From positions 3,286,001 through 3,350,000 of the forward strand of contig NC_017668.1 in the NCBI RefSeq assembly GCF_000284515.1: a stretch of 64,000 nt of DNA, read 5' to 3'. Each line of letters starts with the position of its first letter. The stretch's first letter is position 1. Of this stretch, positions 1-64,000 are shown piece by piece. The notes below the pieces were generated by a model. The model had not been told where the DNA came from and searched no databases. It saw only the letters and a program-made list of their open reading frames with translations. Made by a program: the position numbers and the translations under genes. The stretch comes from Halobacillus halophilus DSM 2266. GTDB lineage: Bacteria > Bacillota > Bacilli > Bacillales > Halobacillaceae.

Positions 1-74
1 TCTCTAGCTCTCCCTATAGATCTCGTGCTTAATAACATCACCAGATTCAAGTAAGCAAAAATAAAATCAAAAGA

Positions 75-998
75 ATGGGTGTGTATCTAATGCAAAGCCA
101 TGACCACGCAATTTCCATCAACGAATCACCAAGCAAAATAGCACTTGTGACCGGAGCCAATTCCGGCATGGGACTCGCCACCACCGTCGAACTTCTGAAA
201 AAAGATTATTATGTCGTTATGCTATGCCGCAGCGAGCAGCGTGGGAAAGAAGCGTTGCAAATTGCGAAGGAGCAAAGTAATCGTGAACACGTGGAACTGA
301 TGCTTTGTGACCTGGGTTCTCTCCATAGTATCCGTCAATTTGCCGAGGCATTTAACGAGCGCTTCTCCAAACTTGATGCTCTCATTAATAATGCGGGCGT
401 CGTCACCACGAAGCGAACGACTACCTCGGACGGCTTCGAAAGTATGCTCGGAATCAATCACCTCGGGCACTTCTTATTAACTAATCTTCTTCTTGAAAAA
501 ATAAAGCGATCGGAACAGGGACGAATTGTCACCGTATCTTCCGGTGCTCATAAAGTCGGGAAAATTCATTTTGACGATCCTCATCTAAAGAATAACTTCA
601 GTGTTATTAAGGGCTACGGACAATCGAAACTCGCTAACATCCTATTTACCGTGAAATTAGATGAACTTCTCCAAAACACTACCGTCAAGGCGAACTGTGT
701 GCACCCTGGAGCCGTCAGTACGAGTCTTGGCATTAACCGGGATACTGGTTTCGGCAAAACCATCCACTCTGTTTTGAGACCCTTTTTCCAAACTCCAGAG
801 CAAGGGGCAGATACGGCTGTCTATTTAGCCACGTTTCCAGACCTTGATGTAAGTGGAGAATATTTTTATAAACGGGAGATAATTGAGCGCTCAACGTTAG
901 CTCAGGATAAGACACTGGCGGAGAATTTATGGGAGTGGAGTGAGCGGGAGATTGCTCTTAAAGATAAGCATCTTTTACAGGAGCTAAAAAACTCATAA
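75..998 (+). CDS. SDR family NAD(P)-dependent oxidoreductase (retinol dehydrogenase-like)
   Basis: Classical short-chain dehydrogenase of about 300 residues, probably cytosolic. The Rossmann glycine motif TGANSGMG lies at residues 26-33, NNAG at 105-108, the catalytic Ser at about 155-156 and the YxxxK pair at Y181/K185. Length and motifs fit the RDH/WWOX-like subgroup, which is NADP-dependent in many members; the substrate cannot be read from the sequence. The start is uncertain: ATG at 75 has no clear ribosome-binding site and an in-frame ATG at 90 is equally possible. It stands alone, with a short inverted repeat after the stop. Family assignment is firm, substrate unknown. Confidence 0.85.
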   Translation: MGVYLMQSHDHAISINESPSKIALVTGANSGMGLATTVELLKKDYYVVMLCRSEQRGKEALQIAKEQSNREHVELMLCDLGSLHSIRQFAEAFNERFSKLDALINNAGVVTTKRTTTSDGFESMLGINHLGHFLLTNLLLEKIKRSEQGRIVTVSSGAHKVGKIHFDDPHLKNNFSVIKGYGQSKLANILFTVKLDELLQNTTVKANCVHPGAVSTSLGINRDTGFGKTIHSVLRPFFQTPEQGADTAVYLATFPDLDVSGEYFYKREIIERSTLAQDKTLAENLWEWSEREIALKDKHLLQELKNS

Positions 999-1200
999 GA
1001 TCAGTCAAACGAGTTCCATACGGACTTTTCTTCCCTTGCCCGCTTCTGGTGAGCAGGATTTTTTATACTCATTATAGAATACAAATTATTACAATTAAGT
1101 TAAATATAACCTTAACAGCTATCATCCGTCCCCTTTACCTGTTATGGTTTAGAAACCATCAAACATTGACGTAAGAGACGACTGAAGATATAACGATGGT

Positions 1201-1232
1201 AAAACCCTGGCTGCTAAGCTAGGGTTTTTTTA
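1201..1232 (+). terminator. Rho-independent terminator-like hairpin
   Basis: Inverted repeat AACCCTgGC / GCtAGGGTT around a 6-base loop, followed by a run of seven T. It lies 200 bases after the SDR stop, so it may end a longer SDR transcript or an unannotated short transcript from the AT-rich stretch at 1080-1200. Confidence 0.6.
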
Positions 1233-1250
1233 TATTAAACAAAAACACTT

Positions 1251-1400
1251 TTAATCTAAATTCTGGAGATCATTTAATAACTTGTCTAGTTCCTATGAAA
1301 TTTTTAGTAGATCATCGTATTCAGCATTATCTACATAGGCTTCGTACAATTGCTTTCTAAGAATTTCAATCTTAATTTCCAATTCTCCTCTATTATTCAA
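1251..1400 (-). pseudogene. Spo0E-family aspartyl-phosphate phosphatase with stop in the signature motif
   Basis: A 50-codon reading frame starts at TTG 1400 behind an AAGGTGG ribosome-binding site. It reads as a typical Spo0E-like two-helix protein: an N-terminal helix (LEIKIEILRKQLYEAY) and a C-terminal helix (ELDKLLNDLQNLD). The family signature is SQELD; here codon 36, at 1295-1293, is TAG, giving S-stop-ELD. A single CAG-to-TAG change explains it. Spo0E proteins dephosphorylate Spo0A~P and delay sporulation, and the SQELD motif contacts the aspartyl phosphate. As written the product would be a 35-residue fragment without the active motif. The rest of the frame is intact, so the inactivation looks recent. 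Confidence 0.75.
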
Positions 1401-1732
1401 GGAACCACCTTCCTACATAAACCATAAATACCCCGATGAAATATCTGGTAATCGTGGAAATTCTAAAAAAATCGACAAAATTTTCACGATGCTAAATAAC
1501 ATCTTTGTTCTTAGGTAATTTTATATAGTTAATTCCTTTTAAATGGTTAATAAGCAATATATTAGTCTTCCATACGCGAGTAATTCATCTAGGTTCACTT
1601 CAAAAATAATAAAGCGCATCCCTTGCCAAATAGGACCTGTGGAGACATAATACTTCTAAAGCAAAGTCCTCTTAACTTAACTAACCAACCTTCAAAAACA
1701 CGGACTGAGTTTAACCGAGGGAGGCTTTAACT
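1401..1732. other. Intergenic region, no gene seen
   Basis: This 330-base AT-rich stretch holds the promoter area of the leftward Spo0E relic and of the rightward VOC gene. I see no reading frame with a ribosome-binding site and no convincing RNA structure. Confidence 0.5.
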
Positions 1733-2587
1733 ATGGAATCAGTATTTTTCCAATCTCCATCCACTTATGTAGGAACCGTAGAATTAAACGTTCAGCAATT
1801 AACAAGATCGATTCAGTTTTATACGGATGTTATCGGGCTCCGGGTCATCGAACAAACGGAACATAAAGCCGTTTTGTCGGCTGATGGCACACGGGCTCTC
1901 CTCACGATCGAGCAGTCTTCTTTTTTTCAGCCAAAAGGGAAATCCACCGCCGGTCTGTATCACTTTGCCCTTCTCTTACCGGACCGGCTCTCGTTAGCCA
2001 AAGTATACAAGCACCTCGCTGACCGCGGAATACGACTCGGCGCAGCCGATCACCTGGTTAGTGAAGCGCTGTACTTGAATGATCCCGATGGCAATGGAAT
2101 CGAAATCTACCGGGATCGCCCTTCCAAAACGTGGACTTGGCATGATGGAAAAGTCGCCATGACCGTGGATCCGCTCGATTCTAAAGGTATTCTTGCGGAG
2201 TTAAACGGAGACCAGTGGGAAGGGCTTCCTGCAGATACGATTATAGGCCACGTCCACCTTCACGTTCATGACTTAGACCAGGCCCGGCATTTCTACTGTG
2301 ACGGCTTAGGATTCGAGATCACTTCCGATCAATTGAACCAGGCTTTGTTCCTATCTTCGAATGGATACCATCACCACCTGGGGTTGAACACCTGGCAGGG
2401 TACAGACGCCCCACCCGCTTCCGATCAAAATGCCGGGCTTAAGCAATATACTTTGCTGTTTCCTGATCAAGCTAAAAGGGATCAAGCTGTGCAGCGCTTG
2501 AAGGAGCTGGGATATGGCAGTGAGACGGTAGATGAACAACTGATCACCAGCGATCCATCAGGAAATAGAGTCATTTTAGCTTTTTGA
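1733..2587 (+). CDS. VOC family protein (CatE-like, two-domain glyoxalase/extradiol dioxygenase fold)
   Basis: A 284-residue protein with two vicinal-oxygen-chelate domains, about residues 12-130 and 166-282. Likely metal-ligand positions are visible: HFAL in the first module and GIEIY near its end, then HVHLHVHDLDQARHFY opening the second. The architecture matches the YfiE/CatE group of Bacillaceae annotated as catechol 2,3-dioxygenase-like, but members are not all dioxygenases, so the reaction is open. The start is supported by GAGGGAGG seven bases upstream of ATG. It is monocistronic and is followed by a perfect 20-bp-stem hairpin. Confidence 0.85.
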   Translation: MESVFFQSPSTYVGTVELNVQQLTRSIQFYTDVIGLRVIEQTEHKAVLSADGTRALLTIEQSSFFQPKGKSTAGLYHFALLLPDRLSLAKVYKHLADRGIRLGAADHLVSEALYLNDPDGNGIEIYRDRPSKTWTWHDGKVAMTVDPLDSKGILAELNGDQWEGLPADTIIGHVHLHVHDLDQARHFYCDGLGFEITSDQLNQALFLSSNGYHHHLGLNTWQGTDAPPASDQNAGLKQYTLLFPDQAKRDQAVQRLKELGYGSETVDEQLITSDPSGNRVILAF

Positions 2588-2610
2588 AATGATGAAAACC
2601 ATATTGTATT

Positions 2611-2654
2611 AAACCAACGCACGTGTCAAAAGTATTTGACACGTGCGTTGGTTT
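2611..2654. repeat. Perfect 20-bp inverted repeat; terminator and possible operator
   Basis: Arms at 2611-2630 and 2635-2654 are exact reverse complements around the loop AGTA. The outer sequence AAACC/GGTTTTTATT can act as a terminator for the VOC gene. The inner arms contain GTGTCAAA / TTTGACAC. A further half-site, ATATTTGACAC, recurs at 2679-2689 just before the Xre gene, and TTGACA at 2636-2641 can serve as a -35 box. Confidence 0.8.
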
Positions 2655-2714
2655 TTATTACCATCAAACTGTAAAAGATATTTGACACCTCTAGCAAAAA
2701 GGACTGATACGAAT

Positions 2715-2903
2715 TTGAAAAATGAGATCAAGACGTCAAGGGAGAAATTGGGTGTTTCCCAGGGAAAACTCGCTTCTCTCTGCTACGTGAGCCGGCAAAC
2801 AATAAACGCTATTGAAAACAATAAGTATGACCCGAGTTTACAGCTCGCATTTAATATTGCGAAGCATTTAGGAACCACCGTTGATCAAATATTTTCACCA
2901 TAA
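2715..2903 (+). CDS. Small Xre/HTH_3 transcriptional regulator
   Basis: A helix-turn-helix protein of about 62 residues, almost entirely the DNA-binding domain (REKLGVSQGKLASLCYVSRQ then TINAIENNKYDPSLQLAFNI). I start it at TTG 2715, where the family's usual N-terminus begins; AAAAAGGACT lies about ten bases upstream. It matches the compact regulators often paired with a small membrane protein in Firmicutes. The next gene begins 23 bases downstream, so the two probably form one transcript. The GTGTCAAA palindrome and half-site upstream may be its own operator (inference). Confidence 0.8.
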   Translation: MKNEIKTSREKLGVSQGKLASLCYVSRQTINAIENNKYDPSLQLAFNIAKHLGTTVDQIFSP

Positions 2904-2926
2904 TACTATCAGGAGGGAAAAAAGAA

Positions 2927-3244
2927 ATGAGTCTTTTTTTAACAAACTTAGTGGTGCCCTTTATCTGGCTTGCAGTGGTAGGGTGGTTATCCGGCAGTAA
3001 AGATTTTATATTTAAACCAAAAGAGGACGAGCGCAAAGAGTGGATCAAACAAAAAGCAGTCGTGCAAAGCTGGGCTACTCTGATCCTTTTTCTACTTTCA
3101 AATTTCCTATTCGATTTCTTTAACGTTGGGGATCCGCGCTTAGAGGGTTTCAAAATGCAATATCCTGAACTATTTTACTTAGCCATCCTGCTGGTAAGCT
3201 ACATCATATTTTACATAATGAATGGTAGAAAAGTGAGCGCATAG
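2927..3244 (+). CDS. Small integral membrane protein paired with Xre regulator
   Basis: A 105-residue protein with three likely transmembrane segments: about 3-22, 45-64 and 82-100. A charged cytoplasmic loop (KPKEDERKEWIKQK) lies between the first two. It starts at ATG after CAGGAGGG with 8-base spacing and sits 23 bases after the regulator. Hydrophobic partner proteins of this kind are common next to small Xre regulators. I recognise no enzymatic motif, so function is unknown. Confidence 0.7.
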   Translation: MSLFLTNLVVPFIWLAVVGWLSGSKDFIFKPKEDERKEWIKQKAVVQSWATLILFLLSNFLFDFFNVGDPRLEGFKMQYPELFYLAILLVSYIIFYIMNGRKVSA

Positions 3245-3311
3245 ACTGTAAGCAGAGAACTTCCACTCGCATCGTTCAAATGGCGAAAATTTAGAGAATG
3301 GAGCTGATCGA

Positions 3312-3500
3312 GTGACGGATCATAAAGACTATGATGAACCTTTTAATGACACGGCAGACCATCAGCAGAACATCGAAGGATATCCTAAACCAAGTGATGG
3401 CAGACTTCCGTTACCGATACGGTTGATTGGTTACTTTCTATTCGGAGGAATCTTACTCATGGTTCTTGCAGGCTTACTGGGAAACGTTTTGTTTAACTAA
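3312..3500 (+). CDS. Single-span membrane protein, hypothetical
   Basis: A 62-residue product with an acidic, His- and Asp-rich soluble N-terminus of about 38 residues and one C-terminal transmembrane helix (about 39-60). It starts with GTG at 3312; GGAG nine bases upstream supports this. It lies 67 bases after the previous small membrane protein on the same strand and may share its transcript. A strong terminator follows. No family recognised. Confidence 0.6.
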   Translation: MTDHKDYDEPFNDTADHQQNIEGYPKPSDGRLPLPIRLIGYFLFGGILLMVLAGLLGNVLFN

Positions 3501-3573
3501 GGATACATAAGTATGAATGGGAACCAGTACCAAGGATCTTTTTTCTAAACAAATGATAAAAAGAAAGCAGTCA

Positions 3574-3604
3574 TGAAGGTTTTCCCTCCATGACTGCTTT
3601 TTTT
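3574..3604. terminator. Bidirectional terminator
   Basis: Stem AAAGCAGTCATG / CATGACTGCTTT with T runs on both strands. It lies between convergent genes ending at 3500 (+) and 3603 (-) and overlaps the end of the leftward gene. Confidence 0.85.
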
Positions 3605-4730
3605 ACTGATAATTAATAATCGCCGGATTAGGATCAAGCGTCAGGACCTCTTCAGGAGTTAAGACAGGTTCATCTTTATTATAGAAGATTTTAAATCCGC
3701 CATACTGGACCGCTTCATTCCGTACGAACTTACGATAGAGCGACATCTTCGTCGCAGCAGGCCCCCATCCATCATAGTTCAAGGCGACTTCTATATTTTC
3801 GGTCGGCTCGATCGCTTCTTTATTCGTTAAGGCCTCATCCATAAACTGATGAACGAGTACGATCTTGTCCGGCAGGTTATTTTCTTCTACCAGAGTCGAA
3901 AGATAGTCTACCGCTTCCTGCACTTCCGCTCCATCCACCTGTCCAAGATCGATGCCCGGTGTTTCCCCTTCCTCGACATGGAATTCGGTATCAATGGCAA
4001 GGTGAACATGCGGAAGCTTCAGCCATTTCTCTAGTAATTTCACCTGATGAAGCACAGAGTCTGTTCCGAGCTGGACATCAAGCATCAGTAAAGCGCCGTT
4101 TTCTTTTGCAAGCTTAGCGTACTTATCAATTTGTTCTGGCGGTGTCCGCGTATAGTATTTTCCATTCGGACCCGGGTCCCTCTTAGCCACCGTTGAAATC
4201 AGCTCAATGGTTGGAATAGCGGGACGTTCTGGATCGGCATTCGAATACGCTTGCGTCTGTTCCTTTAACTTTTCCATAAGAACGTCGGGTTCCATTTCCC
4301 CGAGAATGCCCACATTGGTCGAATTCGGGTGTCCATAGTAAGCAACCAGTCGATGATCCTTTAACGGTCCATCCGTTTGATCTTCGGCTCCTTTGACGAG
4401 GGTCTCTCCCACTGGAATCATCCGTTCGCGCTCCCCTCCATGAGCCTCCACGGTAGGCATCTTCGCCAGTTGCTCTTCTGACAACTTCTCTTTCAGAGGC
4501 TTGGCATCTTCAGCCGGCTCGATCGGCTCATAGGGCTGGGGCGGCTTCGTTTCTTCTTTTTTCTTCTCTTCTGAAGAAGATTCTTCATTACTCGGCTCAT
4601 CTGAGGAAGACTTCTCCGATGAAGATTCTTCTTTTTCATTCTGATCCGTGCTTGTTGAAGAACTTTCTGTACAAGCGATTAGGAAAAAGACCAGGAGGAT
4701 GGCAGAGAAAAGCAGGCTGACTTTTTTCAC
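3603..4730 (-). CDS. Lipoprotein with Ser/Glu-rich linker and putative TIM-barrel-like domain
   Basis: A 375-residue protein with a type II signal peptide: two lysines, a hydrophobic core and lipobox LIAC, so it should be a membrane-anchored lipoprotein on the outer face. Residues about 25-65 are a low-complexity Ser/Glu/Lys linker. The globular part begins near LVAYYGHPNSTNVGILG and alternates strands and helices (LLMLDVQLG, VHLAIDTEFHV, KIVLVHQFM, VALNYDGWG), suggesting a barrel related to glycoside hydrolases. No catalytic pair can be assigned. I prefer GTG 4730 over GTG 4739 because AAGGAA then lies nine bases upstream. The gene is monocistronic. Confidence 0.7.
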   Translation of the reverse strand: MKKVSLLFSAILLVFFLIACTESSSTSTDQNEKEESSSEKSSSDEPSNEESSSEEKKKEETKPPQPYEPIEPAEDAKPLKEKLSEEQLAKMPTVEAHGGERERMIPVGETLVKGAEDQTDGPLKDHRLVAYYGHPNSTNVGILGEMEPDVLMEKLKEQTQAYSNADPERPAIPTIELISTVAKRDPGPNGKYYTRTPPEQIDKYAKLAKENGALLMLDVQLGTDSVLHQVKLLEKWLKLPHVHLAIDTEFHVEEGETPGIDLGQVDGAEVQEAVDYLSTLVEENNLPDKIVLVHQFMDEALTNKEAIEPTENIEVALNYDGWGPAATKMSLYRKFVRNEAVQYGGFKIFYNKDEPVLTPEEVLTLDPNPAIINYQ

Positions 4731-5020
4731 GATACTCACTTCCTTGTATGAAAATTTCTCAAAATCTACAACTCTATGTATCTTCTACACGTACATTAGA
4801 AACACATTCCACATATTAACATAATTAGAGTATTTATGAGTTTATTTCACATAATTGAAATAAACGTAATCCTTACTACTTTTTACCTCAACCTCGTGAA
4901 CTCAAGCATCAAGCCGTTATTCTTTCCAGAAATGATGGTCAAAATGTCTTTCGTTTCACTCTTTTCCAATAGTGGAAAATATAGACTGATTTCTTTTTTA
5001 AAAATATAGGAGGGATAGCC

Positions 5021-5764
5021 ATGAAATTAAAAGGTAAAGTTGCTGTGGTTACAGGTGGTTCTAGCGGAATTGGCGAGGCAGCAGTGAAGGATTTCTGCGA
5101 GCAGGGCGCGAAAGTGGTGATTGCCGATTTAAACGAACAGGGAAGCGAATTATCCAGTCAGTTAAATGACCAGGGTTATGAAACCGTGTTCCAAAAAACC
5201 GACGTCACGTCTGAGGAAGATATTAAGAACATGGTTCAGACGGCCGTCGGCACATTCGGTTCGCTGGATATTCTATTTGCGAATGCCGGCATTGGCGACG
5301 CTACACCGGCGCACGAGCTTTCCTATGAAGAATGGAAGAAACTGATGGATGTAAACATCAACGGCGTGTTTCTATCCAACAAATATGCGATTACCCAAAT
5401 GCTCGAACAGGAAAACGGTGGAGCCATCGTCAACAACGCTTCGATCCTGGGACACGTTGGACAGGATTCGGTAACCTCTTATGCCGCAGCCAAAGGCGGG
5501 GTTGTCAATCTTACCCGCACATTAGGGGTTACTTACGCGAAAAACAATATACGCGTAAACGCGGTATGTCCAGGCTACGTTGAAACGGCAATTCTGGAAA
5601 ATGCCGATGAGGAAATGCGCCAGGGCCTTGCAGGTGCACACCCGATTGGACGACTGGGTCAGCCTAAGGAAATTGCAAAAGCAGTCAGTTTCCTTGCGAG
5701 TGACGATGCTTCCTTTATGGTCGGAGCCAATATGCTGGTGGATGGCGGCTATACAGCGCAGTAA
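5021..5764 (+). CDS. SDR family oxidoreductase (FabG/glucose dehydrogenase-like)
   Basis: A 247-residue classical short-chain dehydrogenase. TGGSSGIGE is at residues 11-19, ANAG at 87-90, the catalytic Ser near 141, Y154xxxK158 and the C-terminal GGYTAQ tail. Asp36 after the second strand favours NAD(H). Length and motifs match the many FabG-like dehydrogenases of Bacillaceae; true FabG is usually in the fab cluster, so this isolated copy more likely acts on a secondary alcohol, sugar or xenobiotic. The start has GGAGGG eight bases upstream. A strong terminator follows. Confidence 0.88.
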   Translation: MKLKGKVAVVTGGSSGIGEAAVKDFCEQGAKVVIADLNEQGSELSSQLNDQGYETVFQKTDVTSEEDIKNMVQTAVGTFGSLDILFANAGIGDATPAHELSYEEWKKLMDVNINGVFLSNKYAITQMLEQENGGAIVNNASILGHVGQDSVTSYAAAKGGVVNLTRTLGVTYAKNNIRVNAVCPGYVETAILENADEEMRQGLAGAHPIGRLGQPKEIAKAVSFLASDDASFMVGANMLVDGGYTAQ

Positions 5765-5794
5765 ACTTCTTTTGTCTACTGGATGCATCGTAAT

Positions 5795-5842
5795 AAAAGA
5801 AACGTAGGAGTTGCCTGCAAAAGGCAGCTCCTACGTTTCTTT
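5795..5842. terminator. Bidirectional terminator
   Basis: Stem AAGAAACGTAGGAG / CTCCTACGTTTCTT closed by a short GCC-rich inner stem. It serves the rightward SDR gene and the leftward symporter gene that ends at 5852. Confidence 0.85.
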
Positions 5843-5851
5843 GAAAACTCT

Positions 5852-7411
5852 CTAACCTATATGAGAACGCTCCTTTTTCTGTTCAGGTTCTTCCTGAGTC
5901 GTGGATCTCATCTTCTCCAGTACTTCCCTGGTAGAATCACTGATTTCCGCCTCAAAGTAAGGTTCATAGGCTTCAAGCGGTGCTTTTTTCGTAAAGTAAA
6001 CGGCAATCAGCACCCCAATCAGTGATGCCGTAACGGCGATGACAAATGGCAGTCCATACCCCATTGCCTTCGCTGCCACATACACGACCGCCCCGATGAT
6101 GATACCGGCATAGGCTCCTGCTCGGTTCATTCTCTTCCAGTACAGCCCTAAGAACACCACGAGGAAAAACGCAGCCCCAAATCCGCCATACACATAGACA
6201 AATCCCATAGCCAAGAACCATGGTGGGTTAATAGCTAAGAGAACGGCCGCGGTTGCAATTCCAAATATACTTAAGCGGAGCCAGTTCTTAAACTTCTTCT
6301 CACTGATTCGTTTTGGAGCTATATTTAAGTACACATCATAATAAAGAGAAGTGGCGCAGTGAAGCAGCATCGAATTTGCCGTGGAAATAGCCGCTGCACA
6401 GATAGCTACCAGCGTGATGCCTCCGATAATAGGCGGCGTGTACTGCTGGATGACTAAAGGAATGATGTAGTCCGTCGTTTTATCAACAGGTATGCTCGGT
6501 ACCAGTACTTTTGCACCGAGGCCAATAACGATTAGTGGCGTCATAATGAAAATCAATACAAGAATCGTACCCAGGACCTGCAAGATCGCTACTTTCACAT
6601 TTTGAGGAGCAAGCATCCTCGTGACCCAGTGAGGGGAAGAAGGAGTTCCTAACGAATTCGATATAAAAATGGAAAGTAATGCACCAATACCAAATGTCCC
6701 AAACGGAGACAGTAAAATGCCCTCTTCAAGCTCCGGCCCTCCCACATTTGTTGGCGAAGTAGTCGTTGCAAGCGTATCGACTATATTACCGATTCCACCC
6801 GTTAACGACCATACTACACCGCTCGCAAGCAATACTCCGATCATAATCAAAATCGTATTTAACGTGTCCGTGGCAGCCACAGACCAGAATCCACCTACAC
6901 TTGTAATTAATATAAATAATAAGAATCCGAAAATCGCAATTTTATAATCAATGCCCGTGATACTTGAAAAAACAATGCCAAACCCAGTCACCTGAATATT
7001 GACGAGCAGCAAATAACCGATAAACATTAAAATACCAACAATTGCCTGCAATGTACTCTTGTTCTGAAAAGGTTCAAACCTATGCCGGATAAATTCAGGG
7101 AACGTCCTGGCAGGCTTTTCCGGTCTTCTTATTTTGTAAGCAACAATAGGGATTAAGGCTCCACCGAAACACCAGCCGGCTACCCAGCCGATCACAGCCG
7201 ATACACCCGAACTGTACAAATAACCGGGGACCCCGATAACAGAAGCTACACTTACCCAAGTCGCTGCTGTGGTACCGATTCCAAGAAGAAGCCCCATTCG
7301 GTGGCCGCCCGTTGTATAGTCATCGATCGACTCTGCTTTCTTAAGACTTTTTACATTGGCCCAAATAAGAAATAGAACGTAAAAACTAAATACGAGAATA
7401 TACCATATCAT
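5852..7411 (-). CDS. Sodium:solute symporter family protein under S-box control (predicted methionine-related transporter)
   Basis: A 519-residue polytopic protein with about 13 transmembrane helices and the hallmark layout of the SSS (LeuT-fold) family; the first helix is short and followed by YTTGGHRMGLLLGIGTTAATWVS. The C-terminal 45 residues are a charged cytoplasmic tail. It should import a solute with Na+. The leader 220 bases upstream contains an SAM-I riboswitch, which is known to control methionine, cysteine and SAM genes; I therefore infer a methionine, methionine-precursor or other sulfur-compound substrate. A 44-residue membrane peptide lies 26 bases upstream in the same transcript. 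No other sulfur gene is adjacent. Confidence 0.85.
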   Translation of the reverse strand: MIWYILVFSFYVLFLIWANVKSLKKAESIDDYTTGGHRMGLLLGIGTTAATWVSVASVIGVPGYLYSSGVSAVIGWVAGWCFGGALIPIVAYKIRRPEKPARTFPEFIRHRFEPFQNKSTLQAIVGILMFIGYLLLVNIQVTGFGIVFSSITGIDYKIAIFGFLLFILITSVGGFWSVAATDTLNTILIMIGVLLASGVVWSLTGGIGNIVDTLATTTSPTNVGGPELEEGILLSPFGTFGIGALLSIFISNSLGTPSSPHWVTRMLAPQNVKVAILQVLGTILVLIFIMTPLIVIGLGAKVLVPSIPVDKTTDYIIPLVIQQYTPPIIGGITLVAICAAAISTANSMLLHCATSLYYDVYLNIAPKRISEKKFKNWLRLSIFGIATAAVLLAINPPWFLAMGFVYVYGGFGAAFFLVVFLGLYWKRMNRAGAYAGIIIGAVVYVAAKAMGYGLPFVIAVTASLIGVLIAVYFTKKAPLEAYEPYFEAEISDSTREVLEKMRSTTQEEPEQKKERSHIG

Positions 7412-7437
7412 TTGTCATTAACTTCCTTCCTGCTAGC

Positions 7438-7572
7438 TTATTTATACTTAAATATTCGTCCGGTGGCTCCCCACCGTTTTACACCTGATTTCTCCACTCT
7501 GTAACAGAGAAATGTTCCTAATAGGAAGGAAAAAATCATAGTTCCCACCCAAACCATCATCGCTAAGAACAT
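7438..7572 (-). CDS. Symporter small accessory membrane protein (44 aa)
   Basis: A short reading frame between the riboswitch and the symporter. The product has one hydrophobic helix (about residues 5-23) and a basic tail, KRWGATGRIFKYK. ATG 7572 is chosen because AGGAGG lies six bases upstream; the earlier in-frame ATG at 7578 touches the ribosome-binding site. Tiny single-span partners encoded just before SSS transporters are a recurrent arrangement in Bacillaceae, and I recall an NCBI family named for that role, but the homology is not tested here. It likely helps fold, localise or regulate the symporter. Confidence 0.7.
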   Translation of the reverse strand: MFLAMMVWVGTMIFSFLLGTFLCYRVEKSGVKRWGATGRIFKYK

Positions 7573-7632
7573 GGCCATCCTCCTTTTTCCGATTGTCTTG
7601 TATCGAACCTTTTACTGCCCTCCTTTAGAAAA

Positions 7633-7807
7633 ATTAAAAACCCTTCACTCACGAAGAGAGAAGGGCTTTGTGCAACTGTCTTTTGGTTGCCACTTGCTCT
7701 CTCATCTCCGGAATAGCTTTCGCCTTCCTCTGAAATTGGCACCGTGCATAAATCAGCCGGTTGCCGAGGCTTCACAGGGTCAGTCCCTCTGCCTCTCTCG
7801 ATAAGAA
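7633..7807 (-). promoter_or_regulatory. SAM-I (S-box) riboswitch with intrinsic terminator
   Basis: On the minus strand the leader begins CTTATCGAGAGAGGCAGAGG and continues with GACTGACCCTGTGAAGCC and CGGCAACCGG, the invariant S-box core. GGTGCCAATTTC follows, and the P1 partner GATGAG pairs with CTTATC. Downstream, CCCTTC..GAAGGG with a TTCG loop and a T run (7633-7668) forms the terminator. In the known mechanism SAM binding stabilises the aptamer and lets the terminator form, so the downstream genes are expressed when SAM or methionine is low. It controls the 44-residue peptide and the symporter. Confidence 0.95.
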
Positions 7808-7941
7808 AATTCAAAATATTCAAATGTTATTTAGATTTCATTCTATCATACCCCTATATTTCGTCAATTCATTATTGGAAATTAGTAAAAACACTGAAAA
7901 GAATCATAGAGTAAAAGCGATCGTCCATACTGAACCATAAC

Positions 7942-8505
7942 TCAATAAGAATCCTTCCATATTCTCTTACAACCTACGAACTGATCAGCCTCAAAAGAAA
8001 GCTTATAGATATCTGGCATCGCAAGCTTCTTCCAAAACTCATAATCATATTGGTTATCCAAGTAATTCATGGTGAGCACCATAATATTACCATGCGTACC
8101 GATGGCGACATTTTTATTTTCATATTCTACTAATACGTTTTTCAAGGCTCTTACGCCTCTTTCCTGGGCGGTCCTATTTGATTCTCCGCCTTCCCAGGAA
8201 AAACGTGGGTGAGTCCATACTTTTTGAATCGCTTCCTCAAAGTTATCAGCTCCTCCCTCTATTAACTTCCTTTCTTTGAAACCATCCATTATATGAATTT
8301 CTTGCCCGAGAGCAGAAGCTAATCCTTCAACAGTCTGTATGGCTCTTAAATAAGGACTCGAGATTACGTGCTCAATATTCTCATCTATGAGCAGTTCGCT
8401 GACTTTAGCCGCTTCTTCTGTTCCTTCTGCTGATAACGGCCTTTTTAATTCATCTGGGGTATATGTAGAATGAGCGTGACGCACCATATAAATATTTGTA
8501 GTCAT
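7942..8505 (-). CDS. Histidine phosphatase family protein (phosphoglycerate mutase-like)
   Basis: A 187-residue member of the histidine phosphatase superfamily. The phospho-acceptor motif is MVRHAH close to the N-terminus, the second catalytic histidine is in IGTHGNIM, and the conserved acidic/Arg segment SSPYLRAIQT is present. Such proteins hydrolyse small phosphorylated metabolites; the substrate is not predictable. ATG 8505 is chosen because AGGAGG lies six bases upstream; an in-frame ATG at 8529 belongs to the tail of a decayed NUDIX frame that runs straight into this gene. Confidence 0.85.
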   Translation of the reverse strand: MTTNIYMVRHAHSTYTPDELKRPLSAEGTEEAAKVSELLIDENIEHVISSPYLRAIQTVEGLASALGQEIHIMDGFKERKLIEGGADNFEEAIQKVWTHPRFSWEGGESNRTAQERGVRALKNVLVEYENKNVAIGTHGNIMVLTMNYLDNQYDYEFWKKLAMPDIYKLSFEADQFVGCKRIWKDSY

Positions 8506-8652
8506 GAGAGCCTCCTGTATATTAGTCATGTAATCTCGTCTAACGGTTTCTTCAAATGTCTCTCCTACCTCTAATGTGCTACCGGGAATTCACCAAATAC
8601 CGTGTTCTTTTCTGTAAAAGAATTCTCCCTGGCCTATCTCAATAATTGCCAC
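8506..8652 (-). pseudogene. NUDIX hydrolase remnant
   Basis: Read leftward from 8652, the frame gives a recognisable NUDIX core: EFFYRKEHGIW, an in-frame stop TGA, then IPGSTLEVGETFEETVRRD. In functional members the segment reads GIWGIPGGxLExGEExxxAxxRE-xxEE; here the Gly is a stop, the second Gly of PGG is Ser, and the catalytic REUxEE is RRDYMTN. Both ends are missing. It abuts the histidine phosphatase gene in the same frame, so the phosphatase may have been the downstream partner of an intact NUDIX gene. Confidence 0.7.
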
Positions 8653-8654
8653 GT

Positions 8655-8795
8655 ACCTCAATATTTCCAGCTTTATCTCCCATCTCATGAATGTAAAAAA
8701 ATATGTATCACTAATGTTTTCAAGCGAGATAGGTACCCCTCTTCATTAGTAAAAGTTCCACCTTCCATTACACTGTAGAAGTTTGAGATATATCA
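8655..8795 (-). pseudogene. Fragment of a paralogue of the 11.5-kb lipoprotein gene
   Basis: With one or two frame corrections, this stretch reads DISQTS, MEGGTFTNEEG, PISLENISD, matching the lipoprotein encoded at 11457-11948 over DITQMT, GGGTFLDDNG, VPISLENVSD. The matches are clear at the nucleotide level (GGTGGAACTTTT and CTTGAAAA..TTAG shared). The N-terminal two-thirds, including the signal peptide, is absent. It is a relic of a duplicated or horizontally acquired copy. Confidence 0.6.
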
Positions 8796-9024
8796 GATCC
8801 ACTCCACTGCATGAGCTTATAACGTAAGACTCAACGGTGAAAAACACTTTAACATAAGTATCTAATATTTTGGTAGCGTTCCTGGAAAAGAAAACCTCCA
8901 TGAAAATCTGAAAGTTGCAGTCTACCTATTATTATCGTTTTCCTGGGTTTTTGTCTTTCTCACTTCCCTTCCTCAAACATAGAATAGAAAGAGCTAACTT
9001 ACTCATATAGAAAGGAAAATTTTT

Positions 9025-9552
9025 TTGGACAGTAATAAAGTGAATTTTTCTCAATTCCCCTATTGTTCTCCTTGTTACCCAAGTTGGAATACTAAATATA
9101 AATGTTGGGATTATATAAAGAAAGACAGTCAGAGCATCCAATTCGATTATGCAAATGAAGACTTTACTACAGATGCTCCTATTCCGGTTGCTCCAGGTCT
9201 CACTATCTCTACAGTTACACTCACAAATTTAAAAGCTGGTAGTGCCGTCTCTTTAAACGGGTTGTTTCTTGTGAACAATAATTCAGCAACACCTGGAAGT
9301 ATCGGAGTACAGATCTACAAAAACAGCATCAATTCCGCAAATATCATTTACAGCGCTGAAATAGAGATTGACGGAGCAGGAAGCGATGATCTCGGTCAGC
9401 CGATTCCAGTGCTTTATGTTGATCCGATTAAGCTGTACGAGAAAAAAGCAACCTATTTTCTCTCCGTCTACAAAATAGATGAGACTGATAATTTATCGGT
9501 TATCGGTCAAGCAACTCTCACAGCAACTGCATATGGAAAAGCCACTTACTAA
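9025..9552 (+). CDS. Hypothetical beta-rich protein, possible spore-surface protein
   Basis: A 175-residue protein starting at TTG 9025 behind AAAGGA. The N-terminus is short, with a Cys/Pro/Tyr/Trp-rich segment (FPYCSPCYPSWNTKYKCW), and the remainder is rich in Thr, Ser, Val and alternating hydrophobics (VTLTNLKAGSAVSLNGLFLV), suggesting a beta-sandwich. There is no signal peptide or membrane span. This composition resembles small spore-coat or exosporium proteins of Bacillus, but no family is recognised; the spore link is inference only. A terminator follows directly. Confidence 0.6.
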   Translation: MDSNKVNFSQFPYCSPCYPSWNTKYKCWDYIKKDSQSIQFDYANEDFTTDAPIPVAPGLTISTVTLTNLKAGSAVSLNGLFLVNNNSATPGSIGVQIYKNSINSANIIYSAEIEIDGAGSDDLGQPIPVLYVDPIKLYEKKATYFLSVYKIDETDNLSVIGQATLTATAYGKATY

Positions 9553-9561
9553 TCAAACCAC

Positions 9562-9592
9562 ACCGCAAACAGCATCTTTTTGCGGTTTTTTT
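9562..9592 (+). terminator. Rho-independent terminator
   Basis: Stem ACCGCA / TGCGGT followed by seven T, ten bases after the stop of the hypothetical gene at 9552. Confidence 0.8.
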
Positions 9593-9782
9593 ATTGGGTA
9601 ACTTGATTAGTCAAAATGGAGAAGCTATTTCCATCATATTTCGATCCGTAATCCCCCATTGATTCATTTGAAACACACACTGAGATCACACCTCTCTCCT
9701 TTATAATTTTTTCTGGCTCGCTTATTCCCGTGCCGCACCGGGGAGGGACAGATGGATTTATTTCCTTACTGTCTTTCTTCAT
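9591..9782 (-). CDS. Doubtful small ORF (63 aa)
   Basis: A leftward frame, MKKDSKEINPSVPPRCGTG onward, with no recognised domain. Its only ribosome-binding-like sequence, TTGGAGC, is too close to the ATG. It ends against the terminator of the opposite gene. It may be a relic; I list it because nothing else occupies the interval. Confidence 0.2.
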   Translation of the reverse strand: MKKDSKEINPSVPPRCGTGISEPEKIIKERGVISVCVSNESMGDYGSKYDGNSFSILTNQVTQ

Positions 9783-10172
9783 GCTCCAAGCATACGAGAA
9801 TGGGATTTTTTTCTAAAGTGAAATATTGTGAGATCCAACATGTTTAGCGTTGTTTGTGGACAAGAAAGGAAAACGCAAATGGTGTTCGATGAGCGTCTGT
9901 GGAAATCGGGTGAAGGCCCGGAAACATTACGATAAGAATAAACTGGTATAAAAAGAGAGAAAGGTAGTCTATATCATCCACTTTCTTGGTTAGATTGAAG
10001 ATGCTGATGGAAAAGGGCTCCTTGTTTTAGTAGAAGTGTGTACAGTTGAAATTTAGTAGAATAAACTCTCTGCCTTTTGCGCTAAAAATCGCTTATAGCA
10101 GAACTTATCGCGCCCCTTTACTAAAAACCCGAACTCAAAATAGTTCATAAGATCTTTCATTATTTATTACAA
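9783..10172. other. Intergenic region, no gene seen
   Basis: About 390 bases with broken short frames on both strands and no ribosome-binding site in a useful position. Part of it may be decayed coding sequence; I cannot assign it. Confidence 0.4.
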
Positions 10173-10937
10173 TCAACTGTCTTGTTTAAATAGGTGATGT
10201 AATACCCGATCCTTGTCGTCAAAAAATTGCTTCATAATCATGTAGTGATCGGTATTCTCTAATGTTGTCTCTTTCATTCCTTCTTCACTAAGTTTTATAA
10301 TTTTTGAATTTGGATAAGCCATGATGATTGGAGAATGAGTAGATATTATAAATTGAGAACCTTTATTAACAAGTTCATGTATGCGGGAAAGCAGAGACAT
10401 TTGTCTTAACGGGGATAAAGCAGCTTCTGGTTCATCTAAGATGTATAGACCATTCCCTTGAAAACGGTTGTTAAATGCTGCAAAAAAAGATTCTCCATGT
10501 GATTGTTCATGTAATGAATCTCCACCAAATGAATCGACAATTTTCGGACCAAATGACGAGTCTCTATCTAACTCTTCAATGTTCGTAGCTAAATTGTAAA
10601 AAGTTTCAGCTCTAAAGAAAAAGCTGTCTCTTGCCTTTCTAGTCCCCTTGGACAATAGTAAATATTGTTCTAAGTTAGAGTGAGAATCATAATTGGAAAA
10701 ATTAAAATTGAGAGTTCCACCCTCGGGATTAAAGCCAAGTTTAATAGCAATACCTTCTAACAGTGTCGACTTACCCATTCCGTTCTCTCCGATAATATAG
10801 GTAACATTAGGATGAAATAGCAATTCTTTAAAATTCCTAATAACAGATAAACTAAATGGAAAAGTCTCATATGAGTTTATACTTTCTGTTTTTAGGTTTA
10901 GTCTTTTAAGGTATTGATTGTCTTTACTCAATTTCAC
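10173..10937 (-). CDS. AAA/ABC-type ATPase, RecF/SMC-like (orphan)
   Basis: A 254-residue soluble ATPase. Walker A GENGMGKST is at residues 50-58, an ABC-like signature SHGES at 146-150, Walker B LYILDEPEAALSP at 164-176, and a switch histidine in STHSP near 201. The arms of an SMC/RecF protein are reduced to a short insertion. It starts with GTG 10937 behind GAGGAGGG. Proteins of this compact type are annotated as AAA family ATPase and occur alone or with nucleases in defence or repair modules; no nuclease partner is adjacent here. Specific role unknown. Confidence 0.8.
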   Translation of the reverse strand: MKLSKDNQYLKRLNLKTESINSYETFPFSLSVIRNFKELLFHPNVTYIIGENGMGKSTLLEGIAIKLGFNPEGGTLNFNFSNYDSHSNLEQYLLLSKGTRKARDSFFFRAETFYNLATNIEELDRDSSFGPKIVDSFGGDSLHEQSHGESFFAAFNNRFQGNGLYILDEPEAALSPLRQMSLLSRIHELVNKGSQFIISTHSPIIMAYPNSKIIKLSEEGMKETTLENTDHYMIMKQFFDDKDRVLHHLFKQDS

Positions 10938-11007
10938 TCTGCAACCCTCCTCACTCTTATTTACTTCCTAAAGCTTTTAGCTACCCGTTAATACAATTTA
11001 CTGTATT

Positions 11008-11319
11008 CTATCCATATTCCTTTGCAAATGTTGAAGGTGAAAATGAAACGTTATATCTTCCTTCAAGTTCTTTCTGTACTTTTTCTGTTAGTTTCAACCC
11101 TTCTTTATTATGCTCTTCTTCGAGTTTAACACCATTAGGAACTATTCCATCTTTATCCCAATCAATCCATTTCATTATCTCCAGCTTCAAGTCGAATTCA
11201 ATCGGAATCTCTTCTATGTCAAGGTTACAATTACAGCGATTACACCATATAGGGTCTGCGCTCACATCTCCCTCTACTTTTAATTCATTTGTTTCCTGTT
11301 GTATACATAGACATTTCAT
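11008..11319 (-). CDS. Hypothetical Cys-rich protein
   Basis: A protein of about 103 residues starting MKCLCIQQET. It has two Cys clusters, CLC at the N-terminus and CNRCNC near residue 32, which could bind zinc. The rest is acidic and helical, with no membrane span. ATG 11319 is preferred to ATG 11337 because GGAG precedes it. It lies 70 bases upstream of the ATPase gene on the same strand and could be cotranscribed. No known family. Confidence 0.55.
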   Translation of the reverse strand: MKCLCIQQETNELKVEGDVSADPIWCNRCNCNLDIEEIPIEFDLKLEIMKWIDWDKDGIVPNGVKLEEEHNKEGLKLTEKVQKELEGRYNVSFSPSTFAKEYG

Positions 11320-11456
11320 TTTATCTACCAGCTCCATTTATTAAAGTAAACTGCTCCTTTAGTAAAGAATCATCATTTTTATTGAAACGAGCGCCCCTTT
11401 ATCTTGAAAACTGGACTTCGAGATATATTGAAGCAAACCTTCAACTAACACAGCCG

Positions 11457-11948
11457 TCAGTTGAAAAACCCTTCTTGATTATACAGATCTATTTTCTCTT
11501 CCATTGTCTTGCTTTTATCTTGCCATTCAATATTCATATAAATGTCGCTAACATTTTCAAGTGAAATAGGTACTCCATTATCATCTAAAAAAGTTCCACC
11601 TCCAGTTGCTCCCGTAGTCATTTGGGTTATGTCTAATTCACTTCCCTTTACTGACTTTGCCTGAACCAGTTTATCTTCATTATCTATAACAGCATAGACT
11701 TCAAGATTAAAGAAATCAGTGCTATTCTCCGTTTTATTCTTCATAGTCAGGCTTCCGTTTCCAGCTTTGAAAGTATCGGGTTTAATTTCAATATCATAGA
11801 AATCCACTTCCCAATGCTCACTTTCTCCTGATAATGATAAGTAATAATTATTCTTCATTGGTTTGTCATTACTATCACAACCTGAAAGCAAAAGAGTAAC
11901 TAATACTAAACCGACCGAAAATAAATTCATTCCTTTTTTCAAAAACAT
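11457..11948 (-). CDS. Lipoprotein, hypothetical
   Basis: A 163-residue protein with a lipoprotein signal peptide: basic MFLKKG start, hydrophobic core and lipobox LLSGC near residue 24. The mature part is a likely beta-sandwich (SLTMKNKTENSTDFFNLEVY; GGGTFLDDNG; VSDIYMNIEW), reminiscent of FxLYD/DUF-type domains of surface lipoproteins. It is the intact relative of the gene fragment at 8655-8795. Function unknown; it should be anchored on the outer face of the membrane. Confidence 0.7.
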   Translation of the reverse strand: MFLKKGMNLFSVGLVLVTLLLSGCDSNDKPMKNNYYLSLSGESEHWEVDFYDIEIKPDTFKAGNGSLTMKNKTENSTDFFNLEVYAVIDNEDKLVQAKSVKGSELDITQMTTGATGGGTFLDDNGVPISLENVSDIYMNIEWQDKSKTMEEKIDLYNQEGFFN

Positions 11949-12068
11949 AACACTCTCACCCTCTTGATGCTTCTGTATCTATTAAAAACCTTCTGCCTTA
12001 ATATAAATTGCTACGTTAGTGAAAAAGCGATTGTTTATATTGGATAATAGCCCCAGTTTATGTAATTC

Positions 12069-12179
12069 TCAGATTCCAGATATCTCTTGCTCTTCTATTA
12101 CTATCGCACCCATTAATTGAATATCGTCAAACTTAACTTTTTTATGAATTGTTTTAGGCAGGTTCGGAATTAATTCCAA
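12069..12179 (-). CDS. Possible 36-residue ORF in a decayed cluster
   Basis: An open frame beginning at TTG 12179 gives LELIPNLPKTIHKKVKFDDI and continues to a stop at 12071-12069. It overlaps the end of the 51-residue gene by ten bases. There is no ribosome-binding site, so it may be a relic of a larger gene. Confidence 0.25.
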   Translation of the reverse strand: MELIPNLPKTIHKKVKFDDIQLMGAIVIEEQEISGI

Positions 12180-12325
12180 GCATTAAATATGAGTCTAAAA
12201 AATTTCCCTATTATTTTGAATGGCCACAGTATTATCTCAGGTAAAAGGTACAACACATCGTACACAAAGTCCCTGAACCCATATTTACCCTTCCCTTTGC
12301 GGTCTCTTCGCCTCATTTCCATCAT
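12170..12325 (-). CDS. Small amphipathic basic membrane-associated protein (51 aa)
   Basis: A frame from ATG 12325 to TAA 12170 gives an N-terminus packed with Arg/Lys (RRRDRKGKGKYG) followed by a long hydrophobic and aromatic helix (YLLPEIILWPFKIIGKFF). The ribosome-binding site is weak (AGATAGG). Short Arg-rich proteins with an LPE-hydrophobic-WPF helix occur in other Bacillaceae, but I cannot name a family. It follows a 27-residue frame and a decayed gene on the same strand. Confidence 0.45.
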   Translation of the reverse strand: MMEMRRRDRKGKGKYGFRDFVYDVLYLLPEIILWPFKIIGKFFRLIFNAWN

Positions 12326-12354
12326 CCTATCTTTAACTGAACTGGTGTTTGAAA

Positions 12355-12438
12355 TTATTTTTTATACTTCTCTTTATACTCCTCGAAAACTTCAGTTGTA
12401 ATCTTTTTATTGAACTCTTTCCATTCTCCGTTTTCCAT
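12355..12438 (-). CDS. Possible 27-residue ORF, coupled to decayed upstream gene
   Basis: The frame MENGEWKEFNKKITTEVFEE ends with a Lys-rich tail. Its ATG overlaps the stop of the upstream frame as TAATG, a layout typical of translational coupling. It could be a real peptide or the 3' part of a longer ancestral protein. Confidence 0.3.
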   Translation of the reverse strand: MENGEWKEFNKKITTEVFEEYKEKYKK

Positions 12439-12777
12439 TATGGACCACCAGCTTTACTTTCTGTATCCACTTGATACTGCTTATATGCTTGACCCCATCC
12501 TTGTTTAGATTTATCGATGCTCCAATCAGAAAACATTTGTATCAGGATCAGCTACCTATCTTTTAAATCCGTTGAGTAATGTGCTAATAAATAAATGGTA
12601 TTTAAATTTGTTTTTTTGACATTTGAATAGAGGTTCTGTAGAAGGTATAGATTTCCATTAATAATCTCAGTATGATTTGAAATTAATAGATAATATTCCT
12701 TCCAATTTAAAAAGAATAGCGGATCATTGCTTAAGGAACCTATATAAGATGGTTTACGCCTTATCTTCAGTCTTCAT
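12438..12777 (-). pseudogene. Frameshifted small gene, family unknown
   Basis: Three successive frames on the minus strand together give about 110 residues: MKTEDKA, then RKPSYIGSLSNDPLFFLNWK..YSTDLKDR, then VADPDTNV, then FSDWSIDKSKQGWGQAYKQY..GGP. At least two frame changes and an in-frame stop break it. The order and continuous codon-like composition suggest one ancestral gene. The small ORFs downstream would be its former operon partners. Identity not recognised. Confidence 0.45.
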
Positions 12778-12908
12778 AACTTTATACCCGTCAAATTAAG
12801 GGTTATGTATTTAAAACCCTACCTTTTTTGTGATCTGGGAAGATAGAGATCATAACAGAAAGAGATCAGCATATGATGAATTGTTATTTAGAAGAAAGGG
12901 TGATGATT

Positions 12909-13073
12909 TTGAATAAAGTAATTTGCTTTAAAGGCTCCCCTTATTACGTGGTAACAGAAGTAGACTCTCACTATTTCTGCCTTAGACTTAATCAACAGTT
13001 AAAGCCAGATCAGAAATTCGGCATTTCCCGAGTAAAAATACCTAAAAAGGAATGCGGAATGTTCAAAACATAA
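12909..13073 (+). CDS. Hypothetical small protein (54 aa)
   Basis: A small soluble protein, LNKVICFKGSPYYVVTEVDS followed by a basic C-terminus ending GMFKT. TTG 12909 is chosen because GAAAGGG lies eight bases upstream; ATG at 12903 and 12873 are alternatives. No motif recognised. It stands alone between the decayed cluster and the BA3454-type gene. Confidence 0.5.
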   Translation: MNKVICFKGSPYYVVTEVDSHYFCLRLNQQLKPDQKFGISRVKIPKKECGMFKT

Positions 13074-13221
13074 AAACATGTTCTTATTTTATGCACTGAA
13101 CGAATCTATTATAAAAAGATCACACTTTAAAAGTTAAATTCAATAAACTTTTACGTAAAATCTATCAAAACTTAAAAAATCACCTTTACAATATAAGTAT
13201 AGAGAAAGGGGGAAGAACAAC

Positions 13222-13356
13222 ATGTACAAGTATATAATCAACGTAACAGTCAAGGGGAAAATTTATCAAACCAATGTAATAGCCAACAAAAACAATTCAG
13301 AAAAAGAAGTGTATCAAATTGCAAAAGAACAAGTTTTGAAACAATGGCCACATTAA
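13222..13356 (+). CDS. BA3454-family small stress-response protein
   Basis: A 44-residue protein, MYKYIINVTVKGKIYQTNVI followed by a helical half ending KEQVLKQWPH. Layout, length and the pattern MYxY..V.VKGK.Y.TNVI..K..SE.EVY.IA.EQV.KQW match the BA3454 family described from Bacillus anthracis. AGAAAGGGGGAAG lies nine bases upstream of the ATG. The molecular role of the family is unknown; it was linked to stress response by expression. Confidence 0.75.
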   Translation: MYKYIINVTVKGKIYQTNVIANKNNSEKEVYQIAKEQVLKQWPH

Positions 13357-13408
13357 ACAGTAACATTGGTTATTAATTTCTACTATTAGAGGAGGGTTTC
13401 ACTATGGC

Positions 13409-13681
13409 TTAATCAAGAAGAAGAGTAGCAACTGCAATAACCATTGGTGTTAACATACTTTTAGCTAATAACACGGTATAGAATAATCCTAAAATATCAG
13501 TAGGGTAGGAGTTATCACCATGATAAAATACTCCATATAGAAAATAAGAGATAATTCCTGTTATTAAAAATATAATGATAAAATCTAACACACTTGTTAA
13601 AAACCTGTTCCTAAAACCCGCTGGATAAGTAACTTCCAAATAAACCCTCGTTTCGTAATTTTCATGTACTTGTTTACACAA
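13409..13681 (-). pseudogene. Truncated RDD-family membrane protein
   Basis: The frame gives YPAGFRNRFLTSVLDFIIIF and a second hydrophobic stretch (LGLFYTVLLAKSML), the first half of an RDD domain. Intact RDD proteins continue with a third helix and a conserved C-terminal segment, as the two complete copies at 46-47 kb do; here the frame stops after VIAVATLLLD. No ribosome-binding site precedes the possible TTG start at 13681. It is probably a 3'-truncated relic. Confidence 0.6.
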
Positions 13682-13805
13682 TAAAGGAATAGCTACTTTA
13701 CAACTATAGCCTCAGTTTATGGAACTAGATAGTGGGGCCTCCCTCTCTCCTAAAATAATTGAGGAATGACAGGCCCTCTGCCAAATCTTCAAAGAAAATG
13801 ATCGT

Positions 13806-14792
13806 TTATAGTTCCAACCACTCGGCAATAACACGATGCGCTTTTTCATCTAATACAACACCGAAATGAGTCGCATCCTCCATCATCCTTATTTTTGCAT
13901 TCTCATTGTTGTGAAATACCTCTTCATACTGATTGGCTTGAAACGTTTGATCTTCCCTGCCTATTAGTACGAACACGCGGTTATCCATGAACTCAATATC
14001 CTGTTCATACTCATCTCGTGGATGCATGGATATTTGCAGCCTATAACTATACGCTAATGTTTCAGTATTATCTCGAACATCATTCGGCATATTGAACGAG
14101 ATAGCATCCAAATGGTTCAAGTGAGTAATCCCAATTTGGTTTAACATGGACAATCCTATCATTCGCTGGAGGTTCTCATTCGCCCAATTACTATCTTCTG
14201 CGTTAGTCGGAGCCTCATGATGAATATAAGGAGCAAGTAACAGGTAGTCATCTACGGCTTCATGGTGGGATGAACCTCCTGCCATGCGAATAACCGCCCC
14301 GCCACAACTTGAATGGCCGCCTACTATAATAGATGAATCGGGATGACGATCCACCACTAATGAAATAAGATCATTTAAATCTTCTTCAATCTGACCGATA
14401 TAATCGATATCTCCACGGTTTTCGGTATTGGGACCATGGCCTCGTAAATCGGGCGTATATACCGTTGCCACACCCTCACCAGACAAATAGTTAGCTAATG
14501 ACGCTAAATATTTACTATGGTAGCCTGATCCATGAACAAGAATAACGACTTTATCCGCTTCAGATTCGTAATATCGATAATACTGATCCGTCCCATCCCG
14601 AGTTTGATAACCCTCAAGCGATGGCACTGACAAATTCTGTTCATTATTTCTCAGCTTATCAAATGCGATGCTCTCCTCTTGCCCGGATGGTTTTTCCACT
14701 GTACTAAATAGTGAGAGCCCATAACCAATTCCCAAGTAGATTACTCCTGAACTGATGCCTACAATGAGTGAAATTTTAAGGAATTTCTTCAT
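13806..14792 (-). CDS. Alpha/beta hydrolase, membrane-anchored
   Basis: A 328-residue hydrolase with an N-terminal hydrophobic anchor (about residues 5-25). The oxyanion segment VILVHGSG, nucleophile elbow GGHSSCGG, acid in IGREDQTF and catalytic His in MEDATHFGV are all present in order. It resembles serine aminopeptidase/monoglyceride-lipase-like hydrolases (Hydrolase_4). The anchor suggests it acts at or outside the membrane. Substrate unknown. Monocistronic. Confidence 0.82.
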   Translation of the reverse strand: MKKFLKISLIVGISSGVIYLGIGYGLSLFSTVEKPSGQEESIAFDKLRNNEQNLSVPSLEGYQTRDGTDQYYRYYESEADKVVILVHGSGYHSKYLASLANYLSGEGVATVYTPDLRGHGPNTENRGDIDYIGQIEEDLNDLISLVVDRHPDSSIIVGGHSSCGGAVIRMAGGSSHHEAVDDYLLLAPYIHHEAPTNAEDSNWANENLQRMIGLSMLNQIGITHLNHLDAISFNMPNDVRDNTETLAYSYRLQISMHPRDEYEQDIEFMDNRVFVLIGREDQTFQANQYEEVFHNNENAKIRMMEDATHFGVVLDEKAHRVIAEWLEL

Positions 14793-15009
14793 TAATTCTC
14801 ACTCCCCATTAAATTAATAGAAGAAAAACAAAGGGCGATTTACGATTTTATTGGATTCTCCCCCCGCCTTTTTTACCATTTAAACTCTCACCCGAATAAA
14901 CAGAAATTAGGTCCTTAATGTGCCAGTTCAACAGTAAAAACGTTAATTCCTGCTTAAATTAGCTGTAATTATTCCAGCATCTCCCCCTCCCGGTATGGAG
15001 TCTCCAAGT

Positions 15010-15051
15010 AAAGGAGGGCGACTACTCAATAAGAATAGTCGCCCTCCTTTA
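15010..15051. terminator. Strong bidirectional hairpin
   Basis: A 15-bp stem, AAAGGAGGGCGACTA / TAGTCGCCCTCCTTT, with an 11-base loop. It lies in the 360-base interval between the hydrolase start and the next leftward small gene, and could end the leftward small-membrane-protein operon. The remainder of 14793-15155 shows no gene. Confidence 0.75.
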
Positions 15052-15155
15052 TCAATGCACAATATATCGTCCATATGGAACTATTGCCGCAATTTCTATA
15101 AACATGGATGCCAAGGGAAGCTGAAACCCACTTTCAAACACTGAATCATTTTCAC

Positions 15156-15257
15156 TTAAACAATAAGATGGATAAGTTCTTTTATCCCTTTGTAGATGAC
15201 AATTCCAACTACGACTCCAAATCCAAACTTTGCGTGGTTCGTAGTTTCCCTCTCCAT
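15156..15257 (-). CDS. 33-residue single-span membrane peptide
   Basis: ATG 15257 lies seven bases after AAAGGAGA. The product begins MERETTNHAKFGFGVVVGIV and is one glycine-rich hydrophobic helix with short polar ends. It is the last member of a leftward run of small membrane proteins. Tiny but well supported by its ribosome-binding site. Confidence 0.55.
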   Translation of the reverse strand: MERETTNHAKFGFGVVVGIVIYKGIKELIHLIV

Positions 15258-15309
15258 AACGAATCTCCTTTCAACTTGGCAAAGCATTCCTGCTCTTTCA
15301 GACTCAGTA

Positions 15310-15667
15310 TTAAGATACCTTATTTTGGTGTATGTAAATAGATATAGCCGCCTTCAGGTTAGCCAATACCGATATAATTCCCATACCTGCTAACGTGAAC
15401 CTAATTTCTACGCTAACTGGATCAAGAAAAAAAACAATGGTTGAGATACAACCAGCCGTAACAAGTGCAAGAAGAACTTGTACTTGAATATTTTTTTCAA
15501 ACTGTTTTTTTGAACTCCACTTCCGAACTTTCAACATTATAAAAAATAACGCGGAGAGTAGGAGTATAGCAAAAATCAAAGGATTACCTCCTTCACCTAA
15601 AAACTTAGAAATATCGTAGATGCCACTAAGAAAAGTATTAATCCAAAATGCAATTCTTGTTATTCAT
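15310..15667 (-). pseudogene. Small three-span membrane protein with early frameshift
   Basis: An intact frame from TTG 15579 encodes 89 residues with three hydrophobic segments. Upstream in the same frame there is further protein-like sequence (RIAFWINTFLSGIYDISKFL), but it has no start codon. A strong AGGAGGG followed by ATG at 15667 opens in another frame (MNNKNCILD, stop). A one-base slip within the first five codons would join them into a protein of about 117 residues. Either the gene is frameshifted or translation restarts at TTG 15579, which has its own AGGAGG. Family unknown. Confidence 0.5.
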
Positions 15668-15705
15668 AATAACCACCCTCCTGGCAAATCAAGTACCAGT
15701 AAATA

Positions 15706-15749
15706 GAGTTATTGGAGAGTTATTGGAGAGTTATTGGAGAGTTATTGGA
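15706..15749. repeat. Four tandem copies of an 11-bp unit
   Basis: GAGTTATTGGA is repeated four times without a mismatch (15706, 15717, 15728, 15739). It lies in the spacer between two leftward small genes. The period of eleven is close to one helical turn. Confidence 0.9.
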
Positions 15750-15762
15750 AATCTATAGTAGC

Positions 15763-16139
15763 TTAACTAAATTTGCTTACCAAAATAATATCTAGCACTA
15801 CAAAGAGGAGAAATAGAAAAGCACTGCCATATATATAACGTTTTTTCTCCCCGCTCCACCATAGCGCCAAAGTCATAAGAGCAAAAACAACGATGAGCAC
15901 TTGATTTTTTTGAAGCCTGTCTTGCTTTTGAAATAGGTTAAGGGCTTCTTTAGGCTCACCTTGAAAGGTCTGTTCACTGATTTCCTTCCCATACCAATTG
16001 TAGCTAATCACCTGGCGGGTTGAAGTTTCCTCTATAAACTCTAATTTCTTAAAACCTAATACAGGAAGTTCAATAGAAAAAAAAACAGTAAACCACCTAT
16101 AACAAATACTAATAGTTGCGCTGCTGTCTTTCTTTTCAA
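15763..16139 (-). pseudogene. Two-span membrane protein frameshifted in a T9 tract
   Basis: TTG 16139, eight bases after AAAGGAGGAG, opens a frame giving LKRKTAAQLLVFVIGGLLFF, which then stops. After a run of nine T (16077-16085 on the plus strand, as A9) the other frame continues SIELPVLGFKKLEF..VISYNWYGKE to the stop at 15763. Changing the tract to ten (or seven) T restores a single protein of about 125 residues with an N-terminal and two C-terminal membrane segments. This may be phase variation, decay or a sequencing error. Confidence 0.6.
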
Positions 16140-16154
16140 AGATTTTCTCCTCCT

Positions 16155-16331
16155 TTAGGACGATGAGGTATCCCCTTTATCTCTTCCTTGTTCAATCGGA
16201 GGCATGTGATTAAGTTTCGTTTCTATTTTCTCTATTCGTTTTTTTATATTGATCAATAATACGATGACCATAAGGAACAAAAGCGGGATAACAACAAATA
16301 AAAACAGCGATACGAACTGTCCTGCTGCCAT
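16155..16331 (-). CDS. 58-residue membrane protein with coiled tail
   Basis: ATG 16331 follows TAGGAGGGGG by about ten bases. The product has one strong transmembrane helix (VSLFLFVVIPLLFLMVIVLL) and then a charged helix (KKRIEKIETKLNH) with a polar tail. Its stop overlaps the ribosome-binding site of the next gene, so the two are cotranscribed. Function unknown. Confidence 0.65.
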   Translation of the reverse strand: MAAGQFVSLFLFVVIPLLFLMVIVLLINIKKRIEKIETKLNHMPPIEQGRDKGDTSSS

Positions 16332-16382
16332 ACTATTGATCTTCCCCCTCCTAAAAAGTTCAAATTCTTCTAGAGTATTAAA

Positions 16383-16661
16383 TCAAGCCATTTGCGACAT
16401 CAATAATATAGAAACGATAAAAAAACAGGACATAATAGCGATTACTGTACCTAAAGCCGCCAGAATCATAAGCTTTTTTCGAGAATTCTTTTCAATGCCG
16501 ATTATACCCAGGACTACTGATAGAGCCAGAATAATAAATAACAAAGTAACCAATAGGGTGAAATTGATTCTAATATAGCCGTACATGCCTGCATAGAATA
16601 CGATTATGGGGATGATACTTAGTGAAATGGACCAATAACTAAGCCAACTATGTCCTTTCAT
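16383..16661 (-). CDS. Three-span small membrane protein
   Basis: A 92-residue protein with hydrophobic segments at about 8-28, 33-54 and 67-90 and a short basic loop, EKNSRKK. The ribosome-binding site GCAGGAGGG precedes ATG 16661. It resembles DUF4190-like small membrane proteins in layout only. It is the second gene of a leftward run beginning at 16910. Confidence 0.65.
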   Translation of the reverse strand: MKGHSWLSYWSISLSIIPIIVFYAGMYGYIRINFTLLVTLLFIILALSVVLGIIGIEKNSRKKLMILAALGTVIAIMSCFFIVSILLMSQMA

Positions 16662-16697
16662 GCAAACCCTCCTGCAACTTAAAACCTTGATCTATCC

Positions 16698-16910
16698 TTA
16701 ACTAGTAAAATCTGAAGCTTTCTTATTAAAAAAATTTGATAGGATTATCATCAATAATCCGATGATGATTAGGGGGACGGAAGCCAATTCCAGAAAATCC
16801 GGCTTGCCTTCCATTCCATTGAACTCACTAAACGCAAATCCAGCAGCAAAAATCCATAATCCTACATAAACGAGCCATTTTCCAGCTGTGGTTTTCCTCT
16901 TCGTCAACAT
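16698..16910 (-). CDS. Two-span small membrane protein
   Basis: A 70-residue protein with a basic N-terminus and two helices (WLVYVGLWIFAAGFAF; VPLIIIGLLMIILSNFF). AGAGGGGGA precedes ATG 16910. It heads the leftward cluster of tiny membrane proteins 16910-15156. No family recognised. Confidence 0.6.
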   Translation of the reverse strand: MLTKRKTTAGKWLVYVGLWIFAAGFAFSEFNGMEGKPDFLELASVPLIIIGLLMIILSNFFNKKASDFTS

Positions 16911-17013
16911 TCACATCCCCCTCTTAGCTATCACCAATATGAGAATCCATTCATGACTACTTAATCCATACATTATGTAAATCAAGCTTATCAAAATTAC
17001 ATCCACATGGAAA

Positions 17014-17220
17014 TTATAACCACATAAAATGTGTGCTCTTTTCTATGTATCTAAACGGACAATGTCTTAAAGTACACGATGGTTGGAGCATCATAAATGT
17101 TCGCTTCAAATGAGCAGCTCTTTGATTTTTCCGAAGTTCATACCGCAGCAAGCCATGCTCAATCCCCCCTGTAACTTCGCCACCCTGACTCACAGTCAAT
17201 GTTATGTGATAGTACTTCAT
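17014..17220 (-). CDS. Doubtful 68-residue ORF coupled to upstream gene
   Basis: Its ATG overlaps the stop of the gene at 17217-17534 as ATGA. The translation (MKYYHITLTVSQGGEVTGGI onward) is basic, with several Cys/His and no domain. Another frame over the same bases also reads protein-like (FEANIYDAPTIVYFKTLSV), so this may be decayed sequence. Confidence 0.25.
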   Translation of the reverse strand: MKYYHITLTVSQGGEVTGGIEHGLLRYELRKNQRAAHLKRTFMMLQPSCTLRHCPFRYIEKSTHFMWL

Positions 17221-17534
17221 TTTTTCTTTAAAGATACTAGAAAGATCGTTAAATTTAACAGGATACTGTTAGCTATTAGAATCATCAGAAGGGAGTATGA
17301 GCTAAAAATTGCACTGTTACTCCCTGTATTTTCAGCAAGCTTAATCGCGACAGAAAACAATAGAAAAGGTGATGACATCGAGACTACAATTAATATCGAG
17401 TACTGTTTTTCTTTCTCTTTGAGATAAATAAACCAAATCCAGCCCCCGACTAACAAAATGAAAGCTAATAAATAGATAAATACCAAATAACCCCTCCAAT
17501 CATTAGCAAGTCCAAATAGTTGGCCCTCGCTCAC
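17217..17534 (-). CDS. Three-span membrane protein, hypothetical
   Basis: A 105-residue protein with hydrophobic stretches at about 15-38, 45-65 and 75-100 and a Lys-rich C-terminus. It starts with GTG 17534; the ribosome-binding site (GAGATCAA) is weak. No family recognised. It belongs with the other small membrane proteins of this stretch. Confidence 0.5.
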   Translation of the reverse strand: MSEGQLFGLANDWRGYLVFIYLLAFILLVGGWIWFIYLKEKEKQYSILIVVSMSSPFLLFSVAIKLAENTGSNSAIFSSYSLLMILIANSILLNLTIFLVSLKKK

Positions 17535-17548
17535 TTGATCTCATTCTA

Positions 17549-17719
17549 TTATTCCAAAGTAAACATAGGCAGGCAATGGCTGTGATGAACCTTCTGCTTG
17601 GCTCTTGGCATCTGATCACGTTGGACGACACGTGGCTCCATACCTTTTTCTACACGCTTTTTCACCTTTGCATCCATCCGCTGGGCCATTGGTGCACGGT
17701 AGATCCGCTTTGCTTTCAT
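17549..17719 (-). CDS. Possible small basic protein (56 aa)
   Basis: The frame MKAKRIYRAPMAQRMDAKVK continues with more Arg/Lys and His. Codon choice looks coding-like, but the ribosome-binding site is poor and an overlapping frame from ATG 17726 also stays open for 36 codons. It lies divergently upstream of the TetR gene. It could be a relic. Confidence 0.3.
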   Translation of the reverse strand: MKAKRIYRAPMAQRMDAKVKKRVEKGMEPRVVQRDQMPRAKQKVHHSHCLPMFTLE

Positions 17720-17783
17720 GAGGCATAGCTAAACCTTTTTCCATTTACTTTTGACTTACACTTTAATAGATGCTAACTTGAAA

Positions 17784-17803
17784 ATAGAATGAACGTTCTA
17801 TCT
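17784..17803. promoter_or_regulatory. TetR operator, site 1
   Basis: ATAGAA-N6-TTCTAT, containing the inner palindrome GAACGTTC, lies 20 bases before the TetR start and next to its ribosome-binding site. The same arrangement recurs at 18484-18505 before the MFS gene. Confidence 0.75.
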
Positions 17804-17823
17804 AAAGGAGGTTTGCTTAACCA

Positions 17824-18375
17824 TTGAGTGAGAAACGTAAACAAGTATTAAATGTGGCCGAACAACTATTTTATGATTATGGATTTCATGGAGTAGGTTT
17901 AAAACAAATTGTTAAAGAAGCAAATGTTGCGACGATGACGTTATATAATCACTTTTCCTCTAAGAACACGCTTGTAGAAGAGACCATTAAACACCGGGAA
18001 GAGCGGTACTGGGCATACATTCGCTCCACATCCGGGGCCTATTCTAACGAACCATTTGTACGAATTGCACAATTGCACGGAGCCTTCTTAAAAGAAGTAT
18101 CCCCTCAAGGGTGTATGTTCCTGCGTGCCATTGAAGTCTATCAGGATACAGACAGTAACATCGTGTATATTGCCAAAAACCATAAATCGAAAGTGCTGCA
18201 GTATTTCGAGGAACTTGCTATTGATAACAACATCAAAGATTATAAGAACTTTGCTTATGAGTTTCTTCTCATTATCGAAGGAGCTACATCCATGACTCAG
18301 ATTACAGATTCAACACAAGCCACCGAACATGCAGTTACCATGACAAAAGCTCTTCAATCCCATTTCCAAACTTAA
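17824..18375 (+). CDS. TetR/AcrR family transcriptional regulator
   Basis: A 183-residue regulator. The N-terminal HTH is clear: VLNVAEQLFYDYGFHGVGLK, QIVKEANVATMTLYNHFSSK. The C-terminal ligand-binding helices are family-typical. It starts with TTG 17824; AAAGGAGG lies 12 bases upstream, a slightly long spacing. It is followed after 160 bases by an MFS transporter with an identical operator motif. The likely model is that the repressor controls itself and the exporter and is released by the exported compound. Confidence 0.88.
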   Translation: MSEKRKQVLNVAEQLFYDYGFHGVGLKQIVKEANVATMTLYNHFSSKNTLVEETIKHREERYWAYIRSTSGAYSNEPFVRIAQLHGAFLKEVSPQGCMFLRAIEVYQDTDSNIVYIAKNHKSKVLQYFEELAIDNNIKDYKNFAYEFLLIIEGATSMTQITDSTQATEHAVTMTKALQSHFQT

Positions 18376-18483
18376 ACGGCATCCATTCGGATACCGTTTT
18401 TTCTATAAGTAAATCCTTGTCCCATATAGAAGAGTTCATGGTGCGCATTCATACAGCTTGTGTGAATTAAAAAATTTTAAAGC

Positions 18484-18505
18484 AGATAGAAAGAACGTTC
18501 TATCT
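18484..18505. promoter_or_regulatory. TetR operator, site 2
   Basis: AGATAGAA-N6-TTCTATCT with inner perfect palindrome AGAACGTTCT. It shares GAACGTTCTATCTAA with site 1 and lies 30 bases before the MFS start. Confidence 0.75.
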
Positions 18506-18535
18506 AAGTTTCAAGAAAAAGGAGTATCGTCGTTT

Positions 18536-19654
18536 ATGAATTTTACGAGACTCGTCTTTCCTGGCGTAACCATGATTGCTGTCACATATGGATTAGCAAG
18601 GTATAGTTTCGGATTATTACTTCCCAACATTTCCAGCTCATTTCAAATGTCTGATACCGTTTCTGGTATCATTTCTTCTCTATTTTACCTTGCCTATTGT
18701 TTTACTATTATTTATTCTATCGTCATGACAACCAATAAAGGACCTAAACCTATGATTATGCTGGCTGGTGGTTTTGCTGTTAGCGGAATGTTTATGATTA
18801 GTGCTTCCTTAAACGAGTGGATGCTCGCAGCAGGGGTTCTTCTGGCAGGGGGTAGTACAGGACTCGTGTCTCCACCGTATGGAGCAGCTATTGCCTTCTG
18901 GATAAAAGAACCCTTACAAGGAAAAGCAAACACGTGGATAAACTCCGGTACCAGCCTAGGTATAGTCGCAACGGGGGTTGGAGCTATTTTGCTGACGCCT
19001 CATTGGCGATACACATACGTACTGTATGCCGTTATTGCGTTAATCGTATTATGGTGGAATTACCGGATTATCCCAAAACCTGACGATTCCTTAAAAGTTC
19101 AACGCGGTCTATTATCAGCTAAAGGCTTAGAGGGAGCTAAATCCATGATCACCGGGGCTATTCTTATGGGGATCTCAAGTGCATGCTTTTGGACTTTTTC
19201 CAGGAGTTTCATAGAAAGCAGCGGGGACTTCAGTACGCTCGTATTATCTCTATTCTGGGTAACGATCGGACTCTTCGGTATAACCAGTGGTTTAGGCGGC
19301 GCCGTGATCGAACGAATTGGACTTCAATCCAGTTACACCCTATTTGCTGTAATGATGGGAGGAGCTTCGATTCTGCTTACATGGGCACCTGACAGTATCC
19401 CTATCGTAATAGGAGCAGCTGCGTTATTTGGCACTTCTAACTTGTTTATGTGTGGCTTGCTCATTGTCTGGGGAATCCGTGTATTCGAGAGTAATGCTTC
19501 TTTAGGTATAGGTGTACCCTTCCTTATGCTGTCCATAGGCCAAGTTATCGGGTCTATCCTTGCAGGCAGTATGATTGAAGGGATTGGTTACGCTGTGACG
19601 TTCGCTGTTTTTGGAGCCATCTCGATCTTAGGATCGTTTTTAAGAACAGCTTAA
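18536..19654 (+). CDS. MFS transporter, YbfB/YjiJ family
   Basis: A 372-residue major facilitator protein with about 12 membrane helices; the segment ARYSFGLLLPNISSSFQMSD near the first helix is typical of the YbfB/YjiJ group. Start ATG 18536 has AAAGGAG ten bases upstream; a longer frame from 18458 would run through the operator and is rejected. Pairing with a TetR regulator and shared operators suggests inducible efflux. Substrate unknown. Confidence 0.85.
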   Translation: MNFTRLVFPGVTMIAVTYGLARYSFGLLLPNISSSFQMSDTVSGIISSLFYLAYCFTIIYSIVMTTNKGPKPMIMLAGGFAVSGMFMISASLNEWMLAAGVLLAGGSTGLVSPPYGAAIAFWIKEPLQGKANTWINSGTSLGIVATGVGAILLTPHWRYTYVLYAVIALIVLWWNYRIIPKPDDSLKVQRGLLSAKGLEGAKSMITGAILMGISSACFWTFSRSFIESSGDFSTLVLSLFWVTIGLFGITSGLGGAVIERIGLQSSYTLFAVMMGGASILLTWAPDSIPIVIGAAALFGTSNLFMCGLLIVWGIRVFESNASLGIGVPFLMLSIGQVIGSILAGSMIEGIGYAVTFAVFGAISILGSFLRTA

Positions 19655-19682
19655 AGGAGGGCTCCGAAAACAATCCATCATG

Positions 19683-19720
19683 AAAACAGGCGAATCTTTT
19701 CGCGATTCGCCTGTTTTCTT
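19683..19720 (+). terminator. Rho-independent terminator
   Basis: Stem AAAACAGGCGAATC / GATTCGCCTGTTTT with T run, 29 bases after the MFS stop. Confidence 0.88.
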
Positions 19721-19780
19721 CTTGAATTTATGTCTAAACGCCGCTCTCCATTATCAGAATCTCAGCAGCAAAATCTAAGA

Positions 19781-19812
19781 AAATAGTTCGTCAAAGTACG
19801 AACTATTTTTTA
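19781..19812 (+). terminator. Second hairpin, overlapping a small gene's stop
   Basis: AAATAGTTCGT / ACGAACTATTT with six base loop and T run on the plus strand. It overlaps the last codons of the leftward gene ending at 19803. Confidence 0.7.
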
Positions 19813-19976
19813 CGTTTATTGAAATAGAAAACTTGAAAGTAAGTCATCAATGTAAGAGGAATGACCACTGCTATATGCCCGAATATGTCTAAATCTACAT
19901 TAAACAGTGGATTTATTAATAAACTCATCCCAAAGACATAAAGGGGGATTACTATAATTTTCAATGCCGTTACCAT
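19803..19976 (-). CDS. 57-residue two-span membrane protein
   Basis: ATG 19976 lies after AAAGGAAGGG. The product has two hydrophobic helices (ALKIIVIPLYVFGMSLLI; HIAVVIPLTLMTYFQVFYF) and a basic end, NKRKK. The family is not recognised. Too small for standard gene calling but well formed. Confidence 0.55.
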   Translation of the reverse strand: MVTALKIIVIPLYVFGMSLLINPLFNVDLDIFGHIAVVIPLTLMTYFQVFYFNKRKK

Positions 19977-20077
19977 AACTTCTCGTCCCTTCCTTTATAC
20001 GATCACCCCACGCCTGTGACTATTTATACCTTCTAAACTGACAACTAAATCACATTTTTCATAAAGGAGTGGGCTAG

Positions 20078-20202
20078 TTGTTCAAAGCAGAGTCTGCCTA
20101 CTTTTTGTGTTCGTAAAAGATAATAGTATAACAGCCAGTGTGGGATTGCCAACCATTACAGCTACCATAGCGATTGTGTTTACCGTTCATCAATTATATT
20201 AA
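20078..20202 (+). pseudogene. Frameshifted small membrane protein
   Basis: TTG 20078, behind AAAGGAGTGGG, starts MFKAESAYF and stops after 13 codons. The other frame then reads LFVFVKDNSITASVGLPTIT and a hydrophobic end to TAA 20202. A one-base slip at the T5 run joins them into about 40 residues. Weak but consistent with other slips in this window. Confidence 0.4.
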
Positions 20203-20505
20203 ATTTTAAAACGAATGAAAAAGGGATGCAATATAGGGGTGGGAAAACAAGATGGAAAGAAGCAACTCCCTTACCACTCTCATACATCCACGTGTTTAAA
20301 TGAAAACACAAAGGGAATCCCTCACTTGTGGAAGTTATTTTCTCCATAGAAAAGACTTCCCAGATAACCTGCGAACCATCGAAGAGGTTTTATAAAATGA
20401 AGGAATGGGAATATAACTTTCCATTGCCCACCGATAAACGGCAGGGGCAGCTTTTTACTAAGAAACGATAATCAATAACGCCAACTTAAGGAGGCTATTT
20501 TTACT
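20203..20505. other. Upstream region of the alcohol dehydrogenase gene
   Basis: About 300 bases with no convincing gene. Two very short frames with starts (at 20252 and 20398) are not supported. A small GC-rich inverted repeat, GCCCAC..GGGGCAGC, at 20428-20452 may be a leader hairpin. Confidence 0.4.
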
Positions 20506-21678
20506 ATGAGTCGTTTTACAATTCCACGCGATATTTATTTCGAAGAGAATGCACTAGAAGTGTTAGAGTCTTTTGAAGGTAAAAAGGCCGCACTCGTTAT
20601 TGGAGGAGGTTCTGTTAAGCGTAACGGAAACCTTTCCAAAGTACAGGAACACCTGGCAGCAGCCAATATAGAAACAGAAGTACTGGAAGGCTTCGACAGC
20701 GAGCCAACCTTTGAAGTCGTCAAACAAGGCGCCAAAGATCTGGAAAAATTCCAGCCGGACTGGATTATCGGCATTGGCGGCGGATCCGCAATGGACTCTG
20801 CCAAAGCAATCTGGCTCTATTATGAGCACCCGGATCTTGCTTTTGAAGATGCAATTAAGCCATTTGAACTGCCGCGTCTTCGCAATAAAGCGAAATTCGC
20901 CGGTATTCCAACAACAAGCGGAAGTGGCTCTGAAGTATCCAACCTTTCTGTTGTAGCCGATGAAACGACGAATGTGAAATATCCAGTAGCGGACTTTGAA
21001 CTGACACCGGATGTCGCGATTATCGATCCGGTTATGATCGAAGAACTGCCGAAGCACATCGCTGCTTATACAGGTATGGACGCATTCACGCACACCATCG
21101 AAGCTTATGTAGCGAAACCACGTACGATGTACACGGATATTCTGTCACTAGGCGGAGCTGAAGTGATTAAAGATAACCTGCTTGCGTCTTACCAAGGCGA
21201 TCAGGAAGCCGCTAAGAAAATGCACACCATTCAAGCAATGGCAGGCATGGCCTTTGCGAACGCTGTACTCGGTAACGTGCACAGCCTCGCTCATAAGAGT
21301 GGCCCAACGTTCGGCATTCCACATGGCTATGCCAACGCGATCTACCTGCCTTACGTGATTCAGTTCAACCGTGAAGTTGTTGAAGATCGTTTTGCAGAAA
21401 TCGCACGCCGTCTGAACCTGAAAGGCAATAACGATGCCGAATTGACGGATTCTCTTGTTGAGTATATCTATCAATTGAACAAAGATCTCGGTCTTGCTAC
21501 TACCCTTCAGGACTTCGGCGTATCCGAAGAAGAATTCAACAAGCATCTTGATACCATGGCCGAAAATGCTATGGAAGATCCATGCACAGGCACCAACCCG
21601 CGTGAAACTTCTCTAGAGCAAATGAAAGAGCTCTTTAAAGCTTCTTTCTATGGCAAGGAAGCTCTAGTTAAAGCGTAA
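20506..21678 (+). CDS. Iron-containing alcohol dehydrogenase
   Basis: A 390-residue group III (Fe-dependent) alcohol dehydrogenase. The dinucleotide-binding GGGSAMD lies near residue 95, TTSGSGSEVS follows at about 140, and the metal-binding His cluster is visible in NVHSLAHKSGPTFGIPHGYAN. It should interconvert alcohols and aldehydes with NAD(P)H in the cytosol; butanol, propanediol or lactaldehyde dehydrogenases share this fold and cannot be separated here. TAAGGAGG precedes the ATG. Codon choice is more optimised than its neighbours, hinting at high expression. Monocistronic. Confidence 0.92.
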   Translation: MSRFTIPRDIYFEENALEVLESFEGKKAALVIGGGSVKRNGNLSKVQEHLAAANIETEVLEGFDSEPTFEVVKQGAKDLEKFQPDWIIGIGGGSAMDSAKAIWLYYEHPDLAFEDAIKPFELPRLRNKAKFAGIPTTSGSGSEVSNLSVVADETTNVKYPVADFELTPDVAIIDPVMIEELPKHIAAYTGMDAFTHTIEAYVAKPRTMYTDILSLGGAEVIKDNLLASYQGDQEAAKKMHTIQAMAGMAFANAVLGNVHSLAHKSGPTFGIPHGYANAIYLPYVIQFNREVVEDRFAEIARRLNLKGNNDAELTDSLVEYIYQLNKDLGLATTLQDFGVSEEEFNKHLDTMAENAMEDPCTGTNPRETSLEQMKELFKASFYGKEALVKA

Positions 21679-21697
21679 ATAATGTATTTCAATAGCA

Positions 21698-21735
21698 AAA
21701 GAGTTCAGGGAGAATTTCCCTGAGCTCTTTTTTTA
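21698..21735 (+). terminator. Rho-independent terminator
   Basis: AAAGAGTTCAGGGA / TTCCCTGAGCTCTTT with a T run, 20 bases after the dehydrogenase stop. Confidence 0.88.
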
Positions 21736-21944
21736 TAGCTGGATAGCGGAAGTTGAGTTCTTCCCGCTCCTTTGAAATAATTGGAAACAACCTATTCAGT
21801 TGTCTTTAGGAGGGCTCATTTGAACAAGAAACAAGCAGCCTCATTCCTTTTAGGAATCATGCCCATCCTGGGCTCCAGTTAGCGGCGTTGTCCCAGGTGA
21901 TTAAGAATGATTGAATAACATCAACTATGGGAAGGGATGATCTA

Positions 21945-22181
21945 GTGAAAAAAGTGCTTAGAATATTTATAACGAAAACTTCAATAGTTCTGTTCATTTA
22001 TTTCTTGATAGCGTGGATAGAAGACTGGGGGATCAGTTTTCTTGCCTTATTCTTTGTGGCTCTGGTCTTCACCGCTTCAGGAATTTCCTCATTTATGGAA
22101 GGTTCAAAAGTAGAGGGATATATAAGTGCCGGACTCGGTGTAATGCTTGGAGTACTTTCCTGTCTCGGATTGTTCTTATAG
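21945..22181 (+). CDS. Three-span small membrane protein
   Basis: A 78-residue protein with hydrophobic helices at about 5-22, 26-48 and 58-78. GTG 21945 is chosen because GAAGGGA lies seven bases upstream; an in-frame ATG at 21927 overlaps that site. No family recognised. Terminator follows at 22286. Confidence 0.55.
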   Translation: MKKVLRIFITKTSIVLFIYFLIAWIEDWGISFLALFFVALVFTASGISSFMEGSKVEGYISAGLGVMLGVLSCLGLFL

Positions 22182-22285
22182 TATTATGCCGGTCAGTTTA
22201 AAAAGAAAAAACGATTGTGCTATATTGCTGAATTGGCCCGACTCTTTAAATCTCAGCTTAGAGAAATCTTGATTGCAATAAATAA

Positions 22286-22317
22286 AAATGACCTCGGTAC
22301 AATACCGAGATCATTTT
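22286..22317. terminator. Bidirectional terminator
   Basis: AAATGACCTCGGTA / TACCGAGATCATTT around a three-base loop, with T and A runs on either side. Convergent genes end at 22181 and 22414. Confidence 0.85.
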
Positions 22318-22413
22318 CTGGCAGCATAGATATTTTTTTAAAACTGTCCATGTTCTAGATTTAACTTTGATTTTGTTAACTCTTTTATAAGAATAATTAA
22401 CTTTAATAGATTA

Positions 22414-22773
22414 TTAGTATCCAACAGTAGCCATTCCAAAAATCGTACCGAATATACCGCAGGCAACTGCCGCAATCATTATAATAGTACCATGAGTTTG
22501 ATCATTCTTCCTATGTAAGTAACCAAAAATAACCCCACCTGCTGCGAACAATATCGGAATAAACAGTAGAGAAATAACAGAGAAAACCCAACCTAAAATT
22601 AAATATAGGTTAGAACTTTCCTTGCTTACGTTATTGCTAGAAATATCATTAGCAGCTGAAGTTGGTTTGTTATCATTTTCAACTTCTGTGGCTTGATTTA
22701 ATGGTTTTCCACATGAAACACAGAAATTAGCTTCTTGATTATTTTTTGCTCCGCAAGCACTACAATAAATAAT
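22414..22773 (-). CDS. Zinc-ribbon membrane protein with apparent ATT start
   Basis: An open frame of 119 codons has no ATG, GTG or TTG in the right place. It begins ATT ATT TAT TGT after GGGGAGGGG, giving the classic zinc-ribbon start M-I-Y-C-S-A-C-G-A-K-N and then FCVSCGKPL. A polar linker of about 40 residues follows, then two or three hydrophobic helices (LILGWVFSVISLLFIPILF; IIMIAAVACGIFGTIFGMA). The Cys spacing CxxC-x11-CxxC is intact. Family members normally start with ATG at this codon, so either ATT is used for initiation, as in infC, or the gene has lost its start. It should be a membrane protein with a cytoplasmic zinc ribbon. Confidence 0.7.
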   Translation of the reverse strand: MIYCSACGAKNNQEANFCVSCGKPLNQATEVENDNKPTSAANDISSNNVSKESSNLYLILGWVFSVISLLFIPILFAAGGVIFGYLHRKNDQTHGTIIMIAAVACGIFGTIFGMATVGY

Positions 22774-23122
22774 ATTCCCCTCCCCTTCTAAAATTATTTA
22801 CAAAATAAGTATATCTTATTTCAGGATAAATTACACAGATCTTAAATACCAAACTGTTGATTTTATCATTAAAATTAAAGCTAGGTCCCACTAAATCCAT
22901 ATAAAACACTTTGCTGCATACACAAAGGAGTCCAGTTATGACATTTGCTCACTGCTATAAACTTCCCCGTGATAGTAGGGAGAATGGCGTTTGTTTGGAT
23001 CGTATTTTTTAACCTATAGTTATCTTTCATATGTTCACCTCGCATTGCTTGAGAATATACTTAACCGTTGTAGAGGCTGAAAAGATGGATACAGCGCTTT
23101 AACTGCGTGTGAAAAGTCTCAT
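22774..23122. other. Intergenic region with no supported gene
   Basis: About 350 bases. A 24-codon frame from ATG 22938 has GGAG upstream but no recognisable product. Otherwise nothing seen. Confidence 0.4.
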
Positions 23123-23350
23123 TTACTTTTAGCTATAACTAACATTGGTGTACCATTTCTTTTTCACTTTATAGGACTTCGATACGCTGAGTAGTCAAGG
23201 GCTGCTTTAGTATCAGCATTCCTTATGTTGTTTCTTATTGCATATAGCACGTTACTTAAAAGATTTTCGCTTCTTGTTTTATCCAAAATAGAATATAAGG
23301 TAGATCTTTACAGCAAAACTCTAGCAGAATTTTGTCTAATTCCATGCTAA
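23123..23350 (+). pseudogene. EamA/DMT-family transporter fragment
   Basis: The frame reads LLLAITNIGVPFLFHFIGLRYAE, a stop TAG, then SRAALVSAFLMLFLIAYSTL. Intact EamA transporters have GLRYAxASRAALLxxLxPLF at this point, so TAG replaces the usual Ala/Ser codon. Only one or two of ten helices remain, with no start. It is a clear relic. Confidence 0.55.
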
Positions 23351-23418
23351 CTTCCAACTTGTAGGGGCACGAACATATTTCAACAGGTCTATTTCCGTCC
23401 ATGATTTAAACACCCCAG

Positions 23419-23447
23419 AAACTTCCATAAGATTGGAAGTTTTTTTT
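23419..23447 (+). terminator. Short terminator hairpin
   Basis: AAACTTCC / GGAAGTTT followed by a T8 run. It lies after the EamA relic. Confidence 0.65.
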
Positions 23448-23587
23448 CTATGGTAAAACCATCACGTCACTTAATAAAGCCTTTCCCTGATCTCCGCCAA
23501 TATCTACAACTCCTTTCATGTTAACCGGTCACGTTCAATAGAATAAAAGGTAAGGAAAAATTAACGTGGCAGAAGGAAGGCGTTCCC

Positions 23588-24478
23588 ATGTATAAAAATT
23601 GGTTCTTCAGGCGAGTGGATCGCTTTTTTGACTGGCTTGAGAATCATCAGAAAAGCATCTACTCCATTTCCCTAACGATATTCTTGCTGTTAGCTGCTGG
23701 AGTAGGTGGTTACATTTCATGGAGATATTGGAATAATCCTATGTTCGCTGATCCCGGAACGATCATTGAACATATGGCGAATATCCCTTTAATTACAGGG
23801 ATGTTGGCTATGGTTCTAATTCTCGCCGGTGGATCGTTTGTCATATGGATGTCTTTGTCGATGATTAAAAAAGTGAAAATTAATAAAATGGAGTTTGATA
23901 TTAGTGACAGCGCCCTTGCAGAATCTAGAATTCAGCAGCGATTCACCTTTATCTCATCCATGCTCGAACAGAATATCGAAATCCTGTCCGATATTTACGA
24001 GGATAAGAAATCGTTTAAAAGAAGAATGGAAGAAGATACCGTACAGCAGGAAATCATCAGTTATTTAGCTTCTGATTACCGGGATTACATACGAGTTTTT
24101 TATCCGGATTTACAATCCGAATTGTTTATTTTGAGTACCACAGAGAACATGGACCAAAATACGACGCGTATGTATAAGTTCCTCTTAAGAAATGAGAAAA
24201 CTCAACAAGCCGTTTACTCCAACCGTTTAATCAATGGAGAGAATACGTTAGTCGGGTTAGCGTGTTTTGAGAAGGAATTCGAAGGAGAATCGGAAGGACA
24301 GTACAAAGTGGAAACGGATGAGCATATTATTATAGTTATGAAAACAGGTTTTGATTTACCGTTTGAACAATATGACATCGATGCACTTCAAAGTATTATT
24401 AACTACTCAAAGATCCTGTACGAGGAATTGATGATCACGTACTACTTGGATACAAACGAAGTGATAAAAGAAAAATAA
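23588..24478 (+). CDS. Two-span membrane protein with GAF-like sensory domain (putative)
   Basis: A 296-residue protein. Two membrane helices (about 24-45 and 68-92) are followed by a charged helical linker and an alpha/beta domain of about 150 residues (RVFYPDLQSELFILSTTENM; TLVGLACFEKEF; HIIIVMKTGFDLPFEQYDID; ALQSIINYSKILYEEL). The helix-strand order resembles a GAF domain, but no cofactor residue is evident and no catalytic output domain is present. The N-terminus is cytoplasmic and basic. RBS GAAGGAAGG precedes ATG. A 51-residue basic protein is encoded next. Function unknown. Confidence 0.65.
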   Translation: MYKNWFFRRVDRFFDWLENHQKSIYSISLTIFLLLAAGVGGYISWRYWNNPMFADPGTIIEHMANIPLITGMLAMVLILAGGSFVIWMSLSMIKKVKINKMEFDISDSALAESRIQQRFTFISSMLEQNIEILSDIYEDKKSFKRRMEEDTVQQEIISYLASDYRDYIRVFYPDLQSELFILSTTENMDQNTTRMYKFLLRNEKTQQAVYSNRLINGENTLVGLACFEKEFEGESEGQYKVETDEHIIIVMKTGFDLPFEQYDIDALQSIINYSKILYEELMITYYLDTNEVIKEK

Positions 24479-24528
24479 AAGGACAAGACGATAAGTGCTT
24501 GGTTTATTGAAAATAAAGGAGATATACG

Positions 24529-24684
24529 ATGACTGATAAGGACAAAGCACCCCCAAAAGACATAGCCAAGGAGTTTGTAAGGAATCGTCAAGCTCATATT
24601 AAAAAGAACAAACCTAACCAAAATGGTACTTCAAGTTTATTAAACCATTTGCACAAACAAAGAAGGGAAACGAGAACCCACTAA
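24529..24684 (+). CDS. 51-residue basic hydrophilic protein
   Basis: ATG 24529 follows AAAGGAGA by six bases, 50 bases after the GAF-like gene. The product is rich in Lys, Arg, Asn and His (DIAKEFVRNRQAHIKKNKPN) with no hydrophobic core, so it may be disordered or nucleic-acid-binding. Probably cotranscribed with its neighbour. Confidence 0.55.
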   Translation: MTDKDKAPPKDIAKEFVRNRQAHIKKNKPNQNGTSSLLNHLHKQRRETRTH

Positions 24685-24809
24685 AAAGCGGGCTGTTTCC
24701 CTCCAGACAGATCGTATAAATGAGCACGAACCGGATATTCTTACTACACTTCTCGAGGAGACTCCTACCAACTCGGGGCTTTTTTGTGTGCTAATAACAC
24801 GAACAACGA

Positions 24810-24959
24810 TTAGAACGAGTCCTTAGAGGCTCTTTTCTTAAACCATCGCTTCCAAAAACTGTGACGGGGAATATTCTTGAGCGGAACTGGCGGCGTGACT
24901 TTCCCTGTGACCTGATCAATAAAGAGTTTAACCCGCTTCCTTAAATAATCTTCGCCCAC
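24810..24959 (-). CDS. Hypothetical small basic protein (49 aa)
   Basis: GTG 24959 has AGGAGG seven bases upstream; a longer frame to 25058 lacks any signal. The product (MGEDYLRKRVKLFIDQVTGK.. ending KRASKDSF) is basic, with a Trp/Phe/Lys cluster WKRWFKKR near the C-terminus. No family recognised. Confidence 0.5.
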   Translation of the reverse strand: MGEDYLRKRVKLFIDQVTGKVTPPVPLKNIPRHSFWKRWFKKRASKDSF

Positions 24960-25105
24960 ATTCAGTCCTCCTGTAAAACGTCTTTTAGTATTGTATGTTA
25001 CAGTGTTCCCCTTCACCATAGAACCTGTGGTTTGTAATGGAGGATGGGAAATAACCACTTATTTTTTCAAGTGTGAATCTGGTAAAGTTTAATGTAGATA
25101 TTACA

Positions 25106-25142
25106 TAAAAAAATGTAACTCCCTAACAATCGGAAGTTACAC
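25106..25142 (-). terminator. Terminator of the ytxJ transcript
   Basis: TGTAACTtCC / GGgAGTTACA on the minus strand, followed by a T7 run. It lies 65 bases after the YtxJ stop. Confidence 0.8.
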
Positions 25143-25208
25143 TTTTGTTTATCGTTTGTTTAACTAACGCCCACGTTCGCACACTAATCTTCTAACACTC
25201 CTGCTCAA

Positions 25209-25547
25209 TTAACGAACCTCTTTCCGTATACGCTTTTCTGTTATTTTCCAATGGGATGTATTCCATACAACTTGTTGTTTATCTATGAGGAGAATTTGAG
25301 GTGATTTATGAGAAATGTTTGTATCCTTTGCGATCTCATTGGATACTCTTCTGTTTTCAATAACCTTCACCATATAGCAATCTATTTCATCTTCCCCTGA
25401 CTTTTGGAAAGTCTTCAGTTGCTTGAAGGCTCTAGCACTTATCAAACAGGATGTGCTATGTTTATAAACTAATATCGGAGAATCCATCGAACGTTTCCAT
25501 ACGTTTTGCCAATCTTCTTGTGATGTCAGTTCATTAATACTCTCCAT
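25209..25547 (-). CDS. ytxJ: Bacillithiol-system redox-active protein YtxJ
   Basis: A 112-residue thioredoxin-fold protein. Family hallmarks are present: the early Trp-rich segment EDWQNVWKRSMDSPILVYKH, the active-site TSCLISARA (family consensus TxCPIS), and the conserved SPQILLI before W. The single redox Cys with no CxxC partner fits a monothiol bacilliredoxin-like role in removing bacillithiol from proteins. Pro in CPIS is Leu here, a mild departure. ATG 25547 is preferred to 25553 because AGGGGG then has normal spacing. Confidence 0.88.
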   Translation of the reverse strand: MESINELTSQEDWQNVWKRSMDSPILVYKHSTSCLISARAFKQLKTFQKSGEDEIDCYMVKVIENRRVSNEIAKDTNISHKSPQILLIDKQQVVWNTSHWKITEKRIRKEVR

Positions 25548-25584
25548 TTTCATCCCCCTATAAGTCTAATACGTCCAATAAGCC

Positions 25585-25749
25585 CTACCTATTGCTCCGA
25601 TTGTCTAAAATAGAACCAAAGATTAAGCCTAAGACGATACCAACTGGAATACTAATCGCTACTTGATTAATAGCTACTCCAACGCTGGTGCCAATCGCTG
25701 CACCCAGAGCAATTCCTAATCCACGGAACCTTGAGTGTCTCATATTCAT
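25585..25749 (-). CDS. 54-residue glycine-rich membrane protein
   Basis: Two glycine-zipper-like hydrophobic helices (GLGIALGAAIGTSVGVAI; IPVGIVLGLIFGSIL) flanked by basic ends. ATG 25749 or 25743 follows GGAGAGGA. Small proteins of this kind are common in Bacillaceae; no function known. It lies 32 bases upstream of the ytxJ gene on the same strand and may share its message. Confidence 0.6.
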   Translation of the reverse strand: MNMRHSRFRGLGIALGAAIGTSVGVAINQVAISIPVGIVLGLIFGSILDNRSNR

Positions 25750-25976
25750 ATTCCTCTCCATTTGGTAGAGTATATTTATCCATAATCCCTTTACATTACA
25801 TACGGTTTAATACAGCAAACGTTTCATAAAATGGCTCCCTTACTTTTTCTAAGGATTCCTATTTATACATTACGTCCGCAGTGGGTAAACATTTGAATTA
25901 TCTAAAGCTTTTGCTGTTCCACACGTCCGTGTTCGTAACCTAGTGGATCATCAATTCTATACTTGATTCAGTACAA

Positions 25977-26365
25977 TCAATAATGAGCTTTCCCAGTGCC
26001 AAAATAGAAAGCATGGAAACTGCCCCACACGGTGACTACTCCGACTGTATCCTTTACCAAATCTATGAAAGTAAAAGAGCGGCCAACGACAAATAATTGG
26101 TGAACTTCATCTCCCACCCCATACAGGATGGAAAATAAAGCAGCCAAACAGCTGGTTACCTTCGTTAATCTATGATTCACGCCTAAAGCTGCGATGAGTA
26201 GAAGATAGAGGATCGCGAATTCAACAAAATGCATCATTTCAAGAACCGTATTCATTTTAATACCCCCAGGAACTGCTTGATCGTTTGGATCGGGTAGCTG
26301 GACTGCAGCCAGATCATCCCCATGTAAATCAAAGGGAGGAGCGTAATGAATAATCTTCTGATCAC
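25977..26365 (-). pseudogene. VanZ-family protein split by a frameshift
   Basis: GTG 26365, behind CAGGAG, opens VIRRLFITLLPLIYMGMIWL and SSYPIQTIKQFLGVLK then stops. The second frame overlaps as ATGA and continues with the VanZ core: HFVEFAILYLLL, GVGDEVHQLFVVGRSFTFID and LVKDTVGV. In intact relatives these are one protein of about 130 residues. VanZ-like proteins are membrane proteins linked to glycopeptide and lipopeptide tolerance. The break lies at an A4 run. It could be two coupled cistrons, but a frameshifted gene is more likely. Confidence 0.65.
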
Positions 26366-26550
26366 GTTAGCCATCTCCTGCCATAATGAGAGTTTTCTAT
26401 TATTATAGAAAGCAGACGAGAATTTTATACTCCATCCCTCTTAAAAGCAGATCGAATAGCCCCACCTACACCCCTATAAACGTATACGTGAGTCTGAGCC
26501 CAGCCATCCAGACCGGACCATTCCGTTGCAAGTTCCATCAATCAAAAAAA

Positions 26551-26583
26551 GAGTAAATCAATGAAAACTCCATTGATTTACTC
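26551..26583 (-). terminator. Terminator of the GH30 operon
   Basis: GAGTAAATCAATG / CATTGATTTACTC with a T7 run on the minus strand, 20 bases after the GH30 stop. Between here and the VanZ gene (26366-26550) no gene is seen. Confidence 0.88.
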
Positions 26584-26603
26584 AAATAAGGACAATGACC
26601 ATA

Positions 26604-27950
26604 TTATCTTTCAATAATACAAGTCGTAATCGATCTTTTTGGTAAGTGAACCTCAGAATAATAGTCTTGCATCTCTATCTTTGTGGATTGATCTTCTTCT
26701 GTTTCATTCAGGAGAACCACAATGATCTCATTCGGATTATTTTTAAACGCTGTTAAAGAAAGGCTTTCCGCGGAGGAATTTACTTTCACTCTTTTGGCTC
26801 CAGGTCGTATGTACTTACTGAAATGACCAATGTAATAATAAGAACTGTTAAAATGGACGACATCTCTTTCCGTATCTGCAATAATTGGAGCATCGCAGTA
26901 GTTGCCAACATGATTAGGTCCACCCTGTTCATTGAGCACTAAATTCCAATCAATAAACCCTTCAAGCCAGTTGTTCATATCCCCGATAATATTACGGGCA
27001 TATCGTTCACCTGTTCCCCATGCCCCTAGCTGTACTCCCCCTTCAATGCAACCCTCTGTAAACAGTAAATGTTTGTCAGGAAATTGTTCATGTACTTTAG
27101 AAAGGTTCTCGAATTCTTCTGATACATACCAGTGGTTCCCAGTTCCCCAAACATATTGAGCCGCTTCTGGATCAGAGAGTACAGCGGAAGCTCTTTCCAC
27201 AATCATGTCACGGTTATGATCCCAGATAATTATTTTTTTATCTCCATAGCCTGCTCTTTGTAAAGTTGGGCCGAGATAGTTCTTAACAAAATCTCTTTCT
27301 TCTTCAGCTGTGTACTCACACGAATCCCAGGTTTGGGCTACTGCTGGCTCATTTTGAACGGTAACCCCCCAAATCTTCACATCATTCTCTTCCATAGCAG
27401 TAATGTAGGCAGCATAATAATCAGCCCATAGTTGTCGGAATTCCTCTTTTAGCTTCCCACCATTATTCATTTCATTGTTGGTTTTCATCCATGCGGGAGG
27501 GCTCCACGGTGAAGATAAAATCGTCAACTCTTCACCTGCTATCTCCTTCGCATCATGGATCAATGGTAGGACCCATTCCTTCTCCCGATCAATGGTAAAG
27601 GACTCAAGAGTTGTATCGTTCTCTTCTACATATGTGTAATTTTCTAAGGCAAAATCACAACTGTTGATATGAGTTCTTCCAAGATTATAGGCCAATCCTT
27701 CCTTCTTATCAAAATAGGACTGAATGACCTTGGAGCGGTTTTGAGGGGAAATCTGACTAAGAGTGTAACTGGCTGCTTCAGAGAATGCCCCGCCAAATCC
27801 CATCCATTCCTGAAATTCTTCTTCTGCATGAATCGTTATATAGGAATTTCTCGCTGTAGTCGTTTCATTTGAAAATATGGATTTTTCACCTTTATTTTCT
27901 AAAAATGAAGCTGATTCTTTATCTGATTGGATAACTGTAAACTTTCTCAA
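26604..27950 (-). CDS. Glycoside hydrolase family 30 (intracellular)
   Basis: A 448-residue GH30 enzyme with the (beta/alpha)8 barrel plus beta-domain architecture. The acid/base Glu is in TVQNEP (E201) and the nucleophile in LLFTEG (E299); WGFGGAFSEA-type motif near residues 51-59 and SPWSPPAWMK at 148-156 are typical. GH30 members include glucosylceramidases and beta-1,6-glucanases. There is no signal peptide, so it acts on imported oligosaccharides or glycosides. It starts with TTG 27950 behind AAAGGAGG. It is the last gene of the LacI-controlled ABC operon. Confidence 0.9.
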   Translation of the reverse strand: MRKFTVIQSDKESASFLENKGEKSIFSNETTTARNSYITIHAEEEFQEWMGFGGAFSEAASYTLSQISPQNRSKVIQSYFDKKEGLAYNLGRTHINSCDFALENYTYVEENDTTLESFTIDREKEWVLPLIHDAKEIAGEELTILSSPWSPPAWMKTNNEMNNGGKLKEEFRQLWADYYAAYITAMEENDVKIWGVTVQNEPAVAQTWDSCEYTAEEERDFVKNYLGPTLQRAGYGDKKIIIWDHNRDMIVERASAVLSDPEAAQYVWGTGNHWYVSEEFENLSKVHEQFPDKHLLFTEGCIEGGVQLGAWGTGERYARNIIGDMNNWLEGFIDWNLVLNEQGGPNHVGNYCDAPIIADTERDVVHFNSSYYYIGHFSKYIRPGAKRVKVNSSAESLSLTAFKNNPNEIIVVLLNETEEDQSTKIEMQDYYSEVHLPKRSITTCIIER

Positions 27951-27982
27951 AATGAAAACCTCCTTTAAAGCGCAACGATTGA

Positions 27983-28822
27983 TTAACTTTTAACAGCGCC
28001 ATCGGTAATACTTTTAATGAACATCCGATTAAATAACAGGAATATGATGATCAATGGTACCGTCGCCCAAAATGTACCTGATAAAATCATTCCATAATCC
28101 TTTACCCTGTCGTCCATTAGTGACCGTAAAGCTACTTGAATGGTATGCATGGATTGATCTTTTAAAACGACAAGAGGCCATAAGTAATCACCCCAGATTT
28201 GCATGAAGACAATGATCCCAAGCGTGGCAAAGGCTGGTAAAATCGTAGGAATAATGATGTTCCAATACATTCGAAAATTACTACAGCCATCAATTCTTGC
28301 GGCCTCCATAATCTCATCAGGTACCGCACTAGAAATATACTGCCTCATCCAGAATATACCAAAAGCATGCATTAATCCGGGTACAATAACAGCTTTTAAA
28401 TCACTTAACCAACCAAGCTCTGTAATAATAAAATACGTTGGAATTAGCCCTAGCTGAGGAGGGATCATCATTGTTCCAAGAATCAATACAAATAATATTC
28501 CTCTGCCAGGAAAGGGTATTTTAGCGAAGGCAAAACCTGCTAAAGAACACAGGAGAACTACCCCTAGCGTAATAGATGTGGAAACGATTAGTGAATTTAA
28601 CATAGTTCGAAAAAAAGGAATACTGCCTAATACATTCTGGAAATTGGTAACTAGTTCAGATCCAGGTATAAGAGCCGGTGGAGTTTGGTTGATCGTTTCG
28701 TTTGAATTCGTCGCCATCACAAACATCCAATAAAATGGGAATAACGAAGCTAAAGATACGGTTATAAGGAATCCATAGAGAGAAGACTTAGCCATTTTTT
28801 GTTTCACTTTTTCACTGTACAT
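27983..28822 (-). CDS. Carbohydrate ABC transporter permease (MalG-type)
   Basis: A 279-residue inner component with six membrane helices. The EAA loop EAARIDGCSNFRMYWNIIIP, which docks the ATPase, is intact, and the N-terminus SLYGFLITVSLASLFPFYWM is CUT1-like. Its start overlaps the stop of the MalF-type permease by one base (ATG/TAA-type junction at 28822), so the two are coupled. No ATPase gene is in the operon; a shared MsmX-type ATPase elsewhere is expected, as in Bacillus. Confidence 0.92.
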   Translation of the reverse strand: MYSEKVKQKMAKSSLYGFLITVSLASLFPFYWMFVMATNSNETINQTPPALIPGSELVTNFQNVLGSIPFFRTMLNSLIVSTSITLGVVLLCSLAGFAFAKIPFPGRGILFVLILGTMMIPPQLGLIPTYFIITELGWLSDLKAVIVPGLMHAFGIFWMRQYISSAVPDEIMEAARIDGCSNFRMYWNIIIPTILPAFATLGIIVFMQIWGDYLWPLVVLKDQSMHTIQVALRSLMDDRVKDYGMILSGTFWATVPLIIIFLLFNRMFIKSITDGAVKS

Positions 28823-29820
28823 TATTTAGCACCCACCTTATCTGAACCACCAATTCGATTGGTGAAATACATGTTGATCGTAGAGATGATAATAATCAGG
28901 ACAAACAACACGATGGCTGTGGCAGACGCCGTACCAAAGAAATTACTGGAGAATGCATCTCTATATAAGTACAAGACCACACTGATTCCTTCTGGTCTTC
29001 CTCCACGCCCCTGGAAAATTTGTGGTTCCGCAAACAACTGCAAAGCACCAATTGTAGCTGTAAATACGGTAAACAAGATAAATGGTTTAAGCATCGGGAT
29101 CGTAATATGAATGATTTGCTGTCGAAGGCTTGCTCCATCCATCTTAGCCGCCTCATACAAATCTTTAGGGATACTTTGCATTCCAGCTAAATAAATAATA
29201 GTGTTATAGCCTACCCATCTCCAAAAAACCATGGTAGCAATAGCGATTTTCGTCCCCCATTCAGATCTTGTCCAAGTTATCGGTTCCATACCAAATACTC
29301 CGATGATGGAATTCACAAGACCAGATTCTTGGTTACTAAAAATAACACTAAAGACAATGGCTACCGCAACGATCGATGTTACGTAAGGTAAAAAGATCGC
29401 AAGCCTGAAGAAACTTTGCCCCTTAACTAACGCAGAGTTCAAAGCAAACGCAAGTAATAACGCAGCGAGTAATTGCGGAGCAGTACCCATTAAACCAATG
29501 ACGATCGTGTTATATAAAGATTTCCAGAAAAGAGGATCGTTAAAGATAATCACAAAGTTGTTCAAACCTACGAAGGTCATTTCACCTAAGCCATCCCACT
29601 TAAAAAAAGCTAGATAAAAACTGAATAAAATTGGAAATAAACCAAACACCGCAAAGAGAAGATAAAAAGGGGATATAAATAAATAACCAGAAATCATGTT
29701 TCTTTTTTTCTGAGAAAGCTGTCGCCTTTTAGGTGATTCCTTTTGGTTGGGAATACCAGGTTCAACCTGGCTATCATCATAATAGTGCTCTTGTTTTGGC
29801 TGGGGTTGAGACATACCCAT
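28822..29820 (-). CDS. Carbohydrate ABC transporter permease (MalF-type)
   Basis: A 332-residue CUT1 permease. An N-terminal hydrophilic extension of about 40 residues (Gln/Pro rich) precedes six helices. The EAA motif YEAAKMDGASLRQQIIHITI is complete. It pairs with the following MalG-type gene and the preceding binding protein to form an importer. An inverted repeat lies in the 59-base gap before it. Confidence 0.92.
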   Translation of the reverse strand: MGMSQPQPKQEHYYDDSQVEPGIPNQKESPKRRQLSQKKRNMISGYLFISPFYLLFAVFGLFPILFSFYLAFFKWDGLGEMTFVGLNNFVIIFNDPLFWKSLYNTIVIGLMGTAPQLLAALLLAFALNSALVKGQSFFRLAIFLPYVTSIVAVAIVFSVIFSNQESGLVNSIIGVFGMEPITWTRSEWGTKIAIATMVFWRWVGYNTIIYLAGMQSIPKDLYEAAKMDGASLRQQIIHITIPMLKPFILFTVFTATIGALQLFAEPQIFQGRGGRPEGISVVLYLYRDAFSSNFFGTASATAIVLFVLIIIISTINMYFTNRIGGSDKVGAK

Positions 29821-29836
29821 CCTCCTTTAAAAAATT

Positions 29837-29867
29837 AAGTGGGTAAGTGTGTTCAGCTTACCCACTT
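29837..29867 (-). terminator. Intercistronic stem-loop after binding-protein gene
   Basis: AAGTGGGTAAG / CTTACCCACTT with a nine-base loop and a T6 run on the minus strand, between the binding-protein and permease genes. Partial termination or 3' end protection here would give more binding protein than permease, a common pattern in ABC operons. Confidence 0.75.
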
Positions 29868-29879
29868 ATTTCTCATTGA

Positions 29880-31178
29880 TTAACGTGAAAGTCTTCGCTC
29901 GATTCTTGATACGATGTCTTCCCACTCTTGCTCAGGATCAGACCCATCATACACATTGTATAATCCTTGAACGACTTCCATATTGGCATCGCCATATTGC
30001 TCACCTTTATGAACATGCTCAACCTCTAAAGCTGCATCGGCGAAGATCTGCGCTACGTTCTGTCCACCATAGTAATCATCTGTTATATTCTTAAACTCTT
30101 CTTTTTCATAAACTTCAGGAGTAGATGGGAACATTCCATTATTCTTAAAGGATTTCAGTTGCTGCTCAGGTGCCAGTAACCATTTTAAGAACTTATAAGC
30201 TTCTTCCGGGTGTTCAGACTGCTTAGGAATCGTCATCCATGAACCTCCCCAGTTTCCTGCTCCTTCAGGCATAGAAGCAATTCTCCAGTTTTCGGCATCT
30301 GGAGCATTATTCTTAATTGTATCCCTCATCCAGGCCGGTCCAGGTAAGGTTGCAAAACTTCCGTTCGACATGCCTTCTCCCCATTCAGGCGACCATAACT
30401 CATAATTTCCTATGTAATCCTCCTGCATCATACCAGAAACATTCATGAAAGCATCTTTTATATAAGGAGAGGAATCAATGATTAATTCTCCATCTTTGTT
30501 GAAATATTGCTCTGGAGCCTGGTCTTTTTTAGCATTAAATACGGTTTCAGGATTATCAACCATCACTTTTCCTGTCTCTTCCAAAACAGTAGATGCTACT
30601 TTCTCATAGTCATCCCATGTTTGGATTAGCTCGTTCACTTCTTCAGGTTTCGATGGTAATCCCGCTTCCTCGAAAACATCTTTTCTATAAAACATGGCTG
30701 TTGGTCCAATATCTGTAGGAATACCAAATTGGAATTCACCATCTACACTTGAACCAATCTCCCATACCCAATCTAAGTAATTGTCTTGAATGTCTTCTGC
30801 ACCAAATTCATTTAAATTATAAAATTTGTCTTGAGCGCCTTTGTACTTATCAATCTCAGATACCTCGATAGCAGCCATATCAGGAGCTCCACTACCCGCA
30901 GATAATGCAGTAAATAGATTGTTATGGTGGTCCGCCATACTAATCTGCTGAATGTCTATACTGACATTAGGATTCTCTTCTACATATTCTTCAACTAAAC
31001 TTTCATAATCAGCACCAAATAACCAGAAAGACAACTCTACCTCCGCATCTTCAGATCCAACAGTTTTAACATCACCTTCTGAAGCGTTTTCATTTTCTTC
31101 CGTACTACTACTGTCCGAACAACCTGCCAAAAACACAGCTAAAACTAGTAAAAACGCAATACTCCAACTTTTCTTCAA
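29880..31178 (-). CDS. Extracellular sugar-binding lipoprotein (CUT1 family)
   Basis: A 432-residue protein with a lipoprotein signal (MKKSWSIAFLLVLAVFLAGC, lipobox LAGC) and a Ser/Glu-rich linker. The mature domain shows class I solute-binding features: VELSFWLFGADYESLVEEYV, MAAIEVSEIDKY, NWGGSWMTIPKQSEHPEEAY and KFLKWLLAPEQQ. It should capture a sugar or glycoside outside the membrane and deliver it to the two permeases. Two operators lie upstream. Confidence 0.92.
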   Translation of the reverse strand: MKKSWSIAFLLVLAVFLAGCSDSSSTEENENASEGDVKTVGSEDAEVELSFWLFGADYESLVEEYVEENPNVSIDIQQISMADHHNNLFTALSAGSGAPDMAAIEVSEIDKYKGAQDKFYNLNEFGAEDIQDNYLDWVWEIGSSVDGEFQFGIPTDIGPTAMFYRKDVFEEAGLPSKPEEVNELIQTWDDYEKVASTVLEETGKVMVDNPETVFNAKKDQAPEQYFNKDGELIIDSSPYIKDAFMNVSGMMQEDYIGNYELWSPEWGEGMSNGSFATLPGPAWMRDTIKNNAPDAENWRIASMPEGAGNWGGSWMTIPKQSEHPEEAYKFLKWLLAPEQQLKSFKNNGMFPSTPEVYEKEEFKNITDDYYGGQNVAQIFADAALEVEHVHKGEQYGDANMEVVQGLYNVYDGSDPEQEWEDIVSRIERRLSR

Positions 31179-31204
31179 AATATACTCCCCCTACTCTCTA
31201 ATTT

Positions 31205-31222
31205 ACTAAACCGGTTTCGTTA
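31205..31222. promoter_or_regulatory. LacI-family operator, copy 1
   Basis: ACTAAACCGGTTTCGTTA, centred on AAACCGGTTT, a typical LacI/GalR palindrome with central CG. Located 27 bases upstream of the binding-protein start. An identical 18-mer lies at 31292. Confidence 0.85.
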
Positions 31223-31291
31223 AAAGCAGTATTTTATCGCTGAAGATACACCATTCCAAGAATGGATCGTCAGAAAATAAAGAATATTCAC

Positions 31292-31309
31292 ACTAAACCG
31301 GTTTCGTTA
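31292..31309. promoter_or_regulatory. LacI-family operator, copy 2
   Basis: Exact copy of the 18-mer at 31205, 87 bases away, between the YesL stop and the first copy. The pair could allow looping over the promoter of the transport operon. Confidence 0.85.
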
Positions 31310-31323
31310 TTGCCATTTTATTA

Positions 31324-31989
31324 CTACCTTCCCATTATGTCAACGCTTTCTTTTTCTGCATGATTCTGGATTTTTAATTTATCTATACGTGAAGCTATTT
31401 TTCTAGACACATACACGATGACAAATCCAAATAAACTGGTTGAAAAAAAGAGATACAATGAGGGGAGATAATATAAAGCGATTTGAATCCCTATGAAGCT
31501 TAGAAAAGCAGCGATGGTAAGGATAGGTGAAGAAAAGGCATAATAAAACGAATGTTTAATAGCTTGTAACGCACTTAGTCTCAAATGAACTAGAAGTGGA
31601 AAACTGAACATGAGCATAATGATGTAAAGAATAGTCATAAAGATCCAAACTCCTGCTAATGCAGCGAACATACCATTTTCCATAGTAATGGTGAATCGAA
31701 GATCCACATAAAGGATTATTCCTGCCACTAGTTGAATGACTAATAATAAATTCGCCTTTGTAAATGACTTTTTATACGCTCGCCAATACAGGCTGAACAT
31801 CTTCTCTTGCATCATCCCTTTTTTCTGCCATTTATCAATTACTTCTAACAAGGCAGCTGTGGAGGGGCCAATCCCTCCTATCACTACGCCCATTAAGGTA
31901 AATAAAATCCAAAGAATATTCAGATAGGCTAATGTAAAAATAAATTCTGTACTCGTTCGAATTGCGGAAAAAGTTTGATTCGTATTCAT
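31324..31989 (-). CDS. YesL family protein (DUF624)
   Basis: A 221-residue membrane protein with five or six helices. The opening ILWILFTLMGVVIGGIGPSTAALLEV is diagnostic for YesL/DUF624, which is regularly found beside CUT1 transporters and hydrolases in Bacillus carbohydrate loci. Molecular role is unknown. It lies 15 bases after the LacI gene and is cotranscribed with it. Confidence 0.88.
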   Translation of the reverse strand: MNTNQTFSAIRTSTEFIFTLAYLNILWILFTLMGVVIGGIGPSTAALLEVIDKWQKKGMMQEKMFSLYWRAYKKSFTKANLLLVIQLVAGIILYVDLRFTITMENGMFAALAGVWIFMTILYIIMLMFSFPLLVHLRLSALQAIKHSFYYAFSSPILTIAAFLSFIGIQIALYYLPSLYLFFSTSLFGFVIVYVSRKIASRIDKLKIQNHAEKESVDIMGR

Positions 31990-32004
31990 AAGAATTCTCC
32001 TTAT

Positions 32005-33033
32005 CTACCAACTTGGTTCTTTCATAACTGGATTACTTGAATCCCTTATAATTAATTCTGGTTCAACAATGACACATGTATGCTCAATATTCTCTTGAAT
32101 CAGATCTTCCAAAATAAACGCAGCCATTTTTCCAATCTTTTCTTTATCCTGCATGATGGTCGTAAGGGACGGATCCGTATGTTTGGATGCAATAATATCA
32201 TCACAGCCCACTATCGAGAAACTCCGTATGTCGTTCTCACTTTCCTTGATGGCTTTCATAGCGCCAATCGCCATTAAATCAGAAGCAGCAAAAACGGCTT
32301 TAGGAAGTAGATTCAGGCTTAGGAGATCGTTCATGGCTTTGTATCCACTATCTTCAAAAAAGTCCCCTGATTGAATCCATTCTTTTCTAATTTGCAGTCC
32401 ATAGGTTTTCATCACTTGTTGAAATCCATCTAACCTTTGTTGAGATACTATAGATTCATCGTTTCCACCAATAAAGGCAATATCTCGATGGCCATTCAAA
32501 TAGAAGTGTTCCACTGCTAAAGAAGAAACTTTCAGGTTATCCGTAATGATGTAGGCTGAGCGCTTCCCTTTCAGCTCAATATCTACCCCCATACATGGAA
32601 TATTACTGTGATCCAATTCATAGACAGATGATTCAACATCTTCACCTCCGATAATGATACATCCATCTACATTGTAATGCTGACAACGAGCTAAATAATC
32701 TTCATCGGCTTTATGAAATTGCTCGTTAGAAAAGAATAATAAATCATACCCTTGCGCTCCAATTGTTTTTTTGAATGAGCTCACCACATCTACAAAGAAT
32801 GGATGGTTAAAATTAGCGTTTATTTTCCCTGCGTAAATCACACCGATTACTTTCGTTACTTTTTTCGCAAGAGATTGGGCTGAATAGGTAGGACGGTACC
32901 CATACTCTTCCATTATATCCAGCACTTTTTGTTTAGTTTTTGAACCTACATCATCATAATTATTAATAATTTTCGAAACGGTAGATTGAGATACTCCAGC
33001 CTTTTTGGCTATTTCCTTTATCGTCAATTTCAT
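32005..33033 (-). CDS. LacI family transcriptional regulator
   Basis: A 342-residue repressor. The N-terminal HTH LTIKEIAKKAGVSQSTVSKI is complete and followed by the hinge helix (AQSLAKKVTKVIGVI) and a periplasmic-binding-protein-like effector domain ending with the conserved PELIIRDSS. It very likely binds the two ACTAAACCGGTTTCGTTA sites and is released by the imported sugar or its GH30 product. Confidence 0.93.
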   Translation of the reverse strand: MKLTIKEIAKKAGVSQSTVSKIINNYDDVGSKTKQKVLDIMEEYGYRPTYSAQSLAKKVTKVIGVIYAGKINANFNHPFFVDVVSSFKKTIGAQGYDLLFFSNEQFHKADEDYLARCQHYNVDGCIIIGGEDVESSVYELDHSNIPCMGVDIELKGKRSAYIITDNLKVSSLAVEHFYLNGHRDIAFIGGNDESIVSQQRLDGFQQVMKTYGLQIRKEWIQSGDFFEDSGYKAMNDLLSLNLLPKAVFAASDLMAIGAMKAIKESENDIRSFSIVGCDDIIASKHTDPSLTTIMQDKEKIGKMAAFILEDLIQENIEHTCVIVEPELIIRDSSNPVMKEPSW

Positions 33034-33484
33034 TTAGACAATTTCTCCTTATATTTGGATAAATTTATAACCTGCTTTAAGTGTGTAAATTCTATTGCAA
33101 CTTAAATGTCCAGGTCCCTGCAAGGTAATAGAATCAAGGATGTTGTGCAAACTCTCAAGAAATAAAGACTTCCTGTATGAACTTTCATCAAATTACCAGA
33201 TGTCTCTGTATCGAGCTTTTAGAATGTAGAGGAAATACAGGGTCTTTCATATTTTTCCTATCCTAACAGAGGCTACTTAAAAGAAGCAATTTGGGCTGTT
33301 GTGCTGAATCTTTATAGTAAACGAATATAGTTATGTTTCCTCTGTACAGTGAGTACTAATTTTAACACGAAATCGCTTTCGTTTGTTCTTTCTTGGAGAC
33401 ATAACCTTCCAATAAATTTAAATAATTTACCAAGATAAGATTCAGCTAAGTCGCCATTGTGGTCATTATCGGTTTCTCATAACC
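33034..33484. other. Intergenic region, no gene seen
   Basis: About 450 bases. A palindrome ACGAAATCGCTTTCGT at about 33366-33381 resembles a weak catabolite-responsive (cre) element, with two mismatches to the consensus, but lies 330 bases from the LacI start. No reading frame with a ribosome-binding site was found. Confidence 0.4.
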
Positions 33485-34249
33485 TCACCTTTCCCGTTCT
33501 CTTCTTACCTCTTCAAAAATATCATCCACTGAAGGACTTTCCTCAGGTTTGCTGATTAACGACCGCCGCACCTCCAAATCCAACGACTCCACTTCCTCAA
33601 GCGTTTTCACCCCGCGTGCCTGCCAGCGCTTTAAGATCCCTCCGCTGTACTGGAAAAACGGCTTGTTCTGCTGCAGGGCGCGTTTCATTGCTTCGAGCAC
33701 CAGTTCCTCCGGCATATCCTCGCACCACGCCGTAATGGACTCTGCAATATGGGGATTCAGCACCCCGAAGTTCTGTTCGTAAAAGGTGTGCGGATTTTTC
33801 CGGATGGCGTCCACCACAGTGGTTTTGTCTCGTTTTATTTCTTTTTGTTTAAGTAATGCGTCCGCTGACTGGTTCGTCTGCTCGGTCGCCTCCTGGTCCA
33901 TCTGCTCGGTCATCTGTACGTCCGCCTTGCGGATCGCCGGCTCGTCACTCAGTCGTCCGCTTTCCGGATATTCACGGGTAATTAACTGATAGATAGGCGC
34001 CTGATTTTTCCCTACTGAGCGAAAAGTAAGATAACCCTTCTCTTTTAATTGCTTACGCGCCCGTTTAAACGCACTCTCCGTTAATCCCGACTTCACTAAA
34101 ATCGAAGTAGCCGCAAGCGTAATTTCTTCCCGCCAGCCCGCTTTATTATGAAAATGCATCAGCGTGTGCCATAGCACAATCTCTGAAGTTGTCAGCCCAT
34201 CCAACTCCATCCGGTCATAAAACGCGTTGATTTCTTTAATATAATTCAT
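33485..34249 (-). CDS. DnaD domain-containing replication-type protein
   Basis: A 254-residue protein. The N-terminal 90 residues are a winged-helix HTH (LTTSEIVLWHTLMHFHNKAG..LTESAFKRARKQLKEKGYLT). A Gln/Glu-rich linker follows. The C-terminal region ends with FQYSGGILKRWQARGVKTLE, the YxxxIxxxW-type DnaD/DnaB_2 signature. Such proteins load replicative helicase in phages and plasmids, so this stand-alone gene may be a remnant of a mobile element, though no other phage gene is near. Confidence 0.85.
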   Translation of the reverse strand: MNYIKEINAFYDRMELDGLTTSEIVLWHTLMHFHNKAGWREEITLAATSILVKSGLTESAFKRARKQLKEKGYLTFRSVGKNQAPIYQLITREYPESGRLSDEPAIRKADVQMTEQMDQEATEQTNQSADALLKQKEIKRDKTTVVDAIRKNPHTFYEQNFGVLNPHIAESITAWCEDMPEELVLEAMKRALQQNKPFFQYSGGILKRWQARGVKTLEEVESLDLEVRRSLISKPEESPSVDDIFEEVRRERER

Positions 34250-34405
34250 GTCGCTATTCCTCCTCTGGCTTGAGGCATAAAAAATAAGCCCCTCCGATTC
34301 TATAATCGAAAGAACTTACGATTTGGTGTCGTTTAATTTTAATTTTTTATAAAACTTTTATTCGTTTTCAGCAATCTACACTTAAGATTTCTACTCCGGG
34401 ATTGG

Positions 34406-34717
34406 CTAAAAATAAACAAAGATCATCGTGATGAAACTCACGAGTGTGTAGAGAACAGACCCAAAGAATACGCCACCTACATCAGTTTTCAGCTCCTCCT
34501 CCTCTTGACGCTGGAAAACGGATAAAGCGGCTGCATAATTGACTCCTTTAGAAGTTGGTCCGCCGCTGCTATTAAACAAGAAAAAGATGACCGACAAACC
34601 AAGACCAATAAAAAAGCTCCAATCGATATAGGAAAATGGAACAAGAAGACTGGCTATCCACACGACAAGGCCGATCACGAATGCAGAAACAACCGATTGC
34701 TGGACGATTCGCTTCAT
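34406..34717 (-). CDS. Three-span membrane protein, hypothetical
   Basis: A 103-residue protein with helices at about 6-26, 32-50 and 78-102 and an acidic loop, QRQEEEELKTDVGG. ATG 34717 follows AGAGGGGG by six bases; the longer frame to 34831 has no signal. No family recognised with confidence. Confidence 0.6.
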   Translation of the reverse strand: MKRIVQQSVVSAFVIGLVVWIASLLVPFSYIDWSFFIGLGLSVIFFLFNSSGGPTSKGVNYAAALSVFQRQEEEELKTDVGGVFFGSVLYTLVSFITMIFVYF

Positions 34718-34896
34718 TTCAATCCCCCTCTTCTTCTTTTTACGATGGGGAAGGAAGAAAGTTTCGTATCCTTTTACAGAAAAAGAATAAACACTAGCCA
34801 GCAACGGATAATACAAATACATGTCTTTCAAGAGATATTCATTCTATAATAAAGGTGTATTTCGACCTGCTCACTAACAATTCAGGAGGTTTTACA

Positions 34897-35173
34897 TTGA
34901 GTAAAGTAACGATTATTACCGGTGGCGGAATATGCCAAAGATGGAATGCGCGTCAATGCGATCGCTCCTGGTCCGACCGAAACCCCAATGGTGAAGTCTT
35001 ATTTTGATGCCAACCCTAAAATGAAAGAAAGCGCAGAAAGCGGCATCCCGCAGAAGCGTTTAGGTACTCCTGAAGAAGTAGCTGAACTCGTTACGTTCCT
35101 ACTCACTTCGAATGCTCAATATATTAACGGAGAAGTGATTCGGATCGACGGTGGATTTGCCACAACGAAGTAA
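34897..35173 (+). pseudogene. SDR oxidoreductase gene with large internal deletion
   Basis: TTG 34897, seven bases after AGGAGG, begins LSKVTIITGGG, the N-terminus of a short-chain dehydrogenase. Directly after GGTGGCGGA the sequence jumps to the C-terminal part EYAKDGMRVNAIAPGPTETP and on to GEVIRIDGGFATTK. About 140 codons, including the YxxxK active site, are missing, and the join is out of frame. Both ends are well conserved, so the deletion is recent. The shared GGCGGA at the join suggests microhomology. Confidence 0.85.
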
Positions 35174-35186
35174 CTGTGTTACATCA

Positions 35187-35221
35187 GGCAGTCTCTCCTC
35201 ACCAGAGTCTGCTTTTTTTTA
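35187..35221 (+). terminator. Terminator of the deleted SDR gene
   Basis: GCAGTCTCT / AGAGTCTGC with a T8 run just after the stop codon. Confidence 0.75.
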
Positions 35222-35224
35222 TAC

Positions 35225-35258
35225 AAAAAACCCCCCTGCTGAACGCATCAGCAAGGGA
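35225..35258 (-). terminator. Terminator of the leftward lipoprotein gene
   Basis: On the minus strand CCCTTGCTGA / TCAGCAGGGG closes a small loop and is followed by T6. It lies 22 bases after the lipoprotein stop. Confidence 0.8.
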
Positions 35259-35279
35259 GTCAACATCACCCACAGATTC

Positions 35280-35957
35280 TTATTCCACTTCCACTTCTTT
35301 CAGCGATTCAAAAGCTTCTGGATACGTAATCGTGTCAAAAACCTCTTCTTTCTCAGCATCCACTACGTTAACCGTGACATCATATTCTTCCGGGCCAGCC
35401 CCATTAAACAATTGATACAGCATTCCCGTTACGCCAAGCCCCATTACCGCAAATCCATCCAGGCTGTTTTCATATTCTTCCCGATCTACGGACAGCATAA
35501 ATTCGGAGTAAGATGCAGTCGCTTGAATATCCTGAATGGACGAGTAGTTGTCCTCATTTTTTATTTCTTCAATGGCCGCAGTCATCTGCTTCTCCATCTC
35601 TTTCATCAATTCTTTATGTTTTGATTCCGACATTCTATAGGTTACAGACTCTCCATTATCCACGACTTCCGGTATACCTTTAGCCTCTGCGTCCGCTTTA
35701 ATTCGCTCAAAGTTCTGATTCTGCAGTTCGAAAAAAGATTTCGGCACGGTCACTTTGACACCTAGTACGTTTTTGTCCATCTCGACCGAAGCTTCTTTTT
35801 CTTCACTGGATGAGCCCTCTTGCTCGGAGGCTGCTAGTTCCTCCGATTGGTACGTTTCTCCGCCCTCTGCTTCTGAGCTAGAGCTGGAACTCGAATCTGA
35901 ACTGCACGCAGCCAGCATGAAGAGACAGGCTGCCAGGATCCACCATAATTTCTTCAT
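35280..35957 (-). CDS. Lipoprotein, hypothetical
   Basis: A 225-residue protein with signal MKKLWWILAACLFMLAACSS (lipobox LAAC) and a poly-Ser then Glu-rich linker to about residue 60. The mature domain (VTVPKSFFELQNQNFERIKA; VTYRMSESKHKELMKEMEK) is helical with two beta strands, no catalytic motif. Start ATG 35957 has AGGGGG seven bases upstream. It should sit on the outer membrane face. Related Bacillaceae lipoproteins are uncharacterised. Confidence 0.7.
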   Translation of the reverse strand: MKKLWWILAACLFMLAACSSDSSSSSSSEAEGGETYQSEELAASEQEGSSSEEKEASVEMDKNVLGVKVTVPKSFFELQNQNFERIKADAEAKGIPEVVDNGESVTYRMSESKHKELMKEMEKQMTAAIEEIKNEDNYSSIQDIQATASYSEFMLSVDREEYENSLDGFAVMGLGVTGMLYQLFNGAGPEEYDVTVNVVDAEKEEVFDTITYPEAFESLKEVEVE

Positions 35958-36084
35958 GATCATCCCCCTATACCCCTGAGTGTATTTATTCTCTATTATT
36001 GCCTATTATAGCATTGATATCAGGAGTTTCGTCATGGGAATTTTTGAATCTTTAAAGAATAATTAGATACCTGTCATTGGGAGC

Positions 36085-36120
36085 AAAAAAACAAGCGTCT
36101 ATAGAAGACCACTTGTTTCA
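36085..36120 (-). terminator. Terminator of the leftward nuclease gene
   Basis: AAACAAGTGGTCTT / AGACGCTTGTTT imperfect stem on the minus strand with T7, 125 bases after the nuclease stop. Confidence 0.6.
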
Positions 36121-36243
36121 TGAGTTATTTCTATAAAGTTAATTATGTAGCTTGGAGGTCACGCTTCTAATTTCCCATGAGTTGAACGTATTTTCGTTCA
36201 ACTCTTTAACTTTCTTTTTAATTTAGAAAGCATTAATTATGTT

Positions 36244-37248
36244 CTACAGGTGGTTATCTTTAATATACTTCCAAATTAAGTCACTTTTCTTTTTATCCAC
36301 TGAAAAAAGAGTTTGGTTAAACATAAAATTGGAGTCTGTAACATCTTTCATCTTCTTTGCACTTAAAGGGTGTTTGAGCTTATTGAAATCTTCAAGCCTC
36401 ATATAGTACTCTTCATCACTTTTTCCTTGATATTCTTTCATATGAACTTCGCCAGTCCCAATCCCCATAGCAACAATACCTTTTCCGCTTTGGTAGAGAA
36501 AGACCTTGTCCCCTTTTTGAATTCGTTTAATTTTATTCTTCCACGGATGATAGTAGGCGGCAGCTTTTTCCTCATTCATCATCTCATCGTGTGAGTGAGG
36601 ATTATTTTTATAATTAGTGTTTAAGATAAAGTTTGATTGTTCCATTTCAATTACATCCTGAAACGGCGAATAGGCGTTAAATTCAATAAGTTGTTCATTA
36701 CTATCGGTCACAAACACTCGATAAACTATTGAATCGATATTTAATCCTGTTTTCTTCCAATAGTTAACTGCGTTCCTTGTTTTAATATCGGTCCCATCCG
36801 TGACAATTAAAAAATGCTGCTGATGATTAAATTGTTCTTTATTAATCCATTCCTCATTGGCTAATTTAAAATATTCCCTATGTTCTTCAACCAATGAATT
36901 AGAGTTGGGATTAAATTTTAAAAAGAGTTTTTCTAGATCTTCGTAATTTTTCTGTCCATAAATCTGACCGTACCTGAATACCTGAAGTAGGTTTTCTTCG
37001 TTAGATTTCCATCTTTTCAACTCGAATATGTATAACTTACCTGTATGGTCCAATGCCATGATGTCTGGTTCTTCCTGAAAGCTTCTCTCAGTAAAAATAG
37101 GCATTAGTGTTTCTTCATCTAAAATTCGGTCCAGGTTCTTAACAAGCAATTCTTCTAAATCTTTTTCCTTCCACCCAATCTTATTTAAGTTAGATCTTTT
37201 AAGCATTCTTAAATTATCTCTTTCACGATGATCCAAATAATAAAGCAT
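36244..37248 (-). CDS. PD-(D/E)XK (NucS-like) nuclease fused to EVE/PUA-like domain
   Basis: A protein of about 334 residues. The N-terminal half has a nuclease fold: LEELLVKNLDRIL, then EPDIMALDHTGKLYIFELKR, where D..ELK fits the PD-(D/E)XK core of NucS-like enzymes. The C-terminal 120 residues (AAAYYHPWKNKIKRIQKGDK, VFLYQSGKGIVAMGIGTGEV, EEYYMRLEDF) match the EVE/PUA-like pattern of modified-base readers. Reader plus nuclease is the layout of modification-dependent restriction. ATG 37248 or 37254 is used because AAAGGAG precedes them; the longer frame to 37323 has no signal. Domain calls are by eye. Confidence 0.65.
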   Translation of the reverse strand: MLYYLDHRERDNLRMLKRSNLNKIGWKEKDLEELLVKNLDRILDEETLMPIFTERSFQEEPDIMALDHTGKLYIFELKRWKSNEENLLQVFRYGQIYGQKNYEDLEKLFLKFNPNSNSLVEEHREYFKLANEEWINKEQFNHQQHFLIVTDGTDIKTRNAVNYWKKTGLNIDSIVYRVFVTDSNEQLIEFNAYSPFQDVIEMEQSNFILNTNYKNNPHSHDEMMNEEKAAAYYHPWKNKIKRIQKGDKVFLYQSGKGIVAMGIGTGEVHMKEYQGKSDEEYYMRLEDFNKLKHPLSAKKMKDVTDSNFMFNQTLFSVDKKKSDLIWKYIKDNHL

Positions 37249-37676
37249 AGACATCTTCTCCTTTTCTTCATAATTTTTTGAAGAAATTTTCTTTAATACA
37301 AATGTCGAAAGTATTTTATACATTAGCTTTAATAGATTTATTACTTAAACCTCCACCATCGCACTAATCAACTGGAATTAATTACTATTTTACCATAAAT
37401 AAACTACTAAACTATTGATAATCTGTAATTTAGTATGAACCAGAAATTAAATACGAAGGGCCATTTGCTGCTTTTATTTAAAATAAAATTCAAACGTGTT
37501 GAAAGAGCATACTAAATGGGTACTTCACAGGTAAAAACAGCCCCTTTTCCCTAATAATCGACATCAATAGGCATATAAATGTTTACTTCTCTGTCATATA
37601 GGTTATAACACTATCATCCATAACAAACCGAGAGGCCTTCCCAACCGTTGAAGGTCACACGAAAGGAAGAGGAGCT
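37249..37676. other. Intergenic region, no gene seen
   Basis: About 430 AT-rich bases between divergent genes. It must contain both promoters; no other feature recognised. Confidence 0.4.
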
Positions 37677-38291
37677 ATGAGTACACCACAAAAAATTGTC
37701 GATCGTCTGGTTCACTTTACCGTTGAAGCTTATAACGACCGCTATGACTCCCCAACCATTCAGAAGCTGCGTCACGATTACGAATGTGCCCTTGGCCAGG
37801 CGATTCAGATGTATAAAGAAGCAAGTGAAGATATCCGCCCGGAAGTGATCCGTTACAACGAACTCATTCTTAAAATTAAAATGATCTTCCAGCAGAAGAA
37901 GTCGGAAACAGTAGAAGAGATCCTGGATCTCGACAGGAAGCTGCGCGCGAGAAACGAAGCTTGTCCGGATGCGCCGGTTCAGAATCATCCATATGAAATT
38001 GTTGACCGTTTAGTATACTTAACCGCTGAAGCTTATCAGGACCACGGTCCATCGAAGGCGCTTGAGAAGCTGCGTCATGATTATGAATGTGCCATAGAAG
38101 ACGCGGTGCAGGTGTATAAGAAATCCTACGATAAGATGCTTCAGGACTCCATCCGCTACAATGAATTCAGGGAAAAAGTGAAGAAGTTCTTCGGCCAGAC
38201 CGAATGCGAAAATGTCCAGCGAATCCTTACGTGGGACGAGGACCTGTCTGAAGGCATGAGTATCCGTCGAAGCCACGGATACATTAAGTAA
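37677..38291 (+). CDS. Protein of two tandem approx. 95-residue repeats, family unknown
   Basis: A 204-residue soluble helical protein made of two copies of one module. Each begins (K/E)IVDRLV..T.EAY, continues KLRHDYECA...A.Q.YK, then IRYNE....K...F and ends ..L..D..L. The first copy is at about 6-88 and the second at 107-190, roughly 45 percent identical by eye. Strictly kept LRHDYECA and IRYNE suggest function. The start follows GAAAGGAAGAGG. No known family. Monocistronic with strong terminator. Confidence 0.75.
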   Translation: MSTPQKIVDRLVHFTVEAYNDRYDSPTIQKLRHDYECALGQAIQMYKEASEDIRPEVIRYNELILKIKMIFQQKKSETVEEILDLDRKLRARNEACPDAPVQNHPYEIVDRLVYLTAEAYQDHGPSKALEKLRHDYECAIEDAVQVYKKSYDKMLQDSIRYNEFREKVKKFFGQTECENVQRILTWDEDLSEGMSIRRSHGYIK

Positions 38292-38322
38292 AAACACTCC
38301 ATGCACTGGAGTGTTTTTTTTT
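38290..38322 (+). terminator. Rho-independent terminator
   Basis: AAAACACTCCA / TGGAGTGTTTT with loop TGCAC and T9, just after the tandem-repeat gene. Confidence 0.9.
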
Positions 38323-38417
38323 GAAACTCTGATAAGTCTGAATCAATTATAGAAAGAAGCCTGATCCCCCATAAAAATGGAGTCAGGCTCCTTCAATCTT
38401 CAGAGGGAAAGTATTCG

Positions 38418-39506
38418 TTATTTCGACGTAAAAGGCTTCAACAAGTGACTGAGTCCTTTCAAAACACTCATGTTCGGCTCGGTGACCATTTTCCTCACCA
38501 TCGAATTGTGAAGTGATTTAATCACTAAATCCATTTGATGATTGCTCAGGCCTTCAATCGCTCTGCGGAGTACCAGGGAATCATCATAATCCTTATAGAG
38601 CGGTTTACACAGCTCTTCATAATTCCCAAGCCCGCAGATATCCTGAGCTGCATAAATGCCACTAAGAATAGATCCCGTCTGCCCAAAACCTAAGAATGGA
38701 GTGGTGGCTCCGAAACAGTTGCCTACAAAGAACGTGTTGCCGATTCGTGGATAATAACATTTTCCTACCATGTAATCGGCGATCGTAAATTCTTTCTCAA
38801 TCGTAATTTCCTGATTTAGGGTACGGGAGGCTTGCTTCACCATTTCTTTCCAGAACTCATTTCTTTTTTGTAACCAATCGTCTTCATATTGCGGATAGAC
38901 GATCACGAGAGTCGCTTCTGTTTTGGAGTGAGGCAGCAAGTAACCCATACCTTTTGGAGCAAAATCGTTATTGAACCAGGTATGTACCTCATTACGGACG
39001 AAATCCCCTTTGACGATAGCACCGGCAAAAGCAGAAGCTAATGCTATGTCATATGTCTGAATTTGCTGGGTAGCCTGTGGATCGCCTGTGGCTAATACCA
39101 CATGGGTATATTCTTTTGAGATGTCTTCATGAGTCGCATGGTTGCCGTAATGGATTTTGCTATGCACAAGCTGTTGGGCTAATTGCTTCTCATAGGACTC
39201 CTCATATTCGCCCCGCATATTGATAAAACCGATATTTCCTTCTACATAGGCAGATTCGTTTTCGGAATGGACATATATTTTCTGTACATTGCTCGTTGGC
39301 TTTAAGTGGATATCATATGTTTCAGAAAAGAATTTCACCGAGTCATTGACGGGTGCGTGAAGAATAGGCGTTATTAATTGCGCAATTTCATAGCGAAAAC
39401 CTATTTCGTTTTGGTGTTCAAAAATATCAGCCGTATGTCCATGTTTTTCCAATGTCACGGCACATGAAAGACCGGCAAGTCCTGCCCCGATAATCGCTGT
39501 TTTCAC
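38418..39506 (-). CDS. FAD-dependent oxidoreductase (geranylgeranyl reductase/halogenase-like)
   Basis: A 362-residue flavoprotein. It opens with MKTAIIGAGLAGLSCAVTLE, the FAD-binding GxGxxG fold, followed by the acidic end HTADIFEHQ. A second conserved motif, VVLATGDPQ, and FFVGNCFGATTPFLGFGQTG, the usual third FAD contact, are visible. It is shorter than squalene or phytoene enzymes; the pattern fits the GGR/lycopene-cyclase-like monooxygenase group. Substrate unknown. Monocistronic. Confidence 0.8.
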   Translation of the reverse strand: MKTAIIGAGLAGLSCAVTLEKHGHTADIFEHQNEIGFRYEIAQLITPILHAPVNDSVKFFSETYDIHLKPTSNVQKIYVHSENESAYVEGNIGFINMRGEYEESYEKQLAQQLVHSKIHYGNHATHEDISKEYTHVVLATGDPQATQQIQTYDIALASAFAGAIVKGDFVRNEVHTWFNNDFAPKGMGYLLPHSKTEATLVIVYPQYEDDWLQKRNEFWKEMVKQASRTLNQEITIEKEFTIADYMVGKCYYPRIGNTFFVGNCFGATTPFLGFGQTGSILSGIYAAQDICGLGNYEELCKPLYKDYDDSLVLRRAIEGLSNHQMDLVIKSLHNSMVRKMVTEPNMSVLKGLSHLLKPFTSK

Positions 39507-39742
39507 AAGGTCCTCCCCCTTTTCTTTATAGTGTTCGTAAGGAGGCCCATTTTATTCCTTCCTTCGTGAGGGAAATTAGTAATACAGATCTCGAAGTTCC
39601 CGTACTCCTTCCTGAATTAGATCCCTCCGCTGTTCAATTATAATTATCTCCAAGAACTAAACTTGAACATACGCGCTAATTAATTGATTAAGTTAACTCG
39701 AAATCCATTACAAAATTACACTTGGACACAGAATAAGGAATG

Positions 39743-40033
39743 TTATTTCTTAAACGATAATCCCTCCTCTTTCAAAGCTGATTTCAGCTTCGGCAATGAC
39801 GATGGACCCATGCCATGAAATTTCAAAACGTCTTCTTCACTGTATGTTGATAAAATCCTCAAAGAAGTTATCCCTTTGTTTTCCAAGGCTCTTCTGGCTG
39901 GTGCTGAAAGTAATGAGAGAAATCCACTTTCAGGTTTTCGTGCGTTTTCACAGATTGGACAAGTTGGACAATCGCTACTTTTAAAATATCTGTGCCCTTT
40001 ATTGCATATCCTGATATTTTTATTTGGAGTCAT
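39743..40033 (-). CDS. Zinc-ribbon plus RpoA C-terminal-like helix-hairpin-helix protein
   Basis: A 96-residue protein. The N-terminal half has a Cys/His cluster (ICNKGHRYFKSSDCPTCPIC) likely to bind zinc. The C-terminal half, SAPARRALENKGITSLRILS and LKFHGMGPSSLPKLKSALKE, is a tandem HhH domain like the alpha-CTD of RNA polymerase. Such proteins are widespread in Firmicutes but unstudied; they may bind DNA. ATG 40033 has AAGGAG eight bases upstream. The TnpB element ends only 20 bases before the start, so the original promoter has been displaced. Confidence 0.75.
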   Translation of the reverse strand: MTPNKNIRICNKGHRYFKSSDCPTCPICENARKPESGFLSLLSAPARRALENKGITSLRILSTYSEEDVLKFHGMGPSSLPKLKSALKEEGLSFKK

Positions 40034-40052
40034 ATAGACATCTCCTTAATTA

Positions 40053-40136
40053 TTGAACTACCCCCCACTTACTCGCTGACACTCCTTGAAGTTGGGGGAT
40101 TCCTAAGAGCACGAACCTAACGGTTCATTCAAATGA
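40053..40136 (-). ncRNA. Putative omega RNA scaffold at the tnpB 3' end
   Basis: TnpB guide RNAs overlap the gene's 3' end and the element's right end. Here the minus strand shows a hairpin GAACC-GTTA-GGTTC and then CCCCC..GGGGG pairing close to the end. The expected guide is the flanking sequence from 40052 leftward, which covers the ribosome-binding site of the next gene. Predicted from position and folding only. Confidence 0.5.
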
Positions 40137-41258
40137 TTAGGCTAGCCCCGTCGCACCGACGGTTGTAAGGATTCTTTGAATCTCCTTCAATATATTGAAG
40201 CTCGCATTTAGGTCGCGGTCGTGGTGGCAGCCGCAATCTGGGCAATCCCACGTTCGAACAGCGAGATTCTTTACCTCACGGTTTTGGTATCCGCACTTGG
40301 AACACAGCTGTGAACTCGCAAAAACTTTCGATACGGTTACCAACTGCTTCCCGTACCACTTTGCTTTGTATTCGAGCATAGACGTGAACATCGACCAGCT
40401 CACATCACTAATCGATTTGGATAGTTTTCGGTTTTTGAGCATATTGGAAATTTGGAGATTTTCTACACCGATCACATCGTGGTTTTTGATGATTTCGGTA
40501 GAAATCTTATGCAGATAATCTTTGCGGGAGTTCGCTATCTTCTCGTGAAGTCTAGCTACTTTAATACGTTGCTTATGCCAATTCGAAGATCCCTTTTCCC
40601 TTCGGGAAAGGATACGTTGAGCTTTTGCTAGTTTCTTTTCGGTCTTACGTAGGTATCGTGGGTTTTGATAGGTAGTGCCATTCGAGAGAGCAGCGAAGTC
40701 TTTCAATCCGAGATCAATGCCAATATAAGCGTTGGATTTAGGAAGTTCCTGAATATCTGTTTTAACAAGAATTGATACAGAATATTTTCCGGTCTGATTG
40801 CGGCGAACCGTCGCACTCAAGATGCGACCTTTCACTTCACGGCTCTTGGCAAATCTCACAAGCCCCAGCTTAGGCAGCTTGATTTTGCGATCCTGGATGG
40901 CAATATTTCCGTTTGTGCATTTTGTGGTGTAGGACTGGACTCTGTTCTTCTTTGATTTGAACCGTGGAGCTTGGTTTTGCTTTTTGAAAAACCGTTTATA
41001 AGCGTCAGAAAGATGTTTGACCGACGTTTGGATGGCCGTGCTATCCACTTCCTTTAACCAAAGGAATTCTCTTTTAAGCTTGGGTAGTTGTTTGGAACAA
41101 GTAGAGTAACTCAAACCTTTTCCGGTTTCCTTGTAGGCACTGCTCCATTCGGAGAGGAAATGATTGAAGACAAAACGAGCGCAACCGATTGTCTTAGCGA
41201 TGAGCGATTCTTGGGTTTTATTTGGATAGATACGAAAGTTATACGCTTTATGCTTCAA
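40137..41258 (-). CDS. tnpB: RNA-guided endonuclease TnpB
   Basis: A 373-residue TnpB (OrfB) protein, usual length for IS605 members. N-terminal HTH_OrfB_IS605-type [14 protein letters not shown], RuvC-I Asp in YIGIDLG (D185 in the longest frame), RuvC-II Glu in IGVENL (E269), zinc finger CSKC / CPDC, and RuvC-III Asp in DRDLNAS (D352). All catalytic residues are present, so it should be an active nuclease guided by its omega RNA rather than a dead TldR-type repressor. TTG 41258 has AGGAGG at good spacing. Confidence 0.93.
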
Positions 41259-41564
41259 CCTTTCCACCTCCTAATCAGGAACATATGTTCTTACTTTAGG
41301 ATATCACGGAAGGGAGAATATTCAAAGGCATTCGCCTTACGGCGACGGCATTCATCTCCCCCTTGCCACCAGTCTTCGACACGGCGCTTGAAGAGGGAGT
41401 CTTCTGCCGATGAATGTTAAAAATTAGGAGACGAATCTCTTTATTGATTCGCCCCCCGTTTATGTAACACTCGAATTCGAGCTATCTCATACTGCTCTTT
41501 TACTTTAGCACCCTTTACTTAAAGAGGAATCTTTTTATTTCTTTCCTTTCTTCCTTAAAGGCTC

Positions 41565-41780
41565 TTAGCTAAAGAAAAGAAAATAAATTATAAATCCTAC
41601 TATTATTAGGATAATGAGCATTCCTGTTCCTTTCCATCCCATCCCACCTACAAAATCAACTAGGCTTCCATAGGAGGATCTATGAGTGGAATCCTTCAAA
41701 TTTCCAGTAGGATTTCCCTTCCATTCTTCTTGTCTTAATCTTTCTCTTCTTTCTTCAGGAGTTTCTTTTTCATTCTCCAC
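41565..41780 (-). CDS. DUF6366 family protein
   Basis: A 71-residue protein. The N-terminus ETPEERRERLRQEEWKGNPT, GNLKDS motif and glycine-rich DFVGGMGWKGTG before one transmembrane helix match DUF6366, a Bacillaceae-specific family of unknown role. RBS AGGGGTTAGGTGGA lies just upstream. One C-terminal membrane anchor. Confidence 0.75.
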   Translation of the reverse strand: MENEKETPEERRERLRQEEWKGNPTGNLKDSTHRSSYGSLVDFVGGMGWKGTGMLIILIIVGFIIYFLFFS

Positions 41781-41929
41781 CTAACCCCTCCATAAATCAT
41801 TTCTCTTATTACACATACGATACGAATCCAATTTAGTTTCAAAGCTGCCTATTATCTCGAACCTGAATCTTCAACTGTCCTGCCCGTTTCTAGAAGACTC
41901 AGTTTCGAGATCAGCACAAAAAGAAAAGG

Positions 41930-41958
41930 CCCTGCATACGCTGCAAGACCTCTCCCCT
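41930..41958 (-). terminator. Terminator of the TRAP operon
   Basis: AGGTCTTGCA / TGCAGGGCCT on the minus strand followed by a T-rich tract, just after the DctM stop. Confidence 0.75.
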
Positions 41959-41963
41959 TGCTA

Positions 41964-43244
41964 TTAATACATTTTCGTCAGCCACATCGACAAAGCAGGC
42001 ACATACGTAATGATCAGCAACGCCAGGATCATGGCCGCTAAAAACGGAAGAACACCGACGACAATTTTCTCGAATTTTACTTTTCCGACCGTAGAGGCCA
42101 CAAATAGGTTGACCCCGACTGGCGGCGTGACAAAGCCAATCGCCAGGTTCGCAACTAAAATGACACCAAAATGAACAGGATCGACACCGAACTCCGTCAC
42201 AATCGGCAGCAGTACTGGCGTCAGGATGACCACGGCTGAGATCGTATCAATAAACATCCCGACAAAAAGGAGCAGCAGGTTAATGACAATCAGGATGAAA
42301 ATCGGATTCGTCGTCAGTCCCGTCAGATAAGCGGATATCTGATCCGGGATCTGGACAAGCGTCATAAAATGCGCGAAGGAGACGGACAGGGCGATAATAA
42401 TCATCGTCGTTGAATTGATGACGATCGTCTGCATGAACGAGTCATAGATCGTCTTCCACGAAAGCTCTTTGTAGATAAAGCCTCCAATAATCAGCGCATA
42501 CACCACGGATACAACGGCCGCTTCTGTCGGCGAGAACACCCCGCCATAAATTCCACCTAAGATGATGACCGGTATAAACAGCGCCCACTTCGCATCGTTG
42601 AACGCACGAAGCACTTCTTTTCCGGACGCCTTGGACGTATCGTCCGGGCGGTAGTTATTTTTAGCGGAAATGATAAACGCCGTGACCATTAATAAGGCAC
42701 CAATCAGCATGCCGGGAAGAATCCCGGCGATAAACATATCTCCGACTGAGACGTTCGCGGTTACACCGTATATAACAAACGGGATACTCGGCGGGATGAT
42801 CACCCCGATGGAACCCGCTGTCGCCGGTACACTGGCGGCAAATCCCGGCTTATAGTTTTTCGCGATCATAGCTGGAATCATAAACCCGCCGATCGCGGCA
42901 ACGGTGGCCGGGCCGGATCCGGAGATCGCCGCGAAAAACATACAAGCGACAATCGTTACCATCGATAATCCGCCGGTCATCCAGCCGACCATCGAGGTCG
43001 CTAGAGTCAGAAGGCGTTTAGAGACGCCGCCTTTCCCCATCAAGATGCCGGCAAGCATGAAGAAGGGGATCGCGAGTAGCGGGAAAGAATCCAGGGAAGT
43101 AAACGCTTTTTGCACGATGATATCAAGAGGGAGCGTCGTTCCGAAGTAAATCGCGGTTAAGGCCGATACTCCTAGAGAGATCGCGATCGGTACCCCAATC
43201 AGTAGACAGACGAACAGCGTTCCAAATAAGAGGAGAATACTCAT
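41964..43244 (-). CDS. dctM: TRAP transporter large permease (DctM)
   Basis: A 426-residue permease with about 12-14 helices. Diagnostic stretches are LGVSALTAIYFGTTLPLDII, AISGSGPATVAAIGGFMIPA, and AVVILTPVLLPIVTEFGVDP with HFGVILVANLAIGFVTPPVG. It is the Na+-coupled channel of the TRAP system. Its start overlaps the DctQ stop by four bases. Substrate is set by the DctP protein; a C4-dicarboxylate or other organic acid is likely. Confidence 0.93.
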   Translation of the reverse strand: MSILLLFGTLFVCLLIGVPIAISLGVSALTAIYFGTTLPLDIIVQKAFTSLDSFPLLAIPFFMLAGILMGKGGVSKRLLTLATSMVGWMTGGLSMVTIVACMFFAAISGSGPATVAAIGGFMIPAMIAKNYKPGFAASVPATAGSIGVIIPPSIPFVIYGVTANVSVGDMFIAGILPGMLIGALLMVTAFIISAKNNYRPDDTSKASGKEVLRAFNDAKWALFIPVIILGGIYGGVFSPTEAAVVSVVYALIIGGFIYKELSWKTIYDSFMQTIVINSTTMIIIALSVSFAHFMTLVQIPDQISAYLTGLTTNPIFILIVINLLLLFVGMFIDTISAVVILTPVLLPIVTEFGVDPVHFGVILVANLAIGFVTPPVGVNLFVASTVGKVKFEKIVVGVLPFLAAMILALLIITYVPALSMWLTKMY

Positions 43245-43735
43245 GTGGCAATCCCCTCGCTTTTCGGCTTATCATAATTCCCTTTCCAGATTTGGATGAG
43301 CTGAATCGCTAAACGGATCGTCATCCCAATTGACCCAATCGGTACGGCGGCCATCGGAATCCACATCGGAATCTGCATCGCCGGCGATTGCTGGCCGTAG
43401 CTTAATGTATCGAGGACCAGATTGGTTCCATATACCGCTAAAAACAGGACCAGCAGAAACCACAGGATCACGCTCGCTGATTCCAGTATTTTTCTTACGA
43501 CTCCGTGAAACAGGGTCACAAACGCATCGACCCGGATGTGCTCTCTCATTTTCACAGCGTAGCTTGCGCCGACCCACACTTGGAAGATATGCAGGTAACG
43601 GGCGATTTCCTCTGTCCAGCTGGGAGCGGACTGGAAAATATACCTTCCTACGACCTGACCGAAAATAAGGACGACCATCAGGGCAAGCGTAGCCACGAGT
43701 ATTCCTTTTTCTATATTTGCAAAAATCTTCGACAT
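43241..43735 (-). CDS. dctQ: TRAP transporter small permease (DctQ)
   Basis: A 164-residue protein with four helices and the family signature SAPSWTEEIARYLHIFQVWVGA near the second helix. It forms a complex with DctM. Located between DctP (57-base gap) and DctM (4-base overlap). Confidence 0.92.
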   Translation of the reverse strand: MSKIFANIEKGILVATLALMVVLIFGQVVGRYIFQSAPSWTEEIARYLHIFQVWVGASYAVKMREHIRVDAFVTLFHGVVRKILESASVILWFLLVLFLAVYGTNLVLDTLSYGQQSPAMQIPMWIPMAAVPIGSIGMTIRLAIQLIQIWKGNYDKPKSEGIAT

Positions 43736-43792
43736 GTCTGTCCCACCCTGTTATGTAGTAAAGGAAGGCCGCGGCCTTCCTTTAAGTTATCG

Positions 43793-44815
43793 TTATTCAA
43801 CAGCTTGCTGCACTTTTTCCAAGAGTTCTTTCCCAATATCATCTTCGAATTCGTCATAAACCGACTGAACTTCTTCCTTGAAGGATTGGATGAGTTCCTC
43901 AGAAGGTTCATTCACTTCCATACCTTCTGCTTTCAACTCTTCCAAGAACTCACTGTCCTGCTTTTGTGCCAGTTCCCGCTGCTCTGTTCGGTATTCTTCG
44001 GAAGCTTCCACGACTAACTCCTGCAGGTCTTTCGGAAGCCCCTCGTAAAAGTCATTGTTCATAAGTAAAGCCGTCGGCGCATACACATGGCCCGTCATGG
44101 TCAGGTAGTCCTGCACTTCATAGAACTTATTCGTATAGAACAAGGAAACCGGTGCTTCCATTGCGTCATACGTTCCCTGCTGGAGCGCTGTGTAAAGCTC
44201 ACCGAATGCGAAAGGAGAAGCATTCATGCCGAGTGCGTTAAAGGTTGCCGTATGAACCGCGCTTTCCAACGTACGCATTTTCAGACCTTGAATATCCTCG
44301 AGAGACTCGACTGGACCCTGGTTATTCGATAGGTGACGGAAACCATTTTCCGCAAAAACAAGTCCCTTGATATTTTGTTCGGATAAATCATCCAGCAGTC
44401 CCTGACCGATTTCACCGTCCAATACTTTGTATGCCTGCTCGTAGTTTTCAAACAAGAATGGCAGATCAAACACCATGAAATCTTCATTAAAGGAAGAAAT
44501 TGACGCAACGGCCGGAATTGTCATTTGAATATTGCCCTGCTGAACCGCTTCAATCGCCTCACGGTCAGAAGGATACAGTTCCCCGTTCGGGTGAAGTTCG
44601 ACCTTCAGCTGCCCGTCCGACTCTTCCTCAAGCTTCTTCTTAAACGATTCGGCTGCAATGTGAGAGGACTGATCCTCTGACACTAAGTGAGCGAGACTAA
44701 TGGTGTACGTTTCTCCGCTCCCGTCTTCAGAACCGCCGTCACCTCCTGAGCTCGGACGTCCGCATGCGGCTAATGTGAGTAGAGCTGCAAATAATACTAG
44801 AAAAACTTTCTTCAT
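43793..44815 (-). CDS. dctP: TRAP transporter substrate-binding protein (DctP)
   Basis: A 340-residue lipoprotein with signal ending LTLAACG. Family motifs are FVFDLPFLFENYEQAYKVLD, AENGFRHLSNNQGPVESLED and GLKMRTLESAVH, where the Arg of MRT contacts the substrate carboxylate. It should bind an organic acid outside the membrane. TTAGGAGG precedes ATG. First structural gene after the GntR regulator. Confidence 0.92.
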   Translation of the reverse strand: MKKVFLVLFAALLTLAACGRPSSGGDGGSEDGSGETYTISLAHLVSEDQSSHIAAESFKKKLEEESDGQLKVELHPNGELYPSDREAIEAVQQGNIQMTIPAVASISSFNEDFMVFDLPFLFENYEQAYKVLDGEIGQGLLDDLSEQNIKGLVFAENGFRHLSNNQGPVESLEDIQGLKMRTLESAVHTATFNALGMNASPFAFGELYTALQQGTYDAMEAPVSLFYTNKFYEVQDYLTMTGHVYAPTALLMNNDFYEGLPKDLQELVVEASEEYRTEQRELAQKQDSEFLEELKAEGMEVNEPSEELIQSFKEEVQSVYDEFEDDIGKELLEKVQQAVE

Positions 44816-44826
44816 ATGTACTCCTC

Positions 44827-45462
44827 CTAAGATTGATAGTGAGTGATGCGCGTACTGACTTTTTTCATATGTAGGTCGATTGCTGTCGAAGCCCGCTCGA
44901 CATCTTTTTCCTCCACCGCTTCCAGGATGGCTTCGTGTTCCTCGCAGGCTGCTTCTGCACTTTGAGACAGCGTGTTCGATAAGATGATAAAGGCGCGGTA
45001 ATCCCCGGAATTCATTTGCAGGATCAGATCCCTTAACTTCTTATTCTCATTGTCTTCTGTCAGCAATAAATGAAAATCCCTGTCGAGTTCGACAAACTCT
45101 TCATAATCCTCTTTTGTAATCGCTTTCTTCTGATTCCGTACATTCTCCCGCAGTTGTTCAATGGTAGCTTGAGATCGAATGGGGGTAATCGTTCGGAGGT
45201 TGTGCGTTTCAAGCAGCGTGCGGACTTCCATCAGATGCAGGGCTCCCTCCATCGTAAAGGTCGCCACCCTGGCCGGTTTCCCCTTCTGCAGGACGACCAG
45301 TCCATCTGCAGCGAGGCGGCGCAGTGCTTCACGCAGCGGTGTTCGACTCACACCGATCTGCTTCGAAATTTTCTCCTCGGGCAATTCTTCATTGGCACTG
45401 AATTCTCCAGAAACAATCGACTGACGCAGCAAGTCATACGTCTGGTCGGATATGGACATCAT
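44827..45462 (-). CDS. GntR family regulator with FCD domain
   Basis: A 211-residue FadR-subfamily regulator. The winged helix is clear (LRQSIVSGEFSANEELPEEK, ISKQIGVSRTPLREALRRLA), as is the C-terminal FCD helical domain with acid/His ligand positions (DRDFHLLL, EHEAIL..). ATG 45462 is preferred because AAGGG then lies nine bases upstream. It is 12 bases upstream of dctP on the same strand and should control the TRAP operon in response to its substrate. Confidence 0.9.
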   Translation of the reverse strand: MMSISDQTYDLLRQSIVSGEFSANEELPEEKISKQIGVSRTPLREALRRLAADGLVVLQKGKPARVATFTMEGALHLMEVRTLLETHNLRTITPIRSQATIEQLRENVRNQKKAITKEDYEEFVELDRDFHLLLTEDNENKKLRDLILQMNSGDYRAFIILSNTLSQSAEAACEEHEAILEAVEEKDVERASTAIDLHMKKVSTRITHYQS

Positions 45463-45505
45463 CTTATTGACCCTTCTCATGAATCACTCCACCTATGTTT
45501 TTCCT

Positions 45506-45518
45506 GTATACAGTATAC
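45506..45518. promoter_or_regulatory. Putative GntR operator
   Basis: GTATAC-A-GTATAC, a perfect palindrome, 44 bases upstream of the regulator's start. It fits the TGTATACA-type sites of FCD-GntR regulators and overlaps the likely promoter. Confidence 0.7.
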
Positions 45519-45744
45519 TGAAAATTGTATAAGAGTTTCATAACTTTGTAAACTGAATTTTAGAAAAATTACAAAAAGGAGCATAAAAAAAAGAAGCCTG
45601 CCCCACGAAATTCCTGCCACTTTAAGAAAGTGGTGGAATGTTCGTATAGAACCTGCAATTTGTCCAAATTTGATGTTATAATTTTCAGACTATTTGGATA
45701 GGATAATTATACAAGAATCTATTAATAAAAAGGAGCTGCTTCCT

Positions 45745-46011
45745 ATGCAGATTGAAGCGAAATGTAAACGGAGTATCTTCAGCCAAAAGCCTATACGCCT
45801 GAACGAAGCGAAAAATGAAGAAGCCTTACAGAAACTATTGGACGCGCCTCACCACTGTTACTTTACAGAAGGAAAATATTACACGTTCACCGTCCACCCT
45901 CAGGTGTGGGAAAGCACGAATAATTTCTCAGAGAATCAAATGTTTAATGTCGTCCGTGACTTCGACCGGGTTGCCGACCACTTTGAATTACAAACGCTGT
46001 CTAAACTATAA
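45745..46011 (+). CDS. Hypothetical protein (88 aa)
   Basis: An 88-residue soluble protein, MQIEAKCKRSIFSQKPIRLN onward. ATG 45745 follows AAAAAGGAG; the longer frame from 45694 has no signal. It is mixed alpha/beta with a Tyr/His-rich middle (HHCYFTEGKYYTFTVHPQVW). No family recognised. Terminator follows. Confidence 0.65.
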   Translation: MQIEAKCKRSIFSQKPIRLNEAKNEEALQKLLDAPHHCYFTEGKYYTFTVHPQVWESTNNFSENQMFNVVRDFDRVADHFELQTLSKL

Positions 46012-46012
46012 T

Positions 46013-46041
46013 CGAGCGATGCATCATCGCTCGTTTTTTTG
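46013..46041 (+). terminator. Rho-independent terminator
   Basis: CGAGCGATG / CATCGCTCG and T7 immediately after the stop of the 88-residue gene. Confidence 0.88.
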
Positions 46042-46089
46042 TTTGCTAGATTGAGAGATTCTATAAAAAAGCCTGAGTCTACCATAAAA

Positions 46090-46115
46090 AAAGACCCTGC
46101 TTTCACGCACAGGGC
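46090..46115 (-). terminator. Terminator of the RDD gene pair
   Basis: GGCCCTGTGC / GCAGGGTC on the minus strand and a T7 run, about 50 bases after the RDD stop. Confidence 0.7.
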
Positions 46116-46162
46116 CACCTATTACAAACTAAATTATTTCCTTATTTAATAGCCGATCATCC

Positions 46163-46591
46163 TCAGGCGTCCGGCAAAGCCGCCGCTTCCCCGGGTTCCG
46201 CGTCCGTTACATACGTACCGGCAAAGAGATCGTGAATCGCCCGGTGATCCTTGCGAAAAGCAACAAAAAAAGCACTGACAATATAGAGAACACCAAACGA
46301 CAGTCCATAAACCAAGCCTGACAGGACCACGCGCAGCAGCATCGTCCCCATGCCTACATCTTTTCCATTTGTTTTCACAATGCGGATCCCCATGATCTTC
46401 TTTCCCACGACGTAGCCATACCAGAATACAGGAACGATCAGCAGATACAGCCCTTCGATCACATTCGTTATCAAGCTGTTCAGATCCGTCTGAAACAGTC
46501 CGGATACGATCAGCCCAATAGGCAGAAATACAATCAGACCATCCAGCAGGACAGCACCCAATCTTCTTAAAAACCCGACCGATTGATCCAT
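46163..46591 (-). CDS. RDD family membrane protein, copy 1
   Basis: A 142-residue RDD protein: N-terminal FLRRLGAVLLDGLIVFLPIG, a central pair of helices with VPVFWYGYVVGKKIMGIRIV, and C-terminal RKDHRAIHDLFAGTYVTD. ATG 46591 is chosen because AAAGGGGAAGG lies just upstream. It is about 60 percent identical to the next gene, with which it forms a tandem pair. RDD proteins are poorly understood; some act as ion antiporters or in envelope stress. Confidence 0.88.
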   Translation of the reverse strand: MDQSVGFLRRLGAVLLDGLIVFLPIGLIVSGLFQTDLNSLITNVIEGLYLLIVPVFWYGYVVGKKIMGIRIVKTNGKDVGMGTMLLRVVLSGLVYGLSFGVLYIVSAFFVAFRKDHRAIHDLFAGTYVTDAEPGEAAALPDA

Positions 46592-46669
46592 AACCTTCCC
46601 CTTTCTATCATTCTGCTTATTATACATCCATGACTCTATCATCCGAGAGTGCTTCTCACGAAAAAGAAA

Positions 46670-46698
46670 GCCGCCCACTTGAGCGGCAGCTTTGCATC
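46670..46698 (-). terminator. Hairpin between the two RDD genes
   Basis: GCTGCCGCTC / TGGGCGGC imperfect stem with T-rich tail on the minus strand. Suggests that the two copies can be expressed separately. Confidence 0.6.
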
Positions 46699-46725
46699 AG
46701 GTTAACCCGGCGATTTTGATTAAGG

Positions 46726-47172
46726 TTAACCGCTCTTCAGATCATCCTTGTACTGTAATCCAACCGCTTCTCCCGGGTCGGCTTCCGTCACATACGTACC
46801 AGCTATAAAATCGTGAATCGCGCGGTTGTCCCTGCGCAACCCGACCATAAAGGCACTCACAATATAACCAATACCAAGCGTCAGGGCATAAACGATGCCT
46901 GAAACAAACACACGCATAATCATCGTGCCAATCCCTACGTTTCTTCCATCCTTTTTCACGACGCGAATGCCCATCAATTTCTTTCCTACCACATAGCCAT
47001 ACCAGAAGACAGGCACAATCATCATGTAAAGGGACTGTATAAGGTTAGGTACAAAACTGTCCATGTCCACCTGAAATAAGAAAACCGAAATAAGTCCGAT
47101 CGGTAAGAATACGATTAATCCGTCTAATAAGGAAGCTCCAAATCTTTTCGAAAATCCGACTGTCTGGTCCAT
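46726..47172 (-). CDS. RDD family membrane protein, copy 2
   Basis: A 148-residue RDD protein with the same order of motifs: FSKRFGASLLDGLIVFLPIG, WYGYVVGKKLMGIRVV, RRDNRAIHDFIAGTYVTE. It differs from copy 1 mainly in the loops and C-terminal tail. Tandem duplication is the simplest explanation. AGAGGGGA precedes the ATG. Confidence 0.9.
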   Translation of the reverse strand: MDQTVGFSKRFGASLLDGLIVFLPIGLISVFLFQVDMDSFVPNLIQSLYMMIVPVFWYGYVVGKKLMGIRVVKKDGRNVGIGTMIMRVFVSGIVYALTLGIGYIVSAFMVGLRRDNRAIHDFIAGTYVTEADPGEAVGLQYKDDLKSG

Positions 47173-47410
47173 AATTTTCCCCTCTCTAAGATACTGTCTC
47201 TCATTCTACTTGGGATAATATTCCTATGCAAGAAAAATAAGATGCTGAGATTCGTTCCTTCTCTATCTTCCATACCTCAGAATGTCCAGTTCTACCCCCT
47301 GATTTCTACCATTTATTTAAGAAATTATCCCTATCTATCCCATTTTTAAAAAATAAATAGAAAAAACACCCCTAATTTTACTTTATATGTAAAAATATCA
47401 CACTCAGTTT

Positions 47411-47707
47411 GTGGTAAGTTCATCCATTGCATACGAAAATTTTAGTATGAGAAAAGAACCTATTGAAGATGCCATTGCCATTTTCGGCACCCAAGTACGT
47501 AACACACGAATGGAGCTGGGCATGACCCAGGAAGAGCTCGCCTACGAAGTCGAGCTGTCCCCAAACTATATCGGTTATATTGAACGAGCAGAGAGGCAGC
47601 CAGGCATCTACCAGATCATTGCGATCTCTTTTGCCCTGGGCGTCAGTCCATCTGTCTTATTCAATGACGTAAGCGTACCGGATGATCTAAAAAGGTCTCC
47701 GGAATAA
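47411..47707 (+). CDS. Xre family transcriptional regulator
   Basis: Up to 98 residues with a complete HTH_3 domain: FGTQVRNTRMELGMTQEELA, YEVELSPNYIGYIERAERQP, IIAISFALGVSPSVLF. The C-terminal tail is short, so it is a minimal DNA-binding protein. Start is uncertain: GTG 47411 and ATG 47447 both lack a good ribosome-binding site. Target genes unknown. Confidence 0.82.
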   Translation: MVSSSIAYENFSMRKEPIEDAIAIFGTQVRNTRMELGMTQEELAYEVELSPNYIGYIERAERQPGIYQIIAISFALGVSPSVLFNDVSVPDDLKRSPE

Positions 47708-47830
47708 GTTTATTGAAAGGAGTATAGAAGACATTCTGCACAATAAGGATCAATGAATAACAAGGCAGCGCTGCATTATCCACGATTTGCTGCGCTGCCT
47801 TACTACTACTTGGAAGGAAGAAATTATACA

Positions 47831-48016
47831 ATGGATTATATTTTAACGCGTACCGAACTTGAGGATGATGGGCACAGGAGTGTACATATCCTCGACATCA
47901 GGAAGGCTCAGTACCTCATTTACTACCCCGATGAAATATCGCATTTGGATCAGGAACTAAAAGCGTTTCTATTTACCAGATTGAAAGGGATAAATGAAGG
48001 TCAGTATGATCATTGA
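47831..48016 (+). CDS. Hypothetical protein (61 aa)
   Basis: A small acidic protein (MDYILTRTELEDDGHRSVHI..). ATG 47831 has GGAAGGAAG upstream. The frame is open from ATG 47753, but the segment between contains an inverted repeat (AAGGCAGCGC / GCGCTGCCTT at 47761-47799) that looks like a leader or terminator structure for the Xre gene. No family recognised. Confidence 0.5.
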   Translation: MDYILTRTELEDDGHRSVHILDIRKAQYLIYYPDEISHLDQELKAFLFTRLKGINEGQYDH

Positions 48017-48076
48017 TTGATCATTTCTGTTTATCCAATCCATACAAACTCAGTGGTTTCATTTGTATGACTCCAG

Positions 48077-48182
48077 CTATCCTTCTATCATTTCTTCCAC
48101 CTTTATCTTCACTAGCCACTCCTCACCATCGTCATAAATATAAAGGATCGTATGGAATTTGACTGCTTTTGGAATGTAGGGT
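48077..48182 (-). pseudogene. C-terminal fragment of a pRiA4b ORF-3/TnpR-like gene
   Basis: One frame reads YIPKAVKFHTILYIYDDGEE and WLVKIKVEEMIEG before a stop. It matches the end of the frame at 53081-53392 (DTILCIYYYGMEWQLKIKVV) and the Y-x-YD-x-G-x-x-W pattern of that family. Nothing upstream is left; a terminator hairpin lies directly before it. Confidence 0.5.
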
Positions 48183-48207
48183 AAATGTTCTGATGGTTAT
48201 TCGCAAA

Positions 48208-48237
48208 AGAGGCTTGCAGATAATTCTGCAAGCCTCT
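48208..48237 (-). terminator. Terminator of the PD-(D/E)XK gene
   Basis: AGAGGCTTGCAGA / TCTGCAAGCCTCT perfect stem with a four-base loop, about 85 bases after the stop at 48320. Confidence 0.75.
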
Positions 48238-48319
48238 TTCTAATTCCTGTTCTATTTTTTTAATATTTGACTGAACTTTAAATAAACGAACCCACAATTG
48301 GTATCCCATCGCTTTAACC

Positions 48320-49297
48320 TCACAGATTTGCAGAAGGACTCAAACCAAGATTCCTTATCTTTTCCTTCAAAGACCCAATTACTCTTACAGTTGAATCCAC
48401 ATCAATTATATCAGCAGAGTCTGTAATTATATAATCTGCTACAGCTACTGTCATGGATTTTCCTACTTGGAGACGTGAAGGACGTTTCAGTTCATCAATG
48501 TTTTCTATTAAATACGATGAACAACTTCTTAATTGTTTAATTCCAAATTCAGAGTCATTAGTTTTTATTTTTACGCAAAGCTTCTGCTCTTCTAATAGTA
48601 TGTAAGGAGACAACGAATGATCTATGTCTAGGCTGCTCCAAAAGCCATTAAAGCCCCCTCTTGGATTGGCAACATAACCGTAATTTCCTTCGATACCTGC
48701 AGTTCTTATGGACTCATAAACACCAAACCAGACTCGGCTTCCATCTTTCCATTTATTGAATGGTTCATCTTTATATCGAAAAAATGAGTTATCAATTTTT
48801 TTTAAATATGTGAAGTAATCTTGGTAAATATCGCTAGTGATATGCTTGTGTCGGTTTAATAACTGAAGGAACTGCGAACGTGGGTAGACTTGATAACCAG
48901 CATCAAGTACAGGCTGAAGATTGCTTTGCTCATTAATGGTTAAATAGATAGGAACTTGATGAAGATGTGGTCTTTCTTGATGCATGTGAGTTCTGTACCG
49001 TTTTAATTGATTGGAGTGCTGTTTGGTGAACGTTTTATCTTCAATCATTATTGCCCATTGATTATTGATTTCTATTAGAATATCTATACTGCCAAACTGT
49101 TTCTTAATATCAATGGATTCTATAGGGGGTAACATAAGGTCATGTAGTTCAAACAACTCTGCTAGAAATTCTATAGACGCTCGGTGTAACAAAGGGTATG
49201 AATTCTTAAACTCAGAAGAAGCAAATGATACGAACCAGCTAAGAAAGGCATCTTGAGAAAGTTCTGAAGTCGCGTAATCGAATAAATTGGGTTTCAA
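48320..49297 (-). CDS. PD-(D/E)XK nuclease superfamily protein
   Basis: A 325-residue protein opening NLFDYATSELSQDAFLSWFV, typical of the PDDEXK_4 family. The active site is visible: FGSIDILIEI then WAIMIEDKTFT, giving D..x..E-D-K spaced as in PD-(D/E)XK nucleases. The C-terminal half (WSSLDIDHSLSPYILLEEQK; SRLQVGKSMTVAVADYI) is a helical/beta domain. Such proteins are often part of phage defence or repair, but no partner is adjacent. Monocistronic. Confidence 0.75.
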   Translation of the reverse strand: MKPNLFDYATSELSQDAFLSWFVSFASSEFKNSYPLLHRASIEFLAELFELHDLMLPPIESIDIKKQFGSIDILIEINNQWAIMIEDKTFTKQHSNQLKRYRTHMHQERPHLHQVPIYLTINEQSNLQPVLDAGYQVYPRSQFLQLLNRHKHITSDIYQDYFTYLKKIDNSFFRYKDEPFNKWKDGSRVWFGVYESIRTAGIEGNYGYVANPRGGFNGFWSSLDIDHSLSPYILLEEQKLCVKIKTNDSEFGIKQLRSCSSYLIENIDELKRPSRLQVGKSMTVAVADYIITDSADIIDVDSTVRVIGSLKEKIRNLGLSPSANL

Positions 49298-49351
49298 TTA
49301 AATTCACTCCTTTCATTACATTTAAGGCACTAGTTTACAGGATTGGCATAA

Positions 49352-49639
49352 TTAAAATATTACTCTATTTATTTCTTCCTCACTTTTCCCTGTCTGAATT
49401 ATTATAAAGTCTATTAACTCTTGTTGTTTTTCATTATGAATTTAGTTCCTTATACTTCTTAATATGACCTTCATAACCGACGAAATATTCACTATGATAA
49501 TTTGAATTATTATATATCTTTACATTAGTGTTTCATAAATAATATCTGAATATTCTGAGCATATACACTTCCATGAAAATCCTTTGTAATGGATGTCGTA
49601 GGGTGTTCCAGTCCATTCCTATATAAAGGATTCACACAT
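49352..49639 (-). pseudogene. Decayed gene of about 90 codons, family unknown
   Basis: Successive minus-strand frames give MCESFI, stop, EWTGTPYDIHYKGFSWKC, then KIYNNSNYHSEYFVGYEGHI, then NEKQQELIDFIIIQTGKSEE and an end. Taken together they look like one small protein with one internal stop and two frame changes. Nothing else occupies the 430-base interval 49298-49730. Confidence 0.45.
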
Positions 49640-49730
49640 GGACAAAAAATACCGCAAAAAAGACATCTGGTAAATACTTAGAACCGATAAATCTACAAGT
49701 GCTTTTGAGTCTTATTAAAATTAAACTTGA

Positions 49731-50471
49731 TTAACTAGTTTTCTTTTGATTAAAATAAAATTTTAGTGTTTCATAATCTGACTTCACTTGTTTAAATATT
49801 TCTGCATTCCCATCAGGCATATCAGGATGAAACTTCTTCACTAACGTTCTATACCTCTTTTTAATAAGATTAACATCATTAGTATATAAAGGTAATTCAA
49901 ATTTGTTCAGTATGGTGTTAATGACCTCTTCCTCACTATTTCCACTATTCAACTTCTCTTCAAAGTATTCTTTATATTGTTTTTTAAACCTTTCGTTTCT
50001 ATGGTTTTCTTGATTTTCACCATCATTATGAAACTCTTCATTACTATGGTTTCCTTTATTTTCCTCTTCATTATGGAACTCTTGATCACTCTCATTATTG
50101 GAGACCCAGAAAAATTCTTTAATCCAATCTTCAAATTCATCCATTCTTGCATCCCATCTTGCATTTCTTATTTTTAGATAAATAACTCTACCTGCAAAAT
50201 ATTGAAAAAAATAGTTTCCAAAAGACAACAAAAAACTTATTGCAAAAATTGTATCTAGAGGGTATTCATTTAAGTTATTCCCATTTATTGTATTCCATGT
50301 ATTGACTAATGTAATACCTATCCCCATTAAAATAACAAGTAGTATACTAGCTGAAATCCCTAATCCTTGGTATGCAAAATATATTTTCAAATCACGCTCG
50401 TAGCTCTTTTCCTCTTTTAGATATTTCCAGAAAAATATACATGAGGTATATTCTAAGTACGTTCGATTCAT
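49731..50471 (-). CDS. Membrane J-domain protein with internal repeats
   Basis: A 246-residue protein. Two membrane helices are near 35-57 and 72-92. A hydrophilic linker follows with two 15-residue repeats (EFHNEEENKGNHSNE and EFHNDGENQENHRNE, about residues 130-160). The C-terminal 65 residues are a J domain, INTILNKFELPLYTNDVN then YRTLVKKFHPDMPDGNAEIF, with an intact HPD. J domain at the C-terminus and a membrane anchor suggest a DnaK recruiter at the membrane. Not a standard DnaJ (no G/F or zinc domain). Confidence 0.8.
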   Translation of the reverse strand: MNRTYLEYTSCIFFWKYLKEEKSYERDLKIYFAYQGLGISASILLVILMGIGITLVNTWNTINGNNLNEYPLDTIFAISFLLSFGNYFFQYFAGRVIYLKIRNARWDARMDEFEDWIKEFFWVSNNESDQEFHNEEENKGNHSNEEFHNDGENQENHRNERFKKQYKEYFEEKLNSGNSEEEVINTILNKFELPLYTNDVNLIKKRYRTLVKKFHPDMPDGNAEIFKQVKSDYETLKFYFNQKKTS

Positions 50472-50667
50472 ATTTTATCTCCTTTAATTATAGTTGTGCT
50501 AAATAAAACCTCATTCCTAAAAAACAAACCTCTTTGAGTAACAGCAATTTGATCTAATTTGTCAGATAAAATAGTGCATCCTTGGATTAAGCGTTATAGG
50601 AATCTAAGTTTTGAAGTGTTTATTTTACATGTGTATTAAATCTTTCTTTTCATGGTGAGGAGGTTTC

Positions 50668-50847
50668 TTGGTAAAGGACCTTTCGGAATCATACTCAAAA
50701 GAGAAGGTCCGTATTGCTTTAATAGATTTGGGCCATTTTTTCTTCGCTATTCTACTATTGATTTTACAGGAATTTCTACTATTATATCTCCACCTATTTT
50801 CTTTTAATCATAATGGTGAAATTAGTAAAATAAAACAAAATATATAA
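50668..50847 (+). CDS. 59-residue single-span membrane protein
   Basis: TTG 50668, five bases after GAGGAGG, opens a frame giving MVKDLSESYSKEKVRIALID, one hydrophobic helix (HFFFAILLLILQEFLLLYLH) and a polar end. It is preceded by AT-rich sequence with no other gene. No family recognised. Confidence 0.5.
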   Translation: MVKDLSESYSKEKVRIALIDLGHFFFAILLLILQEFLLLYLHLFSFNHNGEISKIKQNI

Positions 50848-50929
50848 GATAATGTTAAATGACGCTTTATCACCAATATGTTTTATTCAGTTCAAATTTC
50901 ATAAACGTTCACAGAGACGTGCACAAAAA

Positions 50930-50953
50930 AGCACCTCTCAAAAAAGAGGTGCT
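50930..50953 (-). terminator. Rho-independent terminator
   Basis: AGCACCTCT / AGAGGTGCT with six-base loop and T6, just after the acyltransferase stop. Confidence 0.88.
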
Positions 50954-50976
50954 CTTCCCATAGCCATATAACCCGG

Positions 50977-52980
50977 CTACTCATCATAAAAATGGTCCAA
51001 CGCTTTCGTTACTTTCTCACCCACATAAGGCGCCAGCGTTTTCGCGTACGTTCTCGTTAAATGGTGACCGTCCTGATAAACGAGTACATTTCCTATAATC
51101 GGCTTACATTCATCCTCATTACAGAATTTATCCGTCAAATCAGCATAATACACATTGTCGAGATTTAGCTGATCGACTTCATCTGATAAATCTTCAAGGT
51201 TATTCTTCGTTATACATTTTTCAGCATTTGGACCATTTTTATCAATACAAGTCGGGATATCAAACTCAGCTCGCGGGTTGTCTTTCAGGGCAAACACGTT
51301 GATATTATGTTCATTCAGTTCTCTCCACTGATCGACATAGCCGTCTGGTATGCCTTCCCATTCCGTAGCATCGGCAGGTGTATAAACTAAGTCCGGTTGT
51401 TTCTCGATTAATTTATCCATCACCGTTTCATTCCACTCAGCACACGTTTCTTGATCGAGTTTCGTGGTCAATCGGTAAGATTCGCTAGAGAACCTGCATG
51501 CACTCCGGGTATAGTTCAATATTTTTATATCGTTATCGTTCGCATATATTTTCAATGGGGCTAACCAATGCGCACTATGAGAACCGCCCACTAAAGCAAT
51601 TGTGTATTCCGGATCCTCTACGTCTCCATATTCGCACATGATCACTTCTGACTCTTCCATCCCCTGGTGGCATCCATCACCATAGCTTTCTGGCACTTTG
51701 TCCTTCGCTTGTAAAACGGTGGGCATAAAAGGTTCATCAGTACTAAATTCTTTACCTGGTTCCATCGCCTCGGCTCCGGGGTAGTCTGTATTCGTTATTT
51801 CAACACTAGCAAAGGCCGCTTGTGTATCTTTCACATAATACGTCCAGGATCCATTTAACACTACCACTGGAATAGCGATTCCAAGTAAGATGAGTGCTAA
51901 CTTTGGTTTGGATTGTATTTTTCTGTTTCTGATTGGTTTCTCTACTAGATTCGTAGTTGCATAGGATACCACTATGGCCAATCCAATGATTAATAAACCA
52001 TGAAGCACGGAAACGGTCTGATTACCCGTAATGTTGTAATATAATACCAACAGTGGCCAATGCCATAGATAAAAACCGTAAGAAATCCCGCCGAACTTTA
52101 CTAAAGGTTTCGCGCTTAGAAGATGATGGACTCCAAACTTTCCACCACTGTTACCCGCAATTAATATCAATACGGCGCACATAACCGGCCAAAGAGCCGC
52201 ATAGCCAGGGAAAACAGTCCCCACCTGTAAAAGCAGTCCACAGGTAACCAAACCAACTAACCCTAACCAGCCAGCCACCACACTTGTCCATTTATTAAAT
52301 GAAATATGGGCGATGACCAGGGAAAGGATCCCGCCAGCGGCAAATTCCCATACTCTCGCAAACGTATCAAAATAAGCCCACGGTTGATTAACGGCCGTCA
52401 TATACACCGAATAGCCAATGGATACGACAAACATCCCGATTAATGTATAGAAAAATAGATTTCTAATATTCTTATTTAATTTCCTTGCAATCCCTATTAC
52501 AGTTAGCAGTACTAAGGTCCAAATGATATAAAACTGAAACTGGGTACTCATGGCCCAGAAATGCTGCACAGGACTAGCCGCGTTATTCTGCGCCAAATAA
52601 TTGACTGAATTACTGGCCAGCTGCCAATTCTCTACATAGATCAAGGAAGCTGCGACTTCTTTAATAATGGTTACCCATTGGGTTTGAGGTAAGAAATAAA
52701 AACTAGTAACGATTACAAATGCTAGTACCGCAAAGGCGATTGGAAATAGTCTCTTCCCTAGTTTAAGGAGAAATCCAATACCATCAACTTTACCCGTTCT
52801 CTCATACATATTTAAAAGCGATGTTGTTATTAAAAATCCGGATACAACGAAGAACACATCCACTCCACCTGAAACATTCCCCAACCAGATGTGGTACACG
52901 GCAACTAATAGGGCAGCTATCGCGCGTAACCCTTCAATCTCCGGTCTGAACTTCCTATTCGACTCTTTGGATAGATTCAT
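50977..52980 (-). CDS. OafA/YrhL-type acyltransferase with C-terminal SGNH domain
   Basis: A 667-residue integral membrane O-acetyltransferase. The acyltransferase 3 domain (residues about 12-360) starts FRPEIEGLRAIAALLVAVYH and has about ten helices with VFFVVSGFLIT. After a final helix the extracellular SGNH domain follows: block I LVGGSHSAHW and the catalytic Asp-His pair in DGHHLTRTYA. It should move acetyl groups across the membrane and add them to a surface glycan or peptidoglycan. It lies next to the polysaccharide region. Confidence 0.92.
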   Translation of the reverse strand: MNLSKESNRKFRPEIEGLRAIAALLVAVYHIWLGNVSGGVDVFFVVSGFLITTSLLNMYERTGKVDGIGFLLKLGKRLFPIAFAVLAFVIVTSFYFLPQTQWVTIIKEVAASLIYVENWQLASNSVNYLAQNNAASPVQHFWAMSTQFQFYIIWTLVLLTVIGIARKLNKNIRNLFFYTLIGMFVVSIGYSVYMTAVNQPWAYFDTFARVWEFAAGGILSLVIAHISFNKWTSVVAGWLGLVGLVTCGLLLQVGTVFPGYAALWPVMCAVLILIAGNSGGKFGVHHLLSAKPLVKFGGISYGFYLWHWPLLVLYYNITGNQTVSVLHGLLIIGLAIVVSYATTNLVEKPIRNRKIQSKPKLALILLGIAIPVVVLNGSWTYYVKDTQAAFASVEITNTDYPGAEAMEPGKEFSTDEPFMPTVLQAKDKVPESYGDGCHQGMEESEVIMCEYGDVEDPEYTIALVGGSHSAHWLAPLKIYANDNDIKILNYTRSACRFSSESYRLTTKLDQETCAEWNETVMDKLIEKQPDLVYTPADATEWEGIPDGYVDQWRELNEHNINVFALKDNPRAEFDIPTCIDKNGPNAEKCITKNNLEDLSDEVDQLNLDNVYYADLTDKFCNEDECKPIIGNVLVYQDGHHLTRTYAKTLAPYVGEKVTKALDHFYDE

Positions 52981-53080
52981 CTAAAGCCTCCGTTTTAAGT
53001 GAAATACCGACATATATTTTACCATGAAACGGAGGGGAGATGTTATATTATTCATTATTTTATGGCTTCCTGACTGCTTC

Positions 53081-53392
53081 TTATCTATCTACGATCTCTA
53101 CTACCTTTATCTTCAATTGCCACTCCATACCATAGTAATAAATACAGAGGATCGTATCACCTTGTTTTTTAAACCAGTTAGAATTTAATTTGCTGATTGT
53201 TCCGACGACCAGTCTTCTGTTAATTGAAGATTCTGTCCAGGCTTCGCCACTCGTCAAGAAGTTGTACAATTTCACATCACAAAACCCATACGCTTGTAGA
53301 ATGGCATCATGAAAATCTTCCATAGTGTGTCCCACTAAGCGTTGAATGTTAGCCGATGCATCCCCAAGCGTTTTCCAACACGTGTATGTACC
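53081..53392 (-). pseudogene. N-terminally truncated pRiA4b ORF-3/IS1096 TnpR-like protein
   Basis: The frame is open from codon GGT at 53392 (GTYTCWKTLGDASANIQRLV) through MEDFHDAILQAYGFCDVKLY to TILCIYYYGMEWQLKIKVVE. CW..L.....I..LH..I..AFGF..H.Y.F and the later Y-x-Y-x-G-x-x-W motif fit the family. A TAA precedes the first codon, so the N-terminus is lost; GTG 53335 could start a shorter product. The upstream side joins the truncated acyltransferase. Confidence 0.5.
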
Positions 53393-53438
53393 TTAAAACG
53401 GCTTTCCGATGTCTCATGGACACGTTTGATGTGGAACA

Positions 53439-54211
53439 TCAGTTTCGAAAAATTTTTTTAAAAATATTATTGAAACACTCATATTCATAATTTTCGTAGA
53501 TCTTTCTCATTTTAGTTAACTTCTGAAAGTGTGTAATTAATGTTTTTATGTTCTTAGCCAATAATGCACCTATAAGAAACATAAAACTATAGTGAAGTGT
53601 ATCCAAATAACTCGTGTGAAAACCTAAAGATTCATTAATTCCGTAGACTGAACTATAACCACTTACTATTGATAAAAAAGCAGCTAGCAGCAGTACTTTA
53701 ATTGGTTTGAATTTAAAAGTAATCCATAATATAACAGGAAAAATAATTGATATCCTCATTTCATGTATCAATGTCCATACCACCGGGTTAACATTTGTGG
53801 TTTCATAATTGCCAATGAGAAAAATGTGACTGATAAAATTACTTAGCTCAAAACTTCCTGTCCACTTTTCACTAAACCATCCTCCCAGTTCATTAATTCC
53901 TCCCTTACCAAATAAAGCAAATAGAAGAAATGCCAATAGTATGGAAATTAAATAAGGTATATAAATCCGAAGAAATCTTTTTAAAATAAAAGGAATGTAC
54001 TGTTGTTTTTTCCCGTAATAAAAAGGTAGAGCTAAAACAAATCCACTCAATAAAAAAACATCAACACGGCTTCGTGTGCAGAAAATACTATTCTAAGAGG
54101 TGAATAATTAAGAAAAGCAGGTAGATCGGCAACCATTGTTATCGCATGGGCATTCACTACTGATAACGCAGCTAACCCTCTTAGAGAATCAAGTTGGTAA
54201 TATCTATTCAT
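53439..54211 (-). pseudogene. Acyltransferase 3 gene, frameshifted and 3'-truncated
   Basis: ATG 54211 begins MNRYYQLDSLRGLAALSVVN and runs to EAVLMFFY, stop. A T7 tract at the join precedes the continuing frame LSGFVLALPFYYGKKQQYIP and IHEMRISIIFPVILW. One more T (T8) would restore ...LMFFLLSGF, the expected sequence. The protein also ends early (about 257 residues instead of 340-380). Its start overlaps the stop of the ligase gene, so it was the last gene of that operon. Confidence 0.7.
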
Positions 54212-55454
54212 TAATACTCTCCATATAGTCATTACTTTTATCTATCATTTTATAGCTGCCTATCATGAATGTTAATCCTAAAAATGCGAAGAAAATCCGA
54301 TTGTCGTTAAAATCACCAGTAGTATTCACATTAAATAATTGGAAAACTAAAAGTAAAATTACAGAAATTTGTTCTGGTGCAATGACTTGTGTCCTTATGG
54401 TTGATATTACGCACCAAACTGCGGCAATTAAAAGGGTAAGAAATGTCGCAATCCCAAATATGCCTAACTCGCTCATAAATTCTAAAAACATATTGTGTGG
54501 GTAATGCCTCTCATCCAACCCTGAATACTTTATAGCAAAGCTCCCAATGCCTCCGCCTTTAAAGATATCATTTTCAAACATATGTATTGATGTATTATAT
54601 CGGTTTATTCTTTCTGAAATTGAATTTGCTGCCCCTTGTTCGTTAAAAAGGAATTGCATTCTCATCAGTAAAGTATCAATAGTACCATTTCTATACAGAG
54701 GAATTAATCCTACTAATGCAAGAGGTATTAAAGGAATAAACTTGAAAACACTTTTTTTTATTTTTATATCATTTATGGAAAACTTAATTGAGAGTATAGC
54801 AATGAAAAACAGTGTTAAAACGAATGCTATTAATGCCATTCTTGATCCAGTTAGAAGTAATGCAATCAAAAGCAAACCTAAAACTCCAGTTAAAAAAAAC
54901 CTAACCCTCTTTTTAGCTGCGCCATAAAAATACAGAATGAGTACAATAATCGAGCCCATAGCTGTCATCTTTGCTAACCCTAAGACACTTCCTCCATCTA
55001 CGCCTAAACGATTGAGTTCTTCCTGGACCGGAGAGTTATAATAATTCCAAATTACTATCCCCGAAACCAATATTGTTATACCCGCAAAACTTTTTAAGAA
55101 TTTTCTTAAGGATTGTCTGTTTCTAATCACCAAAAAACCGCCAAAAAAAGACCACCCAGTCAAAAACATAAACTTGAGTGTTTTTGTAATTGCATAAGAC
55201 GAGCTTGGGGTATAGAAGAGACTAATTAACATTATCAAACAAAGGAAGGAATATAATATTGCCGGTAAAACAATCTTTTTAGGTACGCCTTTATTTTTAA
55301 ATGTGACTTTAATAGCAGCTACTATAGATAAAACCATAAAAATAAGTGTCAGGTCCACTGGCACCCACTCATCAACGGCAAGCTTAGCCGTACTAGACAA
55401 CAAAAAAAATGCGAACAAAAATTCTGAACTAAACAATGATTTCATTAGCTTCAT
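54204..55454 (-). CDS. O-antigen ligase/Wzy-type polymerase family protein
   Basis: A 416-residue polytopic protein with about 12 helices. The large outer loop and the family signature GGGIGSFAIKYSGLDERHYP followed by HNMFLEFMSELGIFG identify the Wzy_C/O-antigen ligase fold. In Gram-positives this protein polymerises exopolysaccharide repeat units or attaches glycans. ATG 55454 follows GGGAGA. AT-rich like the rest of this polysaccharide block. Confidence 0.85.
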   Translation of the reverse strand: MKLMKSLFSSEFLFAFFLLSSTAKLAVDEWVPVDLTLIFMVLSIVAAIKVTFKNKGVPKKIVLPAILYSFLCLIMLISLFYTPSSSYAITKTLKFMFLTGWSFFGGFLVIRNRQSLRKFLKSFAGITILVSGIVIWNYYNSPVQEELNRLGVDGGSVLGLAKMTAMGSIIVLILYFYGAAKKRVRFFLTGVLGLLLIALLLTGSRMALIAFVLTLFFIAILSIKFSINDIKIKKSVFKFIPLIPLALVGLIPLYRNGTIDTLLMRMQFLFNEQGAANSISERINRYNTSIHMFENDIFKGGGIGSFAIKYSGLDERHYPHNMFLEFMSELGIFGIATFLTLLIAAVWCVISTIRTQVIAPEQISVILLLVFQLFNVNTTGDFNDNRIFFAFLGLTFMIGSYKMIDKSNDYMESINE

Positions 55455-56114
55455 AAAAATATCTCCCATATAAAATGTTCTTTATCAATATCATTATAAC
55501 AATCTTATTCCCCAAACAGTAGATTATTTATAAAATAGCCTAATTAGTTTAAAGACTTTGCTTTAAGGATATAACTAATTCCATCTGCTCTAACACATAA
55601 AAACATTATATACAACCATTATAATCCATACTTGCTATTCTACTGTTAAAATAAATTAAGTATTATTGGTAAACTCATTGTATATCATAAGTGCGAAGAA
55701 GTGGATCTAACTTATGTCTTTCTTCAGCTTTATGAGGGGCAAATATAAAATTATAGATGAAATAAACAATTATATAATAAAGTTTTGAATAATTAATTTT
55801 TATTTACCTTGATTCATTGGGAACAATATTTCTAACAGTAGTAAATGTAAACCATCACCACCGTATTCTTTGAATAAAGTGGGAATTACTTTATGCTTTC
55901 AGAAAAGGTGTTCGGAAAAAAATGCTCTCTGAGACTCCCCCTTCACACAAAAAGCCCCACCAGAAGGTGAGGCTAACTTATCCTTGAGTAGACAAAATTC
56001 ACAAATATTGGTGAAACTCGAGGACAGATACAATTATACCACTTTAGTTAATTTTTTCAATAAATATTTACATTTGCAAAAGTTGCAAGTCTATGTTTGA
56101 TAAAAGCTAATAAA
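55455..56114. other. AT-rich intergenic region with one terminator
   Basis: About 660 bases with no coding frame. A terminator of the sulfate operon lies at 55953-55974: AGCCcCACC / GGTGaGGCT with T5 on the minus strand. The rest contains only the promoter area of the ligase gene. Confidence 0.6.
55953..55974 (-). terminator. Terminator of the sulfate operon
   Basis: AGCCTCACC-TTCT-GGTGGGGCT on the minus strand followed by T5, 140 bases after the ATP sulfurylase stop. Confidence 0.75.
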
Positions 56115-57266
56115 CTAAGCTTGTTTCATTCCTTTAATTAACACATCTGCTACTTCGGGACGAGAGAACTCTTTAGGAGGACGCTCTCCATTACGTAGAA
56201 GTTCACGTACTTTTGTACCACTTAAATGAATATGGTGTTCTTTACCATGTGGGCATGTTTTCGCTGAAGCCATATTTTCACATACATCGCAATAGAAAGC
56301 ATGTTCAAATTTAAAGATACCAATGCCAAGTTCGTCTTCAACACTAGCCACTAAATCCTGAGCATCGTATGTTCCGTAATAGTCGCCTACTCCTGCGTGA
56401 TCACGTCCAACAATAAAGTGAGTGCAACCGTAATTTTTACGAACGGTCGCATGCAGAATAGCTTCACGTGGGCCAGCATAGCGCATAGCTGCTGGATAAA
56501 TGACCAGGCGAACACGATCCTCAACATAGTAGTGTTTTAGAATCGTTTGATAGCTTTCCATACGCACATCAGCAGGGATGTCGTCAGACTTAGTTTCTCC
56601 CACTAATGGGTTTAACAATAAACCATCTACAGCTTCTAGAGCCGTTTTCTGGATATGTTCGTGAGCACGGTGGACAGGGTTACGAGTTTGGAAACCTACA
56701 ATTGTTTTCCAGCCAAGGTCAGAGAAAAGCTGACGAGTTTCCGCAGGATCTAGATAGAAGTCTTCAAACTCTCCATGGTCTGGACGGTTGAGAAGCATAA
56801 TCGGACCGCCTAAATAGACATTGCCCTTCTCATAAACTTTAGCTACACCAGGGTGAGCTATATCCGTTGTGCCATAGACATTCTCAGCTTCACGGGCCTC
56901 ATCGTAAGTATATTTCTCTTCAATTAATAGAGTACCGTAAGTAATTCCATCTTCCCCTTGAAGAGCGATTTCTTCCCCTACCTGATATTGGTCGGCTTGT
57001 TCTTCTGTTACGGGGAGAGTGATAGGAATACTCCAGATCGTTCCGTCTTTCAAACGCATTTCTTCTACTACTCTTTCATAATCAGCTTTGATCATGAATC
57101 CTTGAAGAGGACTGAAACCGCCAATTCCGATTAGTTCCAGATCAGATATGGTCCACTTTGAAATCTCTAATTTTTGTAGAGACTTCGCATGATCAAGAGC
57201 TTCCTCTCTATCGTTTCCTTTTAATTCACGATTTACCAGGCTTCCGCCATGTACTTCAACTGCCAT
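56115..57266 (-). CDS. sat: Sulfate adenylyltransferase (ATP sulfurylase)
   Basis: A 383-residue homomeric ATP sulfurylase that makes APS from sulfate and ATP. The ATP-binding motifs are NPVHRAHEH and [17 protein letters not shown], with the anion-binding Arg, is intact. The C-terminal [20 protein letters not shown] zinc-binding segment and [11 protein letters not shown] are typical of Bacillus-type Sat. It is the last gene of the SLC13-cysC-cysQ-sat operon, 132 bases after cysQ. Confidence 0.95.
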
Positions 57267-57398
57267 AAATTAAATCCTCCAATTTCATTCACTTTATTTA
57301 AGTATGCCACTACTTAGCTTACACTTTTTTTAAGAATCTTGTAACCGTTAAAACAGGAATTTACTAACTCTAAACAATTTGCTTTATGCTCAATTCTC

Positions 57399-58181
57399 TT
57401 ATGATCTATGAGCTAAAAACCATGGGTTTCTTAGAATTTCTTTATTATAAGTCAATGAGGTCTTTCCATTAGCAATTTCCACTCTGCCGCCGGATAATTC
57501 TACAACGGCTTGTCCTGCCCCTGTATCCCATTCCATGGTTGGTGCATATCGTGGGTAATAATCCGCTTTACCTTCAGCGACCAAGCATAATTTCAAAGAA
57601 CTTCCCGCAGAGATTGTCTCCACTTCTTCATAGCTCTCTTTTAATTGATTAATAAATTCTTCTGTTTCTTTAGACATATGAGAACGGCTAGCTACTACTT
57701 TTGCAATCTTACTATTTGAGTCTTCTAAAGGGAGTTTAGTGGTGTTAGCTGGGACATTACCGCCCGATAATACTCCAGTCACTTTATAAGCGCCTTTCTC
57801 TTCATCAGCTACATAAAGATCATCTAATGCAGGAGCATACACCACACCAAGTACCGGTTTTCCATCTCTGATAAGTGCGATATTAACGGTGAATTCACCA
57901 TTCTTCTTGATAAATTCTTTTGTTCCATCAATGGGATCGACCAGCCAGAATTGTTTCCATTCTTTACGTTCGTCATAAGAAAGTTGTGAACCCTCTTCAC
58001 TTAAGATAGGAATCTCAGGGTAGTGCTCTTGTAGAGCTGCCTTAATAATCTCATGAGAACGTTGGTCCGCAATTGTTAGTGGAGACTCATCTTCCTTATA
58101 TTCCACATCAAAGTCGGTTTCATAGATTTTCATTATTTCATTACCTGCTTCTATTGCCGCTTGAACAACTACTTTTTGCAT
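57399..58181 (-). CDS. cysQ: 3'(2'),5'-bisphosphate nucleotidase CysQ
   Basis: A 260-residue inositol-monophosphatase-fold enzyme that hydrolyses PAP to AMP, removing the by-product of PAPS use. Motifs: EEGSQLSYDER metal-ligand segment, WLVDPIDGTKEF active site, and WDTGAGQAV near the C-terminus. Located between cysC and sat; a strong hairpin separates it from cysC. Confidence 0.93.
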   Translation of the reverse strand: MQKVVVQAAIEAGNEIMKIYETDFDVEYKEDESPLTIADQRSHEIIKAALQEHYPEIPILSEEGSQLSYDERKEWKQFWLVDPIDGTKEFIKKNGEFTVNIALIRDGKPVLGVVYAPALDDLYVADEEKGAYKVTGVLSGGNVPANTTKLPLEDSNSKIAKVVASRSHMSKETEEFINQLKESYEEVETISAGSSLKLCLVAEGKADYYPRYAPTMEWDTGAGQAVVELSGGRVEIANGKTSLTYNKEILRNPWFLAHRS

Positions 58182-58202
58182 AGAATGCCTCCCTATATTC
58201 GT

Positions 58203-58237
58203 AATAAAATCGTCAGTATACTACTGACGATTTTATT
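58203..58237. terminator. Perfect 16-bp hairpin between cysC and cysQ
   Basis: AATAAAATCGTCAGTA / TACTGACGATTTTATT with a three-base loop and T runs on both sides. It may cause partial termination within the operon. Confidence 0.8.
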
Positions 58238-58240
58238 TTT

Positions 58241-58837
58241 TTAGATATATTTATTCTCCTGCAAATACTGAATTACTTGTCTTACGGAGTCTTCTAACGT
58301 ATTCTTATCAGTTTCAACAATCAATTCTGGCGCGTTTGGTTCTTCATAAGGGGCATCGATGCCTGTAAAACCTTTGATTTCACCAGAGCGAGCTTTCTTA
58401 TATAAACCTTTAGGATCACGACTCTCTGCTTCTTCTAAAGAACATTTCGTGTACACCTCGATAAACTCTTCATCTTCAAATAATTCACGTGCTTGATCAC
58501 GGTCTTCCCGGTAAGGAGAGATAAAAGCCGTAAGCGTCACTAAACCTGCATCGTTCATTAGCTTTGCAACTTCCCCTATACGACGAATGTTTTCAGCCCG
58601 ATCTTCGGGGCTAAAGCCAAGATTTTTATTTAAACCATGACGTACGTTATCACCATCAAGACGATAAGAATGGACACCTAGTTCATATAATGCTTTCTCC
58701 ACTTCTACGGATAATGTGGATTTTCCAGAACCAGACAGGCCAGTAAACCATAGAACTGGGCTTTGATGCTTCTTCAATTGTTGGCGCTCTGTCTTTCCTA
58801 CCTTCGATTCGTGCCACGTGATATTTGTAGATTTCAT
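58241..58837 (-). CDS. cysC: Adenylylsulfate kinase (APS kinase)
   Basis: A 198-residue APS kinase, producing PAPS. Walker [10 protein letters not shown] (residues 33-41), the [10 protein letters not shown] substrate motif and [14 protein letters not shown] are intact. Length matches single-domain CysC. It lies 12 bases downstream of the SLC13 gene. Confidence 0.95.
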
Positions 58838-58849
58838 AACAATTTCCTC

Positions 58850-60625
58850 CTAAACATATTGAAAATATATAATAGATACTGTAATAATCATAACTATCAA
58901 TGTTAACGGTAATCCGGTACGAATATAATCTTTAAAATGATATCCCCCCGGCCCATAGACTATTAAATTGGTTTGATAACCAATAGGTGATAAGAAACTA
59001 GCTGAGGCTGCAATTGCTACAAGAATTGCAACTCCCATGGGGTCAATCCCTGAGTCCACCGCTACTTCATATGCAATGGGAAACATAATAACCGCTGCTG
59101 CATTATTTGTAATTAGCTCTGTGAAAAGGTTTGTTAAACAATATATTGCTATTAGAATTGTGATAATTCCAAGGGGAGCTAACCCGTCAACTAGTTTCAT
59201 TGCAATCCATTTAGCAGTACCCGTTTCTATAATCACATTTCCTATTCCTAGTGCACTCGCTATTAAGAGCAATACTTGAAACTGTACTGAATGTTTAGCT
59301 TGTTTAGGACTTATCATTTTTGTAATTAACATGATTCCAGTAGTAATAACCATAGCCTTAAAGATTGTAATTACTTGGATTGTAACTAAAACAATCATAG
59401 TCATTAATAAGATCAGTGCAAACCAACCTGTTATTTCGTTTTCATAAAACTTCCTATGTTGAATAGGTGATATAACGTAGAAATCTCTATGTTCTTCCGA
59501 TTTTTCCTCAAAATCTTCTCCTGTTACCACAAGCATTAAATCTCCTGCTTTTGGCACAATGTCCCCTATTTTCCCTTGCACTTTTTCATCATTACGGTGA
59601 ACAGCCATTACAGCTGCATCATATTTTTTTCGAAATCTACTTTGTTTAATAGTTTTTCCAATCAATGAAGACTGATGAGATATTACAATTTCTCGAAGCT
59701 TGTTACCGCCGTTTTTTATATTATCTAGAGACAAATCGGTACCTGTATCTAATTGCAAACCTTTTCGCTTTTGTAAGTCTGCAATTGTTGAAATCATACC
59801 AGTAAATATAAGTCGGTCCCCTTCTTGAATCTTCATATTTCTTGTAACAGGAGTAATTTTATGGTTGTTTCTAATAATTTCAATTAGATATAGACCTTTT
59901 AAATTACGTAATCCTGCTTCAACAACTGATTTATTAGTAAAAGGAAAGTCCGCAGTAACAACCATCTCACTTAGATAATCCTTAGTACTAGCCCTCACCT
60001 TATCGATTAAACTTCTGTGATTAGGTAAAAATTTTGGTCCTATAAATATAAGGTAAAGTAATCCAGCTATTGTAATAGGTACTCCTACAACTGCTAATTG
60101 AAAAAATAAAAACCCATTCATTCCAAAATCTAGCATTAGACCATGAATTACTAAGTTAGTAGATGTTCCCATCAATGTAATGGTGCCTCCAAGAATAGAA
60201 GCGTAAGATAGGGGCAATAGGTATTTAGATGGAGCGATATCATGCTCAGAAGCCCATTTCCTGATAATGGGAGTTAAAGTGACTACAATAGGTGTATTAT
60301 TTAAAAATGCTGAGAAGCCTGAAACTGGGATAATCAACCTTGATAAAGAACCTTTATGGGATTTTGAGCCGTTTAAGAATAAGGAAATTAATTTTTCTAC
60401 TAAACCGCTTTTTTCAAAAACACCAGCTACTACGAAAAGTAATGCGACTGTTAACATGCCTTGGTTGGAAAATCCAGCTAAAGCTTCCTCCGTTTTTATA
60501 AAATCTAACATAATAAATAAAAATAAAGTAGAAAATACTAATAAATCGGGCCGGACAATCTCAAAAAATAGTCCTGCCAACATTATTAGTAAAACAACGA
60601 TTACTATAATCATTTCGTAGGTCAT
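58850..60625 (-). CDS. SLC13 family permease (sulfate/anion transporter)
   Basis: A 591-residue DASS/SLC13 protein with about 12 helices split by two cytosolic TrkA-C/RCK-like domains (about residues 205-290 and 300-370). Helix-hairpin motifs SGFSAFLNNTPIVVTLTPII and ELITNNAAAVIMFPIAYEVA, with the conserved N-N-x-x-A, are present. Position at the head of a sat-cysC-cysQ operon makes sulfate the probable substrate. First gene of the unit. Confidence 0.9.
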   Translation of the reverse strand: MTYEMIIVIVVLLIMLAGLFFEIVRPDLLVFSTLFLFIMLDFIKTEEALAGFSNQGMLTVALLFVVAGVFEKSGLVEKLISLFLNGSKSHKGSLSRLIIPVSGFSAFLNNTPIVVTLTPIIRKWASEHDIAPSKYLLPLSYASILGGTITLMGTSTNLVIHGLMLDFGMNGFLFFQLAVVGVPITIAGLLYLIFIGPKFLPNHRSLIDKVRASTKDYLSEMVVTADFPFTNKSVVEAGLRNLKGLYLIEIIRNNHKITPVTRNMKIQEGDRLIFTGMISTIADLQKRKGLQLDTGTDLSLDNIKNGGNKLREIVISHQSSLIGKTIKQSRFRKKYDAAVMAVHRNDEKVQGKIGDIVPKAGDLMLVVTGEDFEEKSEEHRDFYVISPIQHRKFYENEITGWFALILLMTMIVLVTIQVITIFKAMVITTGIMLITKMISPKQAKHSVQFQVLLLIASALGIGNVIIETGTAKWIAMKLVDGLAPLGIITILIAIYCLTNLFTELITNNAAAVIMFPIAYEVAVDSGIDPMGVAILVAIAASASFLSPIGYQTNLIVYGPGGYHFKDYIRTGLPLTLIVMIITVSIIYFQYV

Positions 60626-60721
60626 GCTAGATCATCCTTGTTTTTATTACACATACATTAGGTAGCCTATACCACCTTAGGTCCAAAAGAGTTTATAGGA
60701 CGCTTTCTATAACTAAGAGAT

Positions 60722-60751
60722 GTGTATATTTTAGTCAACGAAAATATACAC
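60722..60751. repeat. 11-bp inverted repeat upstream of sulfate operon
   Basis: GTGTATATTTT / AAAATATACAC around AGTCAACG, about 100 bases upstream of the SLC13 start. No T run follows on the coding strand, so an operator or leader structure is more likely than a terminator. Confidence 0.6.
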
Positions 60752-60899
60752 TCGAGAGAACACCTTCAACCACTATTAGAGGTTCCATAAAATATAGTTT
60801 CTTATAAACTTGTAGATGCATTCTTTGGAACTCTGAAACTACTTAAGCAATCACTACTAAATTTGAATTGGACTGTATAATTTGCAAATGGATTAGCCC

Positions 60900-62114
60900 C
60901 TATCCTAATTTGGATAATACATCAGATAATTTATTTGCAATTTCATCTCTCGTAAAGTGTTGTAAAACAAACTCCCTTCCACTTTCCGACATTTCAGTTC
61001 TTGATAATTCTTTATTATATAGTTGATTAATAATAGAAACTAATTCTATATGATCTCCTGAATTAACAGCAATCCCTCCGTTTGATTTCTCTAAAATTCT
61101 TCTAGCTTCCCCACCAGCGCAAAGTATTACCGGACATCCGATTCCTAGTGATTCAAGCATTTTTGTAGGTACACTATCTTGCAATTTATCGCTTTTTAAA
61201 GGTACTATACTTGCATCTGCATTCTTAAGTATTGATATTACACTAGAATGTGGTTGCATACCCACAAAATATATATTGGTAAGTCCCAAATTAATTGCTT
61301 TTTCCTCAAGTTCTTTCCTTTTATATCCATCTCCCACAATAAGAAATTGAATATTATTATTATTATTAAAGTGTTTAGCTGCCTCTATTATTATTTCCAT
61401 TCCCTGAGCGAGCCCAATTATTCCAGCATAGACTAGAGTGAACTTTTCTTTTATGTTATATCTATCTATCAGTTGATAATTATCTTTTTCATTTAATACC
61501 TCTTTATCAAATCCGTTACTAATAACAGCTATTTTTTCTTTTGATATACCTTTAAGGGATAATTTTTCTTTTTTTCCATAAGTAACAACAGTTATTAAAT
61601 CAGATTTTTTATAAAGAAAATTTGAGATTCTATTCATAACTCTATACAACATAGAATTTTTAGATAGTTCCCCCATTTCTATTCCAATATCCGGCCATAC
61701 ATCTCTAACATCCAGTATAAATTTCGACTTCTTAAATCTACTCACAATGAAACCTGATAGAGAAGTAAATAAAGGAGGAGAGGTAGCAACAATATGATCA
61801 TATTTTTTTAGATTAAAAATAAAAAAAAGTGAGGATAACATTAAACTTAAATAGTTCAGTATCCTTACAAAAGATGTTTTATTTGGAGAAGAATATATAT
61901 AGTATCTATAGATATCTATTCCATCAATCTGTTCTTTCATAAAAAGCTTTCGAGAATATTCTTTACTTTTTATCCCACTTGGATAGTTAGGAAACCCAGT
62001 CACAATAGAAACTTGATGACCTTGTGCTTTTAAGTTTTTGGCAAGACCAGCTATTCTTTTAGTAGCTGGTCCCACTTCTGGCTCATAATAATGTGTGAAA
62101 AATAATATTTTCAA
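60900..62114 (-). CDS. Glycosyltransferase family 4 (WbuB-like)
   Basis: A 404-residue GT-B glycosyltransferase. The N-terminal acceptor domain opens MKILFFTHYYEPEVGPATKR; the C-terminal nucleotide-sugar domain has LVYAGIIGLAQGMEIIIEAA, FLIVGDGYKRKELE and the E-x7-E motif LESLGIGCPVILC. Membership in the WbuB/WbuB-like group indicates transfer of a hexosamine in exopolysaccharide synthesis. 26 bases after the heparinase-like gene, so cotranscribed. Confidence 0.9.
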   Translation of the reverse strand: MKILFFTHYYEPEVGPATKRIAGLAKNLKAQGHQVSIVTGFPNYPSGIKSKEYSRKLFMKEQIDGIDIYRYYIYSSPNKTSFVRILNYLSLMLSSLFFIFNLKKYDHIVATSPPLFTSLSGFIVSRFKKSKFILDVRDVWPDIGIEMGELSKNSMLYRVMNRISNFLYKKSDLITVVTYGKKEKLSLKGISKEKIAVISNGFDKEVLNEKDNYQLIDRYNIKEKFTLVYAGIIGLAQGMEIIIEAAKHFNNNNNIQFLIVGDGYKRKELEEKAINLGLTNIYFVGMQPHSSVISILKNADASIVPLKSDKLQDSVPTKMLESLGIGCPVILCAGGEARRILEKSNGGIAVNSGDHIELVSIINQLYNKELSRTEMSESGREFVLQHFTRDEIANKLSDVLSKLG

Positions 62115-62140
62115 AACCTACGCTCCTTTATAAGGGAAGT

Positions 62141-63934
62141 TTAAAACTTTAATGAAAATAATTTAGCAAGGTTAATAATTGCTTTTTCCTCTCCTATTGA
62201 GATTTCCAAATAATCATTTAATATATTGTAACTTACGTCTTTATCACCAAAATTTAGTATATAACCAATAAAAGTATCTCCAATATCTGCAGTTAGTTCA
62301 TATGTACTTATCGGTTTCTTAATATTAAAGTGACTTGAATAATAACCCTCGTTACTGCCTGCTTTGCCATTTCCTCTATTCTTACTGAAAAGAGGGTGTA
62401 TTTTTAATACTATTTTCTCATTATCTTTTGAACGAATTATATTATTCTCTGTTTTAAGGTTTGGATGAAAATGCAAGTAACTTTTAGCTAACCTATTGTC
62501 TTTAGTAGATATCTCGTCTAAAAATAGTATAATTTCCTCGTCCAAAAAAGTGATGAACCGTCTATGCTTATCTCCTCTATAATTAAAATAACTTCCTACA
62601 AAAAAATTATACTTTCCTAAATTGAAGTTTAAGCCCTTATGATCATAGCTTCTCCTTGCCACTCTAAAAGAACTCCATATTTCGGATTGTTCCACACTAC
62701 CAAATTGAACAGTATTTTGAGCACTTGTACGTCTGAAAAAGTCTCTCCAGTATCCTTTTTCATATTCAAACGTGCCAGAGTTCACGATAATAGGTAACCC
62801 ACTTATAGACAATTCGTAACTTAAAGCATCACAGTGACCGTGCCCTGGGAGATACTTTGGACCTATCTCTCCATAATCTATCACCATTTTGAGTAATCCT
62901 TTTTCCATTACTTCATAACCGCTGCTCGTTAATCTATTTATCTTTTTAGGTTTAATACCTAAATATTTACAAGATGCTCTTATTAAAGAGTCATAATTTT
63001 TGCTTATACCATCAGCACTATCATTAAAAAAAGGTGTCTTCCCCATGTTTTTTTCTAAAGAATAAATAGAGTTAAGTATATTTTGACAGGTATTGGTAAG
63101 TTTTAATATTTGAGTAGAGTCAAATTCTGCTTGTTTTAGCCAATAAATTGTTTTAATTAATAACTCAAAAACGATTTTATTATACATTGGACTACGTTCA
63201 AAATGCATTCCATCACTTAAAACTTGTTCCTGTAATTCATTTTGCAAAACCTTTACGTATTTATTAGTAACTCGAGACTCAGAAAAAAATAAACTACCTA
63301 GAATGATAGCTTTTATATTCTCAAGATAATGGTTACCTAATAAATGCTTCTCTTGATTCTTTTTTAGATACATATACTGTTGGTATATGCTTTGCCTTAA
63401 TAATTGCAAGAGTTCCTTGCTATTTTCTGCCGTTTTCAAAATCGTTTGATGAGCTATTATTAAATTAGGTAATCTCATTGAAATTGTATAAGCATCCCAA
63501 CTAACGTTATCTTTTTTCTGACTCTTATCATACCAAGATAGTAGAATTTCCTTTATTTTAAGAAAGTACTTTTGATCATTACTTATCTTGTATTCATATA
63601 ACAATGGCAACAAAAAATCTAGATAATAAAGATTATATTCCCACAAGTTCGATATTTCTTTATTATTCCATAGTTCATCTATAGGACATGTATAGGTTTG
63701 ATTTATCAACGTATACTTATCTTCTAAAATCTCTGAAACTCTAAACTTTTTCAGGAAATTTTTATCTTCATCTAATTCAGGTAATAAGTATTCAATATTA
63801 CAATTACTATTCAAATTTTTTTTTACATAGCTTAATCTTCGTAATTTAATTTTTTTTAACACTCTATAGAATATTTGCTTTTTTTTCAGATGTTTAAGTG
63901 TGTTAATATATTTTCCAATGATTTTTATATCCAA
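62141..63934 (-). CDS. Heparinase II/III family protein
   Basis: A 597-residue protein with the N-terminal alpha-toroid (AlgLyase-like, about 80-330; WNKEISNLWEYNLYYLDFLL and SWDAYTISMRLPNLIIAHQT) and C-terminal beta-sheet Hepar_II_III domain (HGHCDALSYELSISGLPIIV; RTSAQNTVQFG; FITFLDEEIILFLDEI). There is no signal peptide. Such enzymes appear in capsule clusters next to WbuB-like GTs in many bacteria; their role (uronate-polymer lyase or biosynthetic) is unsettled. It is the most upstream gene visible; the operon continues beyond the window. Confidence 0.88.
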   Translation of the reverse strand: MDIKIIGKYINTLKHLKKKQIFYRVLKKIKLRRLSYVKKNLNSNCNIEYLLPELDEDKNFLKKFRVSEILEDKYTLINQTYTCPIDELWNNKEISNLWEYNLYYLDFLLPLLYEYKISNDQKYFLKIKEILLSWYDKSQKKDNVSWDAYTISMRLPNLIIAHQTILKTAENSKELLQLLRQSIYQQYMYLKKNQEKHLLGNHYLENIKAIILGSLFFSESRVTNKYVKVLQNELQEQVLSDGMHFERSPMYNKIVFELLIKTIYWLKQAEFDSTQILKLTNTCQNILNSIYSLEKNMGKTPFFNDSADGISKNYDSLIRASCKYLGIKPKKINRLTSSGYEVMEKGLLKMVIDYGEIGPKYLPGHGHCDALSYELSISGLPIIVNSGTFEYEKGYWRDFFRRTSAQNTVQFGSVEQSEIWSSFRVARRSYDHKGLNFNLGKYNFFVGSYFNYRGDKHRRFITFLDEEIILFLDEISTKDNRLAKSYLHFHPNLKTENNIIRSKDNEKIVLKIHPLFSKNRGNGKAGSNEGYYSSHFNIKKPISTYELTADIGDTFIGYILNFGDKDVSYNILNDYLEISIGEEKAIINLAKLFSLKF

Positions 63935-64000
63935 TTAATTCTCCTCATGAGTAGTTAATGTTTTAAGTAATCTTCTAATATACAAAATTAGACTGAACCT

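Follow-up and report, generated by a model that had tools for sequence, protein, structure and literature searches.

Sodium:solute symporter (SSS) family transporters stand beside small membrane proteins in the bacterial ActP–YjcH and PanF–YhdT pairs, whose partners belong to DUF485 and DUF997, respectively. In humans, the one-helix protein MAP17 is thought to be needed for the stability or activity of SGLT2, and MetPS, an importer from another transporter family, likewise has a subunit of small size. The single helix of MAP17 packs on TM13 of SGLT2 (PMC10803289), and MetPS of Corynebacterium glutamicum is an importer with a membrane subunit that is tied to methionine (PMC2807442). The locus described here combines an SSS symporter and a one-helix membrane protein under a SAM riboswitch. 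It lies on the minus strand of a window (the whole stretch of DNA analysed, 64 kb; C1:3286001-3350000 of the 4.17-Mb genome of Halobacillus halophilus DSM 2266), and all coordinates are positions in that window:

7840..7867, minus strand: promoter-like site (TTGACG-16-TAGAAT; second hexamer preceded by TG; consensus match 10/12; 32 nt before the aptamer)
7699..7807, minus strand: SAM-I riboswitch (S-box) aptamer (RF00162, whole model matched)
7632..7669, minus strand: intrinsic terminator serving as expression platform (hairpin and U-run), between the aptamer and the small ORF
7438..7572, minus strand: 44-aa membrane protein (46 aa if read from 7578)
5852..7411, minus strand: 519-aa sodium:solute symporter of the SSS family (PF00474, TIGR00813)
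5796..5842, minus strand: strong hairpin after the SSS stop codon (-30.3 kcal/mol, z -6.55; 0/200 shuffles as good)
5021-5764, plus strand: convergent SDR gene, separated from the SSS gene by the hairpin at 5796..5842

The aptamer (7807-7699 on the minus strand; 78.7 bits against a gathering cut-off of 44.4; E 7.7e-17) has no companion in the window, where no other Rfam match exceeds its cut-off. The two ORFs are 26 nt apart, and the hairpin behind the second probably marks the end of a two-gene transcript. The promoter-like site is a consensus match only, as the stretch scanned holds 5 such sites versus 4.3 expected, no commoner than in shuffles. The terminator hairpin is contained in a fold 71 nt long (-24.5 kcal/mol, z -3.5). 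Its sequence is present in all ten Bacillaceae S-box leaders compared, and for eight of these (exceptions L077 and L078) it forms part of the minimum-energy structure of the sequence behind the aptamer. On free folding of the window's leader, the terminator belongs to the best structure whether the P1 strand is included or not, and energy therefore gives no demonstration of switching; blocking the 3' arm brings out an alternative pairing of the terminator 5' arm that is less stable than the terminator fold by 10.7 kcal/mol. SAM-dependent switching would nevertheless be expected from the riboswitch family.

The S-box is no chance neighbour of the pair. S-box matches at E 1e-8 number 571 across 44 genomes of the family (about 13 each), from which a box on the right strand within 500 bases upstream is expected at random in about 0.0008 cases per gene, and one was found at 9/9 near orthologues in the family genomes (at least 86% identity), versus 0/6 at 65-66% identity.

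The genome of the window itself carries 13 S-boxes over cut-off. A second SSS gene (537 aa; L148:2954-5046, C1) under an S-box directly abuts an OsmC gene, with no ORF between, and osmC is under a SAM riboswitch in Pelagibacter too (PMC5069961). Another S-box heads msrA and then a EutH-like gene (PF04346; L149:377-2103, C1), an unexpected neighbour for this methionine sulfoxide reductase gene. Tandem S-boxes (L004 and L005; C1:2890304-2890679) precede one metNIQ-like operon, and a further box (L013; C1:535593-535700) is followed over 1.5 kb by no convincing ORF, the acyl-CoA dehydrogenase-like gene nearby running in the opposite direction.

Two starts are available to the small ORF, at 7578 (giving 46 aa) and at 7572 (giving 44 aa), and the start at 7572 is favoured because of the spacing of AAAGGAGG, a good Shine-Dalgarno sequence. 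The predicted protein has a single hydrophobic helix and, C-terminally, the basic motif EKSGVKRWGATG; conservation in its family covers a short helix and, after it, a motif resembling E-K-S-G-V-K-R-W-G-A-T-G, with three residues (M2, R34, G36) invariant in 17 aligned members. Neither Pfam nor NCBIfam yielded a match for the window's protein at E 1, and the 17 members gave just single weak matches to unrelated families in these collections (best 0.018). In 28 pairwise comparisons, dN was 0-0.29, and dS could be computed for 15 pairs (0.2-2.8) but not for the other 13; this pattern and conservation to other phyla indicate that the ORF is coding. The protein is one of an unnamed, widespread family that accompanies this type of SSS transporter.

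The symporter matches only SSF in Pfam (PF00474; E 2.5e-47, 162.1 bits versus a cut-off of 22.8), passes TIGR00813 (184.8 bits, cut-off 184), has the LeuT-type SSS fold, and is 98% identical to the SSS protein of H. halophilus AcN7-4. It scores far below the equivalog cut-offs for the PutP proline symporter (160.2 versus 515.5, TIGR02121) and the PanF pantothenate symporter (160.6 versus 328.05, TIGR02119). Its closest PDB sequence match is 9rws (4.9e-18), taken to be the bacterial choline transporter sfCHT from the fit of its Trp numbering, and its best fold by Z is human CHT1. These results bear out what the sequence-only reading had described at this locus, namely a SAM riboswitch with a terminator-type expression platform, a membrane ORF of 44 residues read from 7572, and a symporter of the SSS family.

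The pairing of the two proteins is conserved well beyond the riboswitch. Among the 44 family genomes the symporter occurs in 15 and the small ORF in the same 15; small-protein matches were obtained in 16, including one (L029, a 41% match inside a 420-aa frame) that was dropped as chance. In a wider draw from the order, the symporter was found at E 1e-90 in 11/397 genomes; of the eight that belong to other genera, each has the small ORF (8/8) and none an S-box over cut-off (0/8). A scan of GTDB species genomes yielded 69 loci. The small ORF lies just upstream, as judged by eye, in all 49 public loci with at least 39% identity (L076-L124), which span Bacillota, Actinomycetota, Pseudomonadota and Myxococcota. 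The other 20 (L125-L144; 22-30% identity) were excluded from the partner count, S-box count, tree and residue counts; small membrane ORFs other than the partner stand upstream of several of them. Among these distant relatives, archaeal SSS genes (L128, L130, L132, L137 and L139) have just upstream small membrane ORFs of another sequence type. At one locus (L072:6724-6897), a group II intron match (RF02001) is located just downstream of the SSS gene.

A covariance model built from 21 boxes detected boxes in 8 of the 49 public loci and none in 41. In a tree of 50 rows, the nine S-box rows all fall within one 11-row branch (support 100/99) comprising Halobacillus, Thalassobacillus, Lentibacillus kapialis, Arthrobacter echini and two boxless loci (L082 and L083; 76-77% identical); two S-box loci of the family (G020 and G028) are absent from the GTDB species scan results and from the tree. 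These counts bear on the earlier expectations. The small gene and the SSS gene were predicted to form a conserved unit, and they do, in the same 15 of 44 family genomes and in 49/49 public relatives. For the full order of S-box, small gene and SSS gene, the two-gene part is kept throughout and the S-box is absent from 41/49. The boxless orthologues count against S-box control as a general rule, but the boxes cluster in 9 of the 11 rows of one branch.

Residue counts were made on the 50 rows, hand-grouped after the tree into nine S-box rows, two without a box, three from Neobacillus, 31 treated as the group of the beta-keto acid cleavage enzyme (BKACE, PF05853), two actinobacterial and three distant. 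Compared with the BKACE group, the S-box branch has fixed changes in predicted TM2 and TM3 and at the TM6 break. Eight positions set the 11/11 branch rows apart from that group, seven in 31/31 and one in 29/31 of its rows; four of the eight lie within six residues of one helix, for which random placement gives 0.00015, a figure from a test chosen after the cluster was seen. The sister group of three Neobacillus rows has no S-box and has G84, L136, I139 and P257 in common with the branch, so the site had in part changed before the switch was gained.

The box of A. echini scores 43.4 bits, just under the Rfam cut-off, and its leader has no U-run; the end branch leading to this species is long and flagged unsure in the tree. 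The symporter occurs in 1/38 genomes of its genus and 2/295 of its family. The only other S-box-like match of A. echini (L146) heads genes for an ABC ATPase and an NMT1-like binding protein. Its two boxes agree by 91% over the first 55 nt, versus 56-67% with six Bacillaceae boxes, and by 72% over the whole length, versus 59-70% with the others. This single case suggests, from sequence agreement, that the symporter gene may have met its box after arriving in A. echini.

Neighbouring genes in the relatives were assigned to families from one locus each. A BKACE ORF is found near 26 of the 49 public loci, a count that is probably too low because the crude ORF picker misses genes in GC-rich loci. 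A ketopantoate-reductase-like ORF is found near 23/49, a TrmB-like regulator at 10/49 and, recognised by eye, a sigma-54-type activator at 15/49. All 26 BKACE loci fall among the 31 rows of the BKACE group; the 11 rows of the S-box branch and the three from Neobacillus yielded no such ORF nearby. Carnitine was considered as a substrate of the BKACE-linked branch; among known enzymes, the one BKACE that was scored (L038) comes nearest to 3-keto-5-aminohexanoate cleavage enzyme (364 bits against a cut-off of 382). One locus (L114) has an additional CoA transferase. Together, these BKACE, ketopantoate-reductase-like and CoA transferase neighbours make organic acids the probable substrates of the group. 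In Neobacillus niacini MER TA 87, a BKACE-type pair (L106) and a sister-group pair (L085) occur together, and the presence of both in one genome indicates that the two types probably differ in job. No sulfur-metabolism gene was recognised beside the pair at the loci examined. With 41/49 relatives lacking the S-box and 26/49 near BKACE, the small partner follows the transporter type rather than methionine.

On this evidence, we favour, with a probability of roughly 0.6, a reading in which the locus is a SAM-repressed two-gene unit that encodes a two-part sodium importer of a methionine-related sulfur compound. The model takes its aptamer, terminator, gene order, co-occurrence, branch and fixed substitutions from sequence. 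When SAM is plentiful, the aptamer would close and the terminator would halt transcription; when SAM is low, the 44-aa membrane protein and the SSS symporter would be made, and the symporter would bring in the sulfur compound on the sodium gradient. The small protein would act as a subunit, with its one helix probably packing on the outer face of the symporter, and may be required for symporter stability or activity, as thought for MAP17 with SGLT2. The S-box branch would have arisen inside a broader two-part SSS group, many of whose members stand with BKACE enzymes, and SAM control would have been gained together with the change of its binding site, or when that change was already partly made. 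The switching, the physical partnership, the sodium coupling and the substrate are inferred. Several observations count against this reading: the boxless rows L082 and L083 inside the branch, the boxless Neobacillus sister group, the dependence of the A. echini case on one genome, the lack of any recognised sulfur-metabolism gene beside the pair, the three other S-box loci of the host that resemble metNIQ by eye, and the free folding that favours the terminator either way.

The substrate in particular admits several identities. The sequence-only reading is borne out in part, but the methionine importer that it proposed is not supported in that form. Import of L-methionine itself, by an SSS counterpart of MetPS, seems rather unlikely: S-box control and the precedent of a methionine importer with a small subunit in C. 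glutamicum (PMC2807442) fit it, but the host has three further S-box loci that resemble metNIQ (by eye), the BKACE enzymes near 26/49 relatives of the pair point away from it, and MetP is an NSS protein, whereas SSF is the sole Pfam match of the symporter. A sulfonium or thioether acid, such as dimethylsulfoniopropionate (DMSP) or 2-keto- or 2-hydroxy-4-methylthiobutyrate, is possible, if on balance doubtful. Such a substrate agrees with the organic acids suggested for the group by BKACE and ketopantoate-reductase-like enzymes in relatives, with the largely halophile genera that host the S-box pair, and with the control of organosulfur use by SAM riboswitches elsewhere (PMC5069961). However, no gene beside the pair was recognised as encoding an enzyme for such a compound, and Pelagibacter is reported not to raise its organosulfur importers on sulfur limitation (PMC5069961).

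S-methylmethionine is compatible with SAM control, its sole support, but a MmuM-type ORF (a label assigned in this analysis to a free-standing PF02574 ORF of 312-368 aa with >260 bits) occurs, as counted by eye, in 20/44 family genomes and in just 2/9 genomes with the S-box pair, which makes this substrate highly improbable. The S-box could also be a regulatory accident, with the transporter keeping the substrate of the remaining branches, namely a beta-hydroxy or beta-keto acid, perhaps one resembling carnitine. The small partner and the overall protein are indeed common to other branches (57-66% identity for most Bacillota), and two members of the same branch (L082 and L083) have no box; against this, no BKACE ORF was found near the 11 branch rows, and eight positions separate the branch from the BKACE group, with the cluster of four in a single helix among them. 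We regard an accident as unlikely.

The favoured reading of a SAM-controlled sulfur-compound importer can be extended into a broader proposal, which we hold tentatively and at a little under even odds. The unnamed family of about 44 aa with a single helix would be an obligate subunit of a whole SSS branch in Bacillota, Actinomycetota, Pseudomonadota and Myxococcota, the bacterial counterpart of SGLT–MAP17, and one sub-branch with a changed site would have come under SAM riboswitches, perhaps twice, becoming a sodium-driven organosulfur importer. More surprising than the riboswitch are this association of an unnamed small-protein family with an entire SSS branch and the shift of a sub-branch to SAM control together with its site. 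If true, an SSS branch joins methionine and sulfur nutrition; a genetically simple bacterial model becomes available for one-helix partners of SSS transporters, the question posed by SGLT2–MAP17; and a conserved small-protein family is absent from the Pfam and NCBIfam releases searched. A literature search of partial coverage gave no S-box-controlled SSS pair among the matches listed, nothing on a small accessory protein of a symporter, and nothing joining BKACE, carnitine and a symporter. One source mentions SAM-controlled unknown genes in general terms (PMC3766115).

The pair was compared with several known systems. Like sfCHT/CHT1, the symporter keeps the TM1 Trp (W52). The aromatic site of CHT1 (W62, Y91, W141, W254, W406; numbering from PMC13220886) is otherwise not kept, Y91, W141, W254 and W406 being replaced by F82, L136, S259 and G403 in positions counted along the 9rws alignment (S259 extrapolated by three residues), and a choline transporter was rejected. 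Other S-box loci in the same genome (metNIQ-like, and the SSS gene behind the OsmC gene) belong to the same riboswitch family and have different transporter types. ActP–YjcH and PanF–YhdT likewise consist of a bacterial SSS transporter and a small membrane protein, but the window's small protein matches no Pfam model, and its symporter scores far below the cut-offs for ActP (45.1 versus 750 bits) and PanF (160.6 versus 328.05). SGLT1/SGLT2–MAP17, human SSS transporters with a single-helix partner, differ in their sugar substrate and have no operon or riboswitch. In the case of MetPS, the large subunit MetP is an NSS protein, whereas the window's large protein matches only SSF, and the small protein falls outside MetS, with neither a Pfam nor an NCBIfam family matching at E 1; yet both MetPS and, on the favoured reading, the window's pair would combine an importer with a membrane subunit and be tied to methionine.
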